Assembly: GCF_030408815.1 (NCBI RefSeq) | Contig: NZ_CP047355.1 | Span: 2,542,001 to 2,606,000, forward strand | Length of the DNA: 64,000 nt | DNA from: Corynebacterium freiburgense | Lineage (GTDB): Bacteria; Actinomycetota; Actinomycetes; Mycobacteriales; Mycobacteriaceae | Reading direction: 5' to 3' | Part shown: one piece after another, positions 1 to 64,000 of the stretch | How positions within the stretch are numbered: the stretch's first letter is position 1 | Layout: every line of letters starts with the position of its first letter | Notes under the pieces: generated by a model | What the model was told of the DNA's origin: nothing | Database searches by the model: none | Seen by the model: only the letters and a program-made list of their open reading frames with translations | Made by a program: the position numbers and the translations under genes

Positions 1-320
1 AAAGCAGCAAGAAACAATGCCACAAAGCCACCGGACGAACCTGTAGTAATGACAATATTATTTGCTTGTGTATCGCTGCCATACGTATTCCGATGCCATT
101 GGGCTATGCATTCCCGCAGTTCGGGAATACCCAACGTTGGTGTATAGCCTAGGGTATGTTCAGCCAAGCACTTTTGCGCATGTGTAACCACAGCCTGTGG
201 CGCGCCCGTTGCTGGCTGACCAACACACATTGCGATTGCATTGGGTTTCGCTTGCGCAGCAGCAAGAATCTGCATGACGCGAAACGGTTCAATCTGGCTT
301 CGGGCACTCACAAAACTCAT
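1..320 (-). CDS. PLP-dependent aminotransferase, class I/II (partial, 3' end outside window)
   Basis: This is the N-terminal part (about 106 residues) of a fold-type I aminotransferase; the gene runs off the left edge. What can be read: an opening MSFVSARSQIEPF, then CVGQPATGAP (substrate-binding N-terminal loop of the aspartate aminotransferase superfamily), LGYTPTLGIPELRE and VITTGSSGGF, which is the usual site just before the PLP-phosphate contact. The ATG at 320 lies 23 bases after the stop of the upstream surface-protein gene, and I see no clear terminator between them, so read-through is possible. No good ribosome binding site precedes this ATG. The frame stays open further upstream but offers no ATG, GTG or TTG nearby. 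The substrate cannot be told from this fragment. Confidence 0.85.
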   Translation of the reverse strand, partial: MSFVSARSQIEPFRVMQILAAAQAKPNAIAMCVGQPATGAPQAVVTHAQKCLAEHTLGYTPTLGIPELRECIAQWHRNTYGSDTQANNIVITTGSSGGFVALFLAA

Positions 321-342
321 ATAGCCATGGTAATGCCCGCGC

Positions 343-2748
343 TTATTTTCGACGAGATCTCCGAACCAACCAGAATCCAACCAACCCCATAAGCAATGCC
401 GCTACCACAAACCCAAGTACACTGGCGCCTGTCCGCGCCAATTGTTGAGCATTGTATTGGGATGCAGTTTGCTCCTCTTGGCGTTGCTGCTGAAATGTTT
501 TCGCTTCCTCCGGGGTCCTGGGAATGCTGGTTAACACCTCATTTCCACCAATATGTGAAGACCCCGTATCTTCTCCCAATAATGCGCTTAGACCCAGTAT
601 TCCGAGAATTCCCGCACCACTCACTTTAGAAACCACAGTTGGGTTTCCAGTGCTATTAGTAACCGTGACCAGCATTCCTGCGTCATCGGCAACCACAATG
701 GCAGTGGCACTATTATCACCATGGTCTTCTACCGCAGCCCCAACACTGCCTTTAAATGTTGGGGTATGCCATATGGAATCTTCTGGGAGTTTTTCCTTTA
801 CAGTTACTTTGGTACCGAGCGGCAATTTTGGAAAATCGGTATATACGTCTCCATGCCGAAGGGTAAACGCCCGGGTTTCCATAATGCCGTCTTTGCTCCA
901 AGAAACTTCAAACTCGAATTCTTCATCACTTTTGGCAGTGGCTACCGTAGGGTTTTCAATGTTTTTTGTAATCCCAAGGCTTCCTGACATCCGTGAGTAT
1001 GTAGATATAAACTCTGCATGAGTAATGTTCGGTTCCGGCTGAATTGTAATAGTTCGTTTCCGATCCCTAGGTTCCGAAACCATACTAAAACCTGCAAAGG
1101 CTTCGCTGGTGCCCTCTTCCGTAATAATGCACATTGCACCGAGTGGGAAACGCTCATTTCCTGTACTTACTGGCACTCCATCACCTCGTGCCACTAAGGT
1201 GCCTTGTTTTGTTCCGTCGTTGCTATCGCACACATACTGAAATTTATATTCAGCGTCGCGAGCTGCATCTACTCCTGCCGTGCGTTTTACCACAGCAAAC
1301 GGGGCATCAGAACGCCCAACCGAGTGAGAAAGCACTACCCCAACATTGCGACCAGCAACAGTGCGAATGGTAATGCTTTTGCCATCTTCCGCAAGTTCAA
1401 CTACGTTTTCACCTTCGCCTGGCGCTATGGAAAACTGCGGTTCACCAAATTGAATGCCCGAAATCTCGGGGCGAGTTAGTTCCGTAAGTTTGACAATCGT
1501 ACCTGGCGGCAAAGGAGTATTACCACTCGAAGCTGCCTCAACTGGCACCACTAAGGTTTCTTCCCGAACCTGCTGATCTGGCAATAGTATTTCGGCTTTC
1601 ACACGAAATTCTGTGCCTGGAGGTACTAATGCGGGGTCATTTCCTTCCGCCAACACGTTATGAACAGTAAAAGACTCCCGATCCACACCCTGAATTGCGG
1701 CACTGGATAATTGCATGCGTTGAACACTATTACCAGTATCAACACGTTTACCTAATAATTCTGCCGCATTTGTTGTAGGGGTTTTATCGGGTGCAAATTT
1801 CCCGTCATGTGTTTTAGTTTGGTAGCGAACTCGGTAGTAGTGCTCCGCAACCCAACCACCTTCTGGTGGCACGAGTGTAAAACGTCCGGTGGCTCCTTCT
1901 GCATGAAATGGTTCAATAACACGCGGGTTTCCAATTTGTTGCTTGGCTATCCATTCGCCATCGCCACGCTCCCCGACCTCATACTCCGTAATCGTTGGCG
2001 GGCCCGTAAACACATGGGCAAATCCACCGAGTGTATCGGCAACCGGAACTTCATTACCGCCCTGCGAATTTGCCCACTCTACTAATTCCCTGCCTGGAAT
2101 ATTGATTGTCCAGTGTGCAGTAATTTGGTCACTGCCATACCAACCCCACTTGCGCAGCGTTTTTGGAAAGGTATCCTGCACACCAATTACACCGACGCCC
2201 GAACCATCCTCCGGCCCTGGTAGCTTTACTGTCCGCTGCTCACCATTGAAACGCATAACGACGTCCCGAGCCTCAAGCTCTTTCGTTGCCTGAATCTGGG
2301 TCGAAACTGTGCCGCGTATATCTTGCTTTTCCAAAAACGGCGTTGCTTTTTCATCCAAGCGGCAATGCATGCTTCGCTCATGCGGTTTTGTTACGCAGAC
2401 ACCATATTCTGTGTCGCCCTCGCCTTTTAGCGGAAAATCACCAGATGCAAAATGGCTAAAATGCTCAGGATATTCGATTGTGAATTCCTGACCAATAAAT
2501 ATGCCATTCGGGGCAAACCAATCAATATCAAATGCCACGCGATTCCACTGGCGAATGGTCTCATGCGGTTCTGGCACACCGTTGACTACCGGCGCTATCC
2601 GAATATCTCCAATTTCAATTGGCTTTTCATCTTGATGATTATGCTCTTGGGCTGCTACTTGTGTTGGTACCGCAGCAATTCCGATCACTACCAGAACAAT
2701 GACGAAGATGGTCCGTAGGGTAATCCACGCGACCGATGGCATCCGCAT
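343..2748 (-). CDS. LARTG-anchored DUF5979 surface protein (paralog 1)
   Basis: A secreted, probably wall-linked adhesin-like protein of 801 residues. In order: signal peptide (about 1-33, ending AAQ); an MSCRAMM-like beta-rich adhesion region (about 40-330, with the EFTIEYPEHF and WTINIPG motifs also seen in its two paralogs); a further beta-rich stretch; two DUF5979-type beta domains (about 490-705, starting near VKRTAGVDAA and LGITKNIENP); a short Gly/Leu-rich hydrophobic stretch; and LARTG at about 770 followed by a membrane helix and RRSRRK tail. LARTG fits LAXTG, the signal of class E sortases, rather than LPXTG. AGGA sits 10 bases before the ATG, as in the third paralog. Its C-terminus has diverged from the other two and does not share their identical 3' end. 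Confidence 0.85.
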   Translation of the reverse strand: MRMPSVAWITLRTIFVIVLVVIGIAAVPTQVAAQEHNHQDEKPIEIGDIRIAPVVNGVPEPHETIRQWNRVAFDIDWFAPNGIFIGQEFTIEYPEHFSHFASGDFPLKGEGDTEYGVCVTKPHERSMHCRLDEKATPFLEKQDIRGTVSTQIQATKELEARDVVMRFNGEQRTVKLPGPEDGSGVGVIGVQDTFPKTLRKWGWYGSDQITAHWTINIPGRELVEWANSQGGNEVPVADTLGGFAHVFTGPPTITEYEVGERGDGEWIAKQQIGNPRVIEPFHAEGATGRFTLVPPEGGWVAEHYYRVRYQTKTHDGKFAPDKTPTTNAAELLGKRVDTGNSVQRMQLSSAAIQGVDRESFTVHNVLAEGNDPALVPPGTEFRVKAEILLPDQQVREETLVVPVEAASSGNTPLPPGTIVKLTELTRPEISGIQFGEPQFSIAPGEGENVVELAEDGKSITIRTVAGRNVGVVLSHSVGRSDAPFAVVKRTAGVDAARDAEYKFQYVCDSNDGTKQGTLVARGDGVPVSTGNERFPLGAMCIITEEGTSEAFAGFSMVSEPRDRKRTITIQPEPNITHAEFISTYSRMSGSLGITKNIENPTVATAKSDEEFEFEVSWSKDGIMETRAFTLRHGDVYTDFPKLPLGTKVTVKEKLPEDSIWHTPTFKGSVGAAVEDHGDNSATAIVVADDAGMLVTVTNSTGNPTVVSKVSGAGILGILGLSALLGEDTGSSHIGGNEVLTSIPRTPEEAKTFQQQRQEEQTASQYNAQQLARTGASVLGFVVAALLMGLVGFWLVRRSRRK

Positions 2749-3243
2749 CTAGCAGGGTTCCTTTCAGCTTTTGTCTGTGTTCTCAATTCGAAGACGAACG
2801 CATTTTGGGGTATCCAGGACCCAGCTTCACCACGAGAACAGCAACTTCGACATTCACAGATTAATAAGTCAAACCTTAAGCTGCAATGAGCTTCACCCCA
2901 AAAGAAAAGCCTAGGTAGATAACGTTTCAATAAACCGATGACTAGCTGCTTATTTGCTAGCTTTTGACCACCGGAACGACACAATAATTATCTTGACTCC
3001 CAGATATTTTTACCCCCGCTGCAAATACTTTCCTAAGCCACACAAGGCGCTATGCAACCCCTGAATCAACACTCAACCTACTGGACTTTTGGTAGCCGTG
3101 ACCTGCTTTTCTTAGCCTTGACATCCGTGTGGCAAGCCCACAAATTTAAAACGCAGACAAACTAACATCAAAACCACCAAGCCTGAGATATTTTAAGCTT
3201 TTCTTAGTTAGATACTTTTAAAACGAAATAGCCGTTTTAAATT
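2749..3243. promoter_or_regulatory. Long upstream region of surface-protein gene 1
   Basis: No gene is visible here. It holds elements also found upstream of the two paralogs at matching distances from the start codon: a TAAGCTGCA block about 129 bases upstream, a TTAATAAG block about 115 bases upstream, and a TACCCCC block starting at 3011, 263 bases upstream. The distances suggest a long leader or an upstream control region rather than a short promoter. Confidence 0.5.
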
Positions 3244-4061
3244 TCCCCACCATATGGAAAGGCTCGTGGTGGGACTATCCAACATCCACACCACGAGCCA
3301 ACAACAAACTCAGGTCAAACCGCACCTACACGGCCAACGACCTACTGCCGACGTGCCCGACGAACCAAGAACACACCAACAGCAACCGCAACCAACGCAA
3401 GCGCAACCACACCCAACACACCAGCACCAGTACGCGCAAGCTGAGGCGAAGCCTTCACAGGCGCACCCTGCGCAGGAGCCTGAGCACCAGGAGCCGGAAC
3501 CCCCTTCTGCGGCTGTCCACCACCAACACCATCAGGCGACTGACCAGGCGCCGCAACATTCGGCGCAGGCGCACTAGGAGCCGGAGCACCCGGTGTAGAC
3601 GAACCACCAGACTGCGAGGAACCAAGACCACCCAACAACGGAATCAACCCCAACAACGCCAACCAACCAAGGCCTCCACTACCACCAGGAGGAACACCAG
3701 GTCCACGGCCCATCGAGTTTGTTACGTTTACAAGCAGATTTGCGTCTTCAGCGAGTACGGTAACTACAGCAGTTCCGTCGCCTTTATCATCAACGGCACC
3801 ACTAACATTGGCGGTAAAAACTGGAGCAACCCACATTGAATCATCTGGCAACAATTCCTTGATCGTCACCTTCGTACCAAGCGGCAAACGAGGGAAATCA
3901 TCAAACACATCCCCATCACGCAACGTGAACTCACGCTTTTCCACTTTGCCGTTTGCTTCCCAGGAGGCCTCAAACTTGAATTCCTCATCATCAGAAATAC
4001 GTGCAATTGCACGGTCATCAATGTGTTTGGTCACTGCCAAACCACCAGCCATACGTGCATA
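3244..4061. repeat. 818-bp perfect direct repeat, copy 1
   Basis: Read base by base, this segment is identical to 6344-7161 at an offset of exactly 3100. It covers the last 240 codons of surface-protein gene 2, the stop codon and the downstream hairpin terminator. The two genes differ immediately outside the repeat. Perfect identity over 818 bases between otherwise diverged paralogs indicates recent duplication or gene conversion. Confidence 0.97.
3252..3300 (-). terminator. Hairpin terminator of surface-protein gene 2
   Basis: An 11-bp stem (3261-3271 with 3289-3299, GGCTCGTGGTG arm) is followed, in the minus-strand transcript, by a short TTT run. It lies about 40 bases after the stop codon and is inside the 818-bp repeat. 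Confidence 0.75.
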
Positions 4062-5906
4062 CGTATTGGTAAATGTGGCGTAGGCGATGGAATCTTCACG
4101 AGCAATCGTAATATTCTGCGTAAAGTTCGCTGGCTCAGTGATCAATGTGTAACCATCAATTTGGGCGGTGCGCTCGTCTTCGGTGATTTCACAGCTGGTT
4201 CCCACTGGGAACTTTTCTGCACTTAGTACAGATTCCCCATCACCTTTAGCGATAATTTCGCCAGTCTTCTTCTCACCATTTACGTCACAAACATACGTGA
4301 ACTTGAAATCTTTTGTTTTCGCAGCATCAGCCCCCGCCGTCCTCTTGACGATAGCGAACTGTGCTGGGCCCGCTTCCACGTGATTTGTCAGCACCACATT
4401 GATATTGGGGCCAGCTACGGTCTTAAAGCGAACCCGTGCACCATTATCAAGGATTTCCAGGTCTGCTGGATTGGTGTTTTCCCCCGCCGAGAACACTGGT
4501 TTACTGAATTTCATACCCAATACATCAGGCATGTTTGGCTCGCTAAGGGTCACGATGGAACCTTCAGGAAGCTCCTGCAATCCATTGTGTTCACCATTGA
4601 GTGCAACGAAAATCTTTTCTTGCTTCGTTCCGCCAGTAGCTAATTGAATATCGGCTTGCACCTCAAAACGAGTGCTTTCCGGAATGAACTTTTCAAAGGA
4701 TGGATCCGAGAGAACTTTCTTTACACCATAGGACGCGCGCTTTACACCACGAATCACTCCACTATTAGAGTACGAACGTTTAACCGCAGTCTTTTTGCTT
4801 TGGGGTTCATCACCGAAGATAGTCACATTATTCCAAGTAAGCTGGTTAAGCTCTGCTTCCTTGCCGTTCTCCGTCTTCGAGTTATACCGAAGCCTATAAT
4901 GGAGATTTGGCTCCCATTTACCGCTCTTATTCGGCGGAGAAATCTTAAATGTAGCGTTCTTACCGCCATTTGTAACAACGAAGCTATCTACATTTTTCGT
5001 AGCCAGGGTGTTCTTAATTTCAAAGGTTCCATCGGCTTTTACTTCCACTTCGTGAGCGGAGATAGTTGGAACCTTGCTCTCATCAAAAACATGGTTGTCT
5101 AGGACGTCCGTAACTTCTACGGGCTCCGAACCCTTACCGTCTACAGCACCACCCGGGATGTCCACACGCCAACCACCGGTAATCCAGTCATTGTTGTACC
5201 AACCAACTTTATTAATGTCTTTACCGATAACATCAGGCCGACCTAAAATCCCCTTGGTGCCTGGCAGGTCAAGCAGGCCATTTGTATCATCTACGGAAAT
5301 CGGCAACTTATCTTCGCTGGTAGTACGCTGTGCTTGCACCTCGATATGGATCGAGCCGTTTACATCAAAGTCCTTTTCAAACTCGTCATTAAACACACAA
5401 TTGAGCTGCTGATAACCATCAGAAGTGGTACACGTGCCACCCTGGCGACCTTCGCCCATCAATGGGAATGAAGCACCGTAAAGCCGAAGCTCTTTTGGAA
5501 GGCGAATTACAAAGTTTTGATTTGCGGTAATTCCATTGGGTGCCTCCCAATCAACGTCGACGAATGCGAAATCATGCTGGAATAGTTCCGGCTCACTCTT
5601 GCCATCTTTACGGGTAATTTTAAAGTCACTAAATTTAATGGCTCTTGGGTTAGCAACCTGCTCTAACACTGGCTGCTGAGCGTTTTCCACCACTGGCGGG
5701 ACAGTATCTGCCCCTGGTTCCTCACCAGGGTTAAGAGGATCCGGCTCGCCACCAGCTTCCTCGGCTGCGCTTGAGGTTGTTGATTCGACATTTGGCGTTG
5801 TGGTTTCTTGGGCACGAGCTTGTGGGACCACCACCAAAGCAAACGCAACGGCAAGAACGGTCAACACCACCCAAAGCCGTTTCCATATGCTCAAATTTAA
5901 TTGCAT
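3342..5906 (-). CDS. LARTG-anchored DUF5979 surface protein (paralog 2)
   Basis: An 854-residue wall-anchored adhesin-like protein. It has a signal peptide (MQLNLSIWKRLWVVL... to ARAQ, about residues 1-33), an acidic Pro/Glu/Thr-rich spacer (about 34-75) that the other paralogs lack, an MSCRAMM-like beta region, two DUF5979-type domains (the second starting at LAVTKHIDDR), a Gly/Leu stretch (GLGWLALLGLIPLLGG), a Pro/Ala/Gly-rich wall-spanning linker and LARTG at about 823 with membrane helix and RRARRQ tail. I place the start at the ATG at 5906, not at a longer in-frame start at 5942, because the signal peptide then matches its paralogs and GAAAGG sits about 11 bases upstream. The last 239 residues are identical to paralog 3. 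Confidence 0.86.
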   Translation of the reverse strand: MQLNLSIWKRLWVVLTVLAVAFALVVVPQARAQETTTPNVESTTSSAAEEAGGEPDPLNPGEEPGADTVPPVVENAQQPVLEQVANPRAIKFSDFKITRKDGKSEPELFQHDFAFVDVDWEAPNGITANQNFVIRLPKELRLYGASFPLMGEGRQGGTCTTSDGYQQLNCVFNDEFEKDFDVNGSIHIEVQAQRTTSEDKLPISVDDTNGLLDLPGTKGILGRPDVIGKDINKVGWYNNDWITGGWRVDIPGGAVDGKGSEPVEVTDVLDNHVFDESKVPTISAHEVEVKADGTFEIKNTLATKNVDSFVVTNGGKNATFKISPPNKSGKWEPNLHYRLRYNSKTENGKEAELNQLTWNNVTIFGDEPQSKKTAVKRSYSNSGVIRGVKRASYGVKKVLSDPSFEKFIPESTRFEVQADIQLATGGTKQEKIFVALNGEHNGLQELPEGSIVTLSEPNMPDVLGMKFSKPVFSAGENTNPADLEILDNGARVRFKTVAGPNINVVLTNHVEAGPAQFAIVKRTAGADAAKTKDFKFTYVCDVNGEKKTGEIIAKGDGESVLSAEKFPVGTSCEITEDERTAQIDGYTLITEPANFTQNITIAREDSIAYATFTNTYARMAGGLAVTKHIDDRAIARISDDEEFKFEASWEANGKVEKREFTLRDGDVFDDFPRLPLGTKVTIKELLPDDSMWVAPVFTANVSGAVDDKGDGTAVVTVLAEDANLLVNVTNSMGRGPGVPPGGSGGLGWLALLGLIPLLGGLGSSQSGGSSTPGAPAPSAPAPNVAAPGQSPDGVGGGQPQKGVPAPGAQAPAQGAPVKASPQLARTGAGVLGVVALALVAVAVGVFLVRRARRQ

Positions 5907-6343
5907 GAGACTAGTTACCTTTCGTCTTGCCGTTGGCGACACCGGCTGGCAGACATGAGTTCTCTACGGGTTTTGCTACAAAATTGAAGCTCATATTTTC
6001 TTGACTCCGATAGCTTAATAAGAGATTACTCAGCTATCAATAAGCTGCACTGTGAATAAAATCCCAGCAACGATAACAATTTAATAAATCTCAAGCACGC
6101 TTGACGTTTGCAGTGCGAAAACATTCAGATTTTGCTCGCAAATAAATTTATGCGAACCTTAACTACCCCCAAATTAGTCTAATTTTTATCCGCACAACCG
6201 ATACACGTAGTGCCCGATTCGCCGTACACGAATATCCTGATTTGCATCAAATTGCGCACAATTCTGAGAAAATCTACGCCTATAGCACGTGTGGTTCTTA
6301 TGCTTCATTTATGCTTTTAGCATAGTGGCCTGTAATCACTCGA
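5907..6343. promoter_or_regulatory. Long upstream region of surface-protein gene 2
   Basis: Gene-free, AT-rich. It carries the same elements as the paralog upstream regions: TTAATAAG at 6015, TAAGCTGCA at 6041 (135 bases upstream of the ATG) and TACCCCCAAATT at 6164 (258 bases upstream). I could not fix the -35/-10 boxes with confidence. Confidence 0.5.
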
Positions 6344-7161
6344 TCCCCACCATATGGAAAGGCTCGTGGTGGGACTATCCAACATCCACACCACGAGCCA
6401 ACAACAAACTCAGGTCAAACCGCACCTACACGGCCAACGACCTACTGCCGACGTGCCCGACGAACCAAGAACACACCAACAGCAACCGCAACCAACGCAA
6501 GCGCAACCACACCCAACACACCAGCACCAGTACGCGCAAGCTGAGGCGAAGCCTTCACAGGCGCACCCTGCGCAGGAGCCTGAGCACCAGGAGCCGGAAC
6601 CCCCTTCTGCGGCTGTCCACCACCAACACCATCAGGCGACTGACCAGGCGCCGCAACATTCGGCGCAGGCGCACTAGGAGCCGGAGCACCCGGTGTAGAC
6701 GAACCACCAGACTGCGAGGAACCAAGACCACCCAACAACGGAATCAACCCCAACAACGCCAACCAACCAAGGCCTCCACTACCACCAGGAGGAACACCAG
6801 GTCCACGGCCCATCGAGTTTGTTACGTTTACAAGCAGATTTGCGTCTTCAGCGAGTACGGTAACTACAGCAGTTCCGTCGCCTTTATCATCAACGGCACC
6901 ACTAACATTGGCGGTAAAAACTGGAGCAACCCACATTGAATCATCTGGCAACAATTCCTTGATCGTCACCTTCGTACCAAGCGGCAAACGAGGGAAATCA
7001 TCAAACACATCCCCATCACGCAACGTGAACTCACGCTTTTCCACTTTGCCGTTTGCTTCCCAGGAGGCCTCAAACTTGAATTCCTCATCATCAGAAATAC
7101 GTGCAATTGCACGGTCATCAATGTGTTTGGTCACTGCCAAACCACCAGCCATACGTGCATA
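6344..7161. repeat. 818-bp perfect direct repeat, copy 2
   Basis: Identical to 3244-4061. It covers the 3' end of surface-protein gene 3 and its terminator. Recombination between the two copies would delete 3100 bp, removing the unique part of gene 2 while leaving gene 3 intact. Confidence 0.97.
6352..6400 (-). terminator. Hairpin terminator of surface-protein gene 3
   Basis: Same 11-bp stem (6361-6371 with 6389-6399) and TTT tail as the terminator of gene 2; it is part of the 818-bp repeat. It separates gene 3 from gene 2, so the genes are probably transcribed separately. Confidence 0.75.
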
Positions 7162-8898
7162 GGTATTAATAAAAGTGACTTGCACGGTGTCATCACCACT
7201 AATAGTGATGGTTTGTTTAAAGTCCTGCGGTTGTGGAACTAGCGTATAACCGTCGATCTGAGCAGCACGCTCGTCTTCGGTAATTGTGCAAGTAGTACCA
7301 ATTGGGAAGATTTCATCCACAAATACCGGCTGTTCATCGCCCTTAGCGATGACAACACCAGACTTTATTTCGCCTTCGACATTGCACTCATAGTTGAACT
7401 TGTAGTCTTTGTTCTTTGCGACGTCCACACCGGCGGTCTTTTTCACAACTGCAAGTTTGCCGGAGCCCGACTTCACAGTATTGGTCAGAAGAAGGTCAAT
7501 ATTTTCTTCACTAACGGTGGTAATGCGAGCCTTCGCACCATCCTCGAGGATTTCAACATTGGATACGTCGTCAGCTTGATCAACTGAGAATTTCGGCTTA
7601 CCAAATTCCACACCTGGGATGTTTGGCAGTGTAACTTCGCTAAGGATTACGGTAGACCCCACTGGAAGCTGTTCGTTTCCAGCACGTTCGCCATTAAGGG
7701 AAACCTTTACCTCTTCAGTCTTATTTTGACCATTCGGCAAGGTGATGTCTGCGTGAACAGTGAATTCTGCATCAGCTGGAACACGATTGTTCAGGGGCGA
7801 ATCCGCCAGAACTTTGCGTACTTTATAGGAACCTCGATCCACACCTTGAATCGTTCCGCTACTGTGCTGATTTCGTTCAATGGTGGAGTGCAAATCCGGA
7901 AGTCCCGCAATTACTACATGGTTCGTAACTTTCGTGTTTACAGGAACTGGTCGACCGTCAAGTGTTTCCGCTTCATAGCGAATACGGTAATGGAGGTTTG
8001 GCTCCCACTTACCACTCTCATTTGGAGGCGTGATTTCAAATGTTGCCTTTTTGCCATCAGCTGAAACGTCATAGTTGCTAACGTTCTTTTCCGCGACTTT
8101 TAGACTCTCATTGATAACATTCGGATTCTGTTCATCAATCTTATAGGCCTCGATAAATGGAGTTTTCTTTGTAAATTTAAAATAGCCATCAAATTCATCT
8201 GTGACCTTGACAGGATTCGATTTCTGAGATTCAAGCTTTGTTCCGGGAATATCGATGCGCCACCCAGAAGTGGACCAGTTCGGGTCAAACCAACCTACTT
8301 TAAAGGGGTCCCCGCCTACACGATCCAGTGGACCAATAATGCCACGTTTACCTGGTAAATCGAGGACCCGCCCCTTGCCATCGATGATTAAGCTCAACTC
8401 ATCTTTATCTACTGTCTGATGAGCTTGCAACTTAGTTTGCAGCGTACCTTTAACATCGTACTTATTTACAAATTTTTCGTTAAATACACATGAAATGGAC
8501 TGCTTGTTGGCATCAACATCACATGTGCCGCCGATAACACCCGCAGTACTTACGAGGTTAAATTTTTCATCCCCGTAAAGACGGAATTGCTCTGGAAATT
8601 GGACGGTGAATGTTTGCCCTTCGACAACACCTTCGGGAGCTGTCCAATCAACATCGAAGGTTGCAAATTCCCAGAGGCGAATTTCCTCAGCATTATCGCC
8701 TTCATAATAGTGCTGATTAGAAACTCTGAATTCACCAAATTCTACCGTTTTCGCAGGTAGAAGCGGGGCTGCATCCAGCTCGTCTTCAAATATATCTTCT
8801 TGGGCTCTAGCATTTGGCACTACTATAAATGCCAAGGTCACCGCCAGGGCTACAAATACAGCCCAAAGCCGCTTCCATGTGACCAAATTTAATCGCAT
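6442..8898 (-). CDS. LARTG-anchored DUF5979 surface protein (paralog 3)
   Basis: An 818-residue wall-anchored protein with the family layout: signal peptide (MRLNLVTWKRLWAVF... to ARAQ), MSCRAMM-like beta region with FTVQFPEQF and WRIDIPG motifs, two DUF5979-type domains (one starting near VVKKTAGVDV, one at LAVTKHIDDR), Gly/Leu hydrophobic stretch, Pro/Gly/Ala-rich linker, LARTG at about 787, membrane helix and RRARRQ. AGGA lies 10 bases before the ATG. The N-terminal two thirds differ clearly from paralog 2, while the last 239 residues are identical. The variable exposed part joined to a constant anchor suggests diversification of the ligand-binding head. Ligand unknown. Confidence 0.86.
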   Translation of the reverse strand: MRLNLVTWKRLWAVFVALAVTLAFIVVPNARAQEDIFEDELDAAPLLPAKTVEFGEFRVSNQHYYEGDNAEEIRLWEFATFDVDWTAPEGVVEGQTFTVQFPEQFRLYGDEKFNLVSTAGVIGGTCDVDANKQSISCVFNEKFVNKYDVKGTLQTKLQAHQTVDKDELSLIIDGKGRVLDLPGKRGIIGPLDRVGGDPFKVGWFDPNWSTSGWRIDIPGTKLESQKSNPVKVTDEFDGYFKFTKKTPFIEAYKIDEQNPNVINESLKVAEKNVSNYDVSADGKKATFEITPPNESGKWEPNLHYRIRYEAETLDGRPVPVNTKVTNHVVIAGLPDLHSTIERNQHSSGTIQGVDRGSYKVRKVLADSPLNNRVPADAEFTVHADITLPNGQNKTEEVKVSLNGERAGNEQLPVGSTVILSEVTLPNIPGVEFGKPKFSVDQADDVSNVEILEDGAKARITTVSEENIDLLLTNTVKSGSGKLAVVKKTAGVDVAKNKDYKFNYECNVEGEIKSGVVIAKGDEQPVFVDEIFPIGTTCTITEDERAAQIDGYTLVPQPQDFKQTITISGDDTVQVTFINTYARMAGGLAVTKHIDDRAIARISDDEEFKFEASWEANGKVEKREFTLRDGDVFDDFPRLPLGTKVTIKELLPDDSMWVAPVFTANVSGAVDDKGDGTAVVTVLAEDANLLVNVTNSMGRGPGVPPGGSGGLGWLALLGLIPLLGGLGSSQSGGSSTPGAPAPSAPAPNVAAPGQSPDGVGGGQPQKGVPAPGAQAPAQGAPVKASPQLARTGAGVLGVVALALVAVAVGVFLVRRARRQ

Positions 8899-9427
8899 AA
8901 CATCGAATTCCTTTCAGCTTTGCTAGCCACTAAGACACTTTGCGGGGGTGCCTTAAGTGATCCTGAGCATGAGTGAAGCCCAGTCATAGCAGCTTCGACA
9001 AACGACAGTTTAATAAGAACTAACTTAACCATCAATAAGCTGCAAGTCGCATGATTTACCAAGAAATGTAACTTTTTAGCAAACATGCCGCGAGCTGCGT
9101 CTTTTATTAGCAATTTCGCTTCGAAGGTTCGAGCTTTTCATTCATGGTCGCTAAAATTACCCCCAAATTGACCTAAAGACATTTTTAGCTCTCAATACAC
9201 GAAATGTCAGATCAATTATCCACGATTTAAATGTGCGGCATCAAACATCAGCATGTAGCAAATGCGCTCAACCTGCGACCATTTCGACTTTTTCCCTCAA
9301 GTATTCGCACTTGCTTACACATAAACACATCCGCCGATTTACCCCACACAAGGCAGCAACAAACATATAAGGCAGGACACACCGTATTGAAGATGTGCCC
9401 TGCACTCATGGAAAATTCTCAGGTTTT
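8899..9427. promoter_or_regulatory. Upstream region of surface-protein gene 3 and 3' flank of purD
   Basis: No gene seen. Elements shared with the other two upstream regions: TTAATAAG at 9010, TAAGCTGCA at 9036 (138 bases upstream of the ATG) and TACCCCCAAATT at 9158 (260 bases upstream). Near purD, an imperfect stem (GCAGGACACA at 9372-9381 with TGTGCCCTGC at 9394-9403) may act as a weak terminator; it lacks a good T run. Confidence 0.45.
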
Positions 9428-10690
9428 TTAAACAGTGATACGCCCATCTACCGCAGGTAATGCAATATCACTTCGATAATGTCCCCCATCCATGGTGATG
9501 CCCGACAATACTGCATAGGCCGAGTCGCGGGCGTCGGCAAGCGTTGGTCCGGTACCCACCACATTTAAAACGCGACCACCAGCGGAAATATAGTCACCAT
9601 TAGCGTTTTTAGCGGTTCCTGCATGGCGCACCTGAGCATGCTCAGCACCGGTAATAATATCGCCAGTGCGCGGAGTATCAGGATAATTATGGGCGGCTAA
9701 CACCACAGTGAGTGCATACCCGTCTTCCCAAAGCAATGGTGGTTGCTCCTGTAAAGTGCCATCTGCTACGGAACGCAAAAGTACACCGAGCGGGGTTTTA
9801 AGCAGTGCTAATACCGCCTGAGTTTCAGGATCGCCGAAACGACAGTTAAATTCTACAACGGCGGGCCCCTCCGGCCCCCACGCAAGACCCGCATATAGCA
9901 AACCAGAATACGAGCAACCGCGTCGCACCATTTCTTGAGCCACTGGAACGCATACTTCATCAACAATGCGCTGCACACCATTTTCCGGCAACCATGGCAG
10001 CGGGCAATACGCACCCATGCCTCCAGTGTTCGGACCTTCATCATTGTCATGAACTCGTTTATGGTCCTGCGCCGGGAGCAATGGAACCACCGTTTCACCG
10101 TCAACAAGACAGAACAATGAAACTTCAGGGCCTTCTAAAAATGTTTCCAGTAATACCGGGTTGCCAGATTCATGAACATCCAGGATATGCTGACGCGCCG
10201 CTTCACGATCTGGCGTTACTACCACGCCTTTTCCAGCAGCCAACCCATCGTCTTTTACCACCCATACCGGCCCGAAGCGATCGAGTACGGCATCGATCTC
10301 CGCAGCTTCAGCACCTGGCAATATTGACTCTGCATGCGCGGTTCGTACCCCCGCCGCAGCCATAACGTCTTTTGCAAAAGCTTTCGAACCTTCAATGCGG
10401 GCAGCATCCTTATTCGGGCCAAAAACCGCAATGTTTGCCGCCCGCAACGCATCAGCCACTCCAGCAACTAGGGGGATTTCCGGACCTATCACCACAAAAT
10501 CCACACCAAGTTCCTGAGCCAGTGCCGTTACCGCACTAGGATCATCCGCCTTCACTGCGTGCAGCTTTGCGAGGGGTTCCATGCCCGCATTTCCCGGCGC
10601 AATATGCAGTTCAGTCACCGCCGGGTCCTGCGAAAGTCCAAGTAGTAGGGCGTGCTCACGGGCGCCCGAGCCGATTACCAGAATGCGCAT
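9428..10690 (-). CDS. purD: Phosphoribosylamine-glycine ligase (GARS)
   Basis: Second step of de novo purine synthesis: ATP-dependent joining of phosphoribosylamine and glycine, in the cytosol. The protein (420 residues) opens with [15 protein letters not shown], the family N-terminal signature, and shows an ATP-grasp domain ([15 protein letters not shown] and [10 protein letters not shown]) and NTGGMGAY. The C-terminal domain is complete. I chose the ATG at 10690 because it begins exactly at the conserved MRIL; a second ATG lies 6 bases upstream and a longer frame adds only non-conserved residues. There is no ribosome binding site, but TACACT lies 6 bases before this ATG, so a leaderless transcript is plausible. 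It diverges from the HIT gene. Confidence 0.96.
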
Positions 10691-10700
10691 GTACATAGTG

Positions 10701-10729
10701 TATCGACGCCCACCCAGGCAGCGTCGATA
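10701..10729. promoter_or_regulatory. Inverted repeat between purD and the HIT gene
   Basis: Perfect 9-bp arms TATCGACGC / GCGTCGATA with an 11-base spacer, within the short divergent purD/HIT promoter region. It could be an operator for either gene. The same 9-mer recurs elsewhere in the window, so it may not be specific to this promoter. Confidence 0.4.
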
Positions 10730-10756
10730 CGCCAACCACCGCTACTCTGGAAAGAC

Positions 10757-11182
10757 ATGAGCACTGTATTTACCAAAATCATTCAAGGCGAACTTCCAGG
10801 GCGATTTATTTACCGCTCTGAGGACGTCGTTGCATTCCTAACAATCGAACCCTTGACCTACGGTCACACCCTAGTAGTGCCAGTCGCCGAAGTTGACCGC
10901 TGGACCGACCTTGACCCCCACGTTTGGGCTCGTGTAAATGAAGTCGCCCACGCAATTGGCAACGCTATGATCGACGCCTTTAACGTTCCCCGAGCAGGCT
11001 ATATTATTGCGGGTTTCGACGTCCCCCACACCCACATTCATATCTTCCCCACCGCAACCATGCGTGACTATAACTTTGCCAATGTCATCCCCATGAATGA
11101 AACCGATCAATCTCGTATGGACGCCGCCGCAGCAAAACTACGAACAGCACTAGGCACCGATGAACTTGGGAACCCACTATAG
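10757..11182 (+). CDS. HIT family hydrolase
   Basis: A 141-residue histidine-triad protein; such proteins hydrolyse or transfer nucleotides from nucleoside monophosphate derivatives. The active-site triad HTHIH is at 91-95, and the N-terminal half has the usual FTKIIQGELPG start. The ATG at 10757 has GGAAAG 6 bases upstream; the frame extends further upstream without conserved sequence and was not used. It is followed after 18 bases by the lipase-like gene, so the two are probably cotranscribed. Exact substrate unknown. Confidence 0.93.
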   Translation: MSTVFTKIIQGELPGRFIYRSEDVVAFLTIEPLTYGHTLVVPVAEVDRWTDLDPHVWARVNEVAHAIGNAMIDAFNVPRAGYIIAGFDVPHTHIHIFPTATMRDYNFANVIPMNETDQSRMDAAAAKLRTALGTDELGNPL

Positions 11183-11200
11183 AAAGGAACATCACCCCCA

Positions 11201-12016
11201 ATGTCGGAACCACTAGGCACCAAAATCCCGTCCCGTGGTTGGGTCGAAGACGACTGGCGAGCCCGCCCCACACCACAACGCCCTTGGCCAGTAATCCTAA
11301 TCCACGGAACCTCCGGCAGCCCCGGTGACTGGAAAGAACTCACCACCCAACTACGGAACCTAGGTTGGGCAGTCTTTATCCCTGGATATGGCCAACGCGG
11401 AACCAACCTTATTACCGACTCAGCGGCCCAAATCAAAGCCTATATCGACCTCGTCCTCGCCACTACCGGAGCCCAAAAAACCATCCTTGTCGGACACTCC
11501 CAAGGCGGTGTCCTAGCACGCCACTACATGAAATTCCTCCAAGGAGCCGAACGAACCAAACACCTTATCTGCCTCTCCAGCCCCAACCATGGCACCACCC
11601 TCGGCGGAATGCTCGGAAAACTCGTAGCCACCAATAAACAAGCCGAAATTATGACCAAAATGATCGATACCTACTTCGGCCCCGCAGGAATGCAACAAAT
11701 CGCTGGATCACCATTCCTCCAAAACCTCAACACCGGACCCGAATGCCTGCCCGGAGTCGGCTACACCTGTATAGCAACCCGAACAGACGCCACCGTCGTC
11801 CCAGCTGAATCATGCTTCCTAGACAAAGCAAATAATCTCTGGATCCAAGATCAATACCCCCTCGCAGTAATCCGCCATGACGAAATGCCCCGCGACCGTC
11901 GCGTACGTGCACTCGTCACAGAAACCCTCGAAGGACTCAAACCCATCAACCCAAAAACAACAATGCACACACCAGGCCAGGCCACTAGTAACGTGCCGGG
12001 TCAAGGCTTCAAGTAA
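11201..12016 (+). CDS. Lipase-like alpha/beta hydrolase
   Basis: A 271-residue alpha/beta hydrolase of the class 2 lipase / acetyltransferase-lipase type. Seen: VILIHGTSGS (oxyanion region, about 31-40), GHSQGG with nucleophile Ser100, SSPNHGT, and possible acid/base residues in TRTDATVVP and VIRHDEMP. There is no signal peptide, which is unusual for this family, so it may work inside the cell, or the true product may differ at the N-terminus. GAAAGGA lies upstream of the ATG. The 3' end runs into a 25-bp tandem repeat: the last residues (NVPGQGFK) and the stop codon are encoded by repeat units, so the C-terminus depends on repeat phase. Confidence 0.85.
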   Translation: MSEPLGTKIPSRGWVEDDWRARPTPQRPWPVILIHGTSGSPGDWKELTTQLRNLGWAVFIPGYGQRGTNLITDSAAQIKAYIDLVLATTGAQKTILVGHSQGGVLARHYMKFLQGAERTKHLICLSSPNHGTTLGGMLGKLVATNKQAEIMTKMIDTYFGPAGMQQIAGSPFLQNLNTGPECLPGVGYTCIATRTDATVVPAESCFLDKANNLWIQDQYPLAVIRHDEMPRDRRVRALVTETLEGLKPINPKTTMHTPGQATSNVPGQGFK

Positions 12017-12075
12017 CGTGCCGGGTCAAGGCTTCAAGTAACGTGCCGGGTCAAGGCTTCAAGTAACGTGCCGGG
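11987..12075. repeat. 25-bp tandem repeat, about 3.6 copies
   Basis: Units start with AGTAACGTGCCGGG and end TCAAGGCTTCA: 11987-12011, 12012-12036, 12037-12061, and a partial unit 12062-12075. The copies are identical. The unit length is not a multiple of three, and each unit carries a TAA, so the lipase reading frame ends in the second unit at 12014-12016. Confidence 0.97.
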
Positions 12076-12116
12076 CAGAGTACCTCCAGCCTTCCCACAA
12101 GACCAGAAACCACATC

Positions 12117-12392
12117 ATGGAACATATCGCGCAAATAGACAACACCGAGTACACCTTCCGATGGAATGACAACCAAACCCTCCTTGAAGCACTCCTCGCC
12201 GCCGACATTCCCGCAAACTACTCATGCCAACAAGGCCAATGCGGTGCCTGCCAATGCTCCCTCGAAGGCGGGAAATCCCATATGAAAGAAAACCACGTAC
12301 TCAGCGACTACGACATTCGCGATGGCGAAGTCCTGGCCTGCCAAACCTATCGAGACGAAGAAGGCCCTTATCAAGCGATCTATTGGTTTTAA
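12117..12392 (+). CDS. 2Fe-2S plant-type ferredoxin
   Basis: A 91-residue single-domain [2Fe-2S] ferredoxin, a soluble electron carrier. The cluster ligands are Cys37, Cys42, Cys45 and Cys75 (CX4CX2C...C, in SCQQGQCGAC and LACQT). The spacing matches the plant-type / ring-oxygenase reductase ferredoxins. No oxygenase or reductase gene is adjacent, so the partner is unknown. The ATG has only a weak purine-rich upstream sequence. It follows the tandem repeat by about 40 bases and is followed by the repeat-rich gap. Confidence 0.9.
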   Translation: MEHIAQIDNTEYTFRWNDNQTLLEALLAADIPANYSCQQGQCGACQCSLEGGKSHMKENHVLSDYDIRDGEVLACQTYRDEEGPYQAIYWF

Positions 12393-12439
12393 GTAGTTAA
12401 GAGTTGCAGGGTGATTCTTTGTCTTTGGGCGTTGGTTTG

Positions 12440-12977
12440 GTTGTGTGCTTGTGGTGACCTGGGATTTGGTTGGCTCTGGATGAAAGCTGGTCGGTCCTTT
12501 CGGGTGCTGGTTGGGCGTGTTGTCACAGATTCCATTTTTTCGGCCGATTTTATGGAATCTGCGACACGATAGGTAGGGAACCTGTCACGAATTCCATTTT
12601 TTTCGCTGTTTTAATGGAATCTGCGACAAACCCCAGGTCAACGATTGTGTACAATGTTGCTTGCTGTCACAAATTCCATTTTTTCAGGCGATTTTATGGA
12701 ATCCGTGACAGTAGGACTGAAAACATCACTAGTTCAATAGGGTGAGCCTATCAAACACCCCGGAAAGCGGCCCGAAGGCTCGGGAAACCATCCATCTCAC
12801 CCCGAAAACCAGCTCAAACCCCGCGAAGCCCTGGATTTTCAACCCCACCAACCCGAAAACCAGGCAGATCTGACACCCCCCACCCGAAAATCAGGCAGAT
12901 TTCACATCACCCACAACCCACCACCGCATTTCCCCAGCTCACACCACAAGACCAGAAGCCCACAACACAAATCTGCC
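12440..12977. repeat. Duplicated intergenic block, copy A
   Basis: About 540 bases nearly identical to 18637-19206, with scattered single-base differences and one small length difference near the left end. It contains the hairpin triplet 12521-12710, then a C-rich tract with repeated CCCGAAAA and CAGGCAGAT words, ending ACAAATCTGCC, which is inverse to CAGGCAGAT. Open frames here have no ribosome binding site and repeat themselves, so I do not call a gene. No transposase and no obvious target-site duplication. Confidence 0.9.
12521..12710. repeat. Triplet of 46-bp hairpin elements (array A)
   Basis: Three inverted repeats of 46 bases at 12521-12566, 12583-12628 and 12665-12710. Arms are about 15 bases (TGTCACAGATTCCAT with ATGGAATCTGCGACA) around a T-rich 16-base loop. 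Gaps are 16 and 36 bases, giving start-to-start steps of 62 and 82. The same layout recurs at 18747-18936 and, in reversed order, at 34329-34517. Confidence 0.95.
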
Positions 12978-13145
12978 TGTTCAGGCCTTCCTCAAGCCTA
13001 CGCCAAGCTCTTCCGAAGCCACGCCAACCTCGCTCCTTAGTTTCCCTTTTGTCAACCTCACTAGTTAAGCAATTTTTTTGGATGGTTGGTTTTGGTGTGG
13101 TTTTCAGCGCGATAGTTTGTGGCGCTTCGTACTAAGGTTTTTAGC
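12978..13145. other. Upstream flank of the MFS gene
   Basis: No gene seen. AAGG at about 13131 lies 8 bases before the MFS start at 13146. The region is T-rich before that start; I cannot place a promoter with confidence. Confidence 0.4.
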
Positions 13146-14558
13146 ATGAGCACGAAGACGCAAACTCACGCCCGCACAGATAAACGAACTGTTTTGGCTT
13201 GGGCCCTCTGGGATTGGGGTTCTGCTGCTTTTAATGCCGTGTTGGTGACGTTTATTTTTGCAGTGTATTTGACTGATTCGGTCGGGGCGAATGTGCAAGA
13301 ATACGTTGCGGAATCTTGGCCAAGTTTCCTTCGTGCAAGTTCAGTGACTGCTTCTGGCTGGTATGGCTATGCAATGGGCATTGCGGGTGTATTTATCGCG
13401 TTAACCGCACCTGTTATTGGCCGTCGCACAGACATTCGCGGCACCAGGAAACGTAGTGTCACTGTGTGGTCAATTGTGGCCTTTTTCCTTATGGCCTCGT
13501 TGTTTTTTATCCGAAATGACCATATTTTTTATTTCTGGATAGCACTACTCATTATGGGTGTGGCTTCGGTGATTTTCCAGTTGGCTGAAGTAAGTTATTT
13601 CGCCATGTTGCGCCAGGTTTCTACCCCGGAGAATGTTGGCAGGATTTCTGGTTTTGGCTGGTCAATGGGCTATTTCGGGGGAATTTTTGTTTTGCTTATT
13701 TGTTATTTGGGGTTTATTCAAGGTGACGGGCCAACGCGAGGTTTTTTAGGGCTTTCTACAGAGGGCGGTTGGAATATTCGTGTTGTCGCGTTATTTGCCG
13801 CCTTTTGGTTTATTGTTTCGGCGATTCCATTGATGGTTCGTGTTCCGGAAATTGAGCCTGATCCTACTGCACAAGTCGGCGGGATTAGGGATTCGTATGC
13901 TCGGCTTTTTCGAGAGTTTAAGGAGCTTTGGCAAGAAGACCGTCACGCGGTGTACTTTTTATTGGCTTCTGCGGTGTTGCGCGATGGGCTTGCAGGTGTG
14001 TTTACGTTCGGCGCTATTCTTGCGGTTTCTTCGTACGGGCTTTCGGCTGGCGACGTCCTGTTATTCGGCGTTGCAGCGAATGTTGTGAGTGCGCTCGGGG
14101 CTCTGGGTATGGGGGTTGTTGATGACAAGATTGGCCCTAAGCCAGTGATTATCTTTTCATTGCTCGCTATGGTCGTAGTTTGTTTGGTTATATTTTTCTT
14201 GGATGGACCGCTAAATTTCTGGATTTTTGGTCTAATTCTTACGCTTTTTGTTGGTCCTGCTCAAAGCTCTTGTCGGTCTTTTCTTTCCCGGATGACCTCA
14301 GAAGGACGAGATGGACAAATGTTTGGTTTGTATGCCACGACTGGGCGAGCTGTAAGTTGGCTTGCACCGATTGCCTTTAGTGTTTCGGTATCAGTTGGTG
14401 GTTCTGATCGTGCTGGCATCATTGGTATTGCGATTATTTTGGCAGCAGGCGCTATATTGTTGCTACCGGTACGACCACCAACTCTTGCTGCCAAACAAGT
14501 TTCCACCACAAGTGCAACAGTAGGGGCAAAAGAAAAAGGCCCTAAGGAAAAACCTTAA
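13146..14558 (+). CDS. UMF1-type MFS transporter
   Basis: A 470-residue inner-membrane protein with about 12 hydrophobic segments. The N-terminal AWALWDWGSAAFNAVL is the signature of the UMF1 / Atg22-like branch of the major facilitator superfamily, and FGWSMGYFGG is also typical. Substrates of bacterial members are largely unknown; amino-acid export is often guessed from Atg22. I start at the ATG at 13146, with AAGG 8 bases upstream; a longer frame from 13119 lacks a better site. A hairpin overlaps the stop codon, and the next gene (tRNA-Thr) is on the other strand. Confidence 0.88.
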   Translation: MSTKTQTHARTDKRTVLAWALWDWGSAAFNAVLVTFIFAVYLTDSVGANVQEYVAESWPSFLRASSVTASGWYGYAMGIAGVFIALTAPVIGRRTDIRGTRKRSVTVWSIVAFFLMASLFFIRNDHIFYFWIALLIMGVASVIFQLAEVSYFAMLRQVSTPENVGRISGFGWSMGYFGGIFVLLICYLGFIQGDGPTRGFLGLSTEGGWNIRVVALFAAFWFIVSAIPLMVRVPEIEPDPTAQVGGIRDSYARLFREFKELWQEDRHAVYFLLASAVLRDGLAGVFTFGAILAVSSYGLSAGDVLLFGVAANVVSALGALGMGVVDDKIGPKPVIIFSLLAMVVVCLVIFFLDGPLNFWIFGLILTLFVGPAQSSCRSFLSRMTSEGRDGQMFGLYATTGRAVSWLAPIAFSVSVSVGGSDRAGIIGIAIILAAGAILLLPVRPPTLAAKQVSTTSATVGAKEKGPKEKP

Positions 14559-14567
14559 GACCTTTTC
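14532..14567. terminator. Probable bidirectional terminator after the MFS gene
   Basis: Nested stem: AAAAGG pairs with CCTTTT and AAGG with CCTT around an A-rich loop. It overlaps the MFS stop codon and lies between convergent MFS and tRNA genes. Confidence 0.55.
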
Positions 14568-14569
14568 GT

Positions 14570-14645
14570 TGGAGCTGGAGACGAGACTTGAACTCGCAAC
14601 CTACGGTTTACAAGACCGTTGCGCTACCGATTGCGCCACTCCAGC
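14570..14645 (-). tRNA. tRNA-Thr (anticodon UGU)
   Basis: Read on the minus strand from 14645: acceptor stem GCTGGAG pairs with CTCCAGC, anticodon stem ACGGT/ACCGT with loop CTTGTAA (anticodon TGT), and T-loop GTTCAAGTC. The body is 73 bases (14573-14645), and the CCA end is encoded (14570-14572). Confidence 0.97.
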
Positions 14646-14703
14646 ACTGCCATGAGATCGTACCTTACGTCCCCTATATATCCCAATTTACAAAGGCAGC
14701 AGC

Positions 14704-16098
14704 ATGAAAATCTTTGATCGTTTGCTTTCTGGCCGCGTCGCCACAATCGACACGGTCAAGGCTGCGCCACCACCGTCGCCTCTGGCGCCAGTGGATCTTA
14801 CAGACCACGCCCAAGTTTCCGCTGTAATGGATTTAGCTTCGCGTATCGGGGATATTCTCTTGTCCTCCGGCACCGGAAATAATGACACAAAAGCCCAAAT
14901 TCGTGCAGTTACTTCAGCATATGGTTTGCATTATTGCCACGTTGATATCACGTTAAATACAATCACGATTTTCACGAATATTGGCACTGATAAAAAGACG
15001 CCTTTGAGTGTGTTTCGTGTAGTACGTCGTCTGGCAATTGATTTTTCCAAATTGTCAGAGGTTGATCGTCTTATTCGCTCAATTTGTGCAGGGGCCACCC
15101 CTCCAGAGGTAGCCGATAAGATCCTTGACGAACTGTTGCATACTCCACCGCCATATGGTTTTCGAACGGCGCTTTTTGGTTGGGCTGTTTTTGGCGCCGC
15201 CGTCGCCGTACTCTTGGGTGGCGGATTCGTTGTGGCAGGTATTTCTTTTATTGTTGCTGCAGTCATTATGGGCGGAAGCACATGGTTGGAACAACGTGGT
15301 TTACCAGCTTTTTTCCAAAATGTTTTTGGTGGTTTTGTATCTACCGTACCGGCTGCACTTTCGTATCGGTGGGCTAATACCTTAGGGTTCGAACTTTCAC
15401 CTTCGCAGATTGTGGCCTCTGGAATTGTGGTAATGCTTGCTGGTTTAACACTGGTACAGGCAATGCAGGACGGTATTACCGGGGCTCCTGTAACTGCAAG
15501 TGCACGGTTCTTTGAGACCATGATGCTTACAGGTGGCATCGTTGCAGGTGTGGCGATTGGAATTCAGGTTTCTGGTGCACTCGGTGTGACATTGCCTGAG
15601 CTGCAAACTACGCCACCAATTAATCTGACTTCGGTTACTTTAAAGGTGATAGCTGGGGGGATTGCCGCGGCGTTTTATGGCGTGGCGTGCTATGCGGAAT
15701 GGTCGTCGGTAATTGTTGCAGGTTTAGCCGCGACGACTGGTTCATTTATGTACTATGCAGTGCTTTTGCCCATTGGAGTGCCGCCCGTGGTGGCTATTAG
15801 CATTGCTGCGACAATTATTGGTCTTGCGGGTGGTCTTTTAGCTCGCCGTTTTTTGATTCCGCCATTGATTACCGCCGTGGCGGGTATCACTCCGCTGTTG
15901 CCTGGTTTATCTATTTACCGAGGCATGTACGCAATCCTTCATTCCCAAACCTTGGTTGGCTTTTCGAATATGGTTTTGGCGCTAGCCATTGGTTCGGCCC
16001 TGGCAGCCGGAGTGGTGCTTGGTGAATGGTGCGCACGAAAGTTACGACGCCCCCCAGCGTTACTGAGGTACCGCGCTTTTGCAAAACGAATGGCGTAG
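14704..16098 (+). CDS. thrE: Threonine/serine exporter
   Basis: A 464-residue membrane protein of the ThrE family, which exports L-threonine and L-serine in C. glutamicum. The N-terminal soluble part (about 1-150) carries LASRIGDILLSSGTG and AYGLHYCHVDIT, typical of the N-terminal domain, followed by about ten hydrophobic segments. It is slightly shorter than the C. glutamicum protein. Gene order downstream (Lys-rich protein, otsA) matches C. glutamicum. A purine-rich AAAGGCAGCAGC precedes the ATG. It lies next to a tRNA-Thr gene on the opposite strand. Confidence 0.94.
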   Translation: MKIFDRLLSGRVATIDTVKAAPPPSPLAPVDLTDHAQVSAVMDLASRIGDILLSSGTGNNDTKAQIRAVTSAYGLHYCHVDITLNTITIFTNIGTDKKTPLSVFRVVRRLAIDFSKLSEVDRLIRSICAGATPPEVADKILDELLHTPPPYGFRTALFGWAVFGAAVAVLLGGGFVVAGISFIVAAVIMGGSTWLEQRGLPAFFQNVFGGFVSTVPAALSYRWANTLGFELSPSQIVASGIVVMLAGLTLVQAMQDGITGAPVTASARFFETMMLTGGIVAGVAIGIQVSGALGVTLPELQTTPPINLTSVTLKVIAGGIAAAFYGVACYAEWSSVIVAGLAATTGSFMYYAVLLPIGVPPVVAISIAATIIGLAGGLLARRFLIPPLITAVAGITPLLPGLSIYRGMYAILHSQTLVGFSNMVLALAIGSALAAGVVLGEWCARKLRRPPALLRYRAFAKRMA

Positions 16099-16139
16099 AA
16101 TAAGCATCCAAGTTTGTCTTTTATCACCCAGGAGGATCC

Positions 16140-16481
16140 GTGCCACCGAAGGTCACTGATACCCGTAATAATAATGCCGATTCCTTGCACGCGGTGGAGG
16201 AAGAGACCGCCAAGGCAGCTCGCCGGATTGTTGCTACATACTCTACAGATTTTTTTGACTGCGCAACGCTGTTGTGCATGTTAGGTGTTGAGCCTGAGGG
16301 TTTGCGCTATAAGCGAATTGCGGCGGAGCATGCAGAGGCGAACGCTCCTAAAAAGACGACCAAAAAGGCAGCTAAAAAGACTACAAAGAAAGCCGCCAAG
16401 AAAACAACTAAAAAAACAACAAAGAAAGCCGCCAAGAAAACCACCAAAAAGACCACAAAAAAGACTACAAAGAAAGCATGA
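16140..16481 (+). CDS. Small protein with histone H1-like Lys/Thr/Ala tail
   Basis: A 113-residue protein starting at GTG (16140), with AGGAGG 4 bases upstream, a clear Shine-Dalgarno that decides the start. Residues 1-65 are an ordinary globular-looking part (ARRIVATYSTDFFDCATLLCMLG); from about 68 to the end it is a run of KKTTKK / KKAAKK repeats. Such tails resemble histone H1 and bind DNA or RNA non-specifically. A gene in this place occurs between thrE and otsA in related species. It overlaps otsA by 4 bases (ATGA), so translation is coupled. Function not established; the tail may vary in length by slippage. Confidence 0.85.
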   Translation: MPPKVTDTRNNNADSLHAVEEETAKAARRIVATYSTDFFDCATLLCMLGVEPEGLRYKRIAAEHAEANAPKKTTKKAAKKTTKKAAKKTTKKTTKKAAKKTTKKTTKKTTKKA

Positions 16482-17878
16482 GCAATTTTGTGGTGGTAGC
16501 CAATCGGCTGCCGGTAGATTTAACAACCCACCCAGATGGAACTCAGGAGTGGTTGCCAAGTCCCGGCGGCTTAGTTACCGCACTGTCTCCAGTGCTGGCA
16601 CGCCACCAAGGTTGCTGGGTGGGATGGCCAGGTGTTCCTGATGCCGCACCAGAACCATTTGAAGCAGATGGCGTACTGCTACATCCCGTCACCCTGACTG
16701 AAACAGACTTTCAGGAGTTCTACGAAGGGTTTTCAAATGCCACATTGTGGCCGCTTTACCACGATCTGATTGTACCCCCGGAGTTTCATAGAACATGGTG
16801 GGAAACCTACCGAAATGTGAATCTAAAGTATGCACAAGAAGTAGCGGAAGTAGCTTCAGAAAACGCCACGGTTTGGGTACAGGACTATCAGCTTCAATTA
16901 GTGCCCGGTATTCTGCGACAAATGCGACCCGACTTAAAAATCGGATTCTTTTTACATATTCCCTTCCCATCTGCTGATCTATTTAGGCAACTGCCTTGGC
17001 GGGAAGAGCTTATGCGGGGGTTGCTGGGGGCGGACCTTATTGGTTTCCATTTGGAAGTAAATACTGAAAACTTCCTATCGCTTGCTCGCCAGGTCACTCT
17101 CACCGGGTCGACGATCGGGCAACCTGACAAACTACAGGTAGAGGGGACGGCGTCGATACGCAAGGTGACGGCGTATATTACCGCGCCGGACGGACGCAAG
17201 GTGGGTGTGGCGGCGTTTCCAATTTCGATTGATTCGGCCGAGGTGGTGGCTGCCGCGAGCGAAATTGAACCTATCGAAGCCTCAGGGACGGTAATTCTTG
17301 GGGTTGATCGCTTGGACTACACCAAAGGCATTTTGCAGCGCCTCCTTGCCTTCGAAGAATTGCTCGAATCGGGGGCTTTGGAGCCGTCAGAAATTATGCT
17401 GATTCAAATTGCCACCCCCTCGCGAGAACGCATTGACCACTACCGAAAGACGCGTTCGCTCGTCGAAGAAGCCGTAGGGCGAATCAATGGTCGATTTGGA
17501 ACGGTAGAACATCCCGTTGTGCACTATATGCACCGATCACTTCCTAAGTCCGAATTGCTCCGATACTACAAACGAGCCGATGTAATGCTCGTTACACCAT
17601 ATAAAGACGGCATGAACTTGGTTGCAAAAGAATACGTATGCTGCCATAAAGATGGATCAGGCGCCTTAGTATTAAGCGAATTTGCTGGTTCTGCAATTGA
17701 ACTTCAACGAGCTTGGTTGTGCAATCCGCACGATATTGAATCGGTAAAACGCCAACTACTCAATGCTCTAACTGCAGATCCCGAAGACGCAAAAGCTCGA
17801 ATGCTTGAATTACATGAACAGGTTCTAACGTGTGATGTAAATCTATGGGCAAGGAGCTTTTTGGAATGCTTGCAATGA
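16478..17878 (+). CDS. otsA: Trehalose-6-phosphate synthase
   Basis: Makes trehalose-6-phosphate from a nucleotide-activated glucose and glucose-6-phosphate. In corynebacteria trehalose carries mycolates to the envelope and protects against stress. 466 residues, complete GT20 glycosyltransferase: ANRLPVD at the N-terminus, SPGGLVTAL, VWVQDYQLQLVP, FFLHIPFPS, GVDRLDYTKG and KDGMNLVAKEY. The start overlaps the preceding stop as ATGA. It is followed by the META lipoprotein and, after a repeat block, by otsB. Confidence 0.97.
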   Translation: MSNFVVVANRLPVDLTTHPDGTQEWLPSPGGLVTALSPVLARHQGCWVGWPGVPDAAPEPFEADGVLLHPVTLTETDFQEFYEGFSNATLWPLYHDLIVPPEFHRTWWETYRNVNLKYAQEVAEVASENATVWVQDYQLQLVPGILRQMRPDLKIGFFLHIPFPSADLFRQLPWREELMRGLLGADLIGFHLEVNTENFLSLARQVTLTGSTIGQPDKLQVEGTASIRKVTAYITAPDGRKVGVAAFPISIDSAEVVAAASEIEPIEASGTVILGVDRLDYTKGILQRLLAFEELLESGALEPSEIMLIQIATPSRERIDHYRKTRSLVEEAVGRINGRFGTVEHPVVHYMHRSLPKSELLRYYKRADVMLVTPYKDGMNLVAKEYVCCHKDGSGALVLSEFAGSAIELQRAWLCNPHDIESVKRQLLNALTADPEDAKARMLELHEQVLTCDVNLWARSFLECLQ

Positions 17879-18363
17879 CCAGGCAACCACACCTCCGCAA
17901 AACCGGGGTTCGAACTACCGCCGCTATGCTGCTACTCAGCAGCACAATCCTCGGATTAGTAGGCTGCAATTCCCCTCGGGAAGTAGTGCAATCAACCTGG
18001 CAAATCACCAATGTGTATACCAAACCAGGAACACCAAGCGGATTGCCCGACACAGTCGCAGGAAGCGCAACTATGGTTTTTGGGGAATCCACAGTTGCCG
18101 GTTTTACTGGGTGCTCGCCATTTCAAGGCCAAGTGAAATTTACAAAAGATGGCAGTGCAGCACCTGCGGCCGAAGCAGACCATGTAGAGTTTATTCGCAT
18201 AGAAATGCGCGAACCAGAATGCTCTGGCAAAGAACGTTTTTATCATGACGCCTTGGCCGAAATGCTACAAGGCGGATTTAGCATCACCCACGACGGAGAT
18301 GAATTAGTGTTTACCCAAAATGGTGAAGACATTGATCGTCCTGGGTTTCGGCTCGTGGATTAA
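17866..18363 (+). CDS. META-domain lipoprotein
   Basis: A secreted lipoprotein of about 165 residues. A lipobox LVGC follows a hydrophobic stretch (AAMLLLSSTILGLVGC), so the mature protein would be lipidated on that Cys. The rest resembles a META (HslJ-like) domain: STWQI near the start, FTGCSPFQG and a late CSG. META proteins are linked to stress or resistance phenotypes. I favour the ATG at 17866, because AAGGAG lies 9 bases upstream; an ATG at 17875 overlaps the otsA stop as ATGA and is also possible. The gene sits between otsA and otsB as in C. glutamicum. Confidence 0.82.
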   Translation: MLAMTRQPHLRKTGVRTTAAMLLLSSTILGLVGCNSPREVVQSTWQITNVYTKPGTPSGLPDTVAGSATMVFGESTVAGFTGCSPFQGQVKFTKDGSAAPAAEADHVEFIRIEMREPECSGKERFYHDALAEMLQGGFSITHDGDELVFTQNGEDIDRPGFRLVD

Positions 18364-18584
18364 TAGTCGTAGTAGGGCCTCTGAATTGTTCCTTGTTTGT
18401 TGGGCTGGACCTCATGCGGGGTTTTAGAGCTCGAAGGTTTGGCTTTAATCCTAGCTTTGGAGGCCAATGTGGCTGGTGGGGTTTTTGGGGTTTGTGGGCT
18501 TAAGTTGTCACATATTCCGCTGAGTCGGCCTGGTGGAGGGCTTGTTTTGACCTGGCTTTTGCGGGGTATGTGGCGTTTGTGGTT

Positions 18585-18632
18585 TTTGGCCGGTGGTTTG
18601 GCCGGTAGTTTGGCCGGTGGTTTGGCCGGTGG
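18585..18632. repeat. 12-bp tandem repeat, four copies
   Basis: Four consecutive units of TTTGGCCGGTGG (the second has TAG at its end) at 18585, 18597, 18609 and 18621, directly before repeat block B. Confidence 0.95.
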
Positions 18633-18636
18633 TCGG

Positions 18637-19206
18637 GTTGTGTGCTTGTGGTGACTTGGGATTTGGTTGTGTAAGTCCGGTGACCTGGGATTTGGTTGGC
18701 TCTGGATGAAAGCTGGTCGGTCCTTTCGGGTGCTGGTTGGGTGTGTTGTCACAGATTCCATTTTTTCGGCTGTTTTTATGGAATTTGTGACACGATAGGT
18801 AGGGAACCTGTCACAGATTCCATTTTTTTCGTTGTTTTGATGGAATCTGTGACAAACCCCAGGTCAACGCTTGTGCGCAATGTTGGTTGCTGTCACAAAT
18901 TCCATTTTTTCGGCGGATTTTATGGAATCTGCGACAGTCGGCATAAAAACATCACTAGTTCAATAGGGTGGGCCTATCAAACACCCCGGAAAGCGGCTCG
19001 AAGGCTCGGGAAACCATCCATCTCACCCCGAAAACCAGCTCAAACCCCGCGAAGCCCTGGATTTTCAACCCCACCAACCCGAAAACCAGGCAGATCTAAC
19101 ACACCCCACCCCCCCGAAATCAGGCAGATTTCACATCACCCACAACCCACCACCACATTTCCCCAGCTCACACCCCAAGACCAAGAGCCCACAACACAAA
19201 TCTGCC
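18637..19206. repeat. Duplicated intergenic block, copy B
   Basis: Closely matches 12440-12977. It has one extra segment of about 30 bases at its left end, which itself looks like a duplication of GTGACCTGGGATTTGG. It contains hairpin triplet 18747-18936. The frame of otsB stays open through this block, but the resulting peptide is repeat-encoded and has no start signal, so I do not extend otsB into it. Confidence 0.9.
18747..18936. repeat. Triplet of 46-bp hairpin elements (array B)
   Basis: Inverted repeats at 18747-18792, 18809-18854 and 18891-18936. Arms are TGTCACAGATTCCAT with ATGGAATTTGTGACA in the first; the other two vary slightly. Lengths (46) and gaps (16 and 36) equal those of array A. 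Confidence 0.95.
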
Positions 19207-19313
19207 GGCCAGTCCTATATCAATGCCTTCTAGGGGCATTTCGTTCATCTTCCCGCTCACTCAAAAAATTCAGACACCCCATACTCGTTGAGATTGCTGG
19301 CAAGATAGAGAGC

Positions 19314-19997
19314 ATGGCCCCGCTACTAGTAATTTCTGATTTCGATGGCACACTCGCGGGTTTTAATACCAACCCCATGAATGTTCCAGTGAATTCAAAG
19401 TCGATTGCAGCCCTTGAACAACTCGCTACTCAACCAAATACCCGCGTGGTTATCCTTTCGGGGCGTTCACTGGTTGATTTGCAGCAACTTGCACCTGTGA
19501 CGGATGCGATTGAGCTTGTAGGCAGCCATGGAGCGGAGGGTACAAAACCGGCTGTGCTTTCCTTAGAGCAGCAACGTCTCCTTGCCGAAATCGAACATGA
19601 CCTTAGAGCGTTAATCACAAACCATAATGGTGCCCGCTTAGAAGTGAAGCCATTTCATAGGGTTTTGCATACCCGAGGCATGCCTGGCGACGGTGAAGAA
19701 TTATTGCAACAAGCCATGGCATTATCCCGTCCTGGGGTGCATGTTACTCACGGCAAGTGCATTTTAGAGTTTTCGGTTTTGGATACCTCCAAAGGCGGTT
19801 GGATTCGCGCTCATCGCGGGGATGCCAATGTGATTTTTATTGGCGACGACGCTACAGATGAAACTGGTTTTGCCGTTCTTGGACCGACTGATATGGGCAT
19901 TAAAGTCGGCCCAGGAGACACTCAAGCACTTTTACGGCTCGCGTCCCTACATGACGTTGCCGATTTTCTTAGTGCACTCGCGGCGCAGCGATCGTAG
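19314..19997 (+). CDS. otsB: Trehalose-6-phosphate phosphatase
   Basis: Removes phosphate from trehalose-6-phosphate to give trehalose, completing the OtsAB pathway. 227 residues, HAD superfamily: DFDGTLAGF near the N-terminus (nucleophile Asp), ILSGRSL, GSHGAEG and FIGDDATDETGF. The frame is open far upstream, but only the ATG at 19314 (purine-rich AAGATAGAGAGC before it) starts the conserved MAPLLVISDFDG. The 3' end overlaps the convergent LacI-type gene by 29 bases. Confidence 0.94.
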   Translation: MAPLLVISDFDGTLAGFNTNPMNVPVNSKSIAALEQLATQPNTRVVILSGRSLVDLQQLAPVTDAIELVGSHGAEGTKPAVLSLEQQRLLAEIEHDLRALITNHNGARLEVKPFHRVLHTRGMPGDGEELLQQAMALSRPGVHVTHGKCILEFSVLDTSKGGWIRAHRGDANVIFIGDDATDETGFAVLGPTDMGIKVGPGDTQALLRLASLHDVADFLSALAAQRS

Positions 19998-21030
19998 CGC
20001 CTTCGAACCACGTGGTTTCTAGGATTCTTCGAGGTTCAATGTCTTCACCTTCGATAAGTCGAAATAGTGTTTGCCCAGCCGCTGCACCTTTTTCCCGGTT
20101 TGGTTGCATTACAGTGGCTATATTTCGGTGAATCGCAGTGGAAATACCATCGAAGCCCGTCACCGATAAGTCCTCCGGCACTCGAATGCCTTTTTGGTCG
20201 GCGTAATCTAGCACGCCCAATGCCATTGAATCCGTAGTGCATAGTACGGCAGTAATATCGGGGTTGGATTCTAGGAGTTCACGTGCTGCTTCGCGGTTAT
20301 TTTGCCGATCGTTAATATGCCGTTCTACCACAGGAATATTGTGCTCTATTCCTGCTTGCTTAAACACATCCAATGCCCCCATAACTCGTGACCGTTGGAC
20401 ATGGAGAGAAGCTGTATCTAAGCGTTCTTTACTTACTGGCCCATCATTTCGAACACGATCAAGACGAATGCATAAGATACCAATTCGGCGGTGACCAGCA
20501 TCAACCAATGCTTGAGCAGCCGGGGCGATAGCGGCGCGGTCGTCGATACCTACAAATGGCAAACTTGTATCTGCGGGTTGATCACACACAACGAGTGGCA
20601 ATTGGCGGGCTATAGCAGCCTGTAAGTAGGGATCATTCGCGGCTACTGAATACACTACAAACCCATCAACCACAGCGGAGTTAACTAATTCGGGAGCCAC
20701 TGATCCCGATGGTTTTGCGGGCACCAGTGTTAGCGCCGCCCCACGGTGTTGTCCTACTTCCGCCATTCCGGCCAGAAAATCTACTGACGCCAAGTCTTCG
20801 AACGCGTATGTGAGATGGTCAGTAAATAGAACTCCGATGGTGCCAGTACGTCGACGTCGCAATGACCGCGCAGTGGGATCGGGTCCTGCATACCCCAATC
20901 GCGTGGCAGTGGCTAGAATACGTTCTCTAAGCTCAGGCGAGAGCTGTTCGGGTCGATTATATGCATTTGAAACTGTAGTCCGTGAAACACCCAACTCGCG
21001 CGCCAGTGTGGCGAGGGTTTGCTTTGCCAT
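19969..21030 (-). CDS. ipsA: LacI-family transcriptional regulator, IpsA type
   Basis: A 353-residue repressor/activator: N-terminal helix-turn-helix (TLATLARELGVSRTTVSNAYNR, residues 5-26), hinge (about 50-60) and periplasmic-binding-like effector domain (IGVLFTDHLTYAF, VGIDDRAAI, VTGFDGISTA). In C. glutamicum the LacI regulator at this place next to otsB is IpsA, which responds to myo-inositol and controls inositol-phosphate synthase and hence mycothiol and lipid synthesis. The name here rests on synteny and family. It overlaps otsB at the 3' end and is divergent from the zinc transporter across about 70 bases. Confidence 0.85.
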   Translation of the reverse strand: MAKQTLATLARELGVSRTTVSNAYNRPEQLSPELRERILATATRLGYAGPDPTARSLRRRRTGTIGVLFTDHLTYAFEDLASVDFLAGMAEVGQHRGAALTLVPAKPSGSVAPELVNSAVVDGFVVYSVAANDPYLQAAIARQLPLVVCDQPADTSLPFVGIDDRAAIAPAAQALVDAGHRRIGILCIRLDRVRNDGPVSKERLDTASLHVQRSRVMGALDVFKQAGIEHNIPVVERHINDRQNNREAARELLESNPDITAVLCTTDSMALGVLDYADQKGIRVPEDLSVTGFDGISTAIHRNIATVMQPNREKGAAAGQTLFRLIEGEDIEPRRILETTWFEGATIAAPRVH

Positions 21031-21059
21031 ATATCGAATTTAACAGTTTCACGCTCGAC

Positions 21060-21085
21060 GCACTTGACAAACATTTCCATTTTCA
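21060..21085 (+). promoter_or_regulatory. znuA promoter with possible Zur site
   Basis: TTGACA at 21064-21069 is a good -35 box. The overlapping sequence TGACAAACATTTCCATTTTCA (21065-21085) has partial dyad symmetry (TGA...TCA, A/T-rich arms) like corynebacterial Zur boxes. The zinc transporter downstream makes Zur control likely, but the match is imperfect. Confidence 0.4.
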
Positions 21086-21099
21086 CAATCGTGGAATTC

Positions 21100-22047
21100 A
21101 TGATTCGTCGCTTACTATCTATTTCTGCTGTTGCGCTACTGGCAGTTTCTTGCTCATCCCCCTCGACAACAGAATCGAATGCAAGCAGCGCCAGTTCTTC
21201 AGCAAATACTGACACCGTGCAGATTGTTGCCTCCACTCAGGTTTGGGCAGATGTCGCTGAAAAAGTTGTCCCTAATGCGGAGATCAAACCTATTATTACT
21301 GGTCAAGATATTGATCCCCACTCGTTTGAGCCGACTGCTTCAGACCTTGCTGAAGCCCGCGACGCAGATATTATTGTTGTTGGCGGTGGCGGATATGATG
21401 CGTGGTTGTATAACGGCGTTGAAGAACAAAAGGTCATACACGCGCTTCCGCTTTCAGAAGGGCACTCCCACCAAGGACATTCCCACGACGATCACTCCCA
21501 TAAAGAGCACTCCCATGAGGGCGAGGGTGACCACAATCACCATGGGCATGGCGCCAATGAACATATTTGGTTCGATACTCACGCAGTTGCAGACCTCGCG
21601 GTAGATCTCGCCAAGAAGGTCAATGAAGTATCCCCCACAACGGAAACCACCCCGGAAAAAGTAGAGGATTCACTCAAGCAGGCCAATGATCTGATTCACG
21701 CGCTTCCCGACGCCAAGGTTGCACAAACCCATGCCATTGCGGACCTCGTCATTGCGCATAGCAATATGCAGGATGTTACCCCGGAGGGCTACCACCATTC
21801 TTCCGTAAATGAATCCGAACCCACCGCCGCCGATGTTGCAGCATTCCTCGATTTAGTGAATGCAAAAGGTTTAGACGTGCTTATCGACGCCCCGCAAACT
21901 GCAACAGACACCACCAAACGTATCCGCGAAGCTGCGGAACAGCAGGGAATTAAAATCGTTGATGTGTACGAAATGCCCAAGAAGGACGAAAACTATTTCG
22001 ACTTTTTGAATGATTTTGCTCAGCGTCTTTCGGATGCAGCAAAGTGA
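21100..22047 (+). CDS. znuA: Zinc ABC transporter substrate-binding lipoprotein
   Basis: A 315-residue cluster A-I metal-binding lipoprotein. MIRRLLSIS... ending AVSC gives a lipobox, so it is tethered outside the membrane. Metal-ligand regions: DPHSFEPTASD, a His/Asp-rich loop (about residues 122-152, repeated GHSH / DHSH), EHIWFDTHAV, and a later HSN. The His-rich loop is typical of zinc-specific ZnuA proteins rather than Mn/Fe ones. The ATG at 21100 begins the signal peptide; the frame extends upstream without meaning. The stop overlaps the ATPase start (GTGA). Confidence 0.93.
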   Translation: MIRRLLSISAVALLAVSCSSPSTTESNASSASSSANTDTVQIVASTQVWADVAEKVVPNAEIKPIITGQDIDPHSFEPTASDLAEARDADIIVVGGGGYDAWLYNGVEEQKVIHALPLSEGHSHQGHSHDDHSHKEHSHEGEGDHNHHGHGANEHIWFDTHAVADLAVDLAKKVNEVSPTTETTPEKVEDSLKQANDLIHALPDAKVAQTHAIADLVIAHSNMQDVTPEGYHHSSVNESEPTAADVAAFLDLVNAKGLDVLIDAPQTATDTTKRIREAAEQQGIKIVDVYEMPKKDENYFDFLNDFAQRLSDAAK

Positions 22048-22733
22048 TCCTTTCGCTTTCAAACGCCACTATTGAGCCCCTTTGGTCGGGGCTCAATTTA
22101 GAACTTCAGCAAGGTGAATTCCTTACTGTGCTCGGGCCCAATGGGGTGGGAAAATCAACTTTACTTTCGATTATTCTAGGTACCCGAAAACTTACTTCTG
22201 GCTCTGTTTCCAGTACCTCCCGGGTTGGCTATATTCCCCAACAGCGCATGTTTCCTTCAGAGCTTCCGCTCCGCGCTAGAGACCTAGTGAGTCTCGCACT
22301 TGCCCACGGCGTAACCTCAAAGCGCCGCGCCAACCGCCGCGACGTCGAAAATCTCCTCGATCGCGTTGGAGCCGCACATTTAGCCGATCAGCGAGTCGGT
22401 TCGCTCTCTGGAGGCCAACAGCAACTTCTCCGCCAAGCCCAAGCCCTTGCCGGCAATCCGGAGCTTTTACTATGCGATGAGCCACTGCTAAGCCTCGACC
22501 CTCATATGGAGAAACGCACTGTTGAACTCCTGAAATCTTCCGGTAGTGCCATTGTTTTTGTTACCCATTCCATTAATCCAGTTATAAAAGCCACCGACCG
22601 AGTTCTTTACCTCGCTCCTCATGGGCATGTGATTGGGGCCGTGGAATCCGTTATGCGTAGTGACGTTCTTTCCGAACTCTATGGCACCCATATTGAAGTA
22701 GTACGTGTTGGCGATCGAATGATTGTGGTGTGA
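22044..22733 (+). CDS. znuC: Zinc ABC transporter ATP-binding protein
   Basis: A 229-residue ABC ATPase: Walker A GPNGVGKST (near 35-43), Q-loop PQQRMF, signature LSGGQQQLLRQA, Walker B LLLCDEP, and switch THSINP. It powers zinc uptake with the neighbouring permease. GTG start overlapping the stop of the binding-protein gene by 4 bases, which indicates translational coupling. Confidence 0.93.
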   Translation: MILSLSNATIEPLWSGLNLELQQGEFLTVLGPNGVGKSTLLSIILGTRKLTSGSVSSTSRVGYIPQQRMFPSELPLRARDLVSLALAHGVTSKRRANRRDVENLLDRVGAAHLADQRVGSLSGGQQQLLRQAQALAGNPELLLCDEPLLSLDPHMEKRTVELLKSSGSAIVFVTHSINPVIKATDRVLYLAPHGHVIGAVESVMRSDVLSELYGTHIEVVRVGDRMIVV

Positions 22734-22734
22734 C

Positions 22735-23583
22735 ATGGAATTCTATGAAGAAACCCTACGGTTACTAAACGTCGATTTTGTTATACAAGGGCTTATCGCC
22801 GCCACGCTACTCGGCATTGTTTCTGGTGTTATGGCACCGTTTGTAGTTATTCGAAGAATGTCCTTTGCGGTGCACGGCACTTCTGAACTCGCACTCATGG
22901 GCGCTTCGGCAGCACTACTCGCCGGCCTTAATATCGGTATCGGCGCTGTAATTGGATCCATTGTTGCAGCCATAATCCTTGCCCTTTTGGGCATGAAAAA
23001 CCAAGATAGCGCAATTGGTGTGGTGTTTAGTTTTGGTATGGGTCTCTCGGTGTTATTTATCCACCTCTACCCCGGCCGAGCCAGCACAGCTTTTACCCTC
23101 CTGACCGGACAAATCGTTGGCGTATCTGGTGCCAATGTCAAATTGCTTGCCATTATTGTCGTTATCGTAATTGGCACGATCGCTTTGCTTTGGCGGCCTC
23201 TCCTCTACGCTGCGGCTGACCCTATTTTGGCATCTGCATCGGGTATAAATATCAAACTAATGTCGGTAATATTCGCCGTTTTGGTCGGACTCACATCTGC
23301 CCAATCCGTACAAATCGTAGGGGCGCTTTTGGTTATGGCGCTGCTTATTACACCGGGAGCCGCAGCTGTAAGTGTTACCGCAAATCCAATGCTTGCCGTT
23401 GTTCTATCTACCTTGTTTTCACTCAGTGCCGCAGTCGGTGGATTTGTATTATCGCTGGCACCAGGGCTCCCGGTAAGCGTGTTTGTAACCAGCATTTCCT
23501 TTGTTATTTATCTAATCTGCCGCGGTATCGGTGCTCTAAAAGAACAGCGCATAACTACTAACAAAAGGCAACAAGCAAAATAA
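22735..23583 (+). CDS. znuB: Zinc ABC transporter permease
   Basis: A 282-residue ABC-3 family permease with 8-9 hydrophobic segments. MEFYEETLRLLNVDFVIQGLIAA... then GVMAPFVVIRRMSFAVHGTSE is the standard N-terminal pattern of ZnuB/MntB proteins, and LVGLTSAQSVQIVGALLVMALL the late one. The ATG at 22735 follows the ATPase stop by one base; a longer frame from 22723 overlaps the ATPase. Last gene of the three-gene zinc operon. Confidence 0.93.
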   Translation: MEFYEETLRLLNVDFVIQGLIAATLLGIVSGVMAPFVVIRRMSFAVHGTSELALMGASAALLAGLNIGIGAVIGSIVAAIILALLGMKNQDSAIGVVFSFGMGLSVLFIHLYPGRASTAFTLLTGQIVGVSGANVKLLAIIVVIVIGTIALLWRPLLYAAADPILASASGINIKLMSVIFAVLVGLTSAQSVQIVGALLVMALLITPGAAAVSVTANPMLAVVLSTLFSLSAAVGGFVLSLAPGLPVSVFVTSISFVIYLICRGIGALKEQRITTNKRQQAK

Positions 23584-23610
23584 AAAACCCGCCTCCGAAG
23601 AGGACGGGGG
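23582..23610 (-). terminator. Intrinsic terminator of the NYN gene
   Basis: Stem CCCG-CCTC / GAGG-(A)-CGGG with a CGAA loop at 23588-23608. Reading the minus strand, it is followed by six T residues (23587-23582), so it fits the minus-strand NYN gene best. It abuts the znuB stop, so it may also stop plus-strand transcripts partly. Confidence 0.75.
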
Positions 23611-23661
23611 AGTTATGGCTCAAATTCTACATAAGTTGCAAAATTTGTCAAAAGTGCGCCC

Positions 23662-24435
23662 CTACCAGGAGGGAGGCTTGCTATTCTTCCCAACCGTATC
23701 AGGCATTTGACAGCGAATAAATGCGTCACATGTTAAGTAAAAATGCCAATCACCGCGCTCATTTTTCGCATTCTTCAATAGGGAATTATGGGGACGTTGC
23801 CCCTGTGGATTAACTATTCCCAGAGGAACCCGTGAACGAACAAATTCAACGGGCAGCGACAAGTCTGAATCATTCGAAAAAACAATCGCGGCATCGATCA
23901 TGTTTTCATATACGTCCCGCATCAAATGCGTAGCCAAATTGACGTCACTCCCCTTTTCCTCGCTATGAAAATAGGAAACTAGAAAAGTTGCATCATCAAT
24001 ATTTACTCCAGCTTTGTCTCTCACCTTTATTGGCCACTGTGAATGGTAAACCTCAGGCCTTCCACCACTGCCTTTGATAGCTAGGGGAGCGTATTTTACC
24101 CGACTTACATAGCGGCCCAGTTCTAGATGATCGATATGGTTGCCGTCTTGTATCGCGTTAAAGTAACTTGTTTGATCATAGAGAGCTTGGAGGTCACGTG
24201 ACTCAGAAATTTTAGCTGAGCAAAAGACAATTTTTGCAAAATCAATATCCCCCCAAGTTTCTTTCATCTGTTTATGCTGACCGTAAAACCCTGTTTTTCT
24301 AATGCAATCAACTACGTATTTTGCAAGAATTCTAGGCGAATACCACTTCCATTGCTCTGTTCTCTCTTTAAAAAGCGAACGACCCCCGTAATACACGTTA
24401 TAACCATCAAAATAGACGCCAACGCGCGTTACCAT
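23662..24435 (-). CDS. NYN-domain protein (PIN-like ribonuclease fold)
   Basis: A 257-residue protein of the NYN / DUF88 type. N-terminal VGVYFDGYNVYYGG has the first catalytic Asp and Asn, and VFSNDSDLSLPVEFVR the later acidic cluster; GIVNPQGQRPHNSLLKNA follows. Such proteins are metal-dependent nucleases of the PIN-like fold, often acting on RNA and sometimes found in defence or toxin contexts. The gene stands alone between znuB and rlmB, with its own terminator and a dyad upstream. Nothing else nearby looks like a defence system. The specific target is unknown. Confidence 0.85.
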   Translation of the reverse strand: MVTRVGVYFDGYNVYYGGRSLFKERTEQWKWYSPRILAKYVVDCIRKTGFYGQHKQMKETWGDIDFAKIVFCSAKISESRDLQALYDQTSYFNAIQDGNHIDHLELGRYVSRVKYAPLAIKGSGGRPEVYHSQWPIKVRDKAGVNIDDATFLVSYFHSEEKGSDVNLATHLMRDVYENMIDAAIVFSNDSDLSLPVEFVRSRVPLGIVNPQGQRPHNSLLKNAKNERGDWHFYLTCDAFIRCQMPDTVGKNSKPPSW

Positions 24436-24458
24436 TTCTCCCTCTCATTTTCGGCAAT

Positions 24459-24493
24459 AATGACAATATTACCATTACATGTAAATTGTCATT
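24459..24493. promoter_or_regulatory. Dyad upstream of the NYN gene
   Basis: AATGACAATATTAC (24459-24472) and GTAAATTGTCATT (24481-24493) form an imperfect inverted repeat with one single-base length difference. It lies 24-58 bases before the NYN start, where an operator would act. The binding protein is unknown. Confidence 0.5.
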
Positions 24494-24542
24494 CCCTTGC
24501 CAAAAATTTTGCGCTTCGCCGAAATAGTTAACAGCAGAAAAA

Positions 24543-25493
24543 CTAGGATGAATGCGTCTTTCGCCGCTGTCGGGCAAATTCACTGAGCACTACACCGGCG
24601 GCTACAGAAGCGTTAAGAGACTCAACCCAATCTGTCATTGGAATAGACATAATGGTGTCGCAGGTTTCGTGTACTAAGCGAGACATGCCTTTGCCTTCAG
24701 AACCAACAACAATCACAGTCGGGCCAGTCCCGTCGTAGGTGTCAATGGTGTGATCTCCGCCAGTGTCCAACCCTACTACTTGGTATCCTGCCTGCTGGAA
24801 CCGCTTAAGGGTTCGAGTCATATTGGTGGCTTTTGCCACTGGCAACCTTGCGGCTGTTCCTGCTGAGGTGCGCCAGGCTACAGCTGTAACGGATGCTGAG
24901 CGGCGTTCGGGGATTACTACACCGTGGCCACCGAATGCAGCAACTGAGCGGATCACTGCGCCGAGATTACGGGGATCGGTGATATTGTCCAGGCAAACTA
25001 TCAGCCCATCCTCCCCGGCGGCATCTACTTGGGCAATAAGGTCTTCAACATCCACATACTTGTAGTTTGGGATTTGTAGACCAATGCCCTGGTGCATGGG
25101 GTTGCCGGTCATGCGGTCCATTTCATGCTTGGATATTTCTAAAATGGGAATGCTGCGAGCCGCACAAGTATGGACTGCTTCGGTAAGGCGGTCGTCGTTA
25201 GTCGCTCCCTGGACTACGTACAACGTACTGGCTGGAACTTTTGCATGCAGACATTCGACGACTGGGTTACGTCCAACCACGAGTTCGCTGGTTTGTTCCT
25301 TTACATGGCGCCCTGAGTCCCGGCGTTCACGTTCCAGCTTTCGCTTATGCGCGGGGTGATAAACGCGGTCTTCTGCTTTCGGGGTAGGACCTTTACCGCG
25401 TAGCCCGCGGCGTCGTTGTCCGCCTGATCCGATTTGAGCGCCTTTTTTATTTGTTTTCCGAACAGCGCCTTGGCGTCGAGAATTGCCTGCCAT
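24543..25493 (-). CDS. rlmB: 23S rRNA (guanosine-2'-O-)-methyltransferase, SpoU family
   Basis: A 316-residue TrmH/SpoU-family rRNA methyltransferase. A basic N-terminal tail (1-65, many Arg/Lys) comes before the L30e-like substrate-binding domain ([12 protein letters not shown]). The SPOUT catalytic domain shows [22 protein letters not shown] (motif 1), [10 protein letters not shown] (motif 2) and [18 protein letters not shown] (motif 3), forming the SAM knot. It directly follows cysS with a 3-base gap, a pairing that is common in actinobacteria. Confidence 0.94.
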
Positions 25494-25496
25494 TGT

Positions 25497-26873
25497 TTAT
25501 TCCTCTTCTTTAAGCGACCATTCGGGGCCGGATGGGGTGTCTACTACTTCAATGCCCGCGTGATTCAGGCGGTCACGGACTTCATCTGCGGTTGCCCAGT
25601 CTTTTTCTGCCCGAGCTACTGCACGGCGCTCAAGTTCCGCTTTTACAAGGATGTCGAGGGCGTCAATAGCCTTCGTTGAAGCGGTTTCACGCCATGTATC
25701 GCTCAACGGATCAACGCCCAGTACAGCCATCATTGCACGTACTTGACCGCCAATTCGCACAGCTTCCGCATGGTTGCCGCTAGCAAGTGCCGTATTACCT
25801 GCACGAACAGAGTTATGAACTTCGGCTAAAGCAGCAGGGACACCAAGATCATCATCAAGGGCTTTTTCAAACTCAGGTGTCCAGGTTGTTTTAGGTACAT
25901 CGCCAAGGCGATGTAAAAACGCCTCGACCCTGCGATACCCAGCGGCGGCTTCTTTAAGCGATTCTTCTGAATACTCGAGCATTGAACGATAATGTGCGCT
26001 GCCAAGGTAATACCGCAGTTCAACGGGGCGAACAATAGTGAGCACATTTGGCACACTCAGCACATTGCCCAGGGATTTACTCATTTTCTCCCCAGACATT
26101 GTCACCCAACCGTTGTGCAACCAATACCGAGCAAACCCATCGCCAGCACCGTGCGCTTGTGCGATCTCATTTTCGTGGTGCGGGAATTGTAAATCTAAAC
26201 CACCGCAGTGAATATCAAATTCACTTCCAAGATACTTGGTCGCCATAGCGGAACATTCAATATGCCAGCCTGGGCGACCTGGGCCCCAAGGCGTCGGCCA
26301 GCTAGGCTCGCCTGGTTTTGCGGCCTTCCACATAGTAAAATCCCGAGGATCTAATTTACCGGTACCAGCGGACTCCCCTTGGTCCATTTCATCGAGTTTC
26401 TGGCCGGAAAGTTTGCCATAATCGGGGATACTTGTGGGTTGAAAATACACATTTCCATCGGCGGCATAACCGTGTCCATTATCAATAATCCGTTGGATAT
26501 ATTCGATCATTTCAGTAACGTGCCCGGTGGCCCGTGGCTCTATTGATGGAGGTCGAACACCTAATTGCCGATACGCCCACTGGAATTCTCGTTCATGAGT
26601 TGCTGCCCATTCCCACCAAGGGCGACCATGTTCTGCAGCTTTTGCGATAATTTTGTCATCAATATCTGTAACATTACGAACAAATGCAACATCAAGCCCT
26701 TTTGCTTCAAGCCAATTCCGCAAAATATCAAAAGCCACGCCAGAACGAACGTGCCCAATATGTGGAATGGTTTGCACTGTGGCACCACACAAGTACACCG
26801 ATGCGTGGCCTTTTCGGATTGGGGTAAAGTCGCGCAGCGTACGAGTATTGGTGTCAAAGAGTCGTAAGTTCAC
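25497..26873 (-). CDS. cysS: Cysteinyl-tRNA synthetase
   Basis: Charges tRNA-Cys. 458 residues, class [10 protein letters not shown] at the N-terminus with the first zinc Cys, PHIGHVRSG (HIGH motif), WHIECSAMA (zinc Cys), [10 protein letters not shown] and EKMSKSLGN (KMSKS). The C-terminal anticodon-binding domain is present ([17 protein letters not shown]). It lies downstream of ispF with about 85 bases between, and is followed closely by rlmB. Confidence 0.97.
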
Positions 26874-26958
26874 AATTCCTTAGTGTAACGCCACCCCCGG
26901 CCGCCTTGTGGCATAAGCCTCCAGCAGGCCGTGGGAAGTTCTCCGCGCCAGGCTTGGT

Positions 26959-27441
26959 TTATTGTTCGGGGCGTTTCCATACAACCGCTGTGGCCACGGC
27001 CGCACGCCCTTCACCGCGGCCAGTAAAACCAAGCTGATCCGTAGTGGTTGCAGATACCGATACTGGTGCGCCAATATATTCGCTCATGATTTTTTCGGCT
27101 TCCTTGCGGCGCGGTCCCATTTTAGGACTATTGCCTACAAGCTGTACCGCGGCATTGCCAATAATAAATCCTTCAGTTTCTAAGAGTTCTCGGACTTCTT
27201 TTAGCAACCTTTCGCCTGAAACATTGTCATACTCGCGCTGCCCTACCCCCACAAAGCTGCCCAGATCACCGAGCCCCGATGCGGACAACAAAGCGTCCAC
27301 AACAGCGTGCGCAACGACGTCGCCATCGGAATGCCCCTCACATCCATCAACGTTTTCGAAATGCAAGCAGGCAATCCAGCAAGGTTTTCCGGCTTCCACT
27401 TGGTGTGCATCCGTAGCGATACCAACTCTGGGAATAATCAT
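26959..27441 (-). CDS. ispF: 2-C-methyl-D-erythritol 2,4-cyclodiphosphate synthase
   Basis: Fifth enzyme of the MEP isoprenoid pathway. 160 residues: [15 protein letters not shown] contains the zinc Asp/His pair (D11, H13), [17 protein letters not shown] is the family signature, and [18 protein letters not shown] lies at the C-terminus. Its ATG overlaps the ispD stop (ATGA), so the two are translated together. The frame extends 35 residues upstream inside ispD, but only this ATG begins the conserved sequence. Confidence 0.95.
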
Positions 27442-28106
27442 TGTTCTCCTTTGGCGAGGGCTTTGGCAAGCACTAAATCTAGGGGTGTTGTCACTTTTAG
27501 GGCATGCACATCTCCGGCAACGCAATGCACGGTTACACCAAACCATTCCATAATGCTGGCATCGTCAGTAGCTAAGCTGCCCACTGGCCTGGCCTCATAT
27601 GCCGCCTTTAAGGTCGCAATATCGAATGCTTGCGGGGTTTGCACAGCACGCAATTCGCTTCGCTCAAGCGTTTCGACGACCACCTCACCCCGCACTCGCT
27701 TCACAGTATCGGTTACCGGGAGTACCGGTATTACGGCCTTGTGTTCAAGAGATGCGGCAATGATTCGTTGGATCATATCCACAGGTGTAAACGCTCGGGC
27801 AGCATCATGGATCAGTACAGTTCCCTCCCCAATATGCCGCAATCCCTGCTGCACCGAATCCATGCGTTCGGCTCCCCCAAGCACAATCTCCACACGATCT
27901 TCCAGTATCGCCTGCACCTGCGGAACCATGGGTGGACTTATAACCACCACAATTCGATCCACACCGGCAGCCTGTAGACCGTCCACACTACGCTCCAGAA
28001 GCGTCTTTCCACCCACCTCAACTAAGGCCTTTGGAATCCCCGCCCCCAGGCGATTGCCTTGGCCAGCAGCCGCGACCAAGGCCGTAACTGGTTTAGACTT
28101 CGTCAT
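27438..28106 (-). CDS. ispD: 2-C-methyl-D-erythritol 4-phosphate cytidylyltransferase
   Basis: Third MEP-pathway enzyme, transferring CMP to MEP. 222 residues: [22 protein letters not shown] is the nucleotide-binding N-terminus, then [23 protein letters not shown], and [12 protein letters not shown] start at the ATG at 28106 ([11 protein letters not shown]), which overlaps the end of carD by 14 bases; an in-frame ATG at 28124 is a less likely alternative. Operon order carD-ispD-ispF-cysS-rlmB. Confidence 0.94.
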
Positions 28107-28674
28107 CGTCGAAATTGATGTCATCGAGATCAATATCGTCGATTGGCTTCTTCTCCGGCTCATCCTCGATCTTGAGCGCCTTATGGCGTTCAATGGTGGC
28201 ATCAATTTGGGCTAGTAAATCATCGGATTTCGCTTCATCGATGTTTTTTGCGAGTGCAAGCTCACCAACTAATACTTGACGCGCTTTTGCCAGCATCCGC
28301 TTTTCCCCTGCCGACAAGCCCCGATCCTGATCCCGACGCCACAAATCGCGCACAACCTCGGCGACCTTATTCACATCACCTGAAGCCAACCGCTCTTGGT
28401 TAGCCTTATAGCGACGAGACCAGTTGCCCGCTTCCTCCACATCGGTTTCGCGGAGTACAGAAAAGACTTTTTGCAGCCCTTCTTCGCCTACAACATCACG
28501 TACGCCAACATATTCGGCATTTTTAGCAGGCACGCGAACAGTGAGATCCGACTGGTTGATTTGTAGCACAAGGTAGTCAACGACTTGGCCATTGAGTTCA
28601 CGCTGTTCGATGGCCTCGATGACCGCCGCGCCGTGGTGCGGATATACCACCACGTCACCGACCTTGAATTCCAT
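28093..28674 (-). CDS. carD: CarD-family RNA polymerase-binding regulator
   Basis: A 193-residue essential-type actinobacterial regulator that stabilises the RNA polymerase open complex. The N-terminal RNAP-interaction domain ([19 protein letters not shown]) is followed by the helical DNA-binding domain ([28 protein letters not shown]). The tail is strongly acidic ([15 protein letters not shown]), longer than in mycobacterial CarD. AGGAG lies 5 bases before the ATG at 28674, which decides the start. It is divergent from a lipoprotein gene. Confidence 0.95.
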
Positions 28675-28841
28675 ACCCACTCCTAGCGGCTTTCTCTTAT
28701 AAACAGCGTTCATAGTATCATGCGGGCGACCTGCGTGTTTCGGCCGCACTTCCCCCCGTGTGGTGCGCTAAAGGTTGCGAAAGACTAAGATAATCGCGTA
28801 ACACCTGTCTGACCCCCTTTTCCTGTTGGAGTGACATAGAA

Positions 28842-29387
28842 GTGAAAACCCTCCGCATTGCAATCGCCGGTATCGCTGCACTGGCCACCCTGACCGCCTG
28901 CGGCGCTGGTCAGATTTCCCAAACGGCCGATCAGGTCGCCGCTGTTGATGGCGTACCGGGTGAATCCCAAGACAAAAAAGTCCTCGTTCGAGACGTCACC
29001 ATTGTCGTTAACGATGATTCCTCTGCAGCCGTAAAATTCACTGCAATCAATGACGATACAAAGATGACTTCACATTCGCTCAAGAAGGTGAAGGTGGGCA
29101 ACAAAGAGGTCACACTTTCGGATACCCCCACTATGGAACGCAATTGTTCCATCGTTGCAGATGCAGCTGAGTACACCGATAAGTTGACCGAATCAGAAGG
29201 CGTCTGCATTACCCATATCAGCACCGAACTCGATAACCCTGGCTTTGCAATCGGTGGCCACAAGGAAGTTGAATTCACGTTCGATACTGGAACAATTACC
29301 GTAGACGCACCGATCGCCGGCAATCTCCACGAAGCCGGACAAAACGATCGCGTGGTTTCCGATAAAATGAAGGACCACAAGCACTAA
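28842..29387 (+). CDS. Putative lipoprotein between carD and radA
   Basis: A 181-residue lipoprotein of unknown function. GTG start at 28842 with GGAG 12 bases upstream; the signal peptide KTLRIAIAGIAALATLTAC ends in the lipobox LTAC. The mature part is beta-rich, with two Cys (RNCSIV, EGVCIT) that may form a disulfide, and a His/Lys end. A protein in this position is found in related corynebacteria. It is followed by a strong terminator, so it forms its own unit. Confidence 0.85.
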   Translation: MKTLRIAIAGIAALATLTACGAGQISQTADQVAAVDGVPGESQDKKVLVRDVTIVVNDDSSAAVKFTAINDDTKMTSHSLKKVKVGNKEVTLSDTPTMERNCSIVADAAEYTDKLTESEGVCITHISTELDNPGFAIGGHKEVEFTFDTGTITVDAPIAGNLHEAGQNDRVVSDKMKDHKH

Positions 29388-29404
29388 ATACTCGCTCAAT
29401 ATTC

Positions 29405-29434
29405 AAGGCCCCTTGCAAGGGGCCTTTTGTTTTG
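29405..29434 (+). terminator. Intrinsic terminator of the lipoprotein gene
   Basis: AAGGCCCC and GGGGCCTT pair around TTGCAA, followed by a T-rich run (29424-29433). It also contains the region just upstream of the radA promoter. Confidence 0.92.
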
Positions 29435-29443
29435 CCCACTGCC

Positions 29444-29457
29444 TACAATGCTCCTTA
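29444..29457 (+). promoter_or_regulatory. Probable leaderless promoter of radA
   Basis: TACAAT (29444-29449) lies 7 bases before the radA ATG at 29457, which has no ribosome binding site. This is the spacing expected if transcription begins at the A of the ATG. Confidence 0.5.
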
Positions 29458-30800
29458 TGGCCAAAAAGGAACGCACAATCCATACCTGCACAGAATGCGG
29501 GTATTCCAGCCCAAAATGGTTGGGCCGCTGCCCAGAATGTGGCTCCTGGGGGACGCTTGAAGAATCCGCCCCTGGCGCCGAAAAAATCACATCGCTCGCA
29601 CCCAGCTCACCCGCAATTCCGATTGTGACTGTAGATCCAGCGGCGTCGATAAGCATTACTACCGGCATTGGCGAGTTAGACCGTGTGCTCGGACAGGGAA
29701 TTGTGCCTGGCAGCGTCGTACTTATGGCTGGCGAACCTGGCGTGGGTAAATCGACACTCCTTTTGGAAGTTGCCTCACGGTGGGCCCAACTTGGCCGCAC
29801 CGTTCTTTATGTAACTGCCGAAGAATCCGCAGGCCAAGTAAGGCTTCGTGCAGAACGCACCGGCGCCCTACAGGAAAAGCTATATCTAACCAGTGAGCAC
29901 AACCTCGACATTGTGTTTGGCCACGTCAAAGAACTGAAACCCACGCTACTTATTGTCGATTCAGTGCAAACAATGAGCGCTTCAGGCGTCGAAGGTGTGC
30001 CCGGAGGTGTCGCCCAATCACGTGCCGTAACCGCCGCGCTAACCACATTGGCAAAAACCTCCGGCATACCGGTACTTCTCGTGGGACACGTCACAAAAGA
30101 CGGCAATGTTGCAGGCCCCCGCGTGCTAGAACACCTTGTCGACGTCGTGCTTAACTTTGAGGGGGACCGCCACTCCAGCTTACGAATGCTCCGCGGCATC
30201 AAAAATCGGTTCGGCGCCACAGACGAGGTTGGATGCTTCGAACAAAGCTCTGACGGTATCCATGAAGTAGAAGACCCTTCTGGTCTTTTTCTTTCCCACC
30301 GCGAAACTACCCCAGATGGCACTGCAGTTACGGTAGCCATGGATGGTGTTCGCCCAATACTTGCTGAAGTCCAAAGTCTTCTAGTAGATACCTACACTAA
30401 AAACCCGCGGCGTGCGGTCACTGGTCTTGACGCCACCCGGGTTCCAATGGTCCTTGCCGTATTGGCGGCCCGCGCCGGAAAACCCACCGTCGAAAAAGAA
30501 GTGTATATCGCAACTGTTGGCGGAATGAAGGTCAGCGAACCCGCAGCCGACCTAGCAATCGCACTGGCCACGGCGTCTTCAATGCTACAAAAACCCCTGC
30601 CACCAAAAACCGTTGTACTTGGCGAAATCGGCCTCGCTGGAGAAATCCGCCGCATCCCTAATCTACGGCGCAGACTCCAAGAAGCACACCGACTCGGATA
30701 TACGCAGGCTATTGTTCCCGCAGGTGAAAGCGTTACAATCACCGGCATGAAGATTCATTACGTGCCAGATATTCAGGCAGCCCTAAAAGCAGTAAGCTAA
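29457..30800 (+). CDS. radA: DNA repair protein RadA
   Basis: A 447-residue RecA-like ATPase that helps process recombination intermediates. N-terminal zinc finger CTECGYSSPKWLGRCPEC (about 11-28); Walker A GEPGVGKSTL; Walker B-type LLIVDSV; the RadA-specific KNRFG motif (in GIKNRFGATDEVG); and a C-terminal Lon-protease-like domain (VYIATVGGMKVSEPAADLA). I start at the ATG at 29457; an upstream ATG at 29448 is in frame, but the leaderless spacing favours 29457. disA follows after 7 bases. Confidence 0.96.
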   Translation: MAKKERTIHTCTECGYSSPKWLGRCPECGSWGTLEESAPGAEKITSLAPSSPAIPIVTVDPAASISITTGIGELDRVLGQGIVPGSVVLMAGEPGVGKSTLLLEVASRWAQLGRTVLYVTAEESAGQVRLRAERTGALQEKLYLTSEHNLDIVFGHVKELKPTLLIVDSVQTMSASGVEGVPGGVAQSRAVTAALTTLAKTSGIPVLLVGHVTKDGNVAGPRVLEHLVDVVLNFEGDRHSSLRMLRGIKNRFGATDEVGCFEQSSDGIHEVEDPSGLFLSHRETTPDGTAVTVAMDGVRPILAEVQSLLVDTYTKNPRRAVTGLDATRVPMVLAVLAARAGKPTVEKEVYIATVGGMKVSEPAADLAIALATASSMLQKPLPPKTVVLGEIGLAGEIRRIPNLRRRLQEAHRLGYTQAIVPAGESVTITGMKIHYVPDIQAALKAVS

Positions 30801-30807
30801 ACGCATT

Positions 30808-31866
30808 ATGAATTCACATGAGCCAATCCTAAACGCAACCTTAGAGCGCCTTGCCCCTGGCACGGCTCTCCGGGATGGCCTCGAACGAATCTTACGGGGA
30901 CAAACAGGTGCACTCATAGTACTCGGCTATAACGAACGGGTAGCCGAAATTTGTGATGGAGGATTTGAAATCGACGTCGCGTTCTCCGCCACGCGACTCC
31001 GCGAACTCTGCAAAATGGACGGAGCAGTCATTCTCTCCACCAACGGCACCGAAATCCGCCGCGCGAATGTGCAACTCATGCCCGACCCCACCTACCCAAC
31101 AGGAGAATCAGGCACCCGGCATCGTTCCGCCGAACGAACCTCCCTCCAAACAGGCTTTCCCGTCATAGCAGTAAGCCAATCAATGAAATTAATCACCGTA
31201 TACGTTGGCGGCCAACGCCATGTCCTCCAAGGATCCTCAGAAATCCTTTCGAGAGCCAATCAAGCATTAGCCACAATGGAGCGGTATCGACAACGCCTAG
31301 ACCAAGATAACCAGTACCTTTTTCGCGCTGAACTCAACCACTATGCATCAGTCTCTGACGTTATCTCAGTGGTCCAACGCATGGAACTACTACGCCGTGC
31401 CGCCACCACAATCCACCAAAACGTCATTGAACTGGGTGTAGACGGCAAGCAACTTGGCATCCAGCTCGCTGAACTCCATGGCGATAACGAACATGACCTG
31501 GCAATAATCGTTCGAGACTACCTTGTAAGCGACAGCAATATCCCAGCCGAAGAAACCGTAGAAAAAGCCCTACTTGCGCTGGAAAAACTCTCTGATGCCA
31601 ATGTAATGAATGGCAACTATATTGCCCGAATACTCGGACTACCTATTACAGATGAATCCTTAAATCAGTGGATCGTGCCCAGAGGCTACCGAATACTCAA
31701 CCGCGTGCCCCGTGTTCAAACATTTGTTATGGACAAGCTAGTCGCAGCATTTGGCGACCTCAACCGACTTATGGAAGCCAATATCGACGACATTGCCAAA
31801 GTGGAAAACGTTGGAACACTATGGGCCCGACACATCCACGACGGATTAAGCAGACTTAGGAGATAG
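30808..31866 (+). CDS. disA: Diadenylate cyclase DisA (c-di-AMP synthase)
   Basis: Makes the second messenger c-di-AMP from two ATP and scans DNA for damage. 352 residues: DGA at 71-73 and GTRHRSAER at 102-110 are the DAC-domain catalytic motifs; the middle is a helical linker; the C-terminal helix-hairpin-helix domain is around VENVGTLWARHI. Operon with radA, as in many Firmicutes and Actinobacteria. It ends before a terminator at 31932. Confidence 0.96.
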   Translation: MNSHEPILNATLERLAPGTALRDGLERILRGQTGALIVLGYNERVAEICDGGFEIDVAFSATRLRELCKMDGAVILSTNGTEIRRANVQLMPDPTYPTGESGTRHRSAERTSLQTGFPVIAVSQSMKLITVYVGGQRHVLQGSSEILSRANQALATMERYRQRLDQDNQYLFRAELNHYASVSDVISVVQRMELLRRAATTIHQNVIELGVDGKQLGIQLAELHGDNEHDLAIIVRDYLVSDSNIPAEETVEKALLALEKLSDANVMNGNYIARILGLPITDESLNQWIVPRGYRILNRVPRVQTFVMDKLVAAFGDLNRLMEANIDDIAKVENVGTLWARHIHDGLSRLRR

Positions 31867-31931
31867 GGTTTTTCCTTAATCAACCACTTTTCTTGGGGCG
31901 CAGCTGACATAAAAACCCACCGCAATCATAA

Positions 31932-31965
31932 AACCCGCCAGCTCTAGCCAACGGGTTTCGTTTTG
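31932..31965 (+). terminator. Intrinsic terminator of radA-disA
   Basis: AACCCG (31932-31937) pairs with CGGGTT (31952-31957), with a 14-base loop, followed by TCGTTTT. Convergent genes lie on both sides, so it may work both ways. Confidence 0.7.
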
Positions 31966-32009
31966 TGCAGGCGGCGCAACGTAGGTCTCAGCGCTCTTGC
32001 CTTTGTGGG

Positions 32010-32720
32010 TTAGTTGAGGTTAAAGGTTTGGCCGTCGGAGTTGTTTGATCCTACGAGCGTGTAGAGCAGATAGGAACCTGAAGGAACCGATTGTCTTCCC
32101 GTACAAGTTCCTGGTGATGAATATGTTCGGGACCAGATCGCTTCATAGTGGCGTTCGGATTCCGCTGGGAAGGTGCGGGCGGAGGTGTCTTCAGAGGCGT
32201 TGCAATCAATGTCTGACCAAATGCGTGTGTTTGTTGCAAGGTCATAAACTTCAAATCGGAGTTGTTCTTCTCGCAGGTCAATTATGCAATCGGCCGTGGT
32301 TGGATTGCGGACGGTGAGGTAAAAGTGTGGTTGATCACCAGTGGCGTAGTTTGGTTGATCACTTTTAGCTTCCACAATGAGGTCTTGCAGTTCGCAGGTA
32401 TCTTTTTTCACTGGTGTTGGTTTGGTTTCGCCAGTGCTGTTAGTGCTGCTACCAACGGCACTGGCGGTACTTTCGCCAGTACTTTCGCTAGTAAGTTCAC
32501 CAGTGCTGCTACTGGTACTCGCACTGGTTTGTTCAGCTTTGTTAGTGGAGGTGGGTTGAGAGGTTGTCGTGTTGGCGGTAATGATTTCCGTGCTTGAGCT
32601 CTTGTTTATGTATACCAAGATGCTGGTCACCGAGCCGATGAGCACGAGAAGCACTACGAGCGCCGCGACGCGTCGGCGGATGTAGATTACTTCTGGGAGT
32701 CGTCGGGAGTTACGTTGCAC
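32010..32720 (-). CDS. Membrane-anchored protein with Ser/Thr-rich stalk
   Basis: A 236-residue protein of unknown function. A single N-terminal membrane helix (about 17-39, VAALVVLLVLIGSVTSILVYI) is preceded by basic residues (N-in), then a Ser/Thr-rich linker (45-105, repeats of STGE) as in glycosylated or flexible stalks, and a beta-rich C-terminal domain (110-236) with four Cys that may pair. It lies just upstream of, and on the same strand as, a carbonic anhydrase, with a 5-base gap in transcript order. An orthologue sits in this place in C. glutamicum-like genomes. Confidence 0.8.
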   Translation of the reverse strand: MQRNSRRLPEVIYIRRRVAALVVLLVLIGSVTSILVYINKSSSTEIITANTTTSQPTSTNKAEQTSASTSSSTGELTSESTGESTASAVGSSTNSTGETKPTPVKKDTCELQDLIVEAKSDQPNYATGDQPHFYLTVRNPTTADCIIDLREEQLRFEVYDLATNTRIWSDIDCNASEDTSARTFPAESERHYEAIWSRTYSSPGTCTGRQSVPSGSYLLYTLVGSNNSDGQTFNLN

Positions 32721-32725
32721 GCACT

Positions 32726-33364
32726 TTAGTCTAGTGAGTCAACTCCGACTGTTACGACAGGCTCGGCGAGGCCATCAGAAAGTCTATATCGTACTCCTAC
32801 AATTCCACAGGTTCCGCGGGCAACTTTTGCTTTGATTTCTGGTGAGCGGCTAATAATTTGGTCTACGGTTTCAGCAACATGACGGGCTTCGAATTGGGTT
32901 GTGGTGGTGTCGCCTGCCGCTCGCGCCTCTAAGATTGAGGGGCTGACTTTTTCAATAAGCACGCGTTGGAATCCGCCGGGGATTTCATGTCCGTCTAGGG
33001 CGGCTTGGGTTGCTGCAACTGCGCCGCATGATTCATGTCCCATTACAACCACTAGCGGCACACCCAAGGATTCAACGGCGTATTCTAGGCTCCCCAACAC
33101 GGCGAGGTCGATAATTTCTCCTGCTGTGCGGATAACAAAGACATCCCCTAAACCTTGGTCAAAAATCATTTCAACAGGCACTCGGGAATCAGAGCAGGCG
33201 AGGACTGCAGCAATTGGGTTTTGGCCTTGGGTGAGTTCGTGCCTGCGGTCCATATCTTGGTTTGGGCGTTCCTCTTGGAAGTGCATAAAGCGTTTATTAC
33301 CTGCTTGTAGCATTTCCCATACTTTGCGTGGAGTTTTTTCGCGGTCATATTCATAGGAAGCCAT
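32726..33364 (-). CDS. Beta-class carbonic anhydrase
   Basis: Interconverts CO2 and bicarbonate, needed for carboxylation reactions. 212 residues: zinc ligands Cys57 and Asp59 in ACSDSRVP, and His110 and Cys113 in GHESCGA. The late GIVGVRYRLSDG is typical. I start at the ATG at 33364 (MASYEYDRE), where no ribosome binding site is present but a weak CACAAT -10 box lies 6 bases upstream, so a leaderless message is likely. Divergent from mutY. Confidence 0.94.
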   Translation of the reverse strand: MASYEYDREKTPRKVWEMLQAGNKRFMHFQEERPNQDMDRRHELTQGQNPIAAVLACSDSRVPVEMIFDQGLGDVFVIRTAGEIIDLAVLGSLEYAVESLGVPLVVVMGHESCGAVAATQAALDGHEIPGGFQRVLIEKVSPSILEARAAGDTTTTQFEARHVAETVDQIISRSPEIKAKVARGTCGIVGVRYRLSDGLAEPVVTVGVDSLD

Positions 33365-33427
33365 AGTGTTATTGTGCACCCCCGGAGGCATTTCGGGGGA
33401 ATTTTCCGGGGGTACACTTTTAAGCTA

Positions 33428-34276
33428 ATGATTGATGAACTTTTAGCTTGGTATAAAAACAATGCTCGTGACATTGTTTGGCGTCGCGGCACCACTCCTT
33501 GGGGAGTTCTACTTAGTGAGGTTATGAGCCAGCAAACCCAGGTTTCTCGGGTAGAACCGCAGTGGGAGGCATGGATGGAACGCTGGCCCACCCCAAAGGA
33601 TTTTGCCAAAGCCTCACCCGACGAAATTTTGCGCGCCTGGGGCAGCCTTGGATATCCGCGGCGCGCACTGCGGCTGCTGGACTGTGCGCGCGCGATCGTC
33701 GAAAAGCACGGCGGCGAGGTACCAAACACAGTTACGGATTTACTAGCCTTGCCTGGGGTCGGCGCATATACTGCGCGCGCCATTGCCGCATTTGCGTATC
33801 GACGCCGCGTCCCCGTCGTTGATACAAATGTGCGGCGCGTATTGCGGCGATATAAACAAGCTGAATTTCATCAAGGAAACCCTCGAGCCGCCGACCTTGC
33901 AGCCGTGGAAGCTCTCCTACCGGAGGAAAATGCGCCAGATGTTTCAGTCGCACTGATGGAACTCGGCGCACTCGTCTGTATCCCCGAACCTAAATGCGAA
34001 CAGTGCCCTATTCAGCAAACCTGTGCTTGGCAACTCGCCGGATGCCCCAAACCTGCCGAGCCCCCAAAACGCCGCACCCAAAAATTTGCCGGTACTGACC
34101 GCCAAGTTCGCGGCATTATTATGGCCCATCTCCGTAATCACCCAGAGGCTTCACGAGCCAGTATCGACGTACTCTGGCCCGATAGCATCCAACTCGACCG
34201 CTCGCTATTCTCCCTGCTAAAGGACGGGTTGGCTGAGGAACATACTCCCGGAAAATTTCGGCTGCCTGTGGTGTAG
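33428..34276 (+). CDS. mutY: A/G-specific adenine glycosylase
   Basis: Removes adenine mispaired with 8-oxoguanine. 282 residues: SEVMSQQTQVSRVEP (glycosylase helix), LPGVGAYTARAIAAFAY (helix-hairpin-helix) followed by VVDTNVRRVL with the catalytic Asp, and a 4Fe-4S cluster C-x5-C-x2-C-x5-C in CIPEPKCEQCPIQQTC. A short C-terminal region replaces the longer Nudix-like domain of E. coli MutY, as usual in actinobacteria. The start ATG at 33428 has no ribosome binding site; TACACT lies 9 bases before it. Confidence 0.95.
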   Translation: MIDELLAWYKNNARDIVWRRGTTPWGVLLSEVMSQQTQVSRVEPQWEAWMERWPTPKDFAKASPDEILRAWGSLGYPRRALRLLDCARAIVEKHGGEVPNTVTDLLALPGVGAYTARAIAAFAYRRRVPVVDTNVRRVLRRYKQAEFHQGNPRAADLAAVEALLPEENAPDVSVALMELGALVCIPEPKCEQCPIQQTCAWQLAGCPKPAEPPKRRTQKFAGTDRQVRGIIMAHLRNHPEASRASIDVLWPDSIQLDRSLFSLLKDGLAEEHTPGKFRLPVV

Positions 34277-34913
34277 CAGAACTTTCTAGGATCTACTTTC
34301 CTGCGTAAACGGATAGGTTGTGGGCTATTGTCACAAATTCCATTAGAAGGGGCTGTTTTAGCGAAATTTGTGACAAAAAATTATATTGCATACAAGCATT
34401 TACCAGGCATCTGTCACAGATTCCATAAAATTCGATTTTTTTATGGAATATGCGACATATTTAGCCCATTTTTGTCGCAAAATCCATAAATTTCACCGTT
34501 TTATGGAATATGTGACACCTCCCAGTTCAATGACCAAAATGTTTGGCGGCGTCAAAAAGCCAACACTCAACTGCCGAGCATAATATTTTGTCGTTTTGTA
34601 GGGTGGGTTGCAATGCACACACATACTGCCAGTGATTCGAATCCGTCGCGTTGGCAGCAGGTTCTCGACGTCGCGATCTTCACGTCTAAAGACCCCCGCC
34701 CACTCACATCACAACAACGAATCATTGAGATGTCTTGACCTTATAGTCACTGAAAAAATCAAAGAATGCGTTTTTCTCACAGAAGACCTGGCGAATTGTT
34801 GGCACACCACACACGGGTAGACCCCGATACGCAAAAGTGTTTACACCCGATAATGCCACATGCAATCACCGTGGAGTTCACTTATAGACGCACTCTACCC
34901 TTTTCCCGCCGAC
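34277..34913. other. Gene-free convergent gap with hairpin array C
   Basis: Between mutY and the GNAT gene. It contains hairpin array C (34329-34517). The rest (34518-34913) has several short frames without start signals or recognisable protein, and I see no gene. Confidence 0.6.
34329..34517. repeat. Triplet of hairpin elements (array C)
   Basis: Inverted repeats at 34329-34375, 34412-34457 and 34473-34517 with the same outer arm ends (TGTCAC / GTGACA or GCGACA) and ATTCCAT / ATGGAAT cores. Gaps are 36 then 15 bases, i.e. the order of spacings is the reverse of arrays A and B, as expected if this array is inserted in the opposite orientation. The flanking block sequence of A/B is absent. 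Confidence 0.92.
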
Positions 34914-36176
34914 CTATACCCCAATCCGTCGCCGATGGAGTGCATCAAGGCTTTCCATGGTTTCCCTTAGCCCAGGAATTTCACCACCGGCGGTACGCAC
35001 AAACATCATGCGCGGCCGCAGCTGCGCACCACGTCGCACCTTTGGGTAAAACGCTTCCGGCCCCATATTCACCACCCGCAACCCAGCTTCACCAGCTTGT
35101 TTGATTTGTTCGTAGTAGCCCAGCACAAAATAGCACCCAGCTTGGCGTGCCGCCTCCGTCCAACCCGCCATTTTCGGATAGATTGTCGTGCCGTCCGCAT
35201 AGCTCAAAACAAACGCTTCTACCTCTCCTTCACGCTCAGCGACCACAACCCTCGCCCAAGGGCTTAACGACGTCGCGGCCTGCTCAACAATCCCACGTAG
35301 TCGCTCAACTGAAACATTATGCCCGTACCGTTTTAGCTGGTTGGCCTGCAATTCCGCCATTCGCCAGGCAAGCGCATCATCGTTCAGAGCGTCTGCACCT
35401 AGTCTGCGCACTACAAACCCAGAGCGCTCGAAGCCAGCTAGCTCTTTTCGAACCTTCCTTCGCCGATCGCCTGACAGCCCAGAGAGGTAGCCTTCAAACC
35501 CATTTTCGGGAACGGGAATCTCACACTGCGCAGTAACCACGCACCCTATGTATCCCCGTTTTTGCAATACCCGAACCAGCGTCTTATCCTCCTCTGGCAC
35601 ATGCATTACACTCCGCAAATCCGTTCTCCATCGGTCGGCTACATCCTCTAGAAAATCAATTAAACCGTTGAGTACCGCGACCTCATCCAATCCAGGTCTT
35701 CGCGCTAATTCGCTCATAGTTTCTAAATCCTTGCGACTATCAAATGTGCTCCTTACCAGCCCAGCAACATACGAACCCGGCAACAACGCCACCGCCGCTG
35801 GCTGCAAACGTTCCTTGCACTCAGCCAACCGCTGCTGGCTCTGAAAAAGCCGACGCTGTTCGGCGCCTAAAGTCTCGCCCTGTCCTGAGTGCCCCGTTAA
35901 GGCCTCAGTGTGGATATCGTGCACCTCTGGCTCAGGCGTGGCAAAGAGTGCTTCTACCGGGTCATAGGTGGCAAAAACATTTCCATTAATTCGCCGAACC
36001 GCTATGCCCCCAATTGGTACCGATTCCTCATACGCCAATCCATACATTCGATCTTCCTCGGATTCGGGTTCGGATCCTCGAATCCACGTAGGATGCAAAT
36101 ACAGTGAATCATTACGTGCAATGGTTTTCCACGGATCGGCGATCTGATCAATCGACGTGTGCTTCGAAATTTTCAT
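34914..36176 (-). CDS. GNAT-type acetyltransferase-like protein (FemAB/CelD-like)
   Basis: A 420-residue protein whose middle and C-terminal part resemble GNAT_6 / FemAB-like acyltransferases: GDRRRKVRKELAGFERSGF is the typical basic segment, followed by ARVVVAEREGEVEAFVLSYADGTTIYPKM and GLRVVNMGPEAFYPKVRRGA. Proteins of this type transfer acyl or aminoacyl groups in peptidoglycan, polysaccharide or siderophore synthesis. The N-terminal 200 residues are not recognisable to me. It overlaps the preceding MFS gene by 29 bases, so the two form an operon. Substrate unknown. Confidence 0.7.
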   Translation of the reverse strand: MKISKHTSIDQIADPWKTIARNDSLYLHPTWIRGSEPESEEDRMYGLAYEESVPIGGIAVRRINGNVFATYDPVEALFATPEPEVHDIHTEALTGHSGQGETLGAEQRRLFQSQQRLAECKERLQPAAVALLPGSYVAGLVRSTFDSRKDLETMSELARRPGLDEVAVLNGLIDFLEDVADRWRTDLRSVMHVPEEDKTLVRVLQKRGYIGCVVTAQCEIPVPENGFEGYLSGLSGDRRRKVRKELAGFERSGFVVRRLGADALNDDALAWRMAELQANQLKRYGHNVSVERLRGIVEQAATSLSPWARVVVAEREGEVEAFVLSYADGTTIYPKMAGWTEAARQAGCYFVLGYYEQIKQAGEAGLRVVNMGPEAFYPKVRRGAQLRPRMMFVRTAGGEIPGLRETMESLDALHRRRIGV

Positions 36177-37401
36177 GTGTATTTCTCGTTTTCTTTTCCC
36201 GCAGCAGTAGATACTGCCCTATTACTAAACACATAGGGATAAGCGCGCACCCCACCCATAGCGCATTTGGCTCTGCTCGATAGATCACAATTCCCAGCGG
36301 AGCGACTACGCCACCCAATCCGATACTCGTTCCGAAGAAACCCAGATACCTGCCCCTAGCATGAGCTGGAGCTAATTCCGCAATGACCGCAGGCAATAGT
36401 GCCGCTAGAATAATTTCCCCAAAGCTCCAAAGAACAACGGTAATAACCAAAAACCATAACGGCTCCCCGGCACCGGATAACGCAATCCCAAATCCAGTAA
36501 GCATTAATCCTAAGGACAACGCTCTTCGCTGTTCCCAGGAAGACAATATTGGGCCAAGCAATGGCTGTGCTATCGCAATCAAAACACCATTAATAGCTAA
36601 AAGAAACCCAAAATCACTTTCGCTGTGACCAGCATCGATGACCCGTAACGGTAATGTTGTCGTATTTTGAAAGTAGATCGCGAAAACCGCAAATGAAATA
36701 CCCGTGATCCCAAGCAACTTGAACATCAGGCTCGCATCTACAACACCTGCGGATGGACTGTCATCCTTCTTATTGCCCACTCGCTCAGGCTCTTGAATCT
36801 TCCAAAATACCAATACAGCGAACACCAGTGCAGTAAGTGCGTCTATCGCAAACAGCAAACCCCAACTTCGAGTGGCAAAATACCCAGCCCCGATTGACGC
36901 AATTGGCACGCCAAGGTTTGTAGCCCAATGCAAAAGACCAAAAGCCTGCGGCGCCCTATCACCGACAAGATCTGCAACCATCGCACTGGCAGCCGGACGG
37001 TACACATCACTGAGTAAACCCAGAAACACGCAGCATATGGCGACCATTGCAATACCATTACTGAGCACCAACGCAACTTGAACAACCGCAGCGCCTGCAA
37101 GACCAAAGACCATTGTGCGTTTGCGGCCAATAAAGTCGGCTAAAAAACCACCAACTAGGCCACTTATGACGACGCCAACACTATAGGACATTAAGATCAC
37201 GGCGGCGACAGTTTCCCGAATATTTTCTTCTCGAGTCAGATACAAAGTTAAAAATGGCGCAACAAACGTACCTGCCCGATTTATAAAGGTCCCGCTCCAA
37301 ATAATAAAAAATTGGCCAGGTAAACCACCAAAGATTTTTCCAAAAGACTTTTGCCCGCGAGATACTACGGTGCCCAATACCTTAGAAGAAATATTGTTCA
37401 T
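36148..37401 (-). CDS. MFS transporter, DHA1-type exporter
   Basis: A 417-residue major facilitator with 12 hydrophobic segments and the motif A-like GGFLADFIGRKRTMVFG between segments 2 and 3; motif C-like glycines occur in GVPIASIGAGYFA. These features suggest drug/H+ antiport or metabolite export. AAAGGATGGT lies upstream of the ATG at 37401. It is translationally linked to the GNAT gene downstream, suggesting export of the GNAT product or self-protection from it. No biosynthetic cluster is visible nearby. Confidence 0.83.
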   Translation of the reverse strand: MNNISSKVLGTVVSRGQKSFGKIFGGLPGQFFIIWSGTFINRAGTFVAPFLTLYLTREENIRETVAAVILMSYSVGVVISGLVGGFLADFIGRKRTMVFGLAGAAVVQVALVLSNGIAMVAICCVFLGLLSDVYRPAASAMVADLVGDRAPQAFGLLHWATNLGVPIASIGAGYFATRSWGLLFAIDALTALVFAVLVFWKIQEPERVGNKKDDSPSAGVVDASLMFKLLGITGISFAVFAIYFQNTTTLPLRVIDAGHSESDFGFLLAINGVLIAIAQPLLGPILSSWEQRRALSLGLMLTGFGIALSGAGEPLWFLVITVVLWSFGEIILAALLPAVIAELAPAHARGRYLGFFGTSIGLGGVVAPLGIVIYRAEPNALWVGCALIPMCLVIGQYLLLREKKTRNTHENFEAHVD

Positions 37402-37531
37402 GCTTGGACACCATCCTTTCCCTGGCCATATGTAAGTTTCAGAAAATCTTAACCCAAGGGTTCGCCGCTAGAACAACGATTGCTGACCTTTTGGACCAAA
37501 GGTGTCATTCATCGGTAGCTTTCAACCGGGA

Positions 37532-37664
37532 GTGATACAAAATCACCAACTTTTTAAAAAAGTTGCCCTTTTTGTATCAGATAGACTTTCCCCACCTGGG
37601 GTTTTACATCGGCCGGTGATACAAAATCACCTAGTTTTTAAAAAAGTTGCCCTTTTTGTATCAC
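37532..37664. repeat. Pair of 49-bp double palindromes (element D)
   Basis: Two copies at 37532-37580 and 37616-37664, start-to-start 84 bases. Each has an outer stem GTGATACAAA / TTTGTATCAC (the first copy ends in G instead of C), an interior mismatch (ATCACC opposite GCCCTT) and an inner stem AACTTTTT / AAAAAGTT. The 84-base step is close to the 82-base step in hairpin arrays A-C. The second copy also contains GGTGA-N7-TCACC. Confidence 0.9.
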
Positions 37665-38413
37665 TAACAGCAGAAGCATTTACGCAACGTGACTTAAATA
37701 CCCTATACGAACCCACACGCCAAAAGCCCTTAAGGCAAAAATGACGAAATAGCGAATCTTAAGACCCACAGCGTCAGATCTTGAAGTACTAACTTTTTTA
37801 GCACCATCACAATCTATATTCACCAGCCGCGAAAATAAGCGGCGAAATTTCCAGACAGGATTGATCTACAGTTTACTGTTCCACGAAAAAATCATCGACC
37901 ATGCATTACATAAACTACCCAATGACAAAAATAGCTTTCATTGATTTCAATAGTTTCACACACGTCAAACATAGACGCTAATCTTTCAAAAACACCTCAA
38001 ACAACCAAGACGCAATTAACAATAAAGCACTTTAAATTCCCCCATTGAACCTCAGTTAAATTATCAAATCAGACCACTCTATAAAACCGCCTTCGACCGC
38101 CACTAACGCGCTACATCGCCACCCAACACCCCACTTGAACACGTTTTTCACTACCACGTATTTGTTTCATAATTGCATATCTTGAATTGCAATTTGATAC
38201 CACAGTGACGTTCGAAACATCATACCTATTTTGCCGCCAAATACTCATATAAATCAAACACCTATCCGACAGCTACATAAAGGTGTAATAAGAATTACAT
38301 TGTGCAATATTATATTGCCCTAGTAAAAACCCAGAAATACCATATGAAACCAAAGGCAGCCCGCAAACTTTAACTATTATCAAAAATTTTTACCCACAAA
38401 GATGGAGGGTCAT
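37665..38413. promoter_or_regulatory. Upstream region of the PTS operon
   Basis: AT-rich, no gene. TGTAAT-AAGA-ATTACA (38284-38299) is a 16-base dyad about 115 bases before the start, and AATTGCA / TGCAATT arms occur near 38174-38197. One of these could be the operator of the PTS operon; no PTS regulator gene is adjacent. Confidence 0.4.
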
Positions 38414-39451
38414 ATGGTTTGTATAATAATTGCGGCCCACGGAAAATGCGCTCCTGCGCTCATTGATTCTGCCGAAATGATCGCTGGCAAGTTAGAAAAC
38501 GTTCATGCAGTCACGTTCCTACCCGGACAGGGCCCTGAGGACCTATTGGAAGAGTATGGAAATATCGTCGGCGAAAGCACCGATGATCTGCTTCTACTGG
38601 TGGATTTGTTTGGCGGCAGCCCCTTTAATGCCGGGGCACGTTTCGTGGCGGATCGAGACCGCGCTGATGTTGTCTCTGGTGTGAATATCCCGATGTTAAT
38701 TGAGGTATTTACGGCTGCCCGTCGGCCTAATGTCACTTTGGATAAATTAGTCGGTAAAGCGTTGAAAGCTGGTGCTACCGGGACTCGGGCATTGAAGGCG
38801 GGTAAGCCTCCGAAACCCCCAGGCCACAAACCCCCAGCGGATCAATCTATGGCCGAATCGGCAAATCAATCCTCACAATCCCAAGGACAGGATGACCAGC
38901 AGCCGGAATCAGAAGCTGTGATTGATCCGAATTTTCCTCGGGATCCTAATGCCACCATGGATATTGCACTATTACGCATTGATTCTCGGTTGATTCACGG
39001 CCAGGTTGCGGGTTCTTGGGTGAATCACGTGGCCCCGAAAACCCTGATTGCGGCATGCGATGCGGCAGCAAATGATGAATTGCGTAAGTCTTTGTTATTG
39101 CAGGTAGGGCCAGCTTCTGCCCGAACGAATGTATTAGATATCGCGAAAACGATTCGTGTGTATTTCAATCCGGAATATAAGGGGATGCGCACGATGATTG
39201 TCGTGGAGTCTCCAATGGACGCATTACGCCTGCTTGAGGCGGGCGTAACTGTGGATGAAGTCAATGTGGGTGGAGTGACGTTTAAGCCAGGCATGACTTT
39301 AATTTCGGAGGCAGTGTCTGTAAACGATGAACATATTGCGGCGTATAAGGCAATTCATGAACTTGGGGTGCCCTTGGTCTTACAACAGGTTCCTACAAGT
39401 TCCAGAACGAATATGATGACCAAACTCAAGGAGAAAGGACTTCTCTCATGA
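38414..39451 (+). CDS. PTS mannose-family EIIAB fusion
   Basis: A 345-residue cytosolic phosphotransfer protein. EIIA domain (1-130) with phospho-His9 in IIIAAHGKC, VDLFGGSPFNAGA and VSGVNIPML; a Pro/Gln/Ser-rich linker (131-180); EIIB domain (181-345) with LLRIDSRLIHGQV containing phospho-His195 and VNVGGVTFKPGM. It passes phosphate from HPr to the sugar through EIIC/EIID. The ATG at 38414 has GGAGGG 4 bases upstream; a start at 38402 is possible but less good. Sugar unknown (mannose, fructose, sorbose, glucosamine and others occur in this family). Confidence 0.93.
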   Translation: MVCIIIAAHGKCAPALIDSAEMIAGKLENVHAVTFLPGQGPEDLLEEYGNIVGESTDDLLLLVDLFGGSPFNAGARFVADRDRADVVSGVNIPMLIEVFTAARRPNVTLDKLVGKALKAGATGTRALKAGKPPKPPGHKPPADQSMAESANQSSQSQGQDDQQPESEAVIDPNFPRDPNATMDIALLRIDSRLIHGQVAGSWVNHVAPKTLIAACDAAANDELRKSLLLQVGPASARTNVLDIAKTIRVYFNPEYKGMRTMIVVESPMDALRLLEAGVTVDEVNVGGVTFKPGMTLISEAVSVNDEHIAAYKAIHELGVPLVLQQVPTSSRTNMMTKLKEKGLLS

Positions 39452-40251
39452 GCACAATTACTTTGATTCTTGTTGTGCTCGTTTCACTTGTCGTAGGCAT
39501 GGCATCAGTGTTGGATGAGCGTCAGCTTCATCGACCTTTGGTTGCTTGCACTTTAATGGGCCTAGTGCTTGGTGATGTCACTACTGGTGTGATTCTTGGC
39601 GGCATGTTGGAACTGATCGCGTTGGGGTGGATGAATGTCGGGGCCGCCATGGCGCCCGATGCGGCGTTGGCGTCGACAATTGCGTCGGTGGTTGTAATCG
39701 CGGGCGGGCAGCCCCTGGCTACGGGAATTACAGTTGCAGTACCGCTGGCTGCGGCCGGGCAGGTTCTTACAATTTTCGTTCGTACTATTGCGGTGTTTTT
39801 CCAGCATCAGGCAGATAGGTTTGCTAAAAACGCAAACTTTAGAGGTATTGAGGTAATGCACTTCAGTGCATTGTTCCTTCAAGGTTTGCGGGTTGCTATT
39901 CCTACGGCTGCCGTTGCTGCTGTGGCGGGTACGAGCACTGTAGAGCGCTGGCTTTCTGCTATTCCGGAGTCAGTGTCGGTGGGGTTGCAGATTGCTGGCG
40001 GCTTTATTGTTGTTGTTGGTTACGCAATGGTGATCAATATGATGAAGGCCCGCATTCTTATGCCGTTTTTCTTCCTTGGTTTTGTACTCGCCGCGTTTAT
40101 TCCGGATTTGAATTTAGTGGGCCTTGGCATTATCGGCGCCTGCCTGGCGTTTGTTTATGTGCAGCTCAACCCAGTTTTCAATGAAGGCGTATCGACGCCC
40201 GCAAAGGTTGCGGCTCACAGCGGCCCAAACTATGACAATCGGCTCGAATAA
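39448..40251 (+). CDS. PTS mannose-family EIIC permease
   Basis: A 267-residue membrane protein forming the sugar channel with EIID. VSLVVGMASVLDERQLHRPLVACTLMGLVLGDVTTGVILGG is the family N-terminus, and LAGGM-like ELIALGWMNVGAAMAPDAALAS follows; about seven to nine hydrophobic segments. The ATG overlaps the EIIAB stop by 4 bases (ATGA). Substrate not determinable. Confidence 0.94.
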   Translation: MSTITLILVVLVSLVVGMASVLDERQLHRPLVACTLMGLVLGDVTTGVILGGMLELIALGWMNVGAAMAPDAALASTIASVVVIAGGQPLATGITVAVPLAAAGQVLTIFVRTIAVFFQHQADRFAKNANFRGIEVMHFSALFLQGLRVAIPTAAVAAVAGTSTVERWLSAIPESVSVGLQIAGGFIVVVGYAMVINMMKARILMPFFFLGFVLAAFIPDLNLVGLGIIGACLAFVYVQLNPVFNEGVSTPAKVAAHSGPNYDNRLE

Positions 40252-40271
40252 TCAGGAAGCGTGATTTCATT

Positions 40272-41153
40272 ATGAATACACCAATAACACCAAAATCTGA
40301 GGTCGAACAGCTTCCGGGTGAACCCCCAGAATTGACTAAACGGGACTATATCTCAATGTATATTCGGTCTTCGTTTATGCTCGGCTCGTTTAACTTTGAG
40401 CGTATGCAGGCCATTGGTGTCTGTGTTTCAATGATGCCAGCGATTAAGCGGTTTTATACAAAAAAGGAAGACCGAGCTGCGGCATTATCCAGGCATTTAG
40501 AGTTTTTTAATACTCACCCATGGATCGCTTCCCCAATTTTCGGTGTCACTGCGGCAATGGAGCGCCAAAAAGCCGCTGGCGAGGATATTTCCGAGGCGGA
40601 TATCACCAATGTGAAGGTCGGATTAATGGGACCGCTCGCTGGTGTGGGCGATCCATTATTTTGGGGCACCGCACGTCCAGTATTGGCCGCGCTTGGGGCG
40701 TCGTTAGCCATTAATGGCAATATCCTCGGACCAATCTTATTTTTCGTAGTGCTCTCCGTCTTCCGCATGCTTACGCGTTGGTACGGTTTTAAATTGGGCT
40801 ACCAAAAAGGAGTGGAAGTAGTTTCAGAAGTCGGTGGTAATACCCTGAGGAAACTCACACAAATGGCCTCGATTATGGGGTTGTTTGTTATGGGCTCCCT
40901 GGTTTCAAAGTGGACCTCTATTCATATTCCTTTGGTGGTGTCTCGATACACCGACCAAGACAATAAAGAGGTTGTTACCACACTGCAAGACATTCTGGAC
41001 ACACTCTTGCCTGGTCTGGCTGCATTGCTTTTGACCTTTTTATGCATGTGGCTACTCCGCAAAAAGGTCAATGCTATTTGGATTATCTTTGCGATGTTCG
41101 CCATTGGCATTCTTGGCCATATGACTGGCATTCTTGCACTGCCACCTGAGTAA
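40272..41153 (+). CDS. PTS mannose-family EIID
   Basis: A 293-residue EIID membrane subunit: SFMLGSFNFERMQAIG, FFNTHPWIASPIFGV, GLMGPLAGVGDPLFWGTARPVL (signature), and several C-terminal hydrophobic segments. Works with EIIC in sugar uptake. It starts 20 bases after the EIIC stop, with CAGGAAGCG upstream of the ATG. The HAD phosphatase gene follows after 48 bases. Confidence 0.94.
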   Translation: MNTPITPKSEVEQLPGEPPELTKRDYISMYIRSSFMLGSFNFERMQAIGVCVSMMPAIKRFYTKKEDRAAALSRHLEFFNTHPWIASPIFGVTAAMERQKAAGEDISEADITNVKVGLMGPLAGVGDPLFWGTARPVLAALGASLAINGNILGPILFFVVLSVFRMLTRWYGFKLGYQKGVEVVSEVGGNTLRKLTQMASIMGLFVMGSLVSKWTSIHIPLVVSRYTDQDNKEVVTTLQDILDTLLPGLAALLLTFLCMWLLRKKVNAIWIIFAMFAIGILGHMTGILALPPE

Positions 41154-41201
41154 GATTCTCGCCTCCTGGCTTTTGAATCCTTTCGAACCACCACCGGAAC
41201 T

Positions 41202-42032
41202 ATGAATACCAAGAAGCTTTTAGCCAGTGACCTTGATGGCACACTTATCTTCCACAAGCGCATTAGCCGCGACACGATCGACGCAATTCATGCTTGGCAG
41301 GACGCCGGTCATCTCGCGGTGTGCGCCACAGGTAAATCAATCGCCGCTACCCAACATGCTCTACGGGAAAGCAATTTAGAGTTTGATTACTACGTCCTCT
41401 ATACGGGTGCCGTGGTCACTAATGCATCGTTTGAAATATTACGAAGCATTACGCTTCCGTCCTTATTAGTTATGGAGCTAGTACAGGCAATAAGCCAGGA
41501 AGATTCTGTAGGGATTTTTGCTACCACGCTAGATACCAATGATGTGCGTTTAGCAAGCACCCTCCCGGCGGATCTCACTACCGATATGGTGCAGTATTTT
41601 GACCCAATGGATATATCAGAGATTCCCCACCATACATTTGTGGGGATTCCTATTTGGGTTGATACACGCAGTAGTGTTCAAGGTGTCGCTCAGAAAAAGG
41701 ACGCTGAAGAAGCCATTACGCGATTACACTCTTGGATTACTAGCGAGTACAAAGGCCGTATAGATTGCCACCGAAACCAAAACTTTTTGGATATCGTGCC
41801 GCCAGCTTGCAGTAAAGCAAGCGGACTGGCATGGCTCGTGCGCTACCTGCAGGAAACCACAGGATCCATGTTTGAAACGTATTCACTCGGCGATTCTTGG
41901 AACGACATTGATATGCACCAATGGGCAGATTATTCTGCATCGTTTCCTCATTCCCCAAAGGAGATACAGAACCTCACTGACGCAGTTACACCAACCGCAG
42001 CTGAGTATATTTACCAGCTACTCTCCAGCTAA
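41202..42032 (+). CDS. HAD-IIB (Cof-type) sugar-phosphate phosphatase
   Basis: A 276-residue HAD hydrolase: LLASDLDGTLIF (motif I with nucleophile Asp), a substrate cap in the middle, a conserved Lys region near SKASGLAWLV, and SLGDSWNDIDMHQWA (motif III, Mg-binding Asp). Cof-type HADs remove phosphate from sugar phosphates. Placed last in the PTS operon, it may dephosphorylate the imported sugar phosphate or relieve sugar-phosphate stress. It overlaps the convergent membrane protein gene by 4 bases. Confidence 0.87.
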   Translation: MNTKKLLASDLDGTLIFHKRISRDTIDAIHAWQDAGHLAVCATGKSIAATQHALRESNLEFDYYVLYTGAVVTNASFEILRSITLPSLLVMELVQAISQEDSVGIFATTLDTNDVRLASTLPADLTTDMVQYFDPMDISEIPHHTFVGIPIWVDTRSSVQGVAQKKDAEEAITRLHSWITSEYKGRIDCHRNQNFLDIVPPACSKASGLAWLVRYLQETTGSMFETYSLGDSWNDIDMHQWADYSASFPHSPKEIQNLTDAVTPTAAEYIYQLLSS

Positions 42033-42448
42033 GTCGGCCTAAATCCACCAAACTGACGCTCTGGTTGAAATGCTCCTAAATACACCGTGACCAGGAAAAG
42101 TTGAAGTGCACCAATGCCACCCCATAATGCATGCGGCCAAATGAATATTCCGAGCACAAGGCACTCTCCTGCGATCCAGCCAAGCATTACCAGCCCTGCC
42201 AACGAGTGAGCGGACGCCAGCCAGGGCTTCGATCGCAAGTGAATCCATACCGCAGCCCATTGAAACCCACCAACGACCACGCCGAGCAACACTGCCGCAA
42301 GTATAAATTGCCCTTCCACCACTGTCCCCCGCAGGAATGCCTCATAAAGGTGCGGCATAACTAGTAATTGTACAAAGCCGATCAGGGTGGACAAACTCTG
42401 GAACACAGCAAGACCAAACAATATCCGCCGGACTATGTGCTCATTCAT
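42029..42448 (-). CDS. Small four-helix membrane protein, unknown function
   Basis: A 139-residue protein with four hydrophobic segments (roughly 7-30, 44-68, 78-100, 106-128) and few charged residues. I do not recognise a family. The ATG at 42448 has a purine-rich AAGGGTTGGGTA upstream. It converges with the PTS/HAD operon and follows the DUF4236 gene in the same direction. Confidence 0.7.
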   Translation of the reverse strand: MNEHIVRRILFGLAVFQSLSTLIGFVQLLVMPHLYEAFLRGTVVEGQFILAAVLLGVVVGGFQWAAVWIHLRSKPWLASAHSLAGLVMLGWIAGECLVLGIFIWPHALWGGIGALQLFLVTVYLGAFQPERQFGGFRPT

Positions 42449-42475
42449 TACCCAACCCTTAGTGATGGGTGCGTT

Positions 42476-42646
42476 TTAACGCCAGCGTCCACGGTAGGTC
42501 AATCCACCAGGAAGGTTGACCCAGAGCCCACCGCGGCTATTGACTGTCACTGGACCAATTTTGGTGGATGCTGAGGCACCAGAACCGGAAATATTGATCC
42601 AGCTGTTTTTGCCTAATTTTTTCCGTTTACGAAATGTGATGCCCAT
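42476..42646 (-). CDS. DUF4236-domain small protein
   Basis: A 56-residue protein in a short frame: MGITFRKRKKLGKNSWINIS, then SGASASTKIG and a Gly-rich LPGGLTYR end. This matches the DUF4236 pattern (basic FRKRK start, lnlSksG-like middle, glyR end), a small beta-rich domain of unknown role found in many bacteria. Start ATG at 42646; AAAGG lies 13 bases upstream. Same strand as the membrane protein that follows after a 27-base gap. Confidence 0.78.
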   Translation of the reverse strand: MGITFRKRKKLGKNSWINISGSGASASTKIGPVTVNSRGGLWVNLPGGLTYRGRWR

Positions 42647-42741
42647 ACCAACATCAAAACCTTTCTATTGTGCTGAGCCGAAACCGCTCACACGGTCGTT
42701 GGTTTGTACGAGGTGTCCTCGCGTAATTCAATGCTACCTAC

Positions 42742-42783
42742 AAAAACTGGCGCAACGCTGAGTATTCGCTACGCCAGTTTTTC
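42742..42783. terminator. Terminator of clpC (symmetric)
   Basis: AAAACTGGCG (42743-42752) pairs with CGCCAGTTTT (42772-42781), flanked by A and T runs on both sides. It lies 20 bases after the clpC stop and could act in either direction. Confidence 0.9.
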
Positions 42784-42802
42784 GAGTTAATGGTTGCGGT
42801 GT

Positions 42803-45352
42803 TTAGGAATCCGCGGTGAGTTCTGCCGCTTCCGCTGCAAGCTCATCAAAGGTGCCATCTGGGAGAGGCTTTGGACGTGGAGTAAATGTGAAAGCATCAT
42901 CCTTTACATCCACGGTAATGATCTCACCGGCACCGAGTTCGCCAAACAGAATCTTTTCAGACAAAACATCTTCAATTTCGCGCTGGATGGTGCGGCGTAA
43001 TGGCCGGGCACCCAAAACCGGATCGAAGCCACGCTTGGCCAAAAGGTTCTTGGCGTCTTCGGTAAGTTCAATCTCCATATCCTTGGCTTCCAAAGCCTTG
43101 GCCACGCGACCAATAAGTAGGTCGACCATTTGCACGATTTGATCTTGGGTGAGTTGATGGAACACCACAATATCGTCGATACGGTTTAAGAACTCAGGCC
43201 GGAAGTGTTTCTTCAGTTCGTCATTCACCTTATTTTTCATGCGCTCATATTGGCCATCGGCGTCTGCTTCGCCTACTGCACTAAAGCCCATGCCCACAGC
43301 CTTGGAAATGTCTTGGGTACCAAGGTTGGAGGTAAAGATCAGCACGGTGTTTTTAAAGTCCACGACCCTGCCTTGGCCGTCGGTAAGTCGGCCGTCTTCC
43401 AGCACCTGAAGCAGGGTGTTGTAGATCTCCTTGTGTGCCTTTTCAATCTCATCAAACAGAACAACAGAGAATGGCTTACGGCGAACTTTTTCGGTGAGTT
43501 GGCCGCCCTCTTCATAGCCAACATATCCGGGAGGCGCACCGAACAAACGTGAGGCTGTGAAGCGATCATGGTACTCGCCCATGTCAATCTGGATTAACGC
43601 GTCATCTTCACCGAACAAAAACTCAGCCAGTGCCTTGGATAGCTCGGTTTTACCAACACCGGATGGGCCAGCGAAGATAAAGGAGCCGGAGGGGCGCCGT
43701 GGATCTTTCAAACCTGCACGGGTACGGCGGATTGCACGCGACACGGCTTTTACAGCGTCATCTTGGCCGATAATCCGCTTATGCAGCTCTTCCTCCATGC
43801 GCAGCAGACGAGTGGATTCTTCTTCGGTGAGTTTGAATACCGGAATTCCCGTCCAGGTACCCAACACTTCGGCGATTTGTTCTTCGCCAACTTCAGCGAT
43901 TTCTTCAAGATCACCTTCACGCCACTGTTTTTCTTTGGCAGCGCGTTCTTCGCCGAGGATGCGTTCTTTATCGCGCAATCCAGCGGCTTTTTCAAAGTCT
44001 TGGCCATCGATGGCGGCTTCTTTTTCACGGCGGACTTTGGCAATCCGATCATCAATTTCGCGTAGTCCGGCTGGTGCGGTCATGCGCTTAATGCGCATGC
44101 GGGCACCTGCTTCGTCGATAAGGTCTACGGCTTTATCTGGTAGGAAGCGGTCGTTGATATAGCGGTCGGACAGGTGTGCGGCGGCGGCTAGTGCGCCGTC
44201 GGTAATAGAGACGCGGTGGTGTGCCTCATAGCGGTCACGCAAACCTTTAAGAATGTCAATGGTCATTTCCACGCTTGGCTCAGGCACCTGCACAGGCTGG
44301 AAGCGGCGCTCCAAGGCGGCATCTTTTTCAATGTGCTTGCGGTATTCGTCGAGCGTGGTTGCACCAATGGTTTGTAGCTCACCGCGCGCGAGCTTTGGCT
44401 TAAGTAACGACGCCGCGTCAATAGCGCCTTCAGCAGCACCCGCGCCGACGAGGGTATGGATTTCATCAATAAAGAGGATAATGTCGCCACGCTGGTTAAT
44501 CTCTTTGAGCACTTTTTTAAGCCGCTCTTCAAAGTCACCGCGGTAACGGGATCCAGCAACCAGGGAACCTAAATCAAGGGAATATACCTGCTTATCCCGC
44601 AGGGTTTCCGGAACCTTCCCATTAACAATATCTAATGCTAAGCCTTCAACCACAGCGGTTTTACCCACACCTGGCTCACCAATAAGCACTGGGTTGTTCT
44701 TTGTGCGGCGGGAAAGCACCTGCATAAGACGCTCGATTTCTTTTTCACGTCCAACTACAGGGTCGAGTTTGCCGTCCTTGGCAGCTTGGGTAAGGTTGCG
44801 GCCAAATTGATCTAATACAAGTGAGCTGGAGCGTTCACCCACATTGCTTTGTGCGCGCCCACCTGGAGTAGAGCCGGCACCGACCGTATCATCACGTCGG
44901 GTTTCAGCATTGTTTTCATACCCGGACAGTAATTGAATAACTTGTTGACGAACCCGAGGCAAATCAGCACCAAGTTTGACTAATACTTGGGCAGCAACGC
45001 CCTCGCCTTCGCGGATAAGCCCTAACAATAAGAACTCCGTGCCAATATACTTATGGCCCATTTGAAGTCCTTCACGCAGGGAAAGCTCCAAGACTTTCTT
45101 TGCGCGAGGAGTAAAAGGAATATGCCCTTGGTGCGGTGTGGTGCCGTGACCAATGATTTCCTCTACCTCTTGGCGTACCGCGTCAAGAGAAATACCCATA
45201 GACTCTAATGCTTTGGCGGCAACACCCTCGCCTTCTTGGATAAGTCCCAACAAAATATGCTCGGTGCCGATGTAATTATGGTTCAGCATTTGAGCTTCTT
45301 CTTGGGCTAGCACGATAACGCGACGAGCGCGATCAGTAAACCTTTCGAACAT
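42803..45352 (-). CDS. clpC: ATP-dependent Clp protease ATP-binding subunit ClpC
   Basis: An 849-residue Hsp100 unfoldase that feeds proteins to ClpP. Clp N-terminal repeats (1-145, [20 protein letters not shown]), first AAA+ domain with Walker [12 protein letters not shown]-type middle segment ([20 protein letters not shown]), second AAA+ domain with [10 protein letters not shown], and PTS/VGYEEGG motifs. AAAGGGAGAGAC precedes the ATG. A consensus ClgR box lies about 117 bases upstream, which suggests regulation by ClgR as in C. glutamicum. Confidence 0.97.
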
Positions 45353-45468
45353 GTCTCTCCCTTTATGTATTCTTCAGTCGCACCCACTCTAACGTGGATG
45401 GTCACCGTCGCATGCCTCAAACGCACCAAAACCACACAGTTTTCCCCTATTTATGCAGGTTAACGTAG

Positions 45469-45486
45469 TGTACGCCGATAGCGAAC
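45469..45486. promoter_or_regulatory. ClgR operator upstream of clpC
   Basis: TGTACGCCGATAGCGAAC matches the corynebacterial ClgR consensus WNNWCGCYNANRGCGWWS at every position. It lies about 117 bases upstream of the clpC start codon, in the intergenic region before the TetR gene. Confidence 0.7.
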
Positions 45487-45564
45487 AAGGCTTATCGAAG
45501 CCGAAGCAGCTGCTCTTTGCGGCAACCACAGCCCCCTAATAAAACCCCCGATCCCCAAAACGTC

Positions 45565-46173
45565 TTACTGGACGGATTCTTCTGAAATGTTCGTTTCAAA
45601 AAGTTCCAGTTGGTCTTGCACTGACGGCGTGAGATACCCCCGGATCAGGTATTCCAATTCCCGGCGCCAAACATTCGGCTCTGGATTCATTTGCAAAAGC
45701 GCATTACCACTTAGCGAGAGAATCTGCGTGGACACCAGGACTATTGCAGCCATCTTATCTGGGTCACCCTCGCGAATCTCGCCTTCTAGATTACGGAATA
45801 ATGCAGCCAGAAACCTCATAAGCCGTTGCTGGGTTCTACCAAATCGCTGCACAACGTACTTACTTAAAATTTCCGGATCACTCTGCACCATTGCTTGTAA
45901 TAGTTCATTCGTCCGTACTGCTTCAGTGCAATCCAAAATGACGTTAATGACTTCATCGAGAGTTTCCGGAAGCGGATAAGCAAGGTCTAACACAGAAACA
46001 AGTTCCCGCGTCAGTAGGTCGCCTAAAAGCTCATCCACTCCGCTAAATCGGCGATACAGAGTTGGACGACTTACCCCCGCTTCACGAGCAACGCCAGCCA
46101 TAGTGGTGCGTTGAATTCCGTCTCGCAGGATGCAAACTCGCCCAGCATCCAAAATCGCAGATTCTATATCCAT
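45565..46173 (-). CDS. TetR-family transcriptional regulator
   Basis: A 202-residue regulator: N-terminal helix-turn-helix (TTMAGVAREAGVSRPTLYRRFSG, about 23-45) and a helical ligand-binding domain. It lies two to three genes from glpT/glpD and an AGPS-like flavoprotein; in mycobacteria a TetR gene sits between glpD and the same flavoprotein/lipid-kinase pair, so a role in that pathway is plausible. The perfect dyad at 51743-51764 is a possible target. Inference, not shown. Confidence 0.85.
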   Translation of the reverse strand: MDIESAILDAGRVCILRDGIQRTTMAGVAREAGVSRPTLYRRFSGVDELLGDLLTRELVSVLDLAYPLPETLDEVINVILDCTEAVRTNELLQAMVQSDPEILSKYVVQRFGRTQQRLMRFLAALFRNLEGEIREGDPDKMAAIVLVSTQILSLSGNALLQMNPEPNVWRRELEYLIRGYLTPSVQDQLELFETNISEESVQ

Positions 46174-46924
46174 AAGACCATCAAACCATGAGTGAATTTC
46201 GTGTGCTTAGAAACTGAAAAACAGATTCAAGATCCAAGTTAAATATACCCTAATTGCAAGCCAAGGATGCATAACTATCCAATAGATTTCCGAAAAGAAA
46301 AACCTATCCAATCAAAAGTAGCAAGCACGATTGCCCAGATTTTGCACAGACGTTGACTTCCCAACATCGCAGCTTACGCCAAGCCATGACGATAGTTAAT
46401 GCACTAAGAATCCTGCACTTATAGCAGTTTAGCTTCTATTCTCTACGTAGTTTTCTACAGTAAGTTCTTGCACAACCAGTTTCAGTATTTTTATTTTTAG
46501 AACTAAATTTTCTACCCCCATCAACACCCCCTCCTTTTTCAATGACACAAAACTCTCTACAAAAATTCCAGCCGATAGCCAAATCCCCCAATCCCCGCTT
46601 AGTGACAATTGAAAAACCGCACAAAAACACCAGTCATTCAAAACTTGAAAATGCATGACCCCACACGGTGTATATTTTCCCTATTTTCAGGCGCCAAACA
46701 CCATACCAAAGGCAAACACTTTATCGAATACTTCACTTTGACAAGAGGCTCATGGTTAATTCATTAGAAGCTTAGCTTCTGTAAAGCCCCCAGTAAGTGA
46801 CACTCCACTGGGTATATTAACGCAATTGTTACCGGTTATTACATATATTGAGACCGGTTATGCTCAGAAAAACTACAAGAATATAAGGAGAGTGAAGTAC
46901 TCAGCGCTACCCGAGGAGAAGAAT
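46174..46924. promoter_or_regulatory. Upstream region of glpT
   Basis: No convincing gene; a 75-residue frame on the minus strand (46429-46656) has no start signal. TTGACA at 46738-46743 is a possible -35 box. Closer to the gene, ACCGGTTAT occurs twice as a direct repeat (46831-46839 and 46853-46861), 22 bases apart, i.e. two helical turns. Confidence 0.45.
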
Positions 46925-48307
46925 ATGCGCACTCCAACACTGCCGAAATGGCTCCAATCACCAAGCCCGGCGCCTCAGCTAAATCCCGAGCAAACCAAAG
47001 CTCGATACCCACGTCTACGTTTCCAAGTTTTTATGGGGATTTTTATTGGTTACGCAGGTTTCTACCTCATCCGTAATAACATCTCCACCATTGCACCTCT
47101 CCTGCTTGACGAAGGAGGAGTAATTGACAAACCCGCAGTTGGCGTGATTAGTAACGCGGTATTAATCAGCTACGGTTTGTCTAAGTTTTTTATGGCAATG
47201 CTTTCAGATCGTTCGAATGCTCGATACTTTCTGCCACTAGGTCTAGCCCTTTCGGCAATCATGAATCTGATCGTAGCGGTGACCCCATGGATTTCCGCCA
47301 GTGTTGGCCTATTTGCCACCATAATGTTTATCAATGGCTGGGTGCAGGGTATGGGCTGGCCACCATGTGGACGAATCATAGTTCAGTGGTTTAGTACCAG
47401 TGAACGCGGCTGGAAAGGGTCACTCTGGAATACTTCTCACAATGTAGGGGGACTTGGGCTACCTGTACTAGTCGCTTGGGGGCTTCACCTTAGCGATCAA
47501 AACTGGAGGTCTGCCTACTGGCTCCCCGCCGTCGTCGCACTTGTCGTGGCCTTTTTGGCTTTTCTTTTAATCCGGGATAATCCCCCATCTGTTGGGCTTC
47601 CACCGATCGACGAATACCGGAATGACCCGCCAAAAGTCGAAGCAGATGCACCAAAAGGAACTAAGCTTTCTACCAAAGAACTGGTCTTTGACCACATTCT
47701 GAAAAGCCGCGTCATCGTATTATTGGCGATCGCCAACGTATTTATCTACGCGTTGCGATACGGCGTGCTGAACTGGATTACAACATACCTCTCAGAAGTT
47801 CACCATATGAGTATTACCAATGGACTCGTGAGCTTCGCCGCATTCGAACTGGCTGGCGTATTGGGAACAGTGCTCGCTGGTTGGGTTTCAGACAAGGTAT
47901 TCCACAGCAACCGAAGCATTACAATCGGCATTTTTGTGCTCGCAGCAGGACTTTCCATTGCAGGCTACTGGCTTGCGCCAATTGGCACGCCGTTTTGGGC
48001 AATGGTCCTACTCGTCTCCCTTATCGGCGGTTTTATCTACGGACCAGTTGCTCTTATTGGATTACAGGCACTCGACCTTTCCCCCAAAGACATTGCTGGT
48101 ACTGCCGCTGGCTTCACGGGACTATTTGGCTATCTACTTGGCGCAACACTTGCTTCAACGGGAGTCGGATATTTAGTGCACTATACAGACTGGAATGTTA
48201 CTTTTATTACATTCTTGGCTTTTACGGCGCTTACTCTATGGATTTTGATTTTTATTGGCAAAGCCGAACGCGAACTTATTAAAAAGCGTGGTGAGCCAGC
48301 AAAATAA
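46925..48307 (+). CDS. glpT: Glycerol-3-phosphate transporter
   Basis: A 460-residue MFS antiporter of the organophosphate:phosphate family (GlpT/UhpT). FQVFMGIFIGYAGFYLIRNN is the family N-terminus, and FINGWVQGMGWPPCGRIIVQWF the signature; 12 hydrophobic segments. It exchanges glycerol-3-phosphate for phosphate. The ATG at 46925 has GAGGAG 6 bases upstream; an in-frame longer start at 46826 lacks this. A clear terminator follows. glpD further right uses the substrate. Confidence 0.92.
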   Translation: MRTPTLPKWLQSPSPAPQLNPEQTKARYPRLRFQVFMGIFIGYAGFYLIRNNISTIAPLLLDEGGVIDKPAVGVISNAVLISYGLSKFFMAMLSDRSNARYFLPLGLALSAIMNLIVAVTPWISASVGLFATIMFINGWVQGMGWPPCGRIIVQWFSTSERGWKGSLWNTSHNVGGLGLPVLVAWGLHLSDQNWRSAYWLPAVVALVVAFLAFLLIRDNPPSVGLPPIDEYRNDPPKVEADAPKGTKLSTKELVFDHILKSRVIVLLAIANVFIYALRYGVLNWITTYLSEVHHMSITNGLVSFAAFELAGVLGTVLAGWVSDKVFHSNRSITIGIFVLAAGLSIAGYWLAPIGTPFWAMVLLVSLIGGFIYGPVALIGLQALDLSPKDIAGTAAGFTGLFGYLLGATLASTGVGYLVHYTDWNVTFITFLAFTALTLWILIFIGKAERELIKKRGEPAK

Positions 48308-48346
48308 TCCATCAAGTTCGTGCTGTTGCATGATTAGATAATAGAA

Positions 48347-48376
48347 GAATTGGGGAACAGGGTTCCCCAATTTTCT
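48347..48376 (+). terminator. Intrinsic terminator of glpT
   Basis: AATTGGGGAAC pairs with GTTCCCCAATT around a 3-base loop, followed by TTTTC. Confidence 0.9.
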
Positions 48377-49321
48377 TGATTCACAACTTTCACTGATCCC
48401 TTAATATAGAAGACGCTTATGCACGAATCCCGCCTGCAATGAACTTGGGGCTGTATGCGAAATTATTTCAAACAAATACGTAGCACAACGCAAAGTTTTC
48501 GGATTCCCGTTTAATTACAATAGCTTTCTTCTCAAAATTTAGCGTTACATAAAAATTCAATATTGCAGAATGGATAATATAAATGTCTGACGATTTTTAC
48601 TTTCGCCAATTACTGAAAACTTGCTCAGTTACGCCAAAGCAAGGTTTAGTACTTTTTACCAAGCCGTATTTTCTGCTTAGTATAGAATGACCTGCAGCAA
48701 CTGTTTCCACATCTCTGGATTTATCCCTACACCATATTATCCATTTACTAAATATCCTTCACTAGATTACGTGCAACATAAAAAGCAAAATGGAAATCAT
48801 CCCCTCTCCCCCTCGGATTAGAGGATAGGTAGCCGCTATCTCGGACAAGCTAAACTCACTCGCTGATCGACCACCCGAGCCGCTATTTGACCAAATCCAG
48901 CAATAAATTCAAATGAATTCATTGGCCTATCGTTGGTAGCACGCCTTTCTAAAGCGATTCAGCCTAGACTTTAAAAACCACCTCGAAGGAAAACACGCAA
49001 CAGTGCTACACAATTTCGTATAAAGACAATATGCAGCCAAATTGCACGTGCGCTTGCATCAAATATTACGACGTCAGAACGGTTTTACATTTGATACATA
49101 AGCTCAATCAGACCCCATACGTACTTTGAAATAGTCCCCAAACCCAGCCCTCACTCCGGAGCCTCAGTACTTGGTAGTGATTTGTGACAATGCCATGTGC
49201 ACCTGTACTCGATTGGGGCATGCACTGTAAGTAATGAAGTGCCAGCCCTTTGGCGAATATGAGGGTCATCCAATGACAAAACGGTGTACTCGCCGACCCG
49301 GAAGCTACCAACTATCGTACG
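48377..49321. other. Gene-free region between glpT and the DIP1984-family gene
   Basis: About 950 bases without a supported gene. Frames are short and lack ribosome binding sites. It may hold decayed sequence or a non-coding RNA, but I see no structure strong enough to call. Confidence 0.5.
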
Positions 49322-49774
49322 TTACAAGAGTTCAACCACCCAGTTAAGCTGTTGTATTTTCAAATCTAACTCACGGTATTGTTGCGCGGCCTGGTCTGCT
49401 TTAGCTTGCATCTCCGATACCTTTACCGTAGAGGTCGACCGGATTTCATTGGCCGAATAACGCACTGTTGGATTAGCTGCGTTGGCTATTTCGCGATACA
49501 TTTCGCTGCGTCGCTTAGCGGTATCCCTCGCTGCGATAGCATCAGTAAGCGTAAGGTTTTGGTCAAACTTGGTCGCAGCGTTCGTTGCATTAATTCTTCG
49601 GATCAGTGTTTCCAGTGAATCCAGAATAGCTTCTGCTTCAGCAATGAGCGTTGCTGGATCTTCGTTTGGAGTATCTCCTTCTTGAACCAGGCTCACCCGC
49701 TGAATGCGATCCTTAATCTGTCCAAATTTTCGTTGAGCGTCTGCTCGTGCCGCAAGCGCCTCGGATAGCTTCAT
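49322..49774 (-). CDS. DIP1984-family (septicolysin-like) protein
   Basis: A 150-residue, almost fully helical protein: MKLSEALAARADAQRKFGQIKDRI..., many Ala/Glu/Gln heptads, and NWVVELL at the end. It matches the DIP1984 family described from C. diphtheriae, sometimes labelled septicolysin; its cellular role is not established. No signal peptide, so cytosolic. It lies downstream of glpD and a small frame on the same strand. Confidence 0.85.
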   Translation of the reverse strand: MKLSEALAARADAQRKFGQIKDRIQRVSLVQEGDTPNEDPATLIAEAEAILDSLETLIRRINATNAATKFDQNLTLTDAIAARDTAKRRSEMYREIANAANPTVRYSANEIRSTSTVKVSEMQAKADQAAQQYRELDLKIQQLNWVVELL

Positions 49775-49783
49775 AAGTGCAGG

Positions 49784-50008
49784 CTACCACGGCACTCCCG
49801 CAGCCCAGTTCGCTGCTTCAATTCCGTTACGACGCCCCGGAAACGGCGATCGTGCAGGCTTGTGAGGAGACACGCCCGCAGGGGACTTACGGCGCTTTAA
49901 TCGGGAATTGACTTTTAGTGCAACCCTGATCAATTTTGTAGTTTTTTGAGGGTGCTTAACTTGAGCAAATGTAAAAGCTTTATTGCAGATGTTATGTAAA
50001 CGATTCAT
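49784..50008 (-). CDS. Small basic protein, uncertain
   Basis: A 74-residue frame, Lys/Arg-rich, with no family I recognise. For: AGGAG lies 6 bases before its ATG at 50008, and it overlaps the glpD end by 17 bases, a pattern of coupled translation. Against: the Shine-Dalgarno-like sequence is part of glpD coding sequence and may be accidental. It could be real or a shadow. Confidence 0.4.
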   Translation of the reverse strand: MNRLHNICNKAFTFAQVKHPQKTTKLIRVALKVNSRLKRRKSPAGVSPHKPARSPFPGRRNGIEAANWAAGVPW

Positions 50009-51563
50009 TATGATCTCCTGGTCGTTGAAGGTATTGATAAATGGCTTCTATTTCAGATAGTGCCTGTTGTCGGTCTTCTGGCACTAAACCAATTCGAGTA
50101 CGACGATCAAGAACATCATCGATATTCAGGGCACCTTCATGGGTAAACGCAAACTCTATTTCAGCCCGAGTCACATCCAGACCAGCGATCTTCCCTAAAG
50201 GATCCGAAATTGTGGCGGTTGAAAGTACTGTCGGTGCTTCATAACCGAATCGAGCAATCATCGATTCAGGAAGCTCGTTATACCGAGTCATATCTATATG
50301 CATGCTTTCAATATGTCCCGGCGCGCCAACTAGAGGCAGTGTTTTCGTTTTACATGTAGCGGTGGATATTCCAGTAGCTTCCAGAACTGCATCAATTGTT
50401 TCTTCAGCCATCAGGCGATACTCGGTATATTTCCCTCCAACCACAGAAACTACACCGTCTGGCGATGTAATAATTGCATGCTTTCGGGAAACATCAGCGG
50501 TTTGGCCGCTACCGGCATCAATAAGGGGACGAAGTCCTGTAAAAACTCCACGAACATCGTCGGTAGTTAAATGCATTCCCAGTGACTGGTTTACGCCATC
50601 GAGCAAGAAGGCTATATCCGTATCTGGAGTTTCGGGGACGTCGGGTATATCTCCTGGGCTCTCTTCATCGGTCAGCCCAAGGTAACAACGCCCAAATTGT
50701 TCTGGAATTATAAATAGAAACCGGGTAAAGGATCCTTTGAGTGGAAACACAAGTGATCCCGTTGGGTTTCCAAATTTCTCGGCGTCGAACACGAGGTGGG
50801 TGCCGCGCGAAGGCCGGATCGATATGGTCGGTTCAACAGTTCCAGCCCAAACGCCTGTGGCATTTACAACCGCTTTAGCACGAACGGTGTATGTATCACC
50901 GGTAAGCACGTCCGTTAAGGTTGCGGATGTGCCAGTAAGGTGAGTTGCAGCACATCGAGTAATAATCCGGGCCTCGTGTTCAGCCGCAGTTCTTGCCACA
51001 GCCATGACTAGCCGGGCGTCGTCAATCATTTGGCCGTCGTAGTTTAGCCAAGCCCCGAGTAAACCCGCGCGGTTCACAGCCGGAAACAATCGGCAGGTAG
51101 TGGCGGGCGTAATATACCGGGATCGCGGAAGCACCGAAGTAGGAGTGCCAGCAAAACTCCGAAGCACATCACCAGCCAAATAGCCGATCCGGGTAGCAAT
51201 TTTCTGGGCTAGTGTTGTATCGGGCCCCAGAGCGCTAATCTGTGCCAGAGGTTTCACCAAATGAGGAGCGATTACTTCTAAAAGACGTCCTCGCTCAACC
51301 GCTGAATTATAAGCAATTCCGAATTCTAATTTGGCTAAATACCTCAAGCCACCGTGAATAAGTTTAGAAGAAAAACGTGATGTCCCGAATGCTAAATCAT
51401 GTTTTTCTACAAGCGCTGTACGCAATCCTCGACTGGCAGCATCAAGGGCGATCCCAACACCAGTTATGCCGCCGCCCACAACCAAAATATCAAGCTCTTC
51501 TCCCTTTTTCAGAGCTTGTAAATCCGCCGACCGACGCGCTGCATGTAACGCAGAGTTAGGCAT
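49992..51563 (-). CDS. glpD: Aerobic glycerol-3-phosphate dehydrogenase
   Basis: FAD enzyme oxidising glycerol-3-phosphate to dihydroxyacetone phosphate, feeding electrons to menaquinone. About 523 residues: DILVVGGGITGVGIALDAASRG (FAD Rossmann motif), TSRFSSKLIHGGLRYL, VVNATGVWAG, SRKHAIITSPDGVVSVVGGKYTEYR. I prefer the ATG at 51563; a GTG at 51605 in frame has an AAGG too close to it. It uses the substrate imported by glpT. Confidence 0.94.
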   Translation of the reverse strand: MPNSALHAARRSADLQALKKGEELDILVVGGGITGVGIALDAASRGLRTALVEKHDLAFGTSRFSSKLIHGGLRYLAKLEFGIAYNSAVERGRLLEVIAPHLVKPLAQISALGPDTTLAQKIATRIGYLAGDVLRSFAGTPTSVLPRSRYITPATTCRLFPAVNRAGLLGAWLNYDGQMIDDARLVMAVARTAAEHEARIITRCAATHLTGTSATLTDVLTGDTYTVRAKAVVNATGVWAGTVEPTISIRPSRGTHLVFDAEKFGNPTGSLVFPLKGSFTRFLFIIPEQFGRCYLGLTDEESPGDIPDVPETPDTDIAFLLDGVNQSLGMHLTTDDVRGVFTGLRPLIDAGSGQTADVSRKHAIITSPDGVVSVVGGKYTEYRLMAEETIDAVLEATGISTATCKTKTLPLVGAPGHIESMHIDMTRYNELPESMIARFGYEAPTVLSTATISDPLGKIAGLDVTRAEIEFAFTHEGALNIDDVLDRRTRIGLVPEDRQQALSEIEAIYQYLQRPGDHNESFT

Positions 51564-51742
51564 AGCCACATCAAAGTCCTCGCACTCGTAACACTTTTTA
51601 TTCACCTTCTAGCCTACTCAGTTCAGTTAATGAAAATCGCAAAAGGTACTCATTAAGAGTTGGATAATAAGTGGCAAAATTGCTGCCACAATTTAGAAGT
51701 AGAAATAGCTTTTAATCCCCTTTAAATAGCCTCTAAAAGGCG

Positions 51743-51764
51743 TTACACTTTTGAAAAAGTGTAA
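51743..51764. promoter_or_regulatory. Perfect 22-bp palindrome before the AGPS-like gene
   Basis: Arms TTACACTTTT and AAAAGTGTAA (10 bases each, perfect) around a 2-base centre. It overlaps the likely promoter: TAAACT at 51762-51767 lies 7 bases before the ATG at 51775. Placement suits a repressor, most simply a TetR-type dimer. Confidence 0.7.
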
Positions 51765-51774
51765 ACTTCCGAAC

Positions 51775-53385
51775 ATGAGTGCACAGTTGCCAATCCCGCC
51801 CATGGCTTTTAATCTTTGGGGCACCCCTGACGAAGCCAAACCACTAAGTCCAGGAATTTTGCGCATCTTAAAAACCACCCTTGGACTGAAACCAGTATCA
51901 ACCCCTGCTTACTCCGAAGCGGACATTACACTTAGTGAATCTCGTCTTACGGCAGCCGATACAACCCGCCTGGCAGAGATCGTCGGCGAAGCATACATTT
52001 CAACAGAAGATACACACCGCCTTCCAAGGGCTCGAGGCAAGTCTTACCTAGACCTTATTGATTGGCGTACTCAAAAAATTATCGACGCCCCCGACGGCGT
52101 GGTCGCTCCTCACACCGAGGAAGAAATCCTTGCAGTCTTGCAATACTGCTCGCAAGAGGGAATAGCTGTTATTCCATTTGGGGGTGGTACAAGCGTAGTA
52201 GGCGGCATTACCCCATTAGATGGTGGACATCGCGCAGTAATCAGCCTTGATCTGGCTAGATTTAATGAAATTGAAGATGTGGATCTTATTTCCGGACTAG
52301 CCACTTTAGGTGCCGGGTTATCCGGACCTGATGCTGAAATTGGCCTCTCCGAGTACGACCTCCAATTAGGGCATTTCCCACAATCATTCCCGTATGCGAC
52401 TATTGGTGGTTTCGCCGCAACACGATCAGCTGGTCAAAATTCTGCAGGCTATGGAAGATTCGACGAAATGGTGCATTCATTTACCGTAGTCACCCCAAAG
52501 GGAATTATGCAGATAGGCGGTAATTCTCCGGCTTCAGCAGCCGGGCCTGATTTACGCGAGCTTTTCTTGGGGTCAGAAGGAGCGCTGGGAATTATTACCC
52601 GCGTGCGTTGCACTGTCCATCCCATCCCAAAGTTTAAGCGGTATGAAGCATTTCAATTTCCGGATTTTCATACTGGCGCACACGCTCTACGGCTTATTGA
52701 GCAGCGCAAGACCAGGCCTACGGTTATCAGGCTATCTGATGAAATCGAAACTAGCCTGAATCTTGCGACTACGCACCAGATTGGCAGTGATGCCGAAATT
52801 ACTGGATGCCTATGCGTCACAATGTATGAAGGCGATAAAGACCAAACCTACACCGCCCAGCAGGAGACCCGCGAACTGATTCTTTCTTGCGGTGGTACCT
52901 CATTGGGCGAGGGGCCCGCTCGCGCTTGGGAACAAGGCCGGTTTGGGGCTCCGGTACTCCGAGATTCGATTTTGGATATCGGCGGGGTTTGCGAAACTCT
53001 GGAAACCGCCACTGACTGGTCAAACGTAGAAGTTTTGAAGTCTGCGGTAGGACTTGCGATAGCAAAGTCTATTACTGACAGCGGCACTATGGCCGTAGTA
53101 ATGTGCCATATTAGTCATGTCTATCCGACTGGTTGCTCTCTTTATTTCACGATTATCGCTAGTCAAAGCGATAATCCCCATTCCCAATGGGCAAATGTAA
53201 AGAGGGCCGCAAGTGAAGCCATTGTTCACAATGGCGGGACTATCACTCACCACCATTCGGTTGGCACTGATCATCTACCCTATATTCACAATGAATTTGA
53301 TCCACTTTCATTGGAAATACTTCGTGCTGTGAAAAACACACTCGATCCCAAATCAATATTGAACCCAGGAAAACTCATAATTTAA
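51775..53385 (+). CDS. FAD-linked oxidase, alkyl-DHAP synthase-like
   Basis: A 536-residue flavoprotein of the VAO/AGPS type. N-terminal FAD_binding_4 domain with PFGGGTSVVGG and YATIGGFAATRSAGQNSAGYG; C-terminal FAD-oxidase domain with HHHSVGTDHLPY, which matches the His-rich active site of alkyldihydroxyacetonephosphate synthases. Related mycobacterial proteins have not been shown to make ether lipids. The ATG at 51775 probably begins a leaderless message; a TTG 24 bases upstream is unlikely. The lipid kinase follows after 16 bases. Confidence 0.87.
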   Translation: MSAQLPIPPMAFNLWGTPDEAKPLSPGILRILKTTLGLKPVSTPAYSEADITLSESRLTAADTTRLAEIVGEAYISTEDTHRLPRARGKSYLDLIDWRTQKIIDAPDGVVAPHTEEEILAVLQYCSQEGIAVIPFGGGTSVVGGITPLDGGHRAVISLDLARFNEIEDVDLISGLATLGAGLSGPDAEIGLSEYDLQLGHFPQSFPYATIGGFAATRSAGQNSAGYGRFDEMVHSFTVVTPKGIMQIGGNSPASAAGPDLRELFLGSEGALGIITRVRCTVHPIPKFKRYEAFQFPDFHTGAHALRLIEQRKTRPTVIRLSDEIETSLNLATTHQIGSDAEITGCLCVTMYEGDKDQTYTAQQETRELILSCGGTSLGEGPARAWEQGRFGAPVLRDSILDIGGVCETLETATDWSNVEVLKSAVGLAIAKSITDSGTMAVVMCHISHVYPTGCSLYFTIIASQSDNPHSQWANVKRAASEAIVHNGGTITHHHSVGTDHLPYIHNEFDPLSLEILRAVKNTLDPKSILNPGKLII

Positions 53386-53401
53386 GGAGCACTGCGTCGC
53401 C

Positions 53402-54304
53402 ATGCTGAAGAAAATCGCCCTACTGACAAATCCGACAGCTGGCCGCGGTACTGCAGTTGCCGCCTCTGAAGCAGCTCGCAAAAGATTTGCCGAACTTGGG
53501 GTTGAAGTCCTCAGCATTAGCGGCTCTTCCTGGGATGAGTCGATGGAAAAGGCCGAGCAGGTACTCCAAGAAGATATTGATGCTCTCGTTGCCTGTGGTG
53601 GTGACGGTATCCTCAACCTTGCTTTACAGAAGCAGGTTCATAGTGGTGTCCCGCTGGGTATTATCCCGGCGGGCACTGGTAACGACTTTGCGCGTAGCTT
53701 CGGCATTCCATCTGACCCAGTCAAAGCCGCAGAAATCGTTGCACAAGGCACAACAAAGCAGACCGATATTGGCCAACTCAGATCAGTAAATGATCAAACC
53801 CGTTCTATGTATTTTGGCACAATCGCTTGCCAAGGCTTTGACTCTTTAGTTAATGAGCGCACAAACGCATTGAAATGGCCCACAGGAGCAGCACGCTATA
53901 CTGTTGCTTCGTTTATTGAAATTGCAACGTTCCATAGTATTCCGACACGCATATTTGTAGACGATCAAAAAGAACCTATGGAGCTCGATACAACATTAAT
54001 CGCCGTTGGCAATACAAATACTTACGGTGGGGGCTCATTTATCTGCCCTAATGCCGACCCAACAGATGGGCTTTTCGACGTCACTATTATTCGGGGAATG
54101 TCAAAGCTGCAGGCGATCGGAAAACTAGCAACGTATTTTAAAGGCGAAAAACATGAGGACCCGGAAGTAATTTCCCTACGTGCCAAGAAAATTCGAATCG
54201 AGATGGAAGGAAACATTCCCAGCTTTGCGGATGGAGAACGTTTTGGCCTTACTCCAGTAGAAGCAGAAATTCTTCCTGGAGCTGGACTTTACCTAGTCCC
54301 TTAA
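53402..54304 (+). CDS. Diacylglycerol kinase family lipid kinase
   Basis: A 300-residue DAGK_cat family kinase: LLTNPTAGRG at the N-terminus, VACGGDGILNLALQ (GGDG active-site loop), GIIPAGTGNDFARS, and PDADPTDGLFD-type NADPTDGLFDVTIIRGM. It phosphorylates a lipid such as diacylglycerol, feeding phosphatidic acid to membrane synthesis. It starts 16 bases after the AGPS-like gene with TAAGGAGC upstream, so they form an operon. The pair is conserved in mycobacteria. Confidence 0.92.
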   Translation: MLKKIALLTNPTAGRGTAVAASEAARKRFAELGVEVLSISGSSWDESMEKAEQVLQEDIDALVACGGDGILNLALQKQVHSGVPLGIIPAGTGNDFARSFGIPSDPVKAAEIVAQGTTKQTDIGQLRSVNDQTRSMYFGTIACQGFDSLVNERTNALKWPTGAARYTVASFIEIATFHSIPTRIFVDDQKEPMELDTTLIAVGNTNTYGGGSFICPNADPTDGLFDVTIIRGMSKLQAIGKLATYFKGEKHEDPEVISLRAKKIRIEMEGNIPSFADGERFGLTPVEAEILPGAGLYLVP

Positions 54305-54432
54305 GAGCCTCACTAACTACTGGGATATTCGTTACAATGCCTACAACAAGTGTTCTATCGAGTCCTTGACGTGCCACGTCTGCATTAGAAGCCTTGCCAT
54401 CAAAGCGAACTCCTCGTACAAAGGATTTTCTT

Positions 54433-55074
54433 ATGCGTTTTGTTTCTAGCATTTTCTCAGTAGTATGCCTGGGCATTTTATTTGCCACCCCGGCCCAAGC
54501 CGAAGATATTTTCAATGGGGGTCGTTTCGCCGGAGGTTCTTCCGACCTAGTACAGCCACTTTCTTCCACAGGACCAGAACTTCCAGAATTCGGTCGCACA
54601 GTAGATCTGGATAAGTACGCTGGTACATGGTACCAAGTGGCTGCTATCCCCCAGCCATATACATTAATGTGCACTCATGACACTAAGGCCCAGTATGAAA
54701 AAGTGGATGACACCACCATTAGTGTTGTGAATTCATGTGGAACTCCCCTGGAACCCTCACGGATCGATGGCCAAGCTACTGTGCGCAGCCAAGCCACATT
54801 GCGCGTAGATTTCAACGGGATTCCTTTCCAGCCACAAAATAAGCCAGACAATTACCGCGTAACCCATCTTGCCGAGGATTACTCTCTTTCCATTGTCGGT
54901 AGCCCAAATCGTAATGCTGGTTTCGTGCTTTCCCGAACGCCATCGCTTTCTCCGGAGCAATGGCGTGAAGTTCGTGGAATTGTGGAGCAGCGTGGTTGGT
55001 GGCCTTGTGCTTTTCTCACTACGCCTATGGCGGGTGGCCGCGGGGATGTAACCCCGCTTTGCGCCATTAATTAA
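54433..55074 (+). CDS. Secreted lipocalin (Blc-like)
   Basis: A 213-residue secreted lipocalin. Signal peptide (MRFVSSIFSVVCLGILF... to AQA, about 1-24); the lipocalin GTWYQVA motif at about 65-71; a second conserved piece NYRVTHLAEDYSLSIVGSP; and C-terminal EQWREVRGIVEQRGW. Four Cys suggest disulfides. Bacterial lipocalins bind lysophospholipids or other lipids. AAGGA lies 7 bases before the ATG at 54433. No lipobox, unlike E. coli Blc. Confidence 0.9.
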   Translation: MRFVSSIFSVVCLGILFATPAQAEDIFNGGRFAGGSSDLVQPLSSTGPELPEFGRTVDLDKYAGTWYQVAAIPQPYTLMCTHDTKAQYEKVDDTTISVVNSCGTPLEPSRIDGQATVRSQATLRVDFNGIPFQPQNKPDNYRVTHLAEDYSLSIVGSPNRNAGFVLSRTPSLSPEQWREVRGIVEQRGWWPCAFLTTPMAGGRGDVTPLCAIN

Positions 55075-55086
55075 CCATTACGAGAT

Positions 55087-56658
55087 TTATTGTTTTGCTT
55101 CTGGTTTTACCATCGGGAACAGCACAGTTTCCCGTATTCCCAAGCCGGTTAATGCCATTAGTAGACGATCAATCCCCATGCCTGATCCGGCCGTTGGCGG
55201 CATACCTTGTTCCATTGCGGCGAGGAAATCTTCGTCCAGCACCATAGCTTCTTCATCGCCGCCAGCTGCCAAACGAGCTTGATCTTCAAAACGTTCACGC
55301 TGAATTACTGGGTCAATGAGTTCGGAATACCCGGTTGCTAGTTCAAATCCCCGCACATAAAGGTCCCATTTTTCAGTTACACCTGGTTCGGTGCGGTGTG
55401 CTCTTGTAAGAGGTGAGGTTTCCACTGGGAAGTTACGTACAAATACTGGACCATAGAGTTGGTCGCTACAGAGTTCTTCCCAGATTTCTTCTACGAGTTT
55501 GCCGTGGCCCCAACCTTTACCGGGTTCTACACCTATTTTTTTAGCTAGTGCAAGGAGTTCTTCAACACTACTTTCAACTGTAACTTCAGGTGATCCTGGG
55601 AATTTCCGTTGAAGAGCTTCATTGAGTGAAGGGTACATTTCCATTGTTTCCCATTCACCGCCAAGGTCATATTCGGTGCCATCCGCAAGGGTGACGGTTG
55701 TTGAACCGAATACGTCGATTGCCACGGCTTGAATAAGTTTTTGAATTGTCTCCGCGCAATCATCATAGGTGCCCCAAGCTTGGTAGGTTTCCAGCATTGC
55801 GAATTCAGGGCTGTGGGAGGAATCCACGCCTTCATTGCGGAAATTCCTATTCACTTCAAATACCCGATCGATTCCGCCAACTACACAGCGTTTTAGATAG
55901 AGCTCGGGAGCAATACGAAGATAGAGATCAATATCTAGCGCATTGGAGTGCGTTTGAAATGGTCTCGCTGCGGCACCACCGTGAAGGGTTTGTAGCATTG
56001 GTGTTTCCACTTCAACAAAACCGCGCGACTCTAAGTGATTTCGTAGGGCCCGCATAACCTTAATTCGGGTCATTGCATTCGTGCGTGCTTGTTCACGCAT
56101 GATGAGGTCGGTATAGCGTTGCCGGATACGTGTGTCTTCGCTGAGTTCTTTGTGCGCTACTGGAAGTGGACGTAATGCTTTGGCCGCCATTGTCCATTCT
56201 TTTGCCAGCACTGAGAGTTCACCACGGCGTGATGAAATAACCCTGCCCGTTACTGAAACAAAGTCACCAAGGTCAACGTCAGCTTTCCAGTCCACCAGTC
56301 GCTGTTCGCCAACTTCTGCGAGTGAAAGCATCACTTGGATTTTGGTGCCATCACCATCTTGCAGAGTTGCAAAGCAGAGTTTTCCGGTATTGCGCACAAA
56401 AATTACGCGTGCGGCTACGGAGACCACGTCTTGGGTTTCGTCGCCAACGCCAAGGTAGGTAACACCTTCTTGCTTTTCGACGTCCGCCTCTTCCGCGATG
56501 ACTACATAAAGCTTTCGCAGCTCTGCTAGTCCATGTGTTCGGGGCACTTCGACGGGATACGCTTCACCATGTTCCAGCAGGCGAGCACGTTTTTCTCTAC
56601 GAATCCTCAGCTGCTCTGGAATCTCATTGGTTGCGGAAGAGTTTTTTACGTCAGTCAC
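55087..56658 (-). CDS. lysS: Lysyl-tRNA synthetase
   Basis: Charges tRNA-Lys. 523 residues, class II: OB-fold anticodon domain (about 75-185, [20 protein letters not shown]), motif 1 near [14 protein letters not shown], motif 2 [18 protein letters not shown], motif 3 [15 protein letters not shown]. The start is the ATG at 56658. It is divergent from the SPFH gene. Confidence 0.97.
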
Positions 56659-56706
56659 GGTTTTTAAGGGTAGCCCATAGCAGCCTTATGCAGCGAACCT
56701 TGAAAA

Positions 56707-56737
56707 GTGATATCACTTTTTGATAATCTGATATCAC
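56707..56737. promoter_or_regulatory. Tandem TGATATCA sites before the SPFH gene
   Basis: GTGATATCAC (56707-56716) and TGATATCAC (56729-56737), palindromic cores 21 bases apart (two helical turns), with a half-like TGATAATC between. Position is 30-60 bases before the TTG start of the SPFH gene. A likely operator for the RHH protein encoded two genes on; this is inference. Confidence 0.6.
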
Positions 56738-56767
56738 ATTAAATCTTCGGACAGAAAGGTTCTTACA

Positions 56768-57721
56768 TTGGCGACCCAGATTCTTCAGCAAAACTCGGCG
56801 GACCCCGTAGGCCATAAAGGCGCAGCGGTCAACATGACGGAAACAAAAGCTTTTTCAGCCGGAGCAGGTGCGGTTGCTATCGCCCTCTTGTTCGCTCTCG
56901 TTCTGACCGGTTTGCCGCTTATTAAGATCCTCTCCGAGATCGCAACCAAGGGCCAACCATCAGTAGTTACCGTTATAGTTTTGGTCATTGCATCTTTTAT
57001 CGGAACTATTTTGCTCTCGATGATTCGCGTAATTAGCCCAGGCCACACACTGGTCGTTCAATTCTTTGGCCGCTATGTGGGAACCTCTCGCCATACCGGA
57101 CTTTCGCTAATACCGCCGTTTTGTACCACAAGAAGGGTCAGTGTTCGCGTTCGCAACTTTGAAACACACGAAATTAAAGTCAATGATTTAAATGGCAATC
57201 CGATCAAGATCGGTGCGATTATTGTGTGGCAGGTAGCGGATACCGCTAAAGCCGTATTCGCTGTAGAAAATATGGATCAGTTCATTCACTCGCAAGCCGA
57301 ATCCGCCTTGCGCCATGTGGCTACGACTCACCCATATGATTCTGCGGATGCTTCGACTGTACCTTCACTTTCTGGCTCTACTGATTTAGTTTCCACTGAG
57401 CTAGCCAATGAGGTAGCGGCACGTGCGGCCTTAGCCGGTCTTGAGATTATTGAAGCCCGAATTTCCGCATTGTCCTATGCTCCTGAAATTGCGCAAGCAA
57501 TGCTACAACGTCAACAAGCTTCAGCTATTGTTGATGCCCGCGAAACAATCGTTGAAGGTGCGGTGTCAATGGTCGAGACCGCCTTGGAGCAACTTGAACA
57601 CCGTGACATCGTAGAATTAGATCCTGAGCGTCGCGCAGCAATGGTATCTAATCTGCTCGTGGTTCTGTGCTCGGATTCTAGTACCCAACCTGTTGTTAAT
57701 GCTGGATCAATTTATGGCTAG
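56768..57721 (+). CDS. SPFH (band 7) domain membrane protein
   Basis: A 317-residue protein with two N-terminal membrane helices (about 32-53 and 65-87) and an SPFH/band 7 domain (90-290; [23 protein letters not shown]). Band 7 proteins form membrane scaffolds. TTG start at 56768 with AAAGG 8 bases upstream. It overlaps the RHH gene by 8 bases. Confidence 0.88.
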
Positions 57722-57914
57722 AAAAAGCGTTCCGCTTCGCATCGATCCTGCGATCTATGATGCGATAGCTCGGTGGGCTTCTGAGGATCTCAATAGCGTG
57801 AATGCGCAAATTGAGATCCTTCTGCGTGATAGCCTTCGCCGGGCTGGGCGACTCCCTAAAAACGCAGGAAACCTACCTCAACGAGGGCGACCTCGGAAAA
57901 AGATCGGGGATTAA
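57714..57914 (+). CDS. Ribbon-helix-helix (Arc-type) DNA-binding protein
   Basis: A 66-residue protein: [21 protein letters not shown] (ribbon and first helix) then [20 protein letters not shown] (second helix) and a basic Arg/Lys tail. This is the Arc/MetJ RHH fold seen in antitoxins and small repressors. It is translated from inside the SPFH gene end (overlap 8 bases), and overlaps the convergent hmp gene by 4. No toxin-like partner; probably an autoregulator of the SPFH operon. Confidence 0.85.
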
Positions 57915-59065
57915 CCGATTAACCAGTCGTTTGGTGAGAATAGTTCATAGTGAATCCTCACAGGTTTTTCTGCCTGGAGTTGATCACGAACGTTTTGAAG
58001 GAAAGACGTTCCTCCGCACAGATACACTTCGGCGCCTTCCGGTATTTTCCCAGCTACTTCAAGACGCTGCCCATTGGAGCGATAAAAGGTTTCGTATTGT
58101 GCATTTGGGAGTTTTTCCAATAGAGCTTCGGTTTGTGCACGTTGTGCGTGATCAGTTTCGGATTCGTCTGCGTGTAGCACAACGACCTTCCGGCTCGGGT
58201 TTATGGCCGAAAGCATACCAACCATTGGTGTAGAACCGATGCCTTGCGAAATCAACACCACAGGCGCGTCTCCATCAGCAAGAACAAGTTCACCCGCTGG
58301 GAGTGTTGCTTCAATTTCGTCGCCAATATTTACACGATCACGAAGAAATGATGAAACTTCCCCATCGCGTGCTACTGCGATTTGCCACTCTCCCTGATCG
58401 GCTTTTACTAGAGAATATTGACGCAATTGGCGGGCGCCATCATCAAGAGTGACACCAATGGAGGTGTATTGGCCAGGTAGTCCTGCGATCAGGTCTTCAC
58501 CGCGTAGCGTGTAAAGCGTGACCCTGTTATTTAGGTCTTCACGCGCTGCAACTGTAGCCTTGCGAAATACATCACCGTGTGCAACATTGTCGGATTCGTA
58601 CAAGTCTTTTTCATATTGAATGAGCACGTCAGCCATAATCCAGTACACCGCGTCCCATGCCGCGGCAACCTCGGGGGTCACGGCGTCGCCAAGCACCTCA
58701 ACAATGGCTTCAAATAGGTGCTTATGCACAATTGGGTACTGGTCTTCGACAATGCCAAGTGATACATGTTTATGCCCAATTCGGGACAACATCTCCACTG
58801 GATCCGGTGCTTCTGGGTCGACCAACATCGACGCAAAAACGGCTATCGACGCCGCGAGAGCTTTTTGTTGGTCACCCTGTTTTTGGTTTCCACGATTAAA
58901 GGTATCGGAAATGAGTTCGGGGTGCGCTGCGAACATTTTCTGATAGAACAGCGGTGTGATCTCATTGATATGAGCGCCGATTGCTGGGAGGGTGGCGCGA
59001 ACCACCTCAGCGTGTTCATCGGAAAGTGTACGCAATTTAGTATTGGGCTGGTGGGTTACGTACAT
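57911..59065 (-). CDS. hmp: Flavohemoprotein (nitric oxide dioxygenase)
   Basis: Oxidises nitric oxide to nitrate with O2 and NAD(P)H. 384 residues: globin domain (1-140; proximal His in GHKHVSLGI near residue 98), FAD domain ([11 protein letters not shown], flavin motif) and NAD domain ([26 protein letters not shown]). The ATG at 59065 lies 9 bases after nsrR, with AAGGAG 12 bases upstream, so the two are one operon. Confidence 0.95.
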
Positions 59066-59074
59066 GGGTAAGTA

Positions 59075-59515
59075 TTACTCCTTGAGAAGGATGCCTATTG
59101 GATAACGCTCCCGAGCATCCGAAAGCAGCTCACCAAGGGTAATTTGATCGAGTGAGCCATAAAAAGCTTCTTTTGCTTCGGCAAGCTTGTTTCGCAGCAA
59201 ACAGTCATAACGCACAAGCGGACACGGGTCTGGGTGATCACAGTTAATGACCTCTTCATCGCCCTCAAGCTGGCGAAACAGCTCTCCGAGCCTTATTGGG
59301 TACGCATCTTCGCGGATATAGATTCCACCGAGACGCCCTCGAACACTTCGCGCAATCTGTAAGTCCACTAGTTTCGCAACAACTTTCGCTACATGTGCTT
59401 CGGACGCGCCGATATCCGAGGCAAGCTTACTCACCGTAAGCCGCTCTTCGAGAGTTGCAACTCCAAGCCGCATAACAAGACGTAAGCCGAGGTCAGAAAA
59501 GCGCGTCACATGCAC
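59075..59515 (-). CDS. nsrR: Rrf2-family repressor NsrR
   Basis: A 146-residue [Fe-S] repressor of the Rrf2 family. MHVTRFSDLGLRLVMRLG is the NsrR-type N-terminus, the winged helix follows, and the cluster ligands are Cys92, Cys98 and Cys105 (CX5CX6C). NsrR senses nitric oxide and releases hmp. I start at GTG 59515, with AAGG about 8 bases upstream; a GTG at 59524 is the alternative. Upstream sequence near 59560 resembles a DtxR half-site, unproven. Confidence 0.92.
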   Translation of the reverse strand: MHVTRFSDLGLRLVMRLGVATLEERLTVSKLASDIGASEAHVAKVVAKLVDLQIARSVRGRLGGIYIREDAYPIRLGELFRQLEGDEEVINCDHPDPCPLVRYDCLLRNKLAEAKEAFYGSLDQITLGELLSDARERYPIGILLKE

Positions 59516-59679
59516 GAGAACCACCTTACCTAAAACATGTATTTTTGTTACACCTTTTATTCTCAGGCTAACTTCAGGTTATACAAAAGCCCTGTAACGA
59601 GCGCTGTGCGATCATTTTTCACCTTAACGGGGGTAGCAAAAAACACCCCCAGATATACCGTGCATGATTCCAACACTAT

Positions 59680-60498
59680 CTATTCAGCAACGTGTATATC
59701 TTGCCCGCGGAATCCCACACCTAAAGGAACGGCCGCATTGTCTGAAAGTGTGATTCCATCAATGGTTGCTTTAATAAAGAGTCGCGCCTCTCCAACTTCA
59801 GGTGCATCACCTAAATGGGCACTGCAAAGCTGAATTGATTCAACCTTAAGCAACGGCACCTCACGCAATACGGAATGCGCAGCATCAAGCACCGCCACAG
59901 CCCCACCTTCAGCAGCATGTGCACCAGCTACAAGAGCAGCTGATATCGCTAGCGCACTTTCCCTTCCTTCAGCCGTAAGATCCTGATTTTTTAAATCACA
60001 CGCCAAACCATCTGGTTCGCGCACAACCGGTACACCGAGTACGCGAATGCCCATATGGAAGTCAGTAATCATATGCTGCGCACTAATAAGAAATTCATAG
60101 TCTTTCTCACTAATAAAAAGGTCATTTGGCTGGACAATATTTAATAGGGCCAATAACGAACCTAGTTGCATACCTAAAGAAGGAGTGACCCCACCGGCAG
60201 CGATAGTAGTTCGCCTACCATTTGGAAAGAGCTCTTCTTCTGTAAGCTCCAGAACGCAATCAATCTTTTCCGTAGCCAATAGCACCCTATCCGCTGGAGG
60301 GGCGTCGATAAGCGTCGCCACGGTGAGAGCCCCTGGAATACGCCGGGCTAACCGCATACGTTGCACATCACCGGCATGCAAACCAGACCAAACTGGAATC
60401 ATCACTACAGGTTTGCCAAGCTTTTTATAGGCACGTACAACTTGCTGAAGATCAGCGATGGACTGAAATGACGTAGCGCTTTTCGGCATAAAAACCAT
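59680..60498 (-). CDS. PanC-like protein (diverged pantoate-beta-alanine ligase)
   Basis: A 272-residue protein with the PanC fold pattern: ISEKDYEFL corresponds to the KDYQ-like motif, and VVREPDGLACDLKNQ to the VREPDGLA(L)S-RN motif. The first active-site motif, usually PTMGALHxGH, reads PVWSGLHAGD here: the first His is kept (His41) but the second is Asp44. The later conserved SSRNR reads DLKNQ. Loss of these residues suggests reduced or changed activity. It may be a paralogue or a decaying copy. AAGGAG precedes the ATG. Confidence 0.75.
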   Translation of the reverse strand: MVFMPKSATSFQSIADLQQVVRAYKKLGKPVVMIPVWSGLHAGDVQRMRLARRIPGALTVATLIDAPPADRVLLATEKIDCVLELTEEELFPNGRRTTIAAGGVTPSLGMQLGSLLALLNIVQPNDLFISEKDYEFLISAQHMITDFHMGIRVLGVPVVREPDGLACDLKNQDLTAEGRESALAISAALVAGAHAAEGGAVAVLDAAHSVLREVPLLKVESIQLCSAHLGDAPEVGEARLFIKATIDGITLSDNAAVPLGVGFRGQDIHVAE

Positions 60499-60534
60499 GC
60501 TGGGAAGCTCCTTACCAAGGCTAATGACAATTAC

Positions 60535-60957
60535 TTATGGCAAGTCTTCCACATGGATTAACGTATTGTAGATTTCCGCTATTTGCTTACGATATTCAGC
60601 GTCTACAAGCTCATAGCCCACTTCCCTACACAATAACTCCCCCACCACCTCTGCCACCTCATCTTGACCTATAACAAACAATGCATCAAGGGCTGGATGA
60701 ATCCGCGCCAATACCAAACTCACCGCCCCAGGCAACGTTAGGGGCGGCAGTGTCGGGCACATATGCGCTATAACTTTCCCTCGCACATTGGGAAGTGTTT
60801 CCGCAGCTTTCACAACGTTTTTCGGGGTAGTTTCCGCGATCAAAAACATATCTATATCCCGAAATGAACGCACAACTTGGTGCCCGACCACACCAAGCTC
60901 ATGCTCAAACGCAGCGTCACCACCGAGAACACTAATGCGCATGCGAGGAGGCTTCAT
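60535..60957 (-). CDS. Short Rossmann-like protein (reduced DUF2520-type)
   Basis: A 140-residue protein in the place where related actinobacteria carry a Rossmann + DUF2520 protein of about 290 residues. MRISVLGGDAAFEH lacks the usual GxGxxG spacing, yet the later GKVIAHMCPT, ARIHPALDAL and FVIGQDEVAEVVGELL parallel the VVHTSG..., IHPA... and late parts of that family. It therefore looks like a shortened relative. Start at ATG 60957, 7 bases after the DUF6779 stop. Function unknown. Confidence 0.65.
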   Translation of the reverse strand: MKPPRMRISVLGGDAAFEHELGVVGHQVVRSFRDIDMFLIAETTPKNVVKAAETLPNVRGKVIAHMCPTLPPLTLPGAVSLVLARIHPALDALFVIGQDEVAEVVGELLCREVGYELVDAEYRKQIAEIYNTLIHVEDLP

Positions 60958-60964
60958 AAGCAAC

Positions 60965-62392
60965 TCACTGCTTCAAATTTTTCAGCAAATCCGCAACAGA
61001 TACGCCTTGTTGATGCTCGTCTCGACGCCGCCGTCCCCCGCGTCCACGGGGTTCCGCAGCATGCGACACCGGCTGAGAAACTGGCTCCGGGGCCGGACGC
61101 TTCGGTGATTCTGCCGCAGGACGATGCGCAGCCGGCCGCAATGGTTCAGGTTTTGGTTGTGGCTTTGGTTTCGGTTTCGGCTGTGGTTTTGGAGTGGCGG
61201 GCGCCGGACGTGCAGCCGCTTTTTCCGGCTCTTGCCAGGTCGAGGATCGGAATCGTGACCGCAATAATGAATCATCACCTTGGGGCTCGGGTGTAGCCGC
61301 TTGAGAACGTCCACCGAACTGGTCATCTTGGTGCCCAGCACCAGCCTGAGGTTGAGCTTTAAACTGCCCAGTACCAAAGCCTGCGGAGGTATTTGCCGCG
61401 GCGAAGTCATTTTTCTGTGGACTGTTAGCAGGATCCGCTGCAAAGTTTGGACTTGCATTGGGGTTAAAGCTTGAACCAAGCTGTTCCCGAGGCTCTGACG
61501 GCGTAGGCGCTTGCGGCCTAGTCGCCCGTGAGCGAGTACTACCGGATTGTTGATTCGCCGCTACCCGTTGCGATCGTTGCGGCTGCTGCTGTTGCGGACG
61601 AGTGCCCGCACGCTGCGGTGACTGCTGCGAACGCGAAGGCTGTGGTGTAGGTTCCGCACGGAATGGGTTATCTGTTGTGTGGCGCGATTCTGAAACAGGT
61701 GGGTTTTTTTCAATGCCGCCAGCGTCCCAACGAGTGGAGGAAAACGCACCAGAATTAAACCGCGGTGCCGCAGTAGCACCTGTGGCGGCGCTGGGACCAG
61801 CAGTTGGTTTTGCAAAAGGTTTCGCCACATAATCCGGCTTTTTCGCCAAAGGTTCGCTAATAAACGAATCCTCAACATCTACTTCCACAGGCTCAGGCAC
61901 AACCGGAATGAGTGCCTCAGTTTCCTTGGAAAAACTTGCCCCACCTTTAGAACTATCCAATTCAATAGCAGGAATTCTACGGGCCTCTGCCTTTAGTGCA
62001 GCAGGCTCATAGGCCAACATAACACCGGATAATTCTTCAAGTTGGTTTCGCATCGCATCAAGTTGCCCACGGATGCTTTCAAGGGTTTCTTCACGCTGCT
62101 CATTGAGCTGGCGTTGATAATCTTGCTGAGCTCTCAGCCTGTCAGCATCAAGACTCCGCTGCTTTTTTAATAGCTCTTCATCATATTGTTTGCGTTTATT
62201 CGCAACAAGGAAAGCTGCCACGACACAAGCCCATAACGCAATAAGCATGGCCAACTTCAGGGCAAGACTGCTACCCGAAAATAGCCCAATCACTCCTGCG
62301 AGTAGGGCTAAGGCCACCATTACGCCCATGAGTATTTGGCCGAGGTCGATTCCCCGCTTCGGCTTGGTCCCTGGTACGTCTCTGGTGCTCAT
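60965..62392 (-). CDS. DUF6779-type membrane protein with coiled coil and Pro/Gln-rich tail
   Basis: About 475 residues. Two membrane helices (about 20-60), then a coiled coil (about 65-125, KRKQYDEELLKKQRSLDADR), then a long disordered tail rich in Pro, Gln, Ala and Arg with a basic RGGRRRR segment and a short C-terminal SVADLLKNLKQ. A protein of this kind lies beside folK in corynebacteria. I start at the ATG at 62392, 11 bases after the DUF3180 stop. Function unknown, perhaps in division or envelope organisation. Confidence 0.75.
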   Translation of the reverse strand: MSTRDVPGTKPKRGIDLGQILMGVMVALALLAGVIGLFSGSSLALKLAMLIALWACVVAAFLVANKRKQYDEELLKKQRSLDADRLRAQQDYQRQLNEQREETLESIRGQLDAMRNQLEELSGVMLAYEPAALKAEARRIPAIELDSSKGGASFSKETEALIPVVPEPVEVDVEDSFISEPLAKKPDYVAKPFAKPTAGPSAATGATAAPRFNSGAFSSTRWDAGGIEKNPPVSESRHTTDNPFRAEPTPQPSRSQQSPQRAGTRPQQQQPQRSQRVAANQQSGSTRSRATRPQAPTPSEPREQLGSSFNPNASPNFAADPANSPQKNDFAAANTSAGFGTGQFKAQPQAGAGHQDDQFGGRSQAATPEPQGDDSLLRSRFRSSTWQEPEKAAARPAPATPKPQPKPKPKPQPKPEPLRPAAHRPAAESPKRPAPEPVSQPVSHAAEPRGRGGRRRRDEHQQGVSVADLLKNLKQ

Positions 62393-62403
62393 GGCTACCA
62401 ACT

Positions 62404-62871
62404 TTAGCCAATGGATTCAGCATCTGTGGGAGGTGGAAGAGTACAGGCGCGTTCTAAATATACGCCGGCTGCAGATAAACTGATACCACCCAAAAGGCTA
62501 GCTAAGACACCCGCAAGGTCTTCACTGGCTGCTACTAACTCTCCCGCATTCGGAACCACATAACTTGCTAGGCCTAAATAAGCGCCCCCAACAAGCGCCC
62601 CAGTCCAAGCTGAAGCTCGACCAATCGCAAACCACATTGCTGCACGTAAAGGGTCCAATTGAGTACTGTCAAAGCCAATTGTGCCCCCTTCAATATGACC
62701 CTTAATTTTTAAGGCTAAGACCACACATAACAGGGTCATAAGCCATAACGTTAAAGACACCGTGACAGGAATTGCAAAGAGTTCATCATAAAATCTCCAG
62801 CTTAAGATTCCAGCAATTGCTGCCGTAAAAAATCCAGCGACAAAAAGATGCGACACGCGTGTCTGTGTCAT
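62404..62871 (-). CDS. DUF3180 family membrane protein
   Basis: A 155-residue protein with four hydrophobic segments; GFDSTQLDPLRAAMWFAIGRASAWTGA is characteristic of DUF3180, always found after folK in actinobacteria. The ATG overlaps the folK stop (ATGA), with AAGGAG upstream. Function unknown. Confidence 0.85.
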   Translation of the reverse strand: MTQTRVSHLFVAGFFTAAIAGILSWRFYDELFAIPVTVSLTLWLMTLLCVVLALKIKGHIEGGTIGFDSTQLDPLRAAMWFAIGRASAWTGALVGGAYLGLASYVVPNAGELVAASEDLAGVLASLLGGISLSAAGVYLERACTLPPPTDAESIG

Positions 62872-63353
62872 ACCCACTCCTTTGCCACCAATGAGATGTC
62901 TTGGGTATCTAACTCTGCCACTAATTCCGAAATTGCACGACCCCCAAGCGTGGCATTTGGCACTAATGCAACCCACGGGATCAATACGAATGCCCGTTGA
63001 TGGGCATATGGATGCGGCAATAATAGCTCAGGAGTACGCGAACGTACTTCATGTCCATTACGCACACACGTCACAATATCTACGTCAAGGGTGCGTGGGC
63101 CCCAATGTTGAACCCGGCTCCGTGCGGCTTCCCGTTCTAATGATTGACCATGTCGCAAGATTTCCTCTGGTGAACGTTGAGTTTCCAAAAGTAGTACCGC
63201 ATTATAAAAGTCATCTTGGTCAACACCACCCCATGGTGGTGTTTGATACAGCGGTGAAACACCAACAATTTCTTCCGAAAACCCATTCACAGCACTACGC
63301 AAATGTGCAGTTCTATCCCCTATATTCGAACCAACTGAAAGCACTACATGCAT
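62868..63353 (-). CDS. folK: HPPK, 2-amino-4-hydroxy-6-hydroxymethyldihydropteridine diphosphokinase
   Basis: Pyrophosphorylates the pterin in folate synthesis. 161 residues: VVLSVGSNIGDR N-terminus, PPWGGVDQDDFYNAVLLLET, and WGPRTLDVDIVT with the magnesium-binding Asp pair. It starts where folB ends (TAATG overlap). Confidence 0.95.
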   Translation of the reverse strand: MHVVLSVGSNIGDRTAHLRSAVNGFSEEIVGVSPLYQTPPWGGVDQDDFYNAVLLLETQRSPEEILRHGQSLEREAARSRVQHWGPRTLDVDIVTCVRNGHEVRSRTPELLLPHPYAHQRAFVLIPWVALVPNATLGGRAISELVAELDTQDISLVAKEWV

Positions 63354-63700
63354 TAGCTTCTCCTTGCGGTAACCGCAACATCAGCAAATGTATGAGGAAT
63401 GGGTGCTTGGGGCTTGTGCACCGTCACCTCAACCGCATGAATTCGATAATTCGCTTTAATTGTGTCAGCGATTTCAGCTGCTACAGTTTCAATTAAATCT
63501 CGCGAAGGACCAGTAACAATCCGCACCGCGATTTCAGCGAGTTCGGCATAATTGATAGTTTGCGTAAGGTCATCTTCGAGTGGAAATCGCACCCAACAGG
63601 TGATATCGATAAGGAATTTCTGTCCCGTTTTCTTTTCTTCTTCAAATACCCCGTGGTAGCCATAGGTTTCCAGACCTGTAAGCGTAATCCGGTCAGCCAT
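63353..63700 (-). CDS. folB: Dihydroneopterin aldolase
   Basis: Cleaves dihydroneopterin in folate synthesis. 115 residues: MADRITLTGLETYGYHGVFEEEKKTGQ with the family N-terminal signature, LTQTINYAELAEI, and a late VTVHKPQAPIPHTFADVAV. The ATG at 63700 lies within the folP stop region (8-base overlap). Confidence 0.95.
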   Translation of the reverse strand: MADRITLTGLETYGYHGVFEEEKKTGQKFLIDITCWVRFPLEDDLTQTINYAELAEIAVRIVTGPSRDLIETVAAEIADTIKANYRIHAVEVTVHKPQAPIPHTFADVAVTARRS

Positions 63701-64000
63701 ATTCGCCTTTCCATTTCCAAGCAATATCAACCGCTGCACGATTCGCGGGTATTTCATGTACACGCACACCCCAGGCACCTGCTTGCGCGGCTAATGCGCT
63801 CACTGCTGCAGTTGCAGCGTCTGACCCCTCTAGAAAACGCTTACGGGATGCACCAACCAATACTGGGTAGCCGAGTTGTGCGATTTCAGGCAGCGCACGG
63901 AGCAATGCCCAATTATCTTCGGGGGTTTTTGCGAACCCTAAACCAGGGTCCACTATTAGCTTTTCGACGCCCTCCTTACTCGCTCGCTCAATAAGGCGCT
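63693..64000 (-). CDS. folP: Dihydropteroate synthase (partial, N-terminus outside window)
   Basis: The C-terminal 102 residues of dihydropteroate synthase, which condenses the pterin with p-aminobenzoate and is the target of sulfonamides. Seen: LIVDPGLGFAKTPEDNW, YPVLVGASRKRFL and WGVRVHEIPANRAAVDIAW. The frame stays open to the right window edge. Order folP-folB-folK is the usual actinobacterial one. Confidence 0.94.
   Translation of the reverse strand, partial: RLIERASKEGVEKLIVDPGLGFAKTPEDNWALLRALPEIAQLGYPVLVGASRKRFLEGSDAATAAVSALAAQAGAWGVRVHEIPANRAAVDIAWKWKGEYG

Follow-up and report, generated by a model that had tools for sequence, protein, structure and literature searches.

RESULTS

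Three triplets of 46-bp inverted repeats in the Corynebacterium freiburgense genome

The window, i.e., the whole 64-kb stretch of DNA analyzed here, spans C1:2542001-2606000 of the 2.96-Mb genome of Corynebacterium freiburgense (G000). On its minus strand, three large open frames of 801, 866, and 818 aa are located in a row at 343-8898; all have DUF5979 domains, the third also has a bacterial Ig domain, and they are possibly paralogous surface proteins. A small open frame at 16140-16481 with a long lysine-rich tail of the KKTTKKAAKK type, which was searched against Pfam and had no match, lies just before a glycosyltransferase-20 gene (trehalose-phosphate synthase type).

The window also contains three arrays of inverted repeats. 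We confirmed all nine repeats of ~46 bp that the initial annotation had described as three triplets, with the same places and start-to-start steps (62/82 in arrays 1 and 2, and 83/61 in array 3); they are real and far beyond chance. Using the 46-bp consensus with up to 3 mismatches, 7 of the 9 dyads were found, each on both strands (14 matches), while 100 shuffles gave 0 matches. The two dyads missed by this consensus, at 34329 and 34473, have loops of 17 and 15 bp, respectively, and differing arm letters. Single arms with up to 3 mismatches gave 21 matches in the window vs 1.5 expected. The reversed order of array 3 was also borne out: this array runs the opposite way and is a member of a diverged subfamily (B; see below). 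The features are as follows (H1 to H3, dyads; s and L, short and long spacer; no strand is assigned to dyads and spacers):

12521..12566, array 1, dyad H1 (15-bp arms, 16-bp loop)
12567..12582, array 1, short spacer s, 16 bp
12583..12628, array 1, dyad H2
12629..12664, array 1, long spacer L, 36 bp, with the inner dyad TTGTGTACAA (by eye)
12665..12710, array 1, dyad H3
12721..12756, plus strand, array 1, right-hand module conserved in subfamily A, AAACATCACTAGTT...CCTATCAAAC, containing a small dyad
18506..18520, plus strand, left flank of array 2, decayed arm with 3 mismatches
18747..18792, array 2, dyad H1
18793..18808, array 2, short spacer, 16 bp
18809..18854, array 2, dyad H2
18855..18890, array 2, long spacer, 36 bp
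18891..18936, array 2, dyad H3
18947..18982, plus strand, array 2, conserved right-hand module of subfamily A
34329..34375, array 3 (reversed, subfamily B), dyad H3 with a 17-bp loop
34376..34411, array 3, long spacer, 36 bp
34412..34457, array 3, dyad H2
34458..34472, array 3, short spacer, 15 bp
34473..34517, array 3, dyad H1, 15-bp loop; an array of a second species (L122) adjoins the same flanking gene

The right-hand module was recognized by comparing the right flanks of 62 arrays by eye, and it is missing in the 3 subfamily B arrays.

The arrays form a high-copy family with near-invariant arms and fixed-length spacers

The family is not limited to the three groups noted initially. Genome-wide, the consensus with a loop of 10-22 bp had 186 matches in C. 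freiburgense, and the full 46-bp consensus with up to 3 mismatches had 192; 57 short-spacer and 69 long-spacer junctions were found by pattern. Among 80 two-kilobase stretches around matches, all except L054 hold a unit with up to 5 arm mismatches (79/80), and 62 hold complete triplets, 35 in one orientation and 27 in the other. Sites past 1.84 Mb were located by junction patterns, so that lone units are missed there and the number of sites is at least 79.

The 15-bp arm consensus, TGTC[A/G]CA[A/G]ATTCCAT, is based on 216 units (432 arms) in C. freiburgense and 114 units (228 arms) in the second species described below (G115). Units were picked by their likeness to the arm, which builds in part of the uniformity, and at positions 1-4, 6, 9, and 12-14 at most 3 of the 432 C. 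freiburgense arms deviate; position 5 is A or G in 431 and position 8 in 427 of them. Among the 228 arms of the second species, C occurs at position 1 in 31 and at position 8 in 13. The loop is 16 bp long in 189 of 216 and 105 of 114 units in the two species, respectively, and in both it is A/T at the outside and GC-rich in the middle.

The spacers vary in their letters, and their lengths are almost constant in both genomes. Among the 132 C. freiburgense junctions below 100 bp, in which the spacing past 1.84 Mb is partly built in by junction-based finding, the spacer is 36 bp in 65, 16 or 15 bp in 66, and 48 bp in one. In the second species, where sites were found through single units and not through spacing, it is 36 bp in 44, 15 bp in 31, and 49 bp in one of 76 junctions. 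As a result of these lengths, the half-site centers are ~31, 31 (30), 31, 51, and 31 bp apart, which, for a helical repeat of 10.2-10.4 bp, is close to 3 and 5 turns, and the dyad pattern fits DNA sites with the half-site TGTCRCARATTCCAT located ~3, 3, and 5 helical turns apart. The long spacer contains a smaller dyad of the type TTGTGYRCAA (by eye).

Reading the spacers and flanks by eye, we assigned 59 of the 62 triplets to subfamily A, with a near-constant short spacer, a GT-rich left flank, a CA-rich right flank, and the conserved right module. The remaining three (L092, L093, and L105, the last of which is array 3 of the window) form subfamily B and have unique flanks. Subfamily A copies have a mean identity of 0.917 among each other and of about 0.69-0.72 to units of the second species. 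Their limits vary, with copies reaching up to ~200 bp leftward and ~350 bp rightward and a few going further, and by eye no target duplications were seen at the array edges. The initial description of the repeats as a maintained array is supported by the at least 79 sites, the fixed-length spacers, the near-invariant arms, and the positions of which some are common to the second species.

A second Corynebacterium species carries arrays with the same arms and spacings

A scan of a collection with one genome per species (84,980 species), from which the source genome itself is perhaps absent, returned 33 stretches, all from one metagenome-assembled genome (MAG), Corynebacterium sp. isolate S17M_Sa_7. 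We take this MAG to be G115, an 88% complete genome, based on coinciding match positions in the contigs (e.g., 4007, 4150, and 7227). Matches were also counted across Corynebacterium, as suggested in the initial annotation: of 242 genomes searched with up to 3 mismatches allowed, two had the consensus, C. freiburgense with 192 matches and G115 with 115, and the other 240 had zero matches. A sequence model searched against 397 genomes of the order with stricter filters matched C. freiburgense and, weakly and partially, G261 (E value of 7.6e-4, 21.5 bits); G115 was not among these matches and is taken as not drawn into that sample. The family is known from two species, one of which is represented by a MAG.

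The arrays of the second species have the same 15-bp arms and spacings as those of C. freiburgense, with 82 (40 cases) and 61 (30 cases) as the commonest steps. Four units are present in 9 of 38 groups, in the order 82-61-82 (in one 82-61-83) and, thus, symmetric about the short spacer; two groups have five units (83-83-61-82 and 82-61-82-82), and the remaining groups have one to three units, some clipped by the stretch end. We infer that the four-unit array is ancestral. In L109 (about 7103-7150), only TGTCACA is left before the long spacer, between short CACA repeats (by eye). The outermost unit, H0, seems to have been lost between these repeats, and unit loss may occur through slippage.

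Genomic context of the arrays

Based on simple gene calls, the arrays are extragenic; 18 of the 80 C. freiburgense arrays fall inside an open frame of at least 150 aa, and we judged these frames spurious. In the second species, 19 arrays have a called gene on each side, and in 12 of them these genes are convergent, vs 18 of 144 other gaps (P = 4e-6) and, counting only other gaps of 100 bp or more, 6 of 44 (P = 1.5e-4). C. freiburgense has a weaker preference of this kind: cruder gene calls gave 22 convergent, 33 tandem, and 16 divergent arrangements, and a codon-scored call gave 16, 23, and 8, respectively, with 32 of 79 undecided.

Of the 98 proteins encoded near arrays of the second species, 65 were scanned for protein families, and the matches were to ordinary, mostly one-off families, e.g., SecA, MutY, IspG, and CstA. 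No recurrent neighbor gene, transposase, or recombinase was present among the families listed for these 65 proteins, at most 25 per scan, and we rejected a marker gene beside the arrays on the basis of the matches listed. In L001:2-1258, the array is located between a gene with a lysine/alanine-rich tail and a convergent gene; the tail resembles what we take to be the end of an actinobacterial DNA topoisomerase I.

The arms do not covary

The initial annotation held that the arms stay paired although their sequences vary, and it included a processed RNA among the possible identities. Neither statement fared well. In an alignment of 32 two-unit stretches picked for diversity, a search for compensatory changes, as suggested there, found 0 of 30 pairs changed on both sides, and standard pairs amounted to 93.0% vs a shuffled mean of 93.6%, with no shuffle lower. 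Counting Watson-Crick pairs over all units, subfamily A of C. freiburgense had 2397 vs 2407.8 ± 4.1 in shuffles, and the oriented units of the second species had 1256 vs 1277.9 ± 4.5. When shuffling was confined to the same array position, subfamily A was slightly above the shuffles (2393.9 ± 2.1) and the second species still below (1265.0 ± 3.5). The example given for maintained pairing, GTGACA vs GCGACA, does not bear this out, as GCGACA on the quoted strand faces TGTCAC with an A.C mismatch, which on the other strand is a G.U wobble. At arm position 5, the two halves tend to differ, with A in one and G in the other in 160 of 216 C. freiburgense units vs 104 expected and in 45 of 114 units of the second species vs 37 expected. 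Such a difference would be expected of protein half-sites and not of a selected stem.

Transcribed and processed RNA or regulatory hairpins would account for the length of the inverted repeats, and two further observations can be read in their favor: 2623 of the 2655 cells of subfamily A pair once minus-strand G.U wobbles are allowed, and subfamily A has the slight excess over within-position shuffles. However, shuffles reach about 2628 with wobbles, the arms show no compensatory change, and an Rfam search at the gathering threshold left the arrays unmatched and found only a tRNA. Because the arms do not covary (0/30), the RNA reading is poorly supported, and we consider it very improbable. 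A structured RNA was rejected as the identity of the arrays based on the lack of covariation and of an Rfam match. The possibility that the hairpins are simple terminators, raised in the initial annotation as an argument against a maintained array, was also addressed: a scan for terminator-like sites (GC-rich stem followed by a T run) found none inside arrays 1 and 3, and intrinsic terminators were rejected on this basis. The right flank of array 1 has one terminator-like site (12758-12777, minus strand) vs 1.8 expected.

Several array positions are common to both species

Among 11 strong gene matches between the two genomes, 8 adjoin an array in both, the eighth being one gene off. With 56 of 201 genes of the second species located no more than 600 bp from an array, the P value is about 0.003 for 8 of 11 and about 0.014 for 7 of 11; four weaker rows (<130 bits) were excluded as paralogues or fragments. 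Both flanking genes match in four pairs (L113/L067, L119/L038, L120/L037, and L133/L040), and one flank matches in three (L122/L105, L132/L092, and, at 50% identity, L114/L035). L122/L105 includes array 3 of the window, which is beside an HhH-GPD gene. In L116/L073, the array is on the opposite side of a small gene. In L125/L034, the genes flanking L034 nearly touch in L125, and the array is absent. For L115/L080 and L134/L043, there was no array before the stretch end, 624 and 249 bp from the gene, respectively.

In C. freiburgense, ~1 kb with array 2 separates the META-like gene from the trehalose-phosphatase-like gene. In four relatives (G004, G005, G006, and G014), by eye, these two genes nearly touch; a fifth relative (G011) has a different gene order in this region. 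The trehalose-phosphatase gene of array 2 was sought in the second species and not found. The shared sites together with the empty counterparts in L125 and at array 2 in the relatives indicate, therefore, that arrays have been both gained and kept.

The six scorable pairs of units at shared sites are 66-83% alike; L120/L037 and L133/L040 were left unscored, as the C. freiburgense copy is incomplete. Among 39 units of the second species, L122/L105 ranks 2, L132/L092 and L113/L067 rank 5, and the others rank 11 or lower. In two like-for-like pairs, the arms are 91% identical, the loops 63% and 79%, and the spacers 73% and 71%; in these pairs, the arms are just moderately more conserved than loops and spacers. 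Copies have been gained and copied about, and the main subfamily is uniform within C. freiburgense. Ectopic conversion in each genome would explain this within-genome uniformity.

DISCUSSION

The arrays as candidate docking sites for an architectural protein

We rate protein-bound architectural arrays as the most likely explanation for this family and inert repeats as the main rival. The chance that these are lineage-specific, BIME-like, protein-bound arrays with an architectural role, in which the hairpins are putative DNA binding sites rather than RNA structures, is in our estimate about even. Among the three mechanisms offered in the initial annotation, the nucleoid-protein site is the best fit, and the first interpretation is, overall, partly supported.

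In the proposed mechanism, each 46-bp unit comprises two inverted 15-bp half-sites around a core, usually of 16 bp (A/T tract, GC-centered middle, A/T tract). Three such dyads, and up to four or five in the second species, are held apart by the fixed-length spacers, giving the extended plan H0-L'-H1-s-H2-L-H3, which is symmetric about s. A putative dimeric protein would bind every dyad, and neighboring dimers may assemble cooperatively on one DNA face into a higher-order complex. The likeliest role would be architectural, in chromosome organization or local topology, and not the control of particular promoters, because the arrays are intergenic and, in the second species, mostly located between convergent genes. 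The arrays would have spread and been homogenized within the genome, for which ectopic recombination or gene conversion is the probable route; some of their positions are common to both species. More tentatively, and with a probability that we place short of even, the arrays may constitute a lineage-specific chromosome-organizing system in which a putative dimeric protein recognizing the 15-bp half-site loads on phased multi-dyad arrays, ~80 in number and in one species located mostly between convergent genes, and in which concerted evolution keeps the arrays uniform and their positions are partly shared.

Comparison with BIMEs and alternative explanations

BIMEs are built from REP palindromic units; BIME-2 is a binding site for gyrase and the inter-REP stretch of BIME-1 one for IHF, REP/BIME arrays are proposed to arise via RAYT transposases, and complementary changes keep the palindrome in Stenotrophomonas BIMEs (PMC2817692). 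Similar to BIMEs, the arrays described here are high-copy extragenic palindromes in regular mosaics with short and long spacers. They differ in that the units are 46-bp near-perfect dyads, whereas REPs are short, that spacer lengths are almost invariant, and that the units start with TGTC and have no GTAG/GTGG-type tetranucleotide beside the palindrome, with outer flanks that vary (by eye). Moreover, neither genome has a detectable Y1 (RAYT) transposase, and compensatory changes of the kind in that account of Stenotrophomonas are absent from the arrays. We, therefore, call the family BIME-like and not a BIME, i.e., similar in architecture, without RAYT and complementary changes.

A selfish BIME/REPIN-like repeat, copied by some transposase or recombinase and without a host function, would have conserved arms since only intact copies get copied. 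The high copy number (186 consensus matches), the 92% likeness among subfamily A copies, the empty site in the second species (L125/L034), and the ~1 kb with array 2 between genes that nearly touch in four relatives (by eye) are all in agreement with this possibility, and the same evidence for copies being gained and copied about supports that part of the mobile mini-element proposed initially. However, the Y1 transposase (PF01797) was absent from both genomes, of which that of the second species is 88% complete, while the same search matched in 5 of 14 control genomes, and we rejected a RAYT-driven REP element on this basis. The edges vary with no target duplication seen by eye, no neighbor gene recurs among those scanned, some copies have unique flanks, and array positions are common to two species. 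We, therefore, regard a purely selfish element as rather unlikely.

If the arrays were bound by a Noc- or SlmA-like factor for nucleoid occlusion or segregation, tens of sites would be expected round the chromosome, with few near the terminus. The arrays resemble Noc and SlmA sites as tens of palindromic, here putative, protein sites, and the number of 79 is close to the about 70 sites with a 14-bp consensus given for Noc (PMC4726725). With the origin placed at the contig ends based on ParB (2.94 Mb) and skew, 1 of 62 complete arrays is located no more than 150 kb from the opposite point (P = 0.01) vs 2 of 62 near the origin (P = 0.04), and the skew switch falls in the longest stretch free of complete arrays, 366 kb (simulated 95%/99% limits, 324/397 kb). 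However, sites of any kind are as thin at the origin (2/79, P = 0.01) as complete arrays are near the terminus, where 3 of 79 sites of any kind are located (P = 0.03), and a 46-bp unit, of which each site has at least three in phase, greatly exceeds the 14-bp Noc site. In addition, each of the two genomes had one ParB-family (ParB_N) match, compared to two in 2 of 10 other genomes; no second, Noc-type ParB was seen in either, and a Noc paralogue was rejected as the binder. We consider this explanation improbable.

Several binding sites at set distances are also characteristic of res and of the ends of Tn7 and Mu. The arrays share this feature with their putative sites, and the three dimer-sized dyads at fixed spacing recall the res site of a serine resolvase, while a 46-bp dyad has the size of an integrase att site. 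By contrast, no recombinase is linked to the arrays, which are scattered over the chromosome, and ~190 recombining sites would be expected to scramble it. The resolvase family (PF00239) had 2 matches in C. freiburgense and 0 in the 88% complete genome of the second species, and a resolvase was rejected as the cognate protein. Resolvase or integrase sites of a res- or att-like, multi-dimer type are, if anything, the least probable of the explanations considered.

If the arrays do constitute a chromosome-organizing system, the family would represent a modular nucleoid-protein array built without a RAYT transposase. The spacing code, the near-invariant arms, and the partly shared positions are kept, even though no RAYT was found in either genome. 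The family would provide a clean test of whether interspersed palindromic arrays can dock a chromosome-organizing protein.

Other spaced palindromes and the second contig of the assembly

Spaced palindromic motifs with an unexplained function include CCTAC(N)19TAGGT in D. alkenivorans and GAATCCAT(N)23ATGGATTC in B. japonicum; 18 of 57 copies of the former are located between convergent genes and copies of the latter near gene 3' ends (PMC5217627). The arrays resemble these motifs in having dozens of intergenic copies. They differ in motif and organism, and the available description of those motifs contains no fixed-spacing multi-unit arrays. Clusters of stem-loop sequences have been reported in C. 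diphtheriae (PMC2267715). A literature search, covering top-ranked matches and mostly journals outside subscription, found no description of this repeat, and the letters TGTCACAGATTCC occurred in no paper.

A plasmid, phage, or viral origin of the arrays was rejected: in collections that may omit near records, array 1 had no blastn match among plasmids and phages, and the two-armed pattern had no match among viral contigs. The second contig of the assembly (L139, G000:C2:1-13965, 14 kb) has no array arm with fewer than 3 mismatches; this contig, which has matches to tape measure, major head, portal, terminase, endolysin, and repressor proteins, resembles a phage-plasmid or the genome of a small phage.
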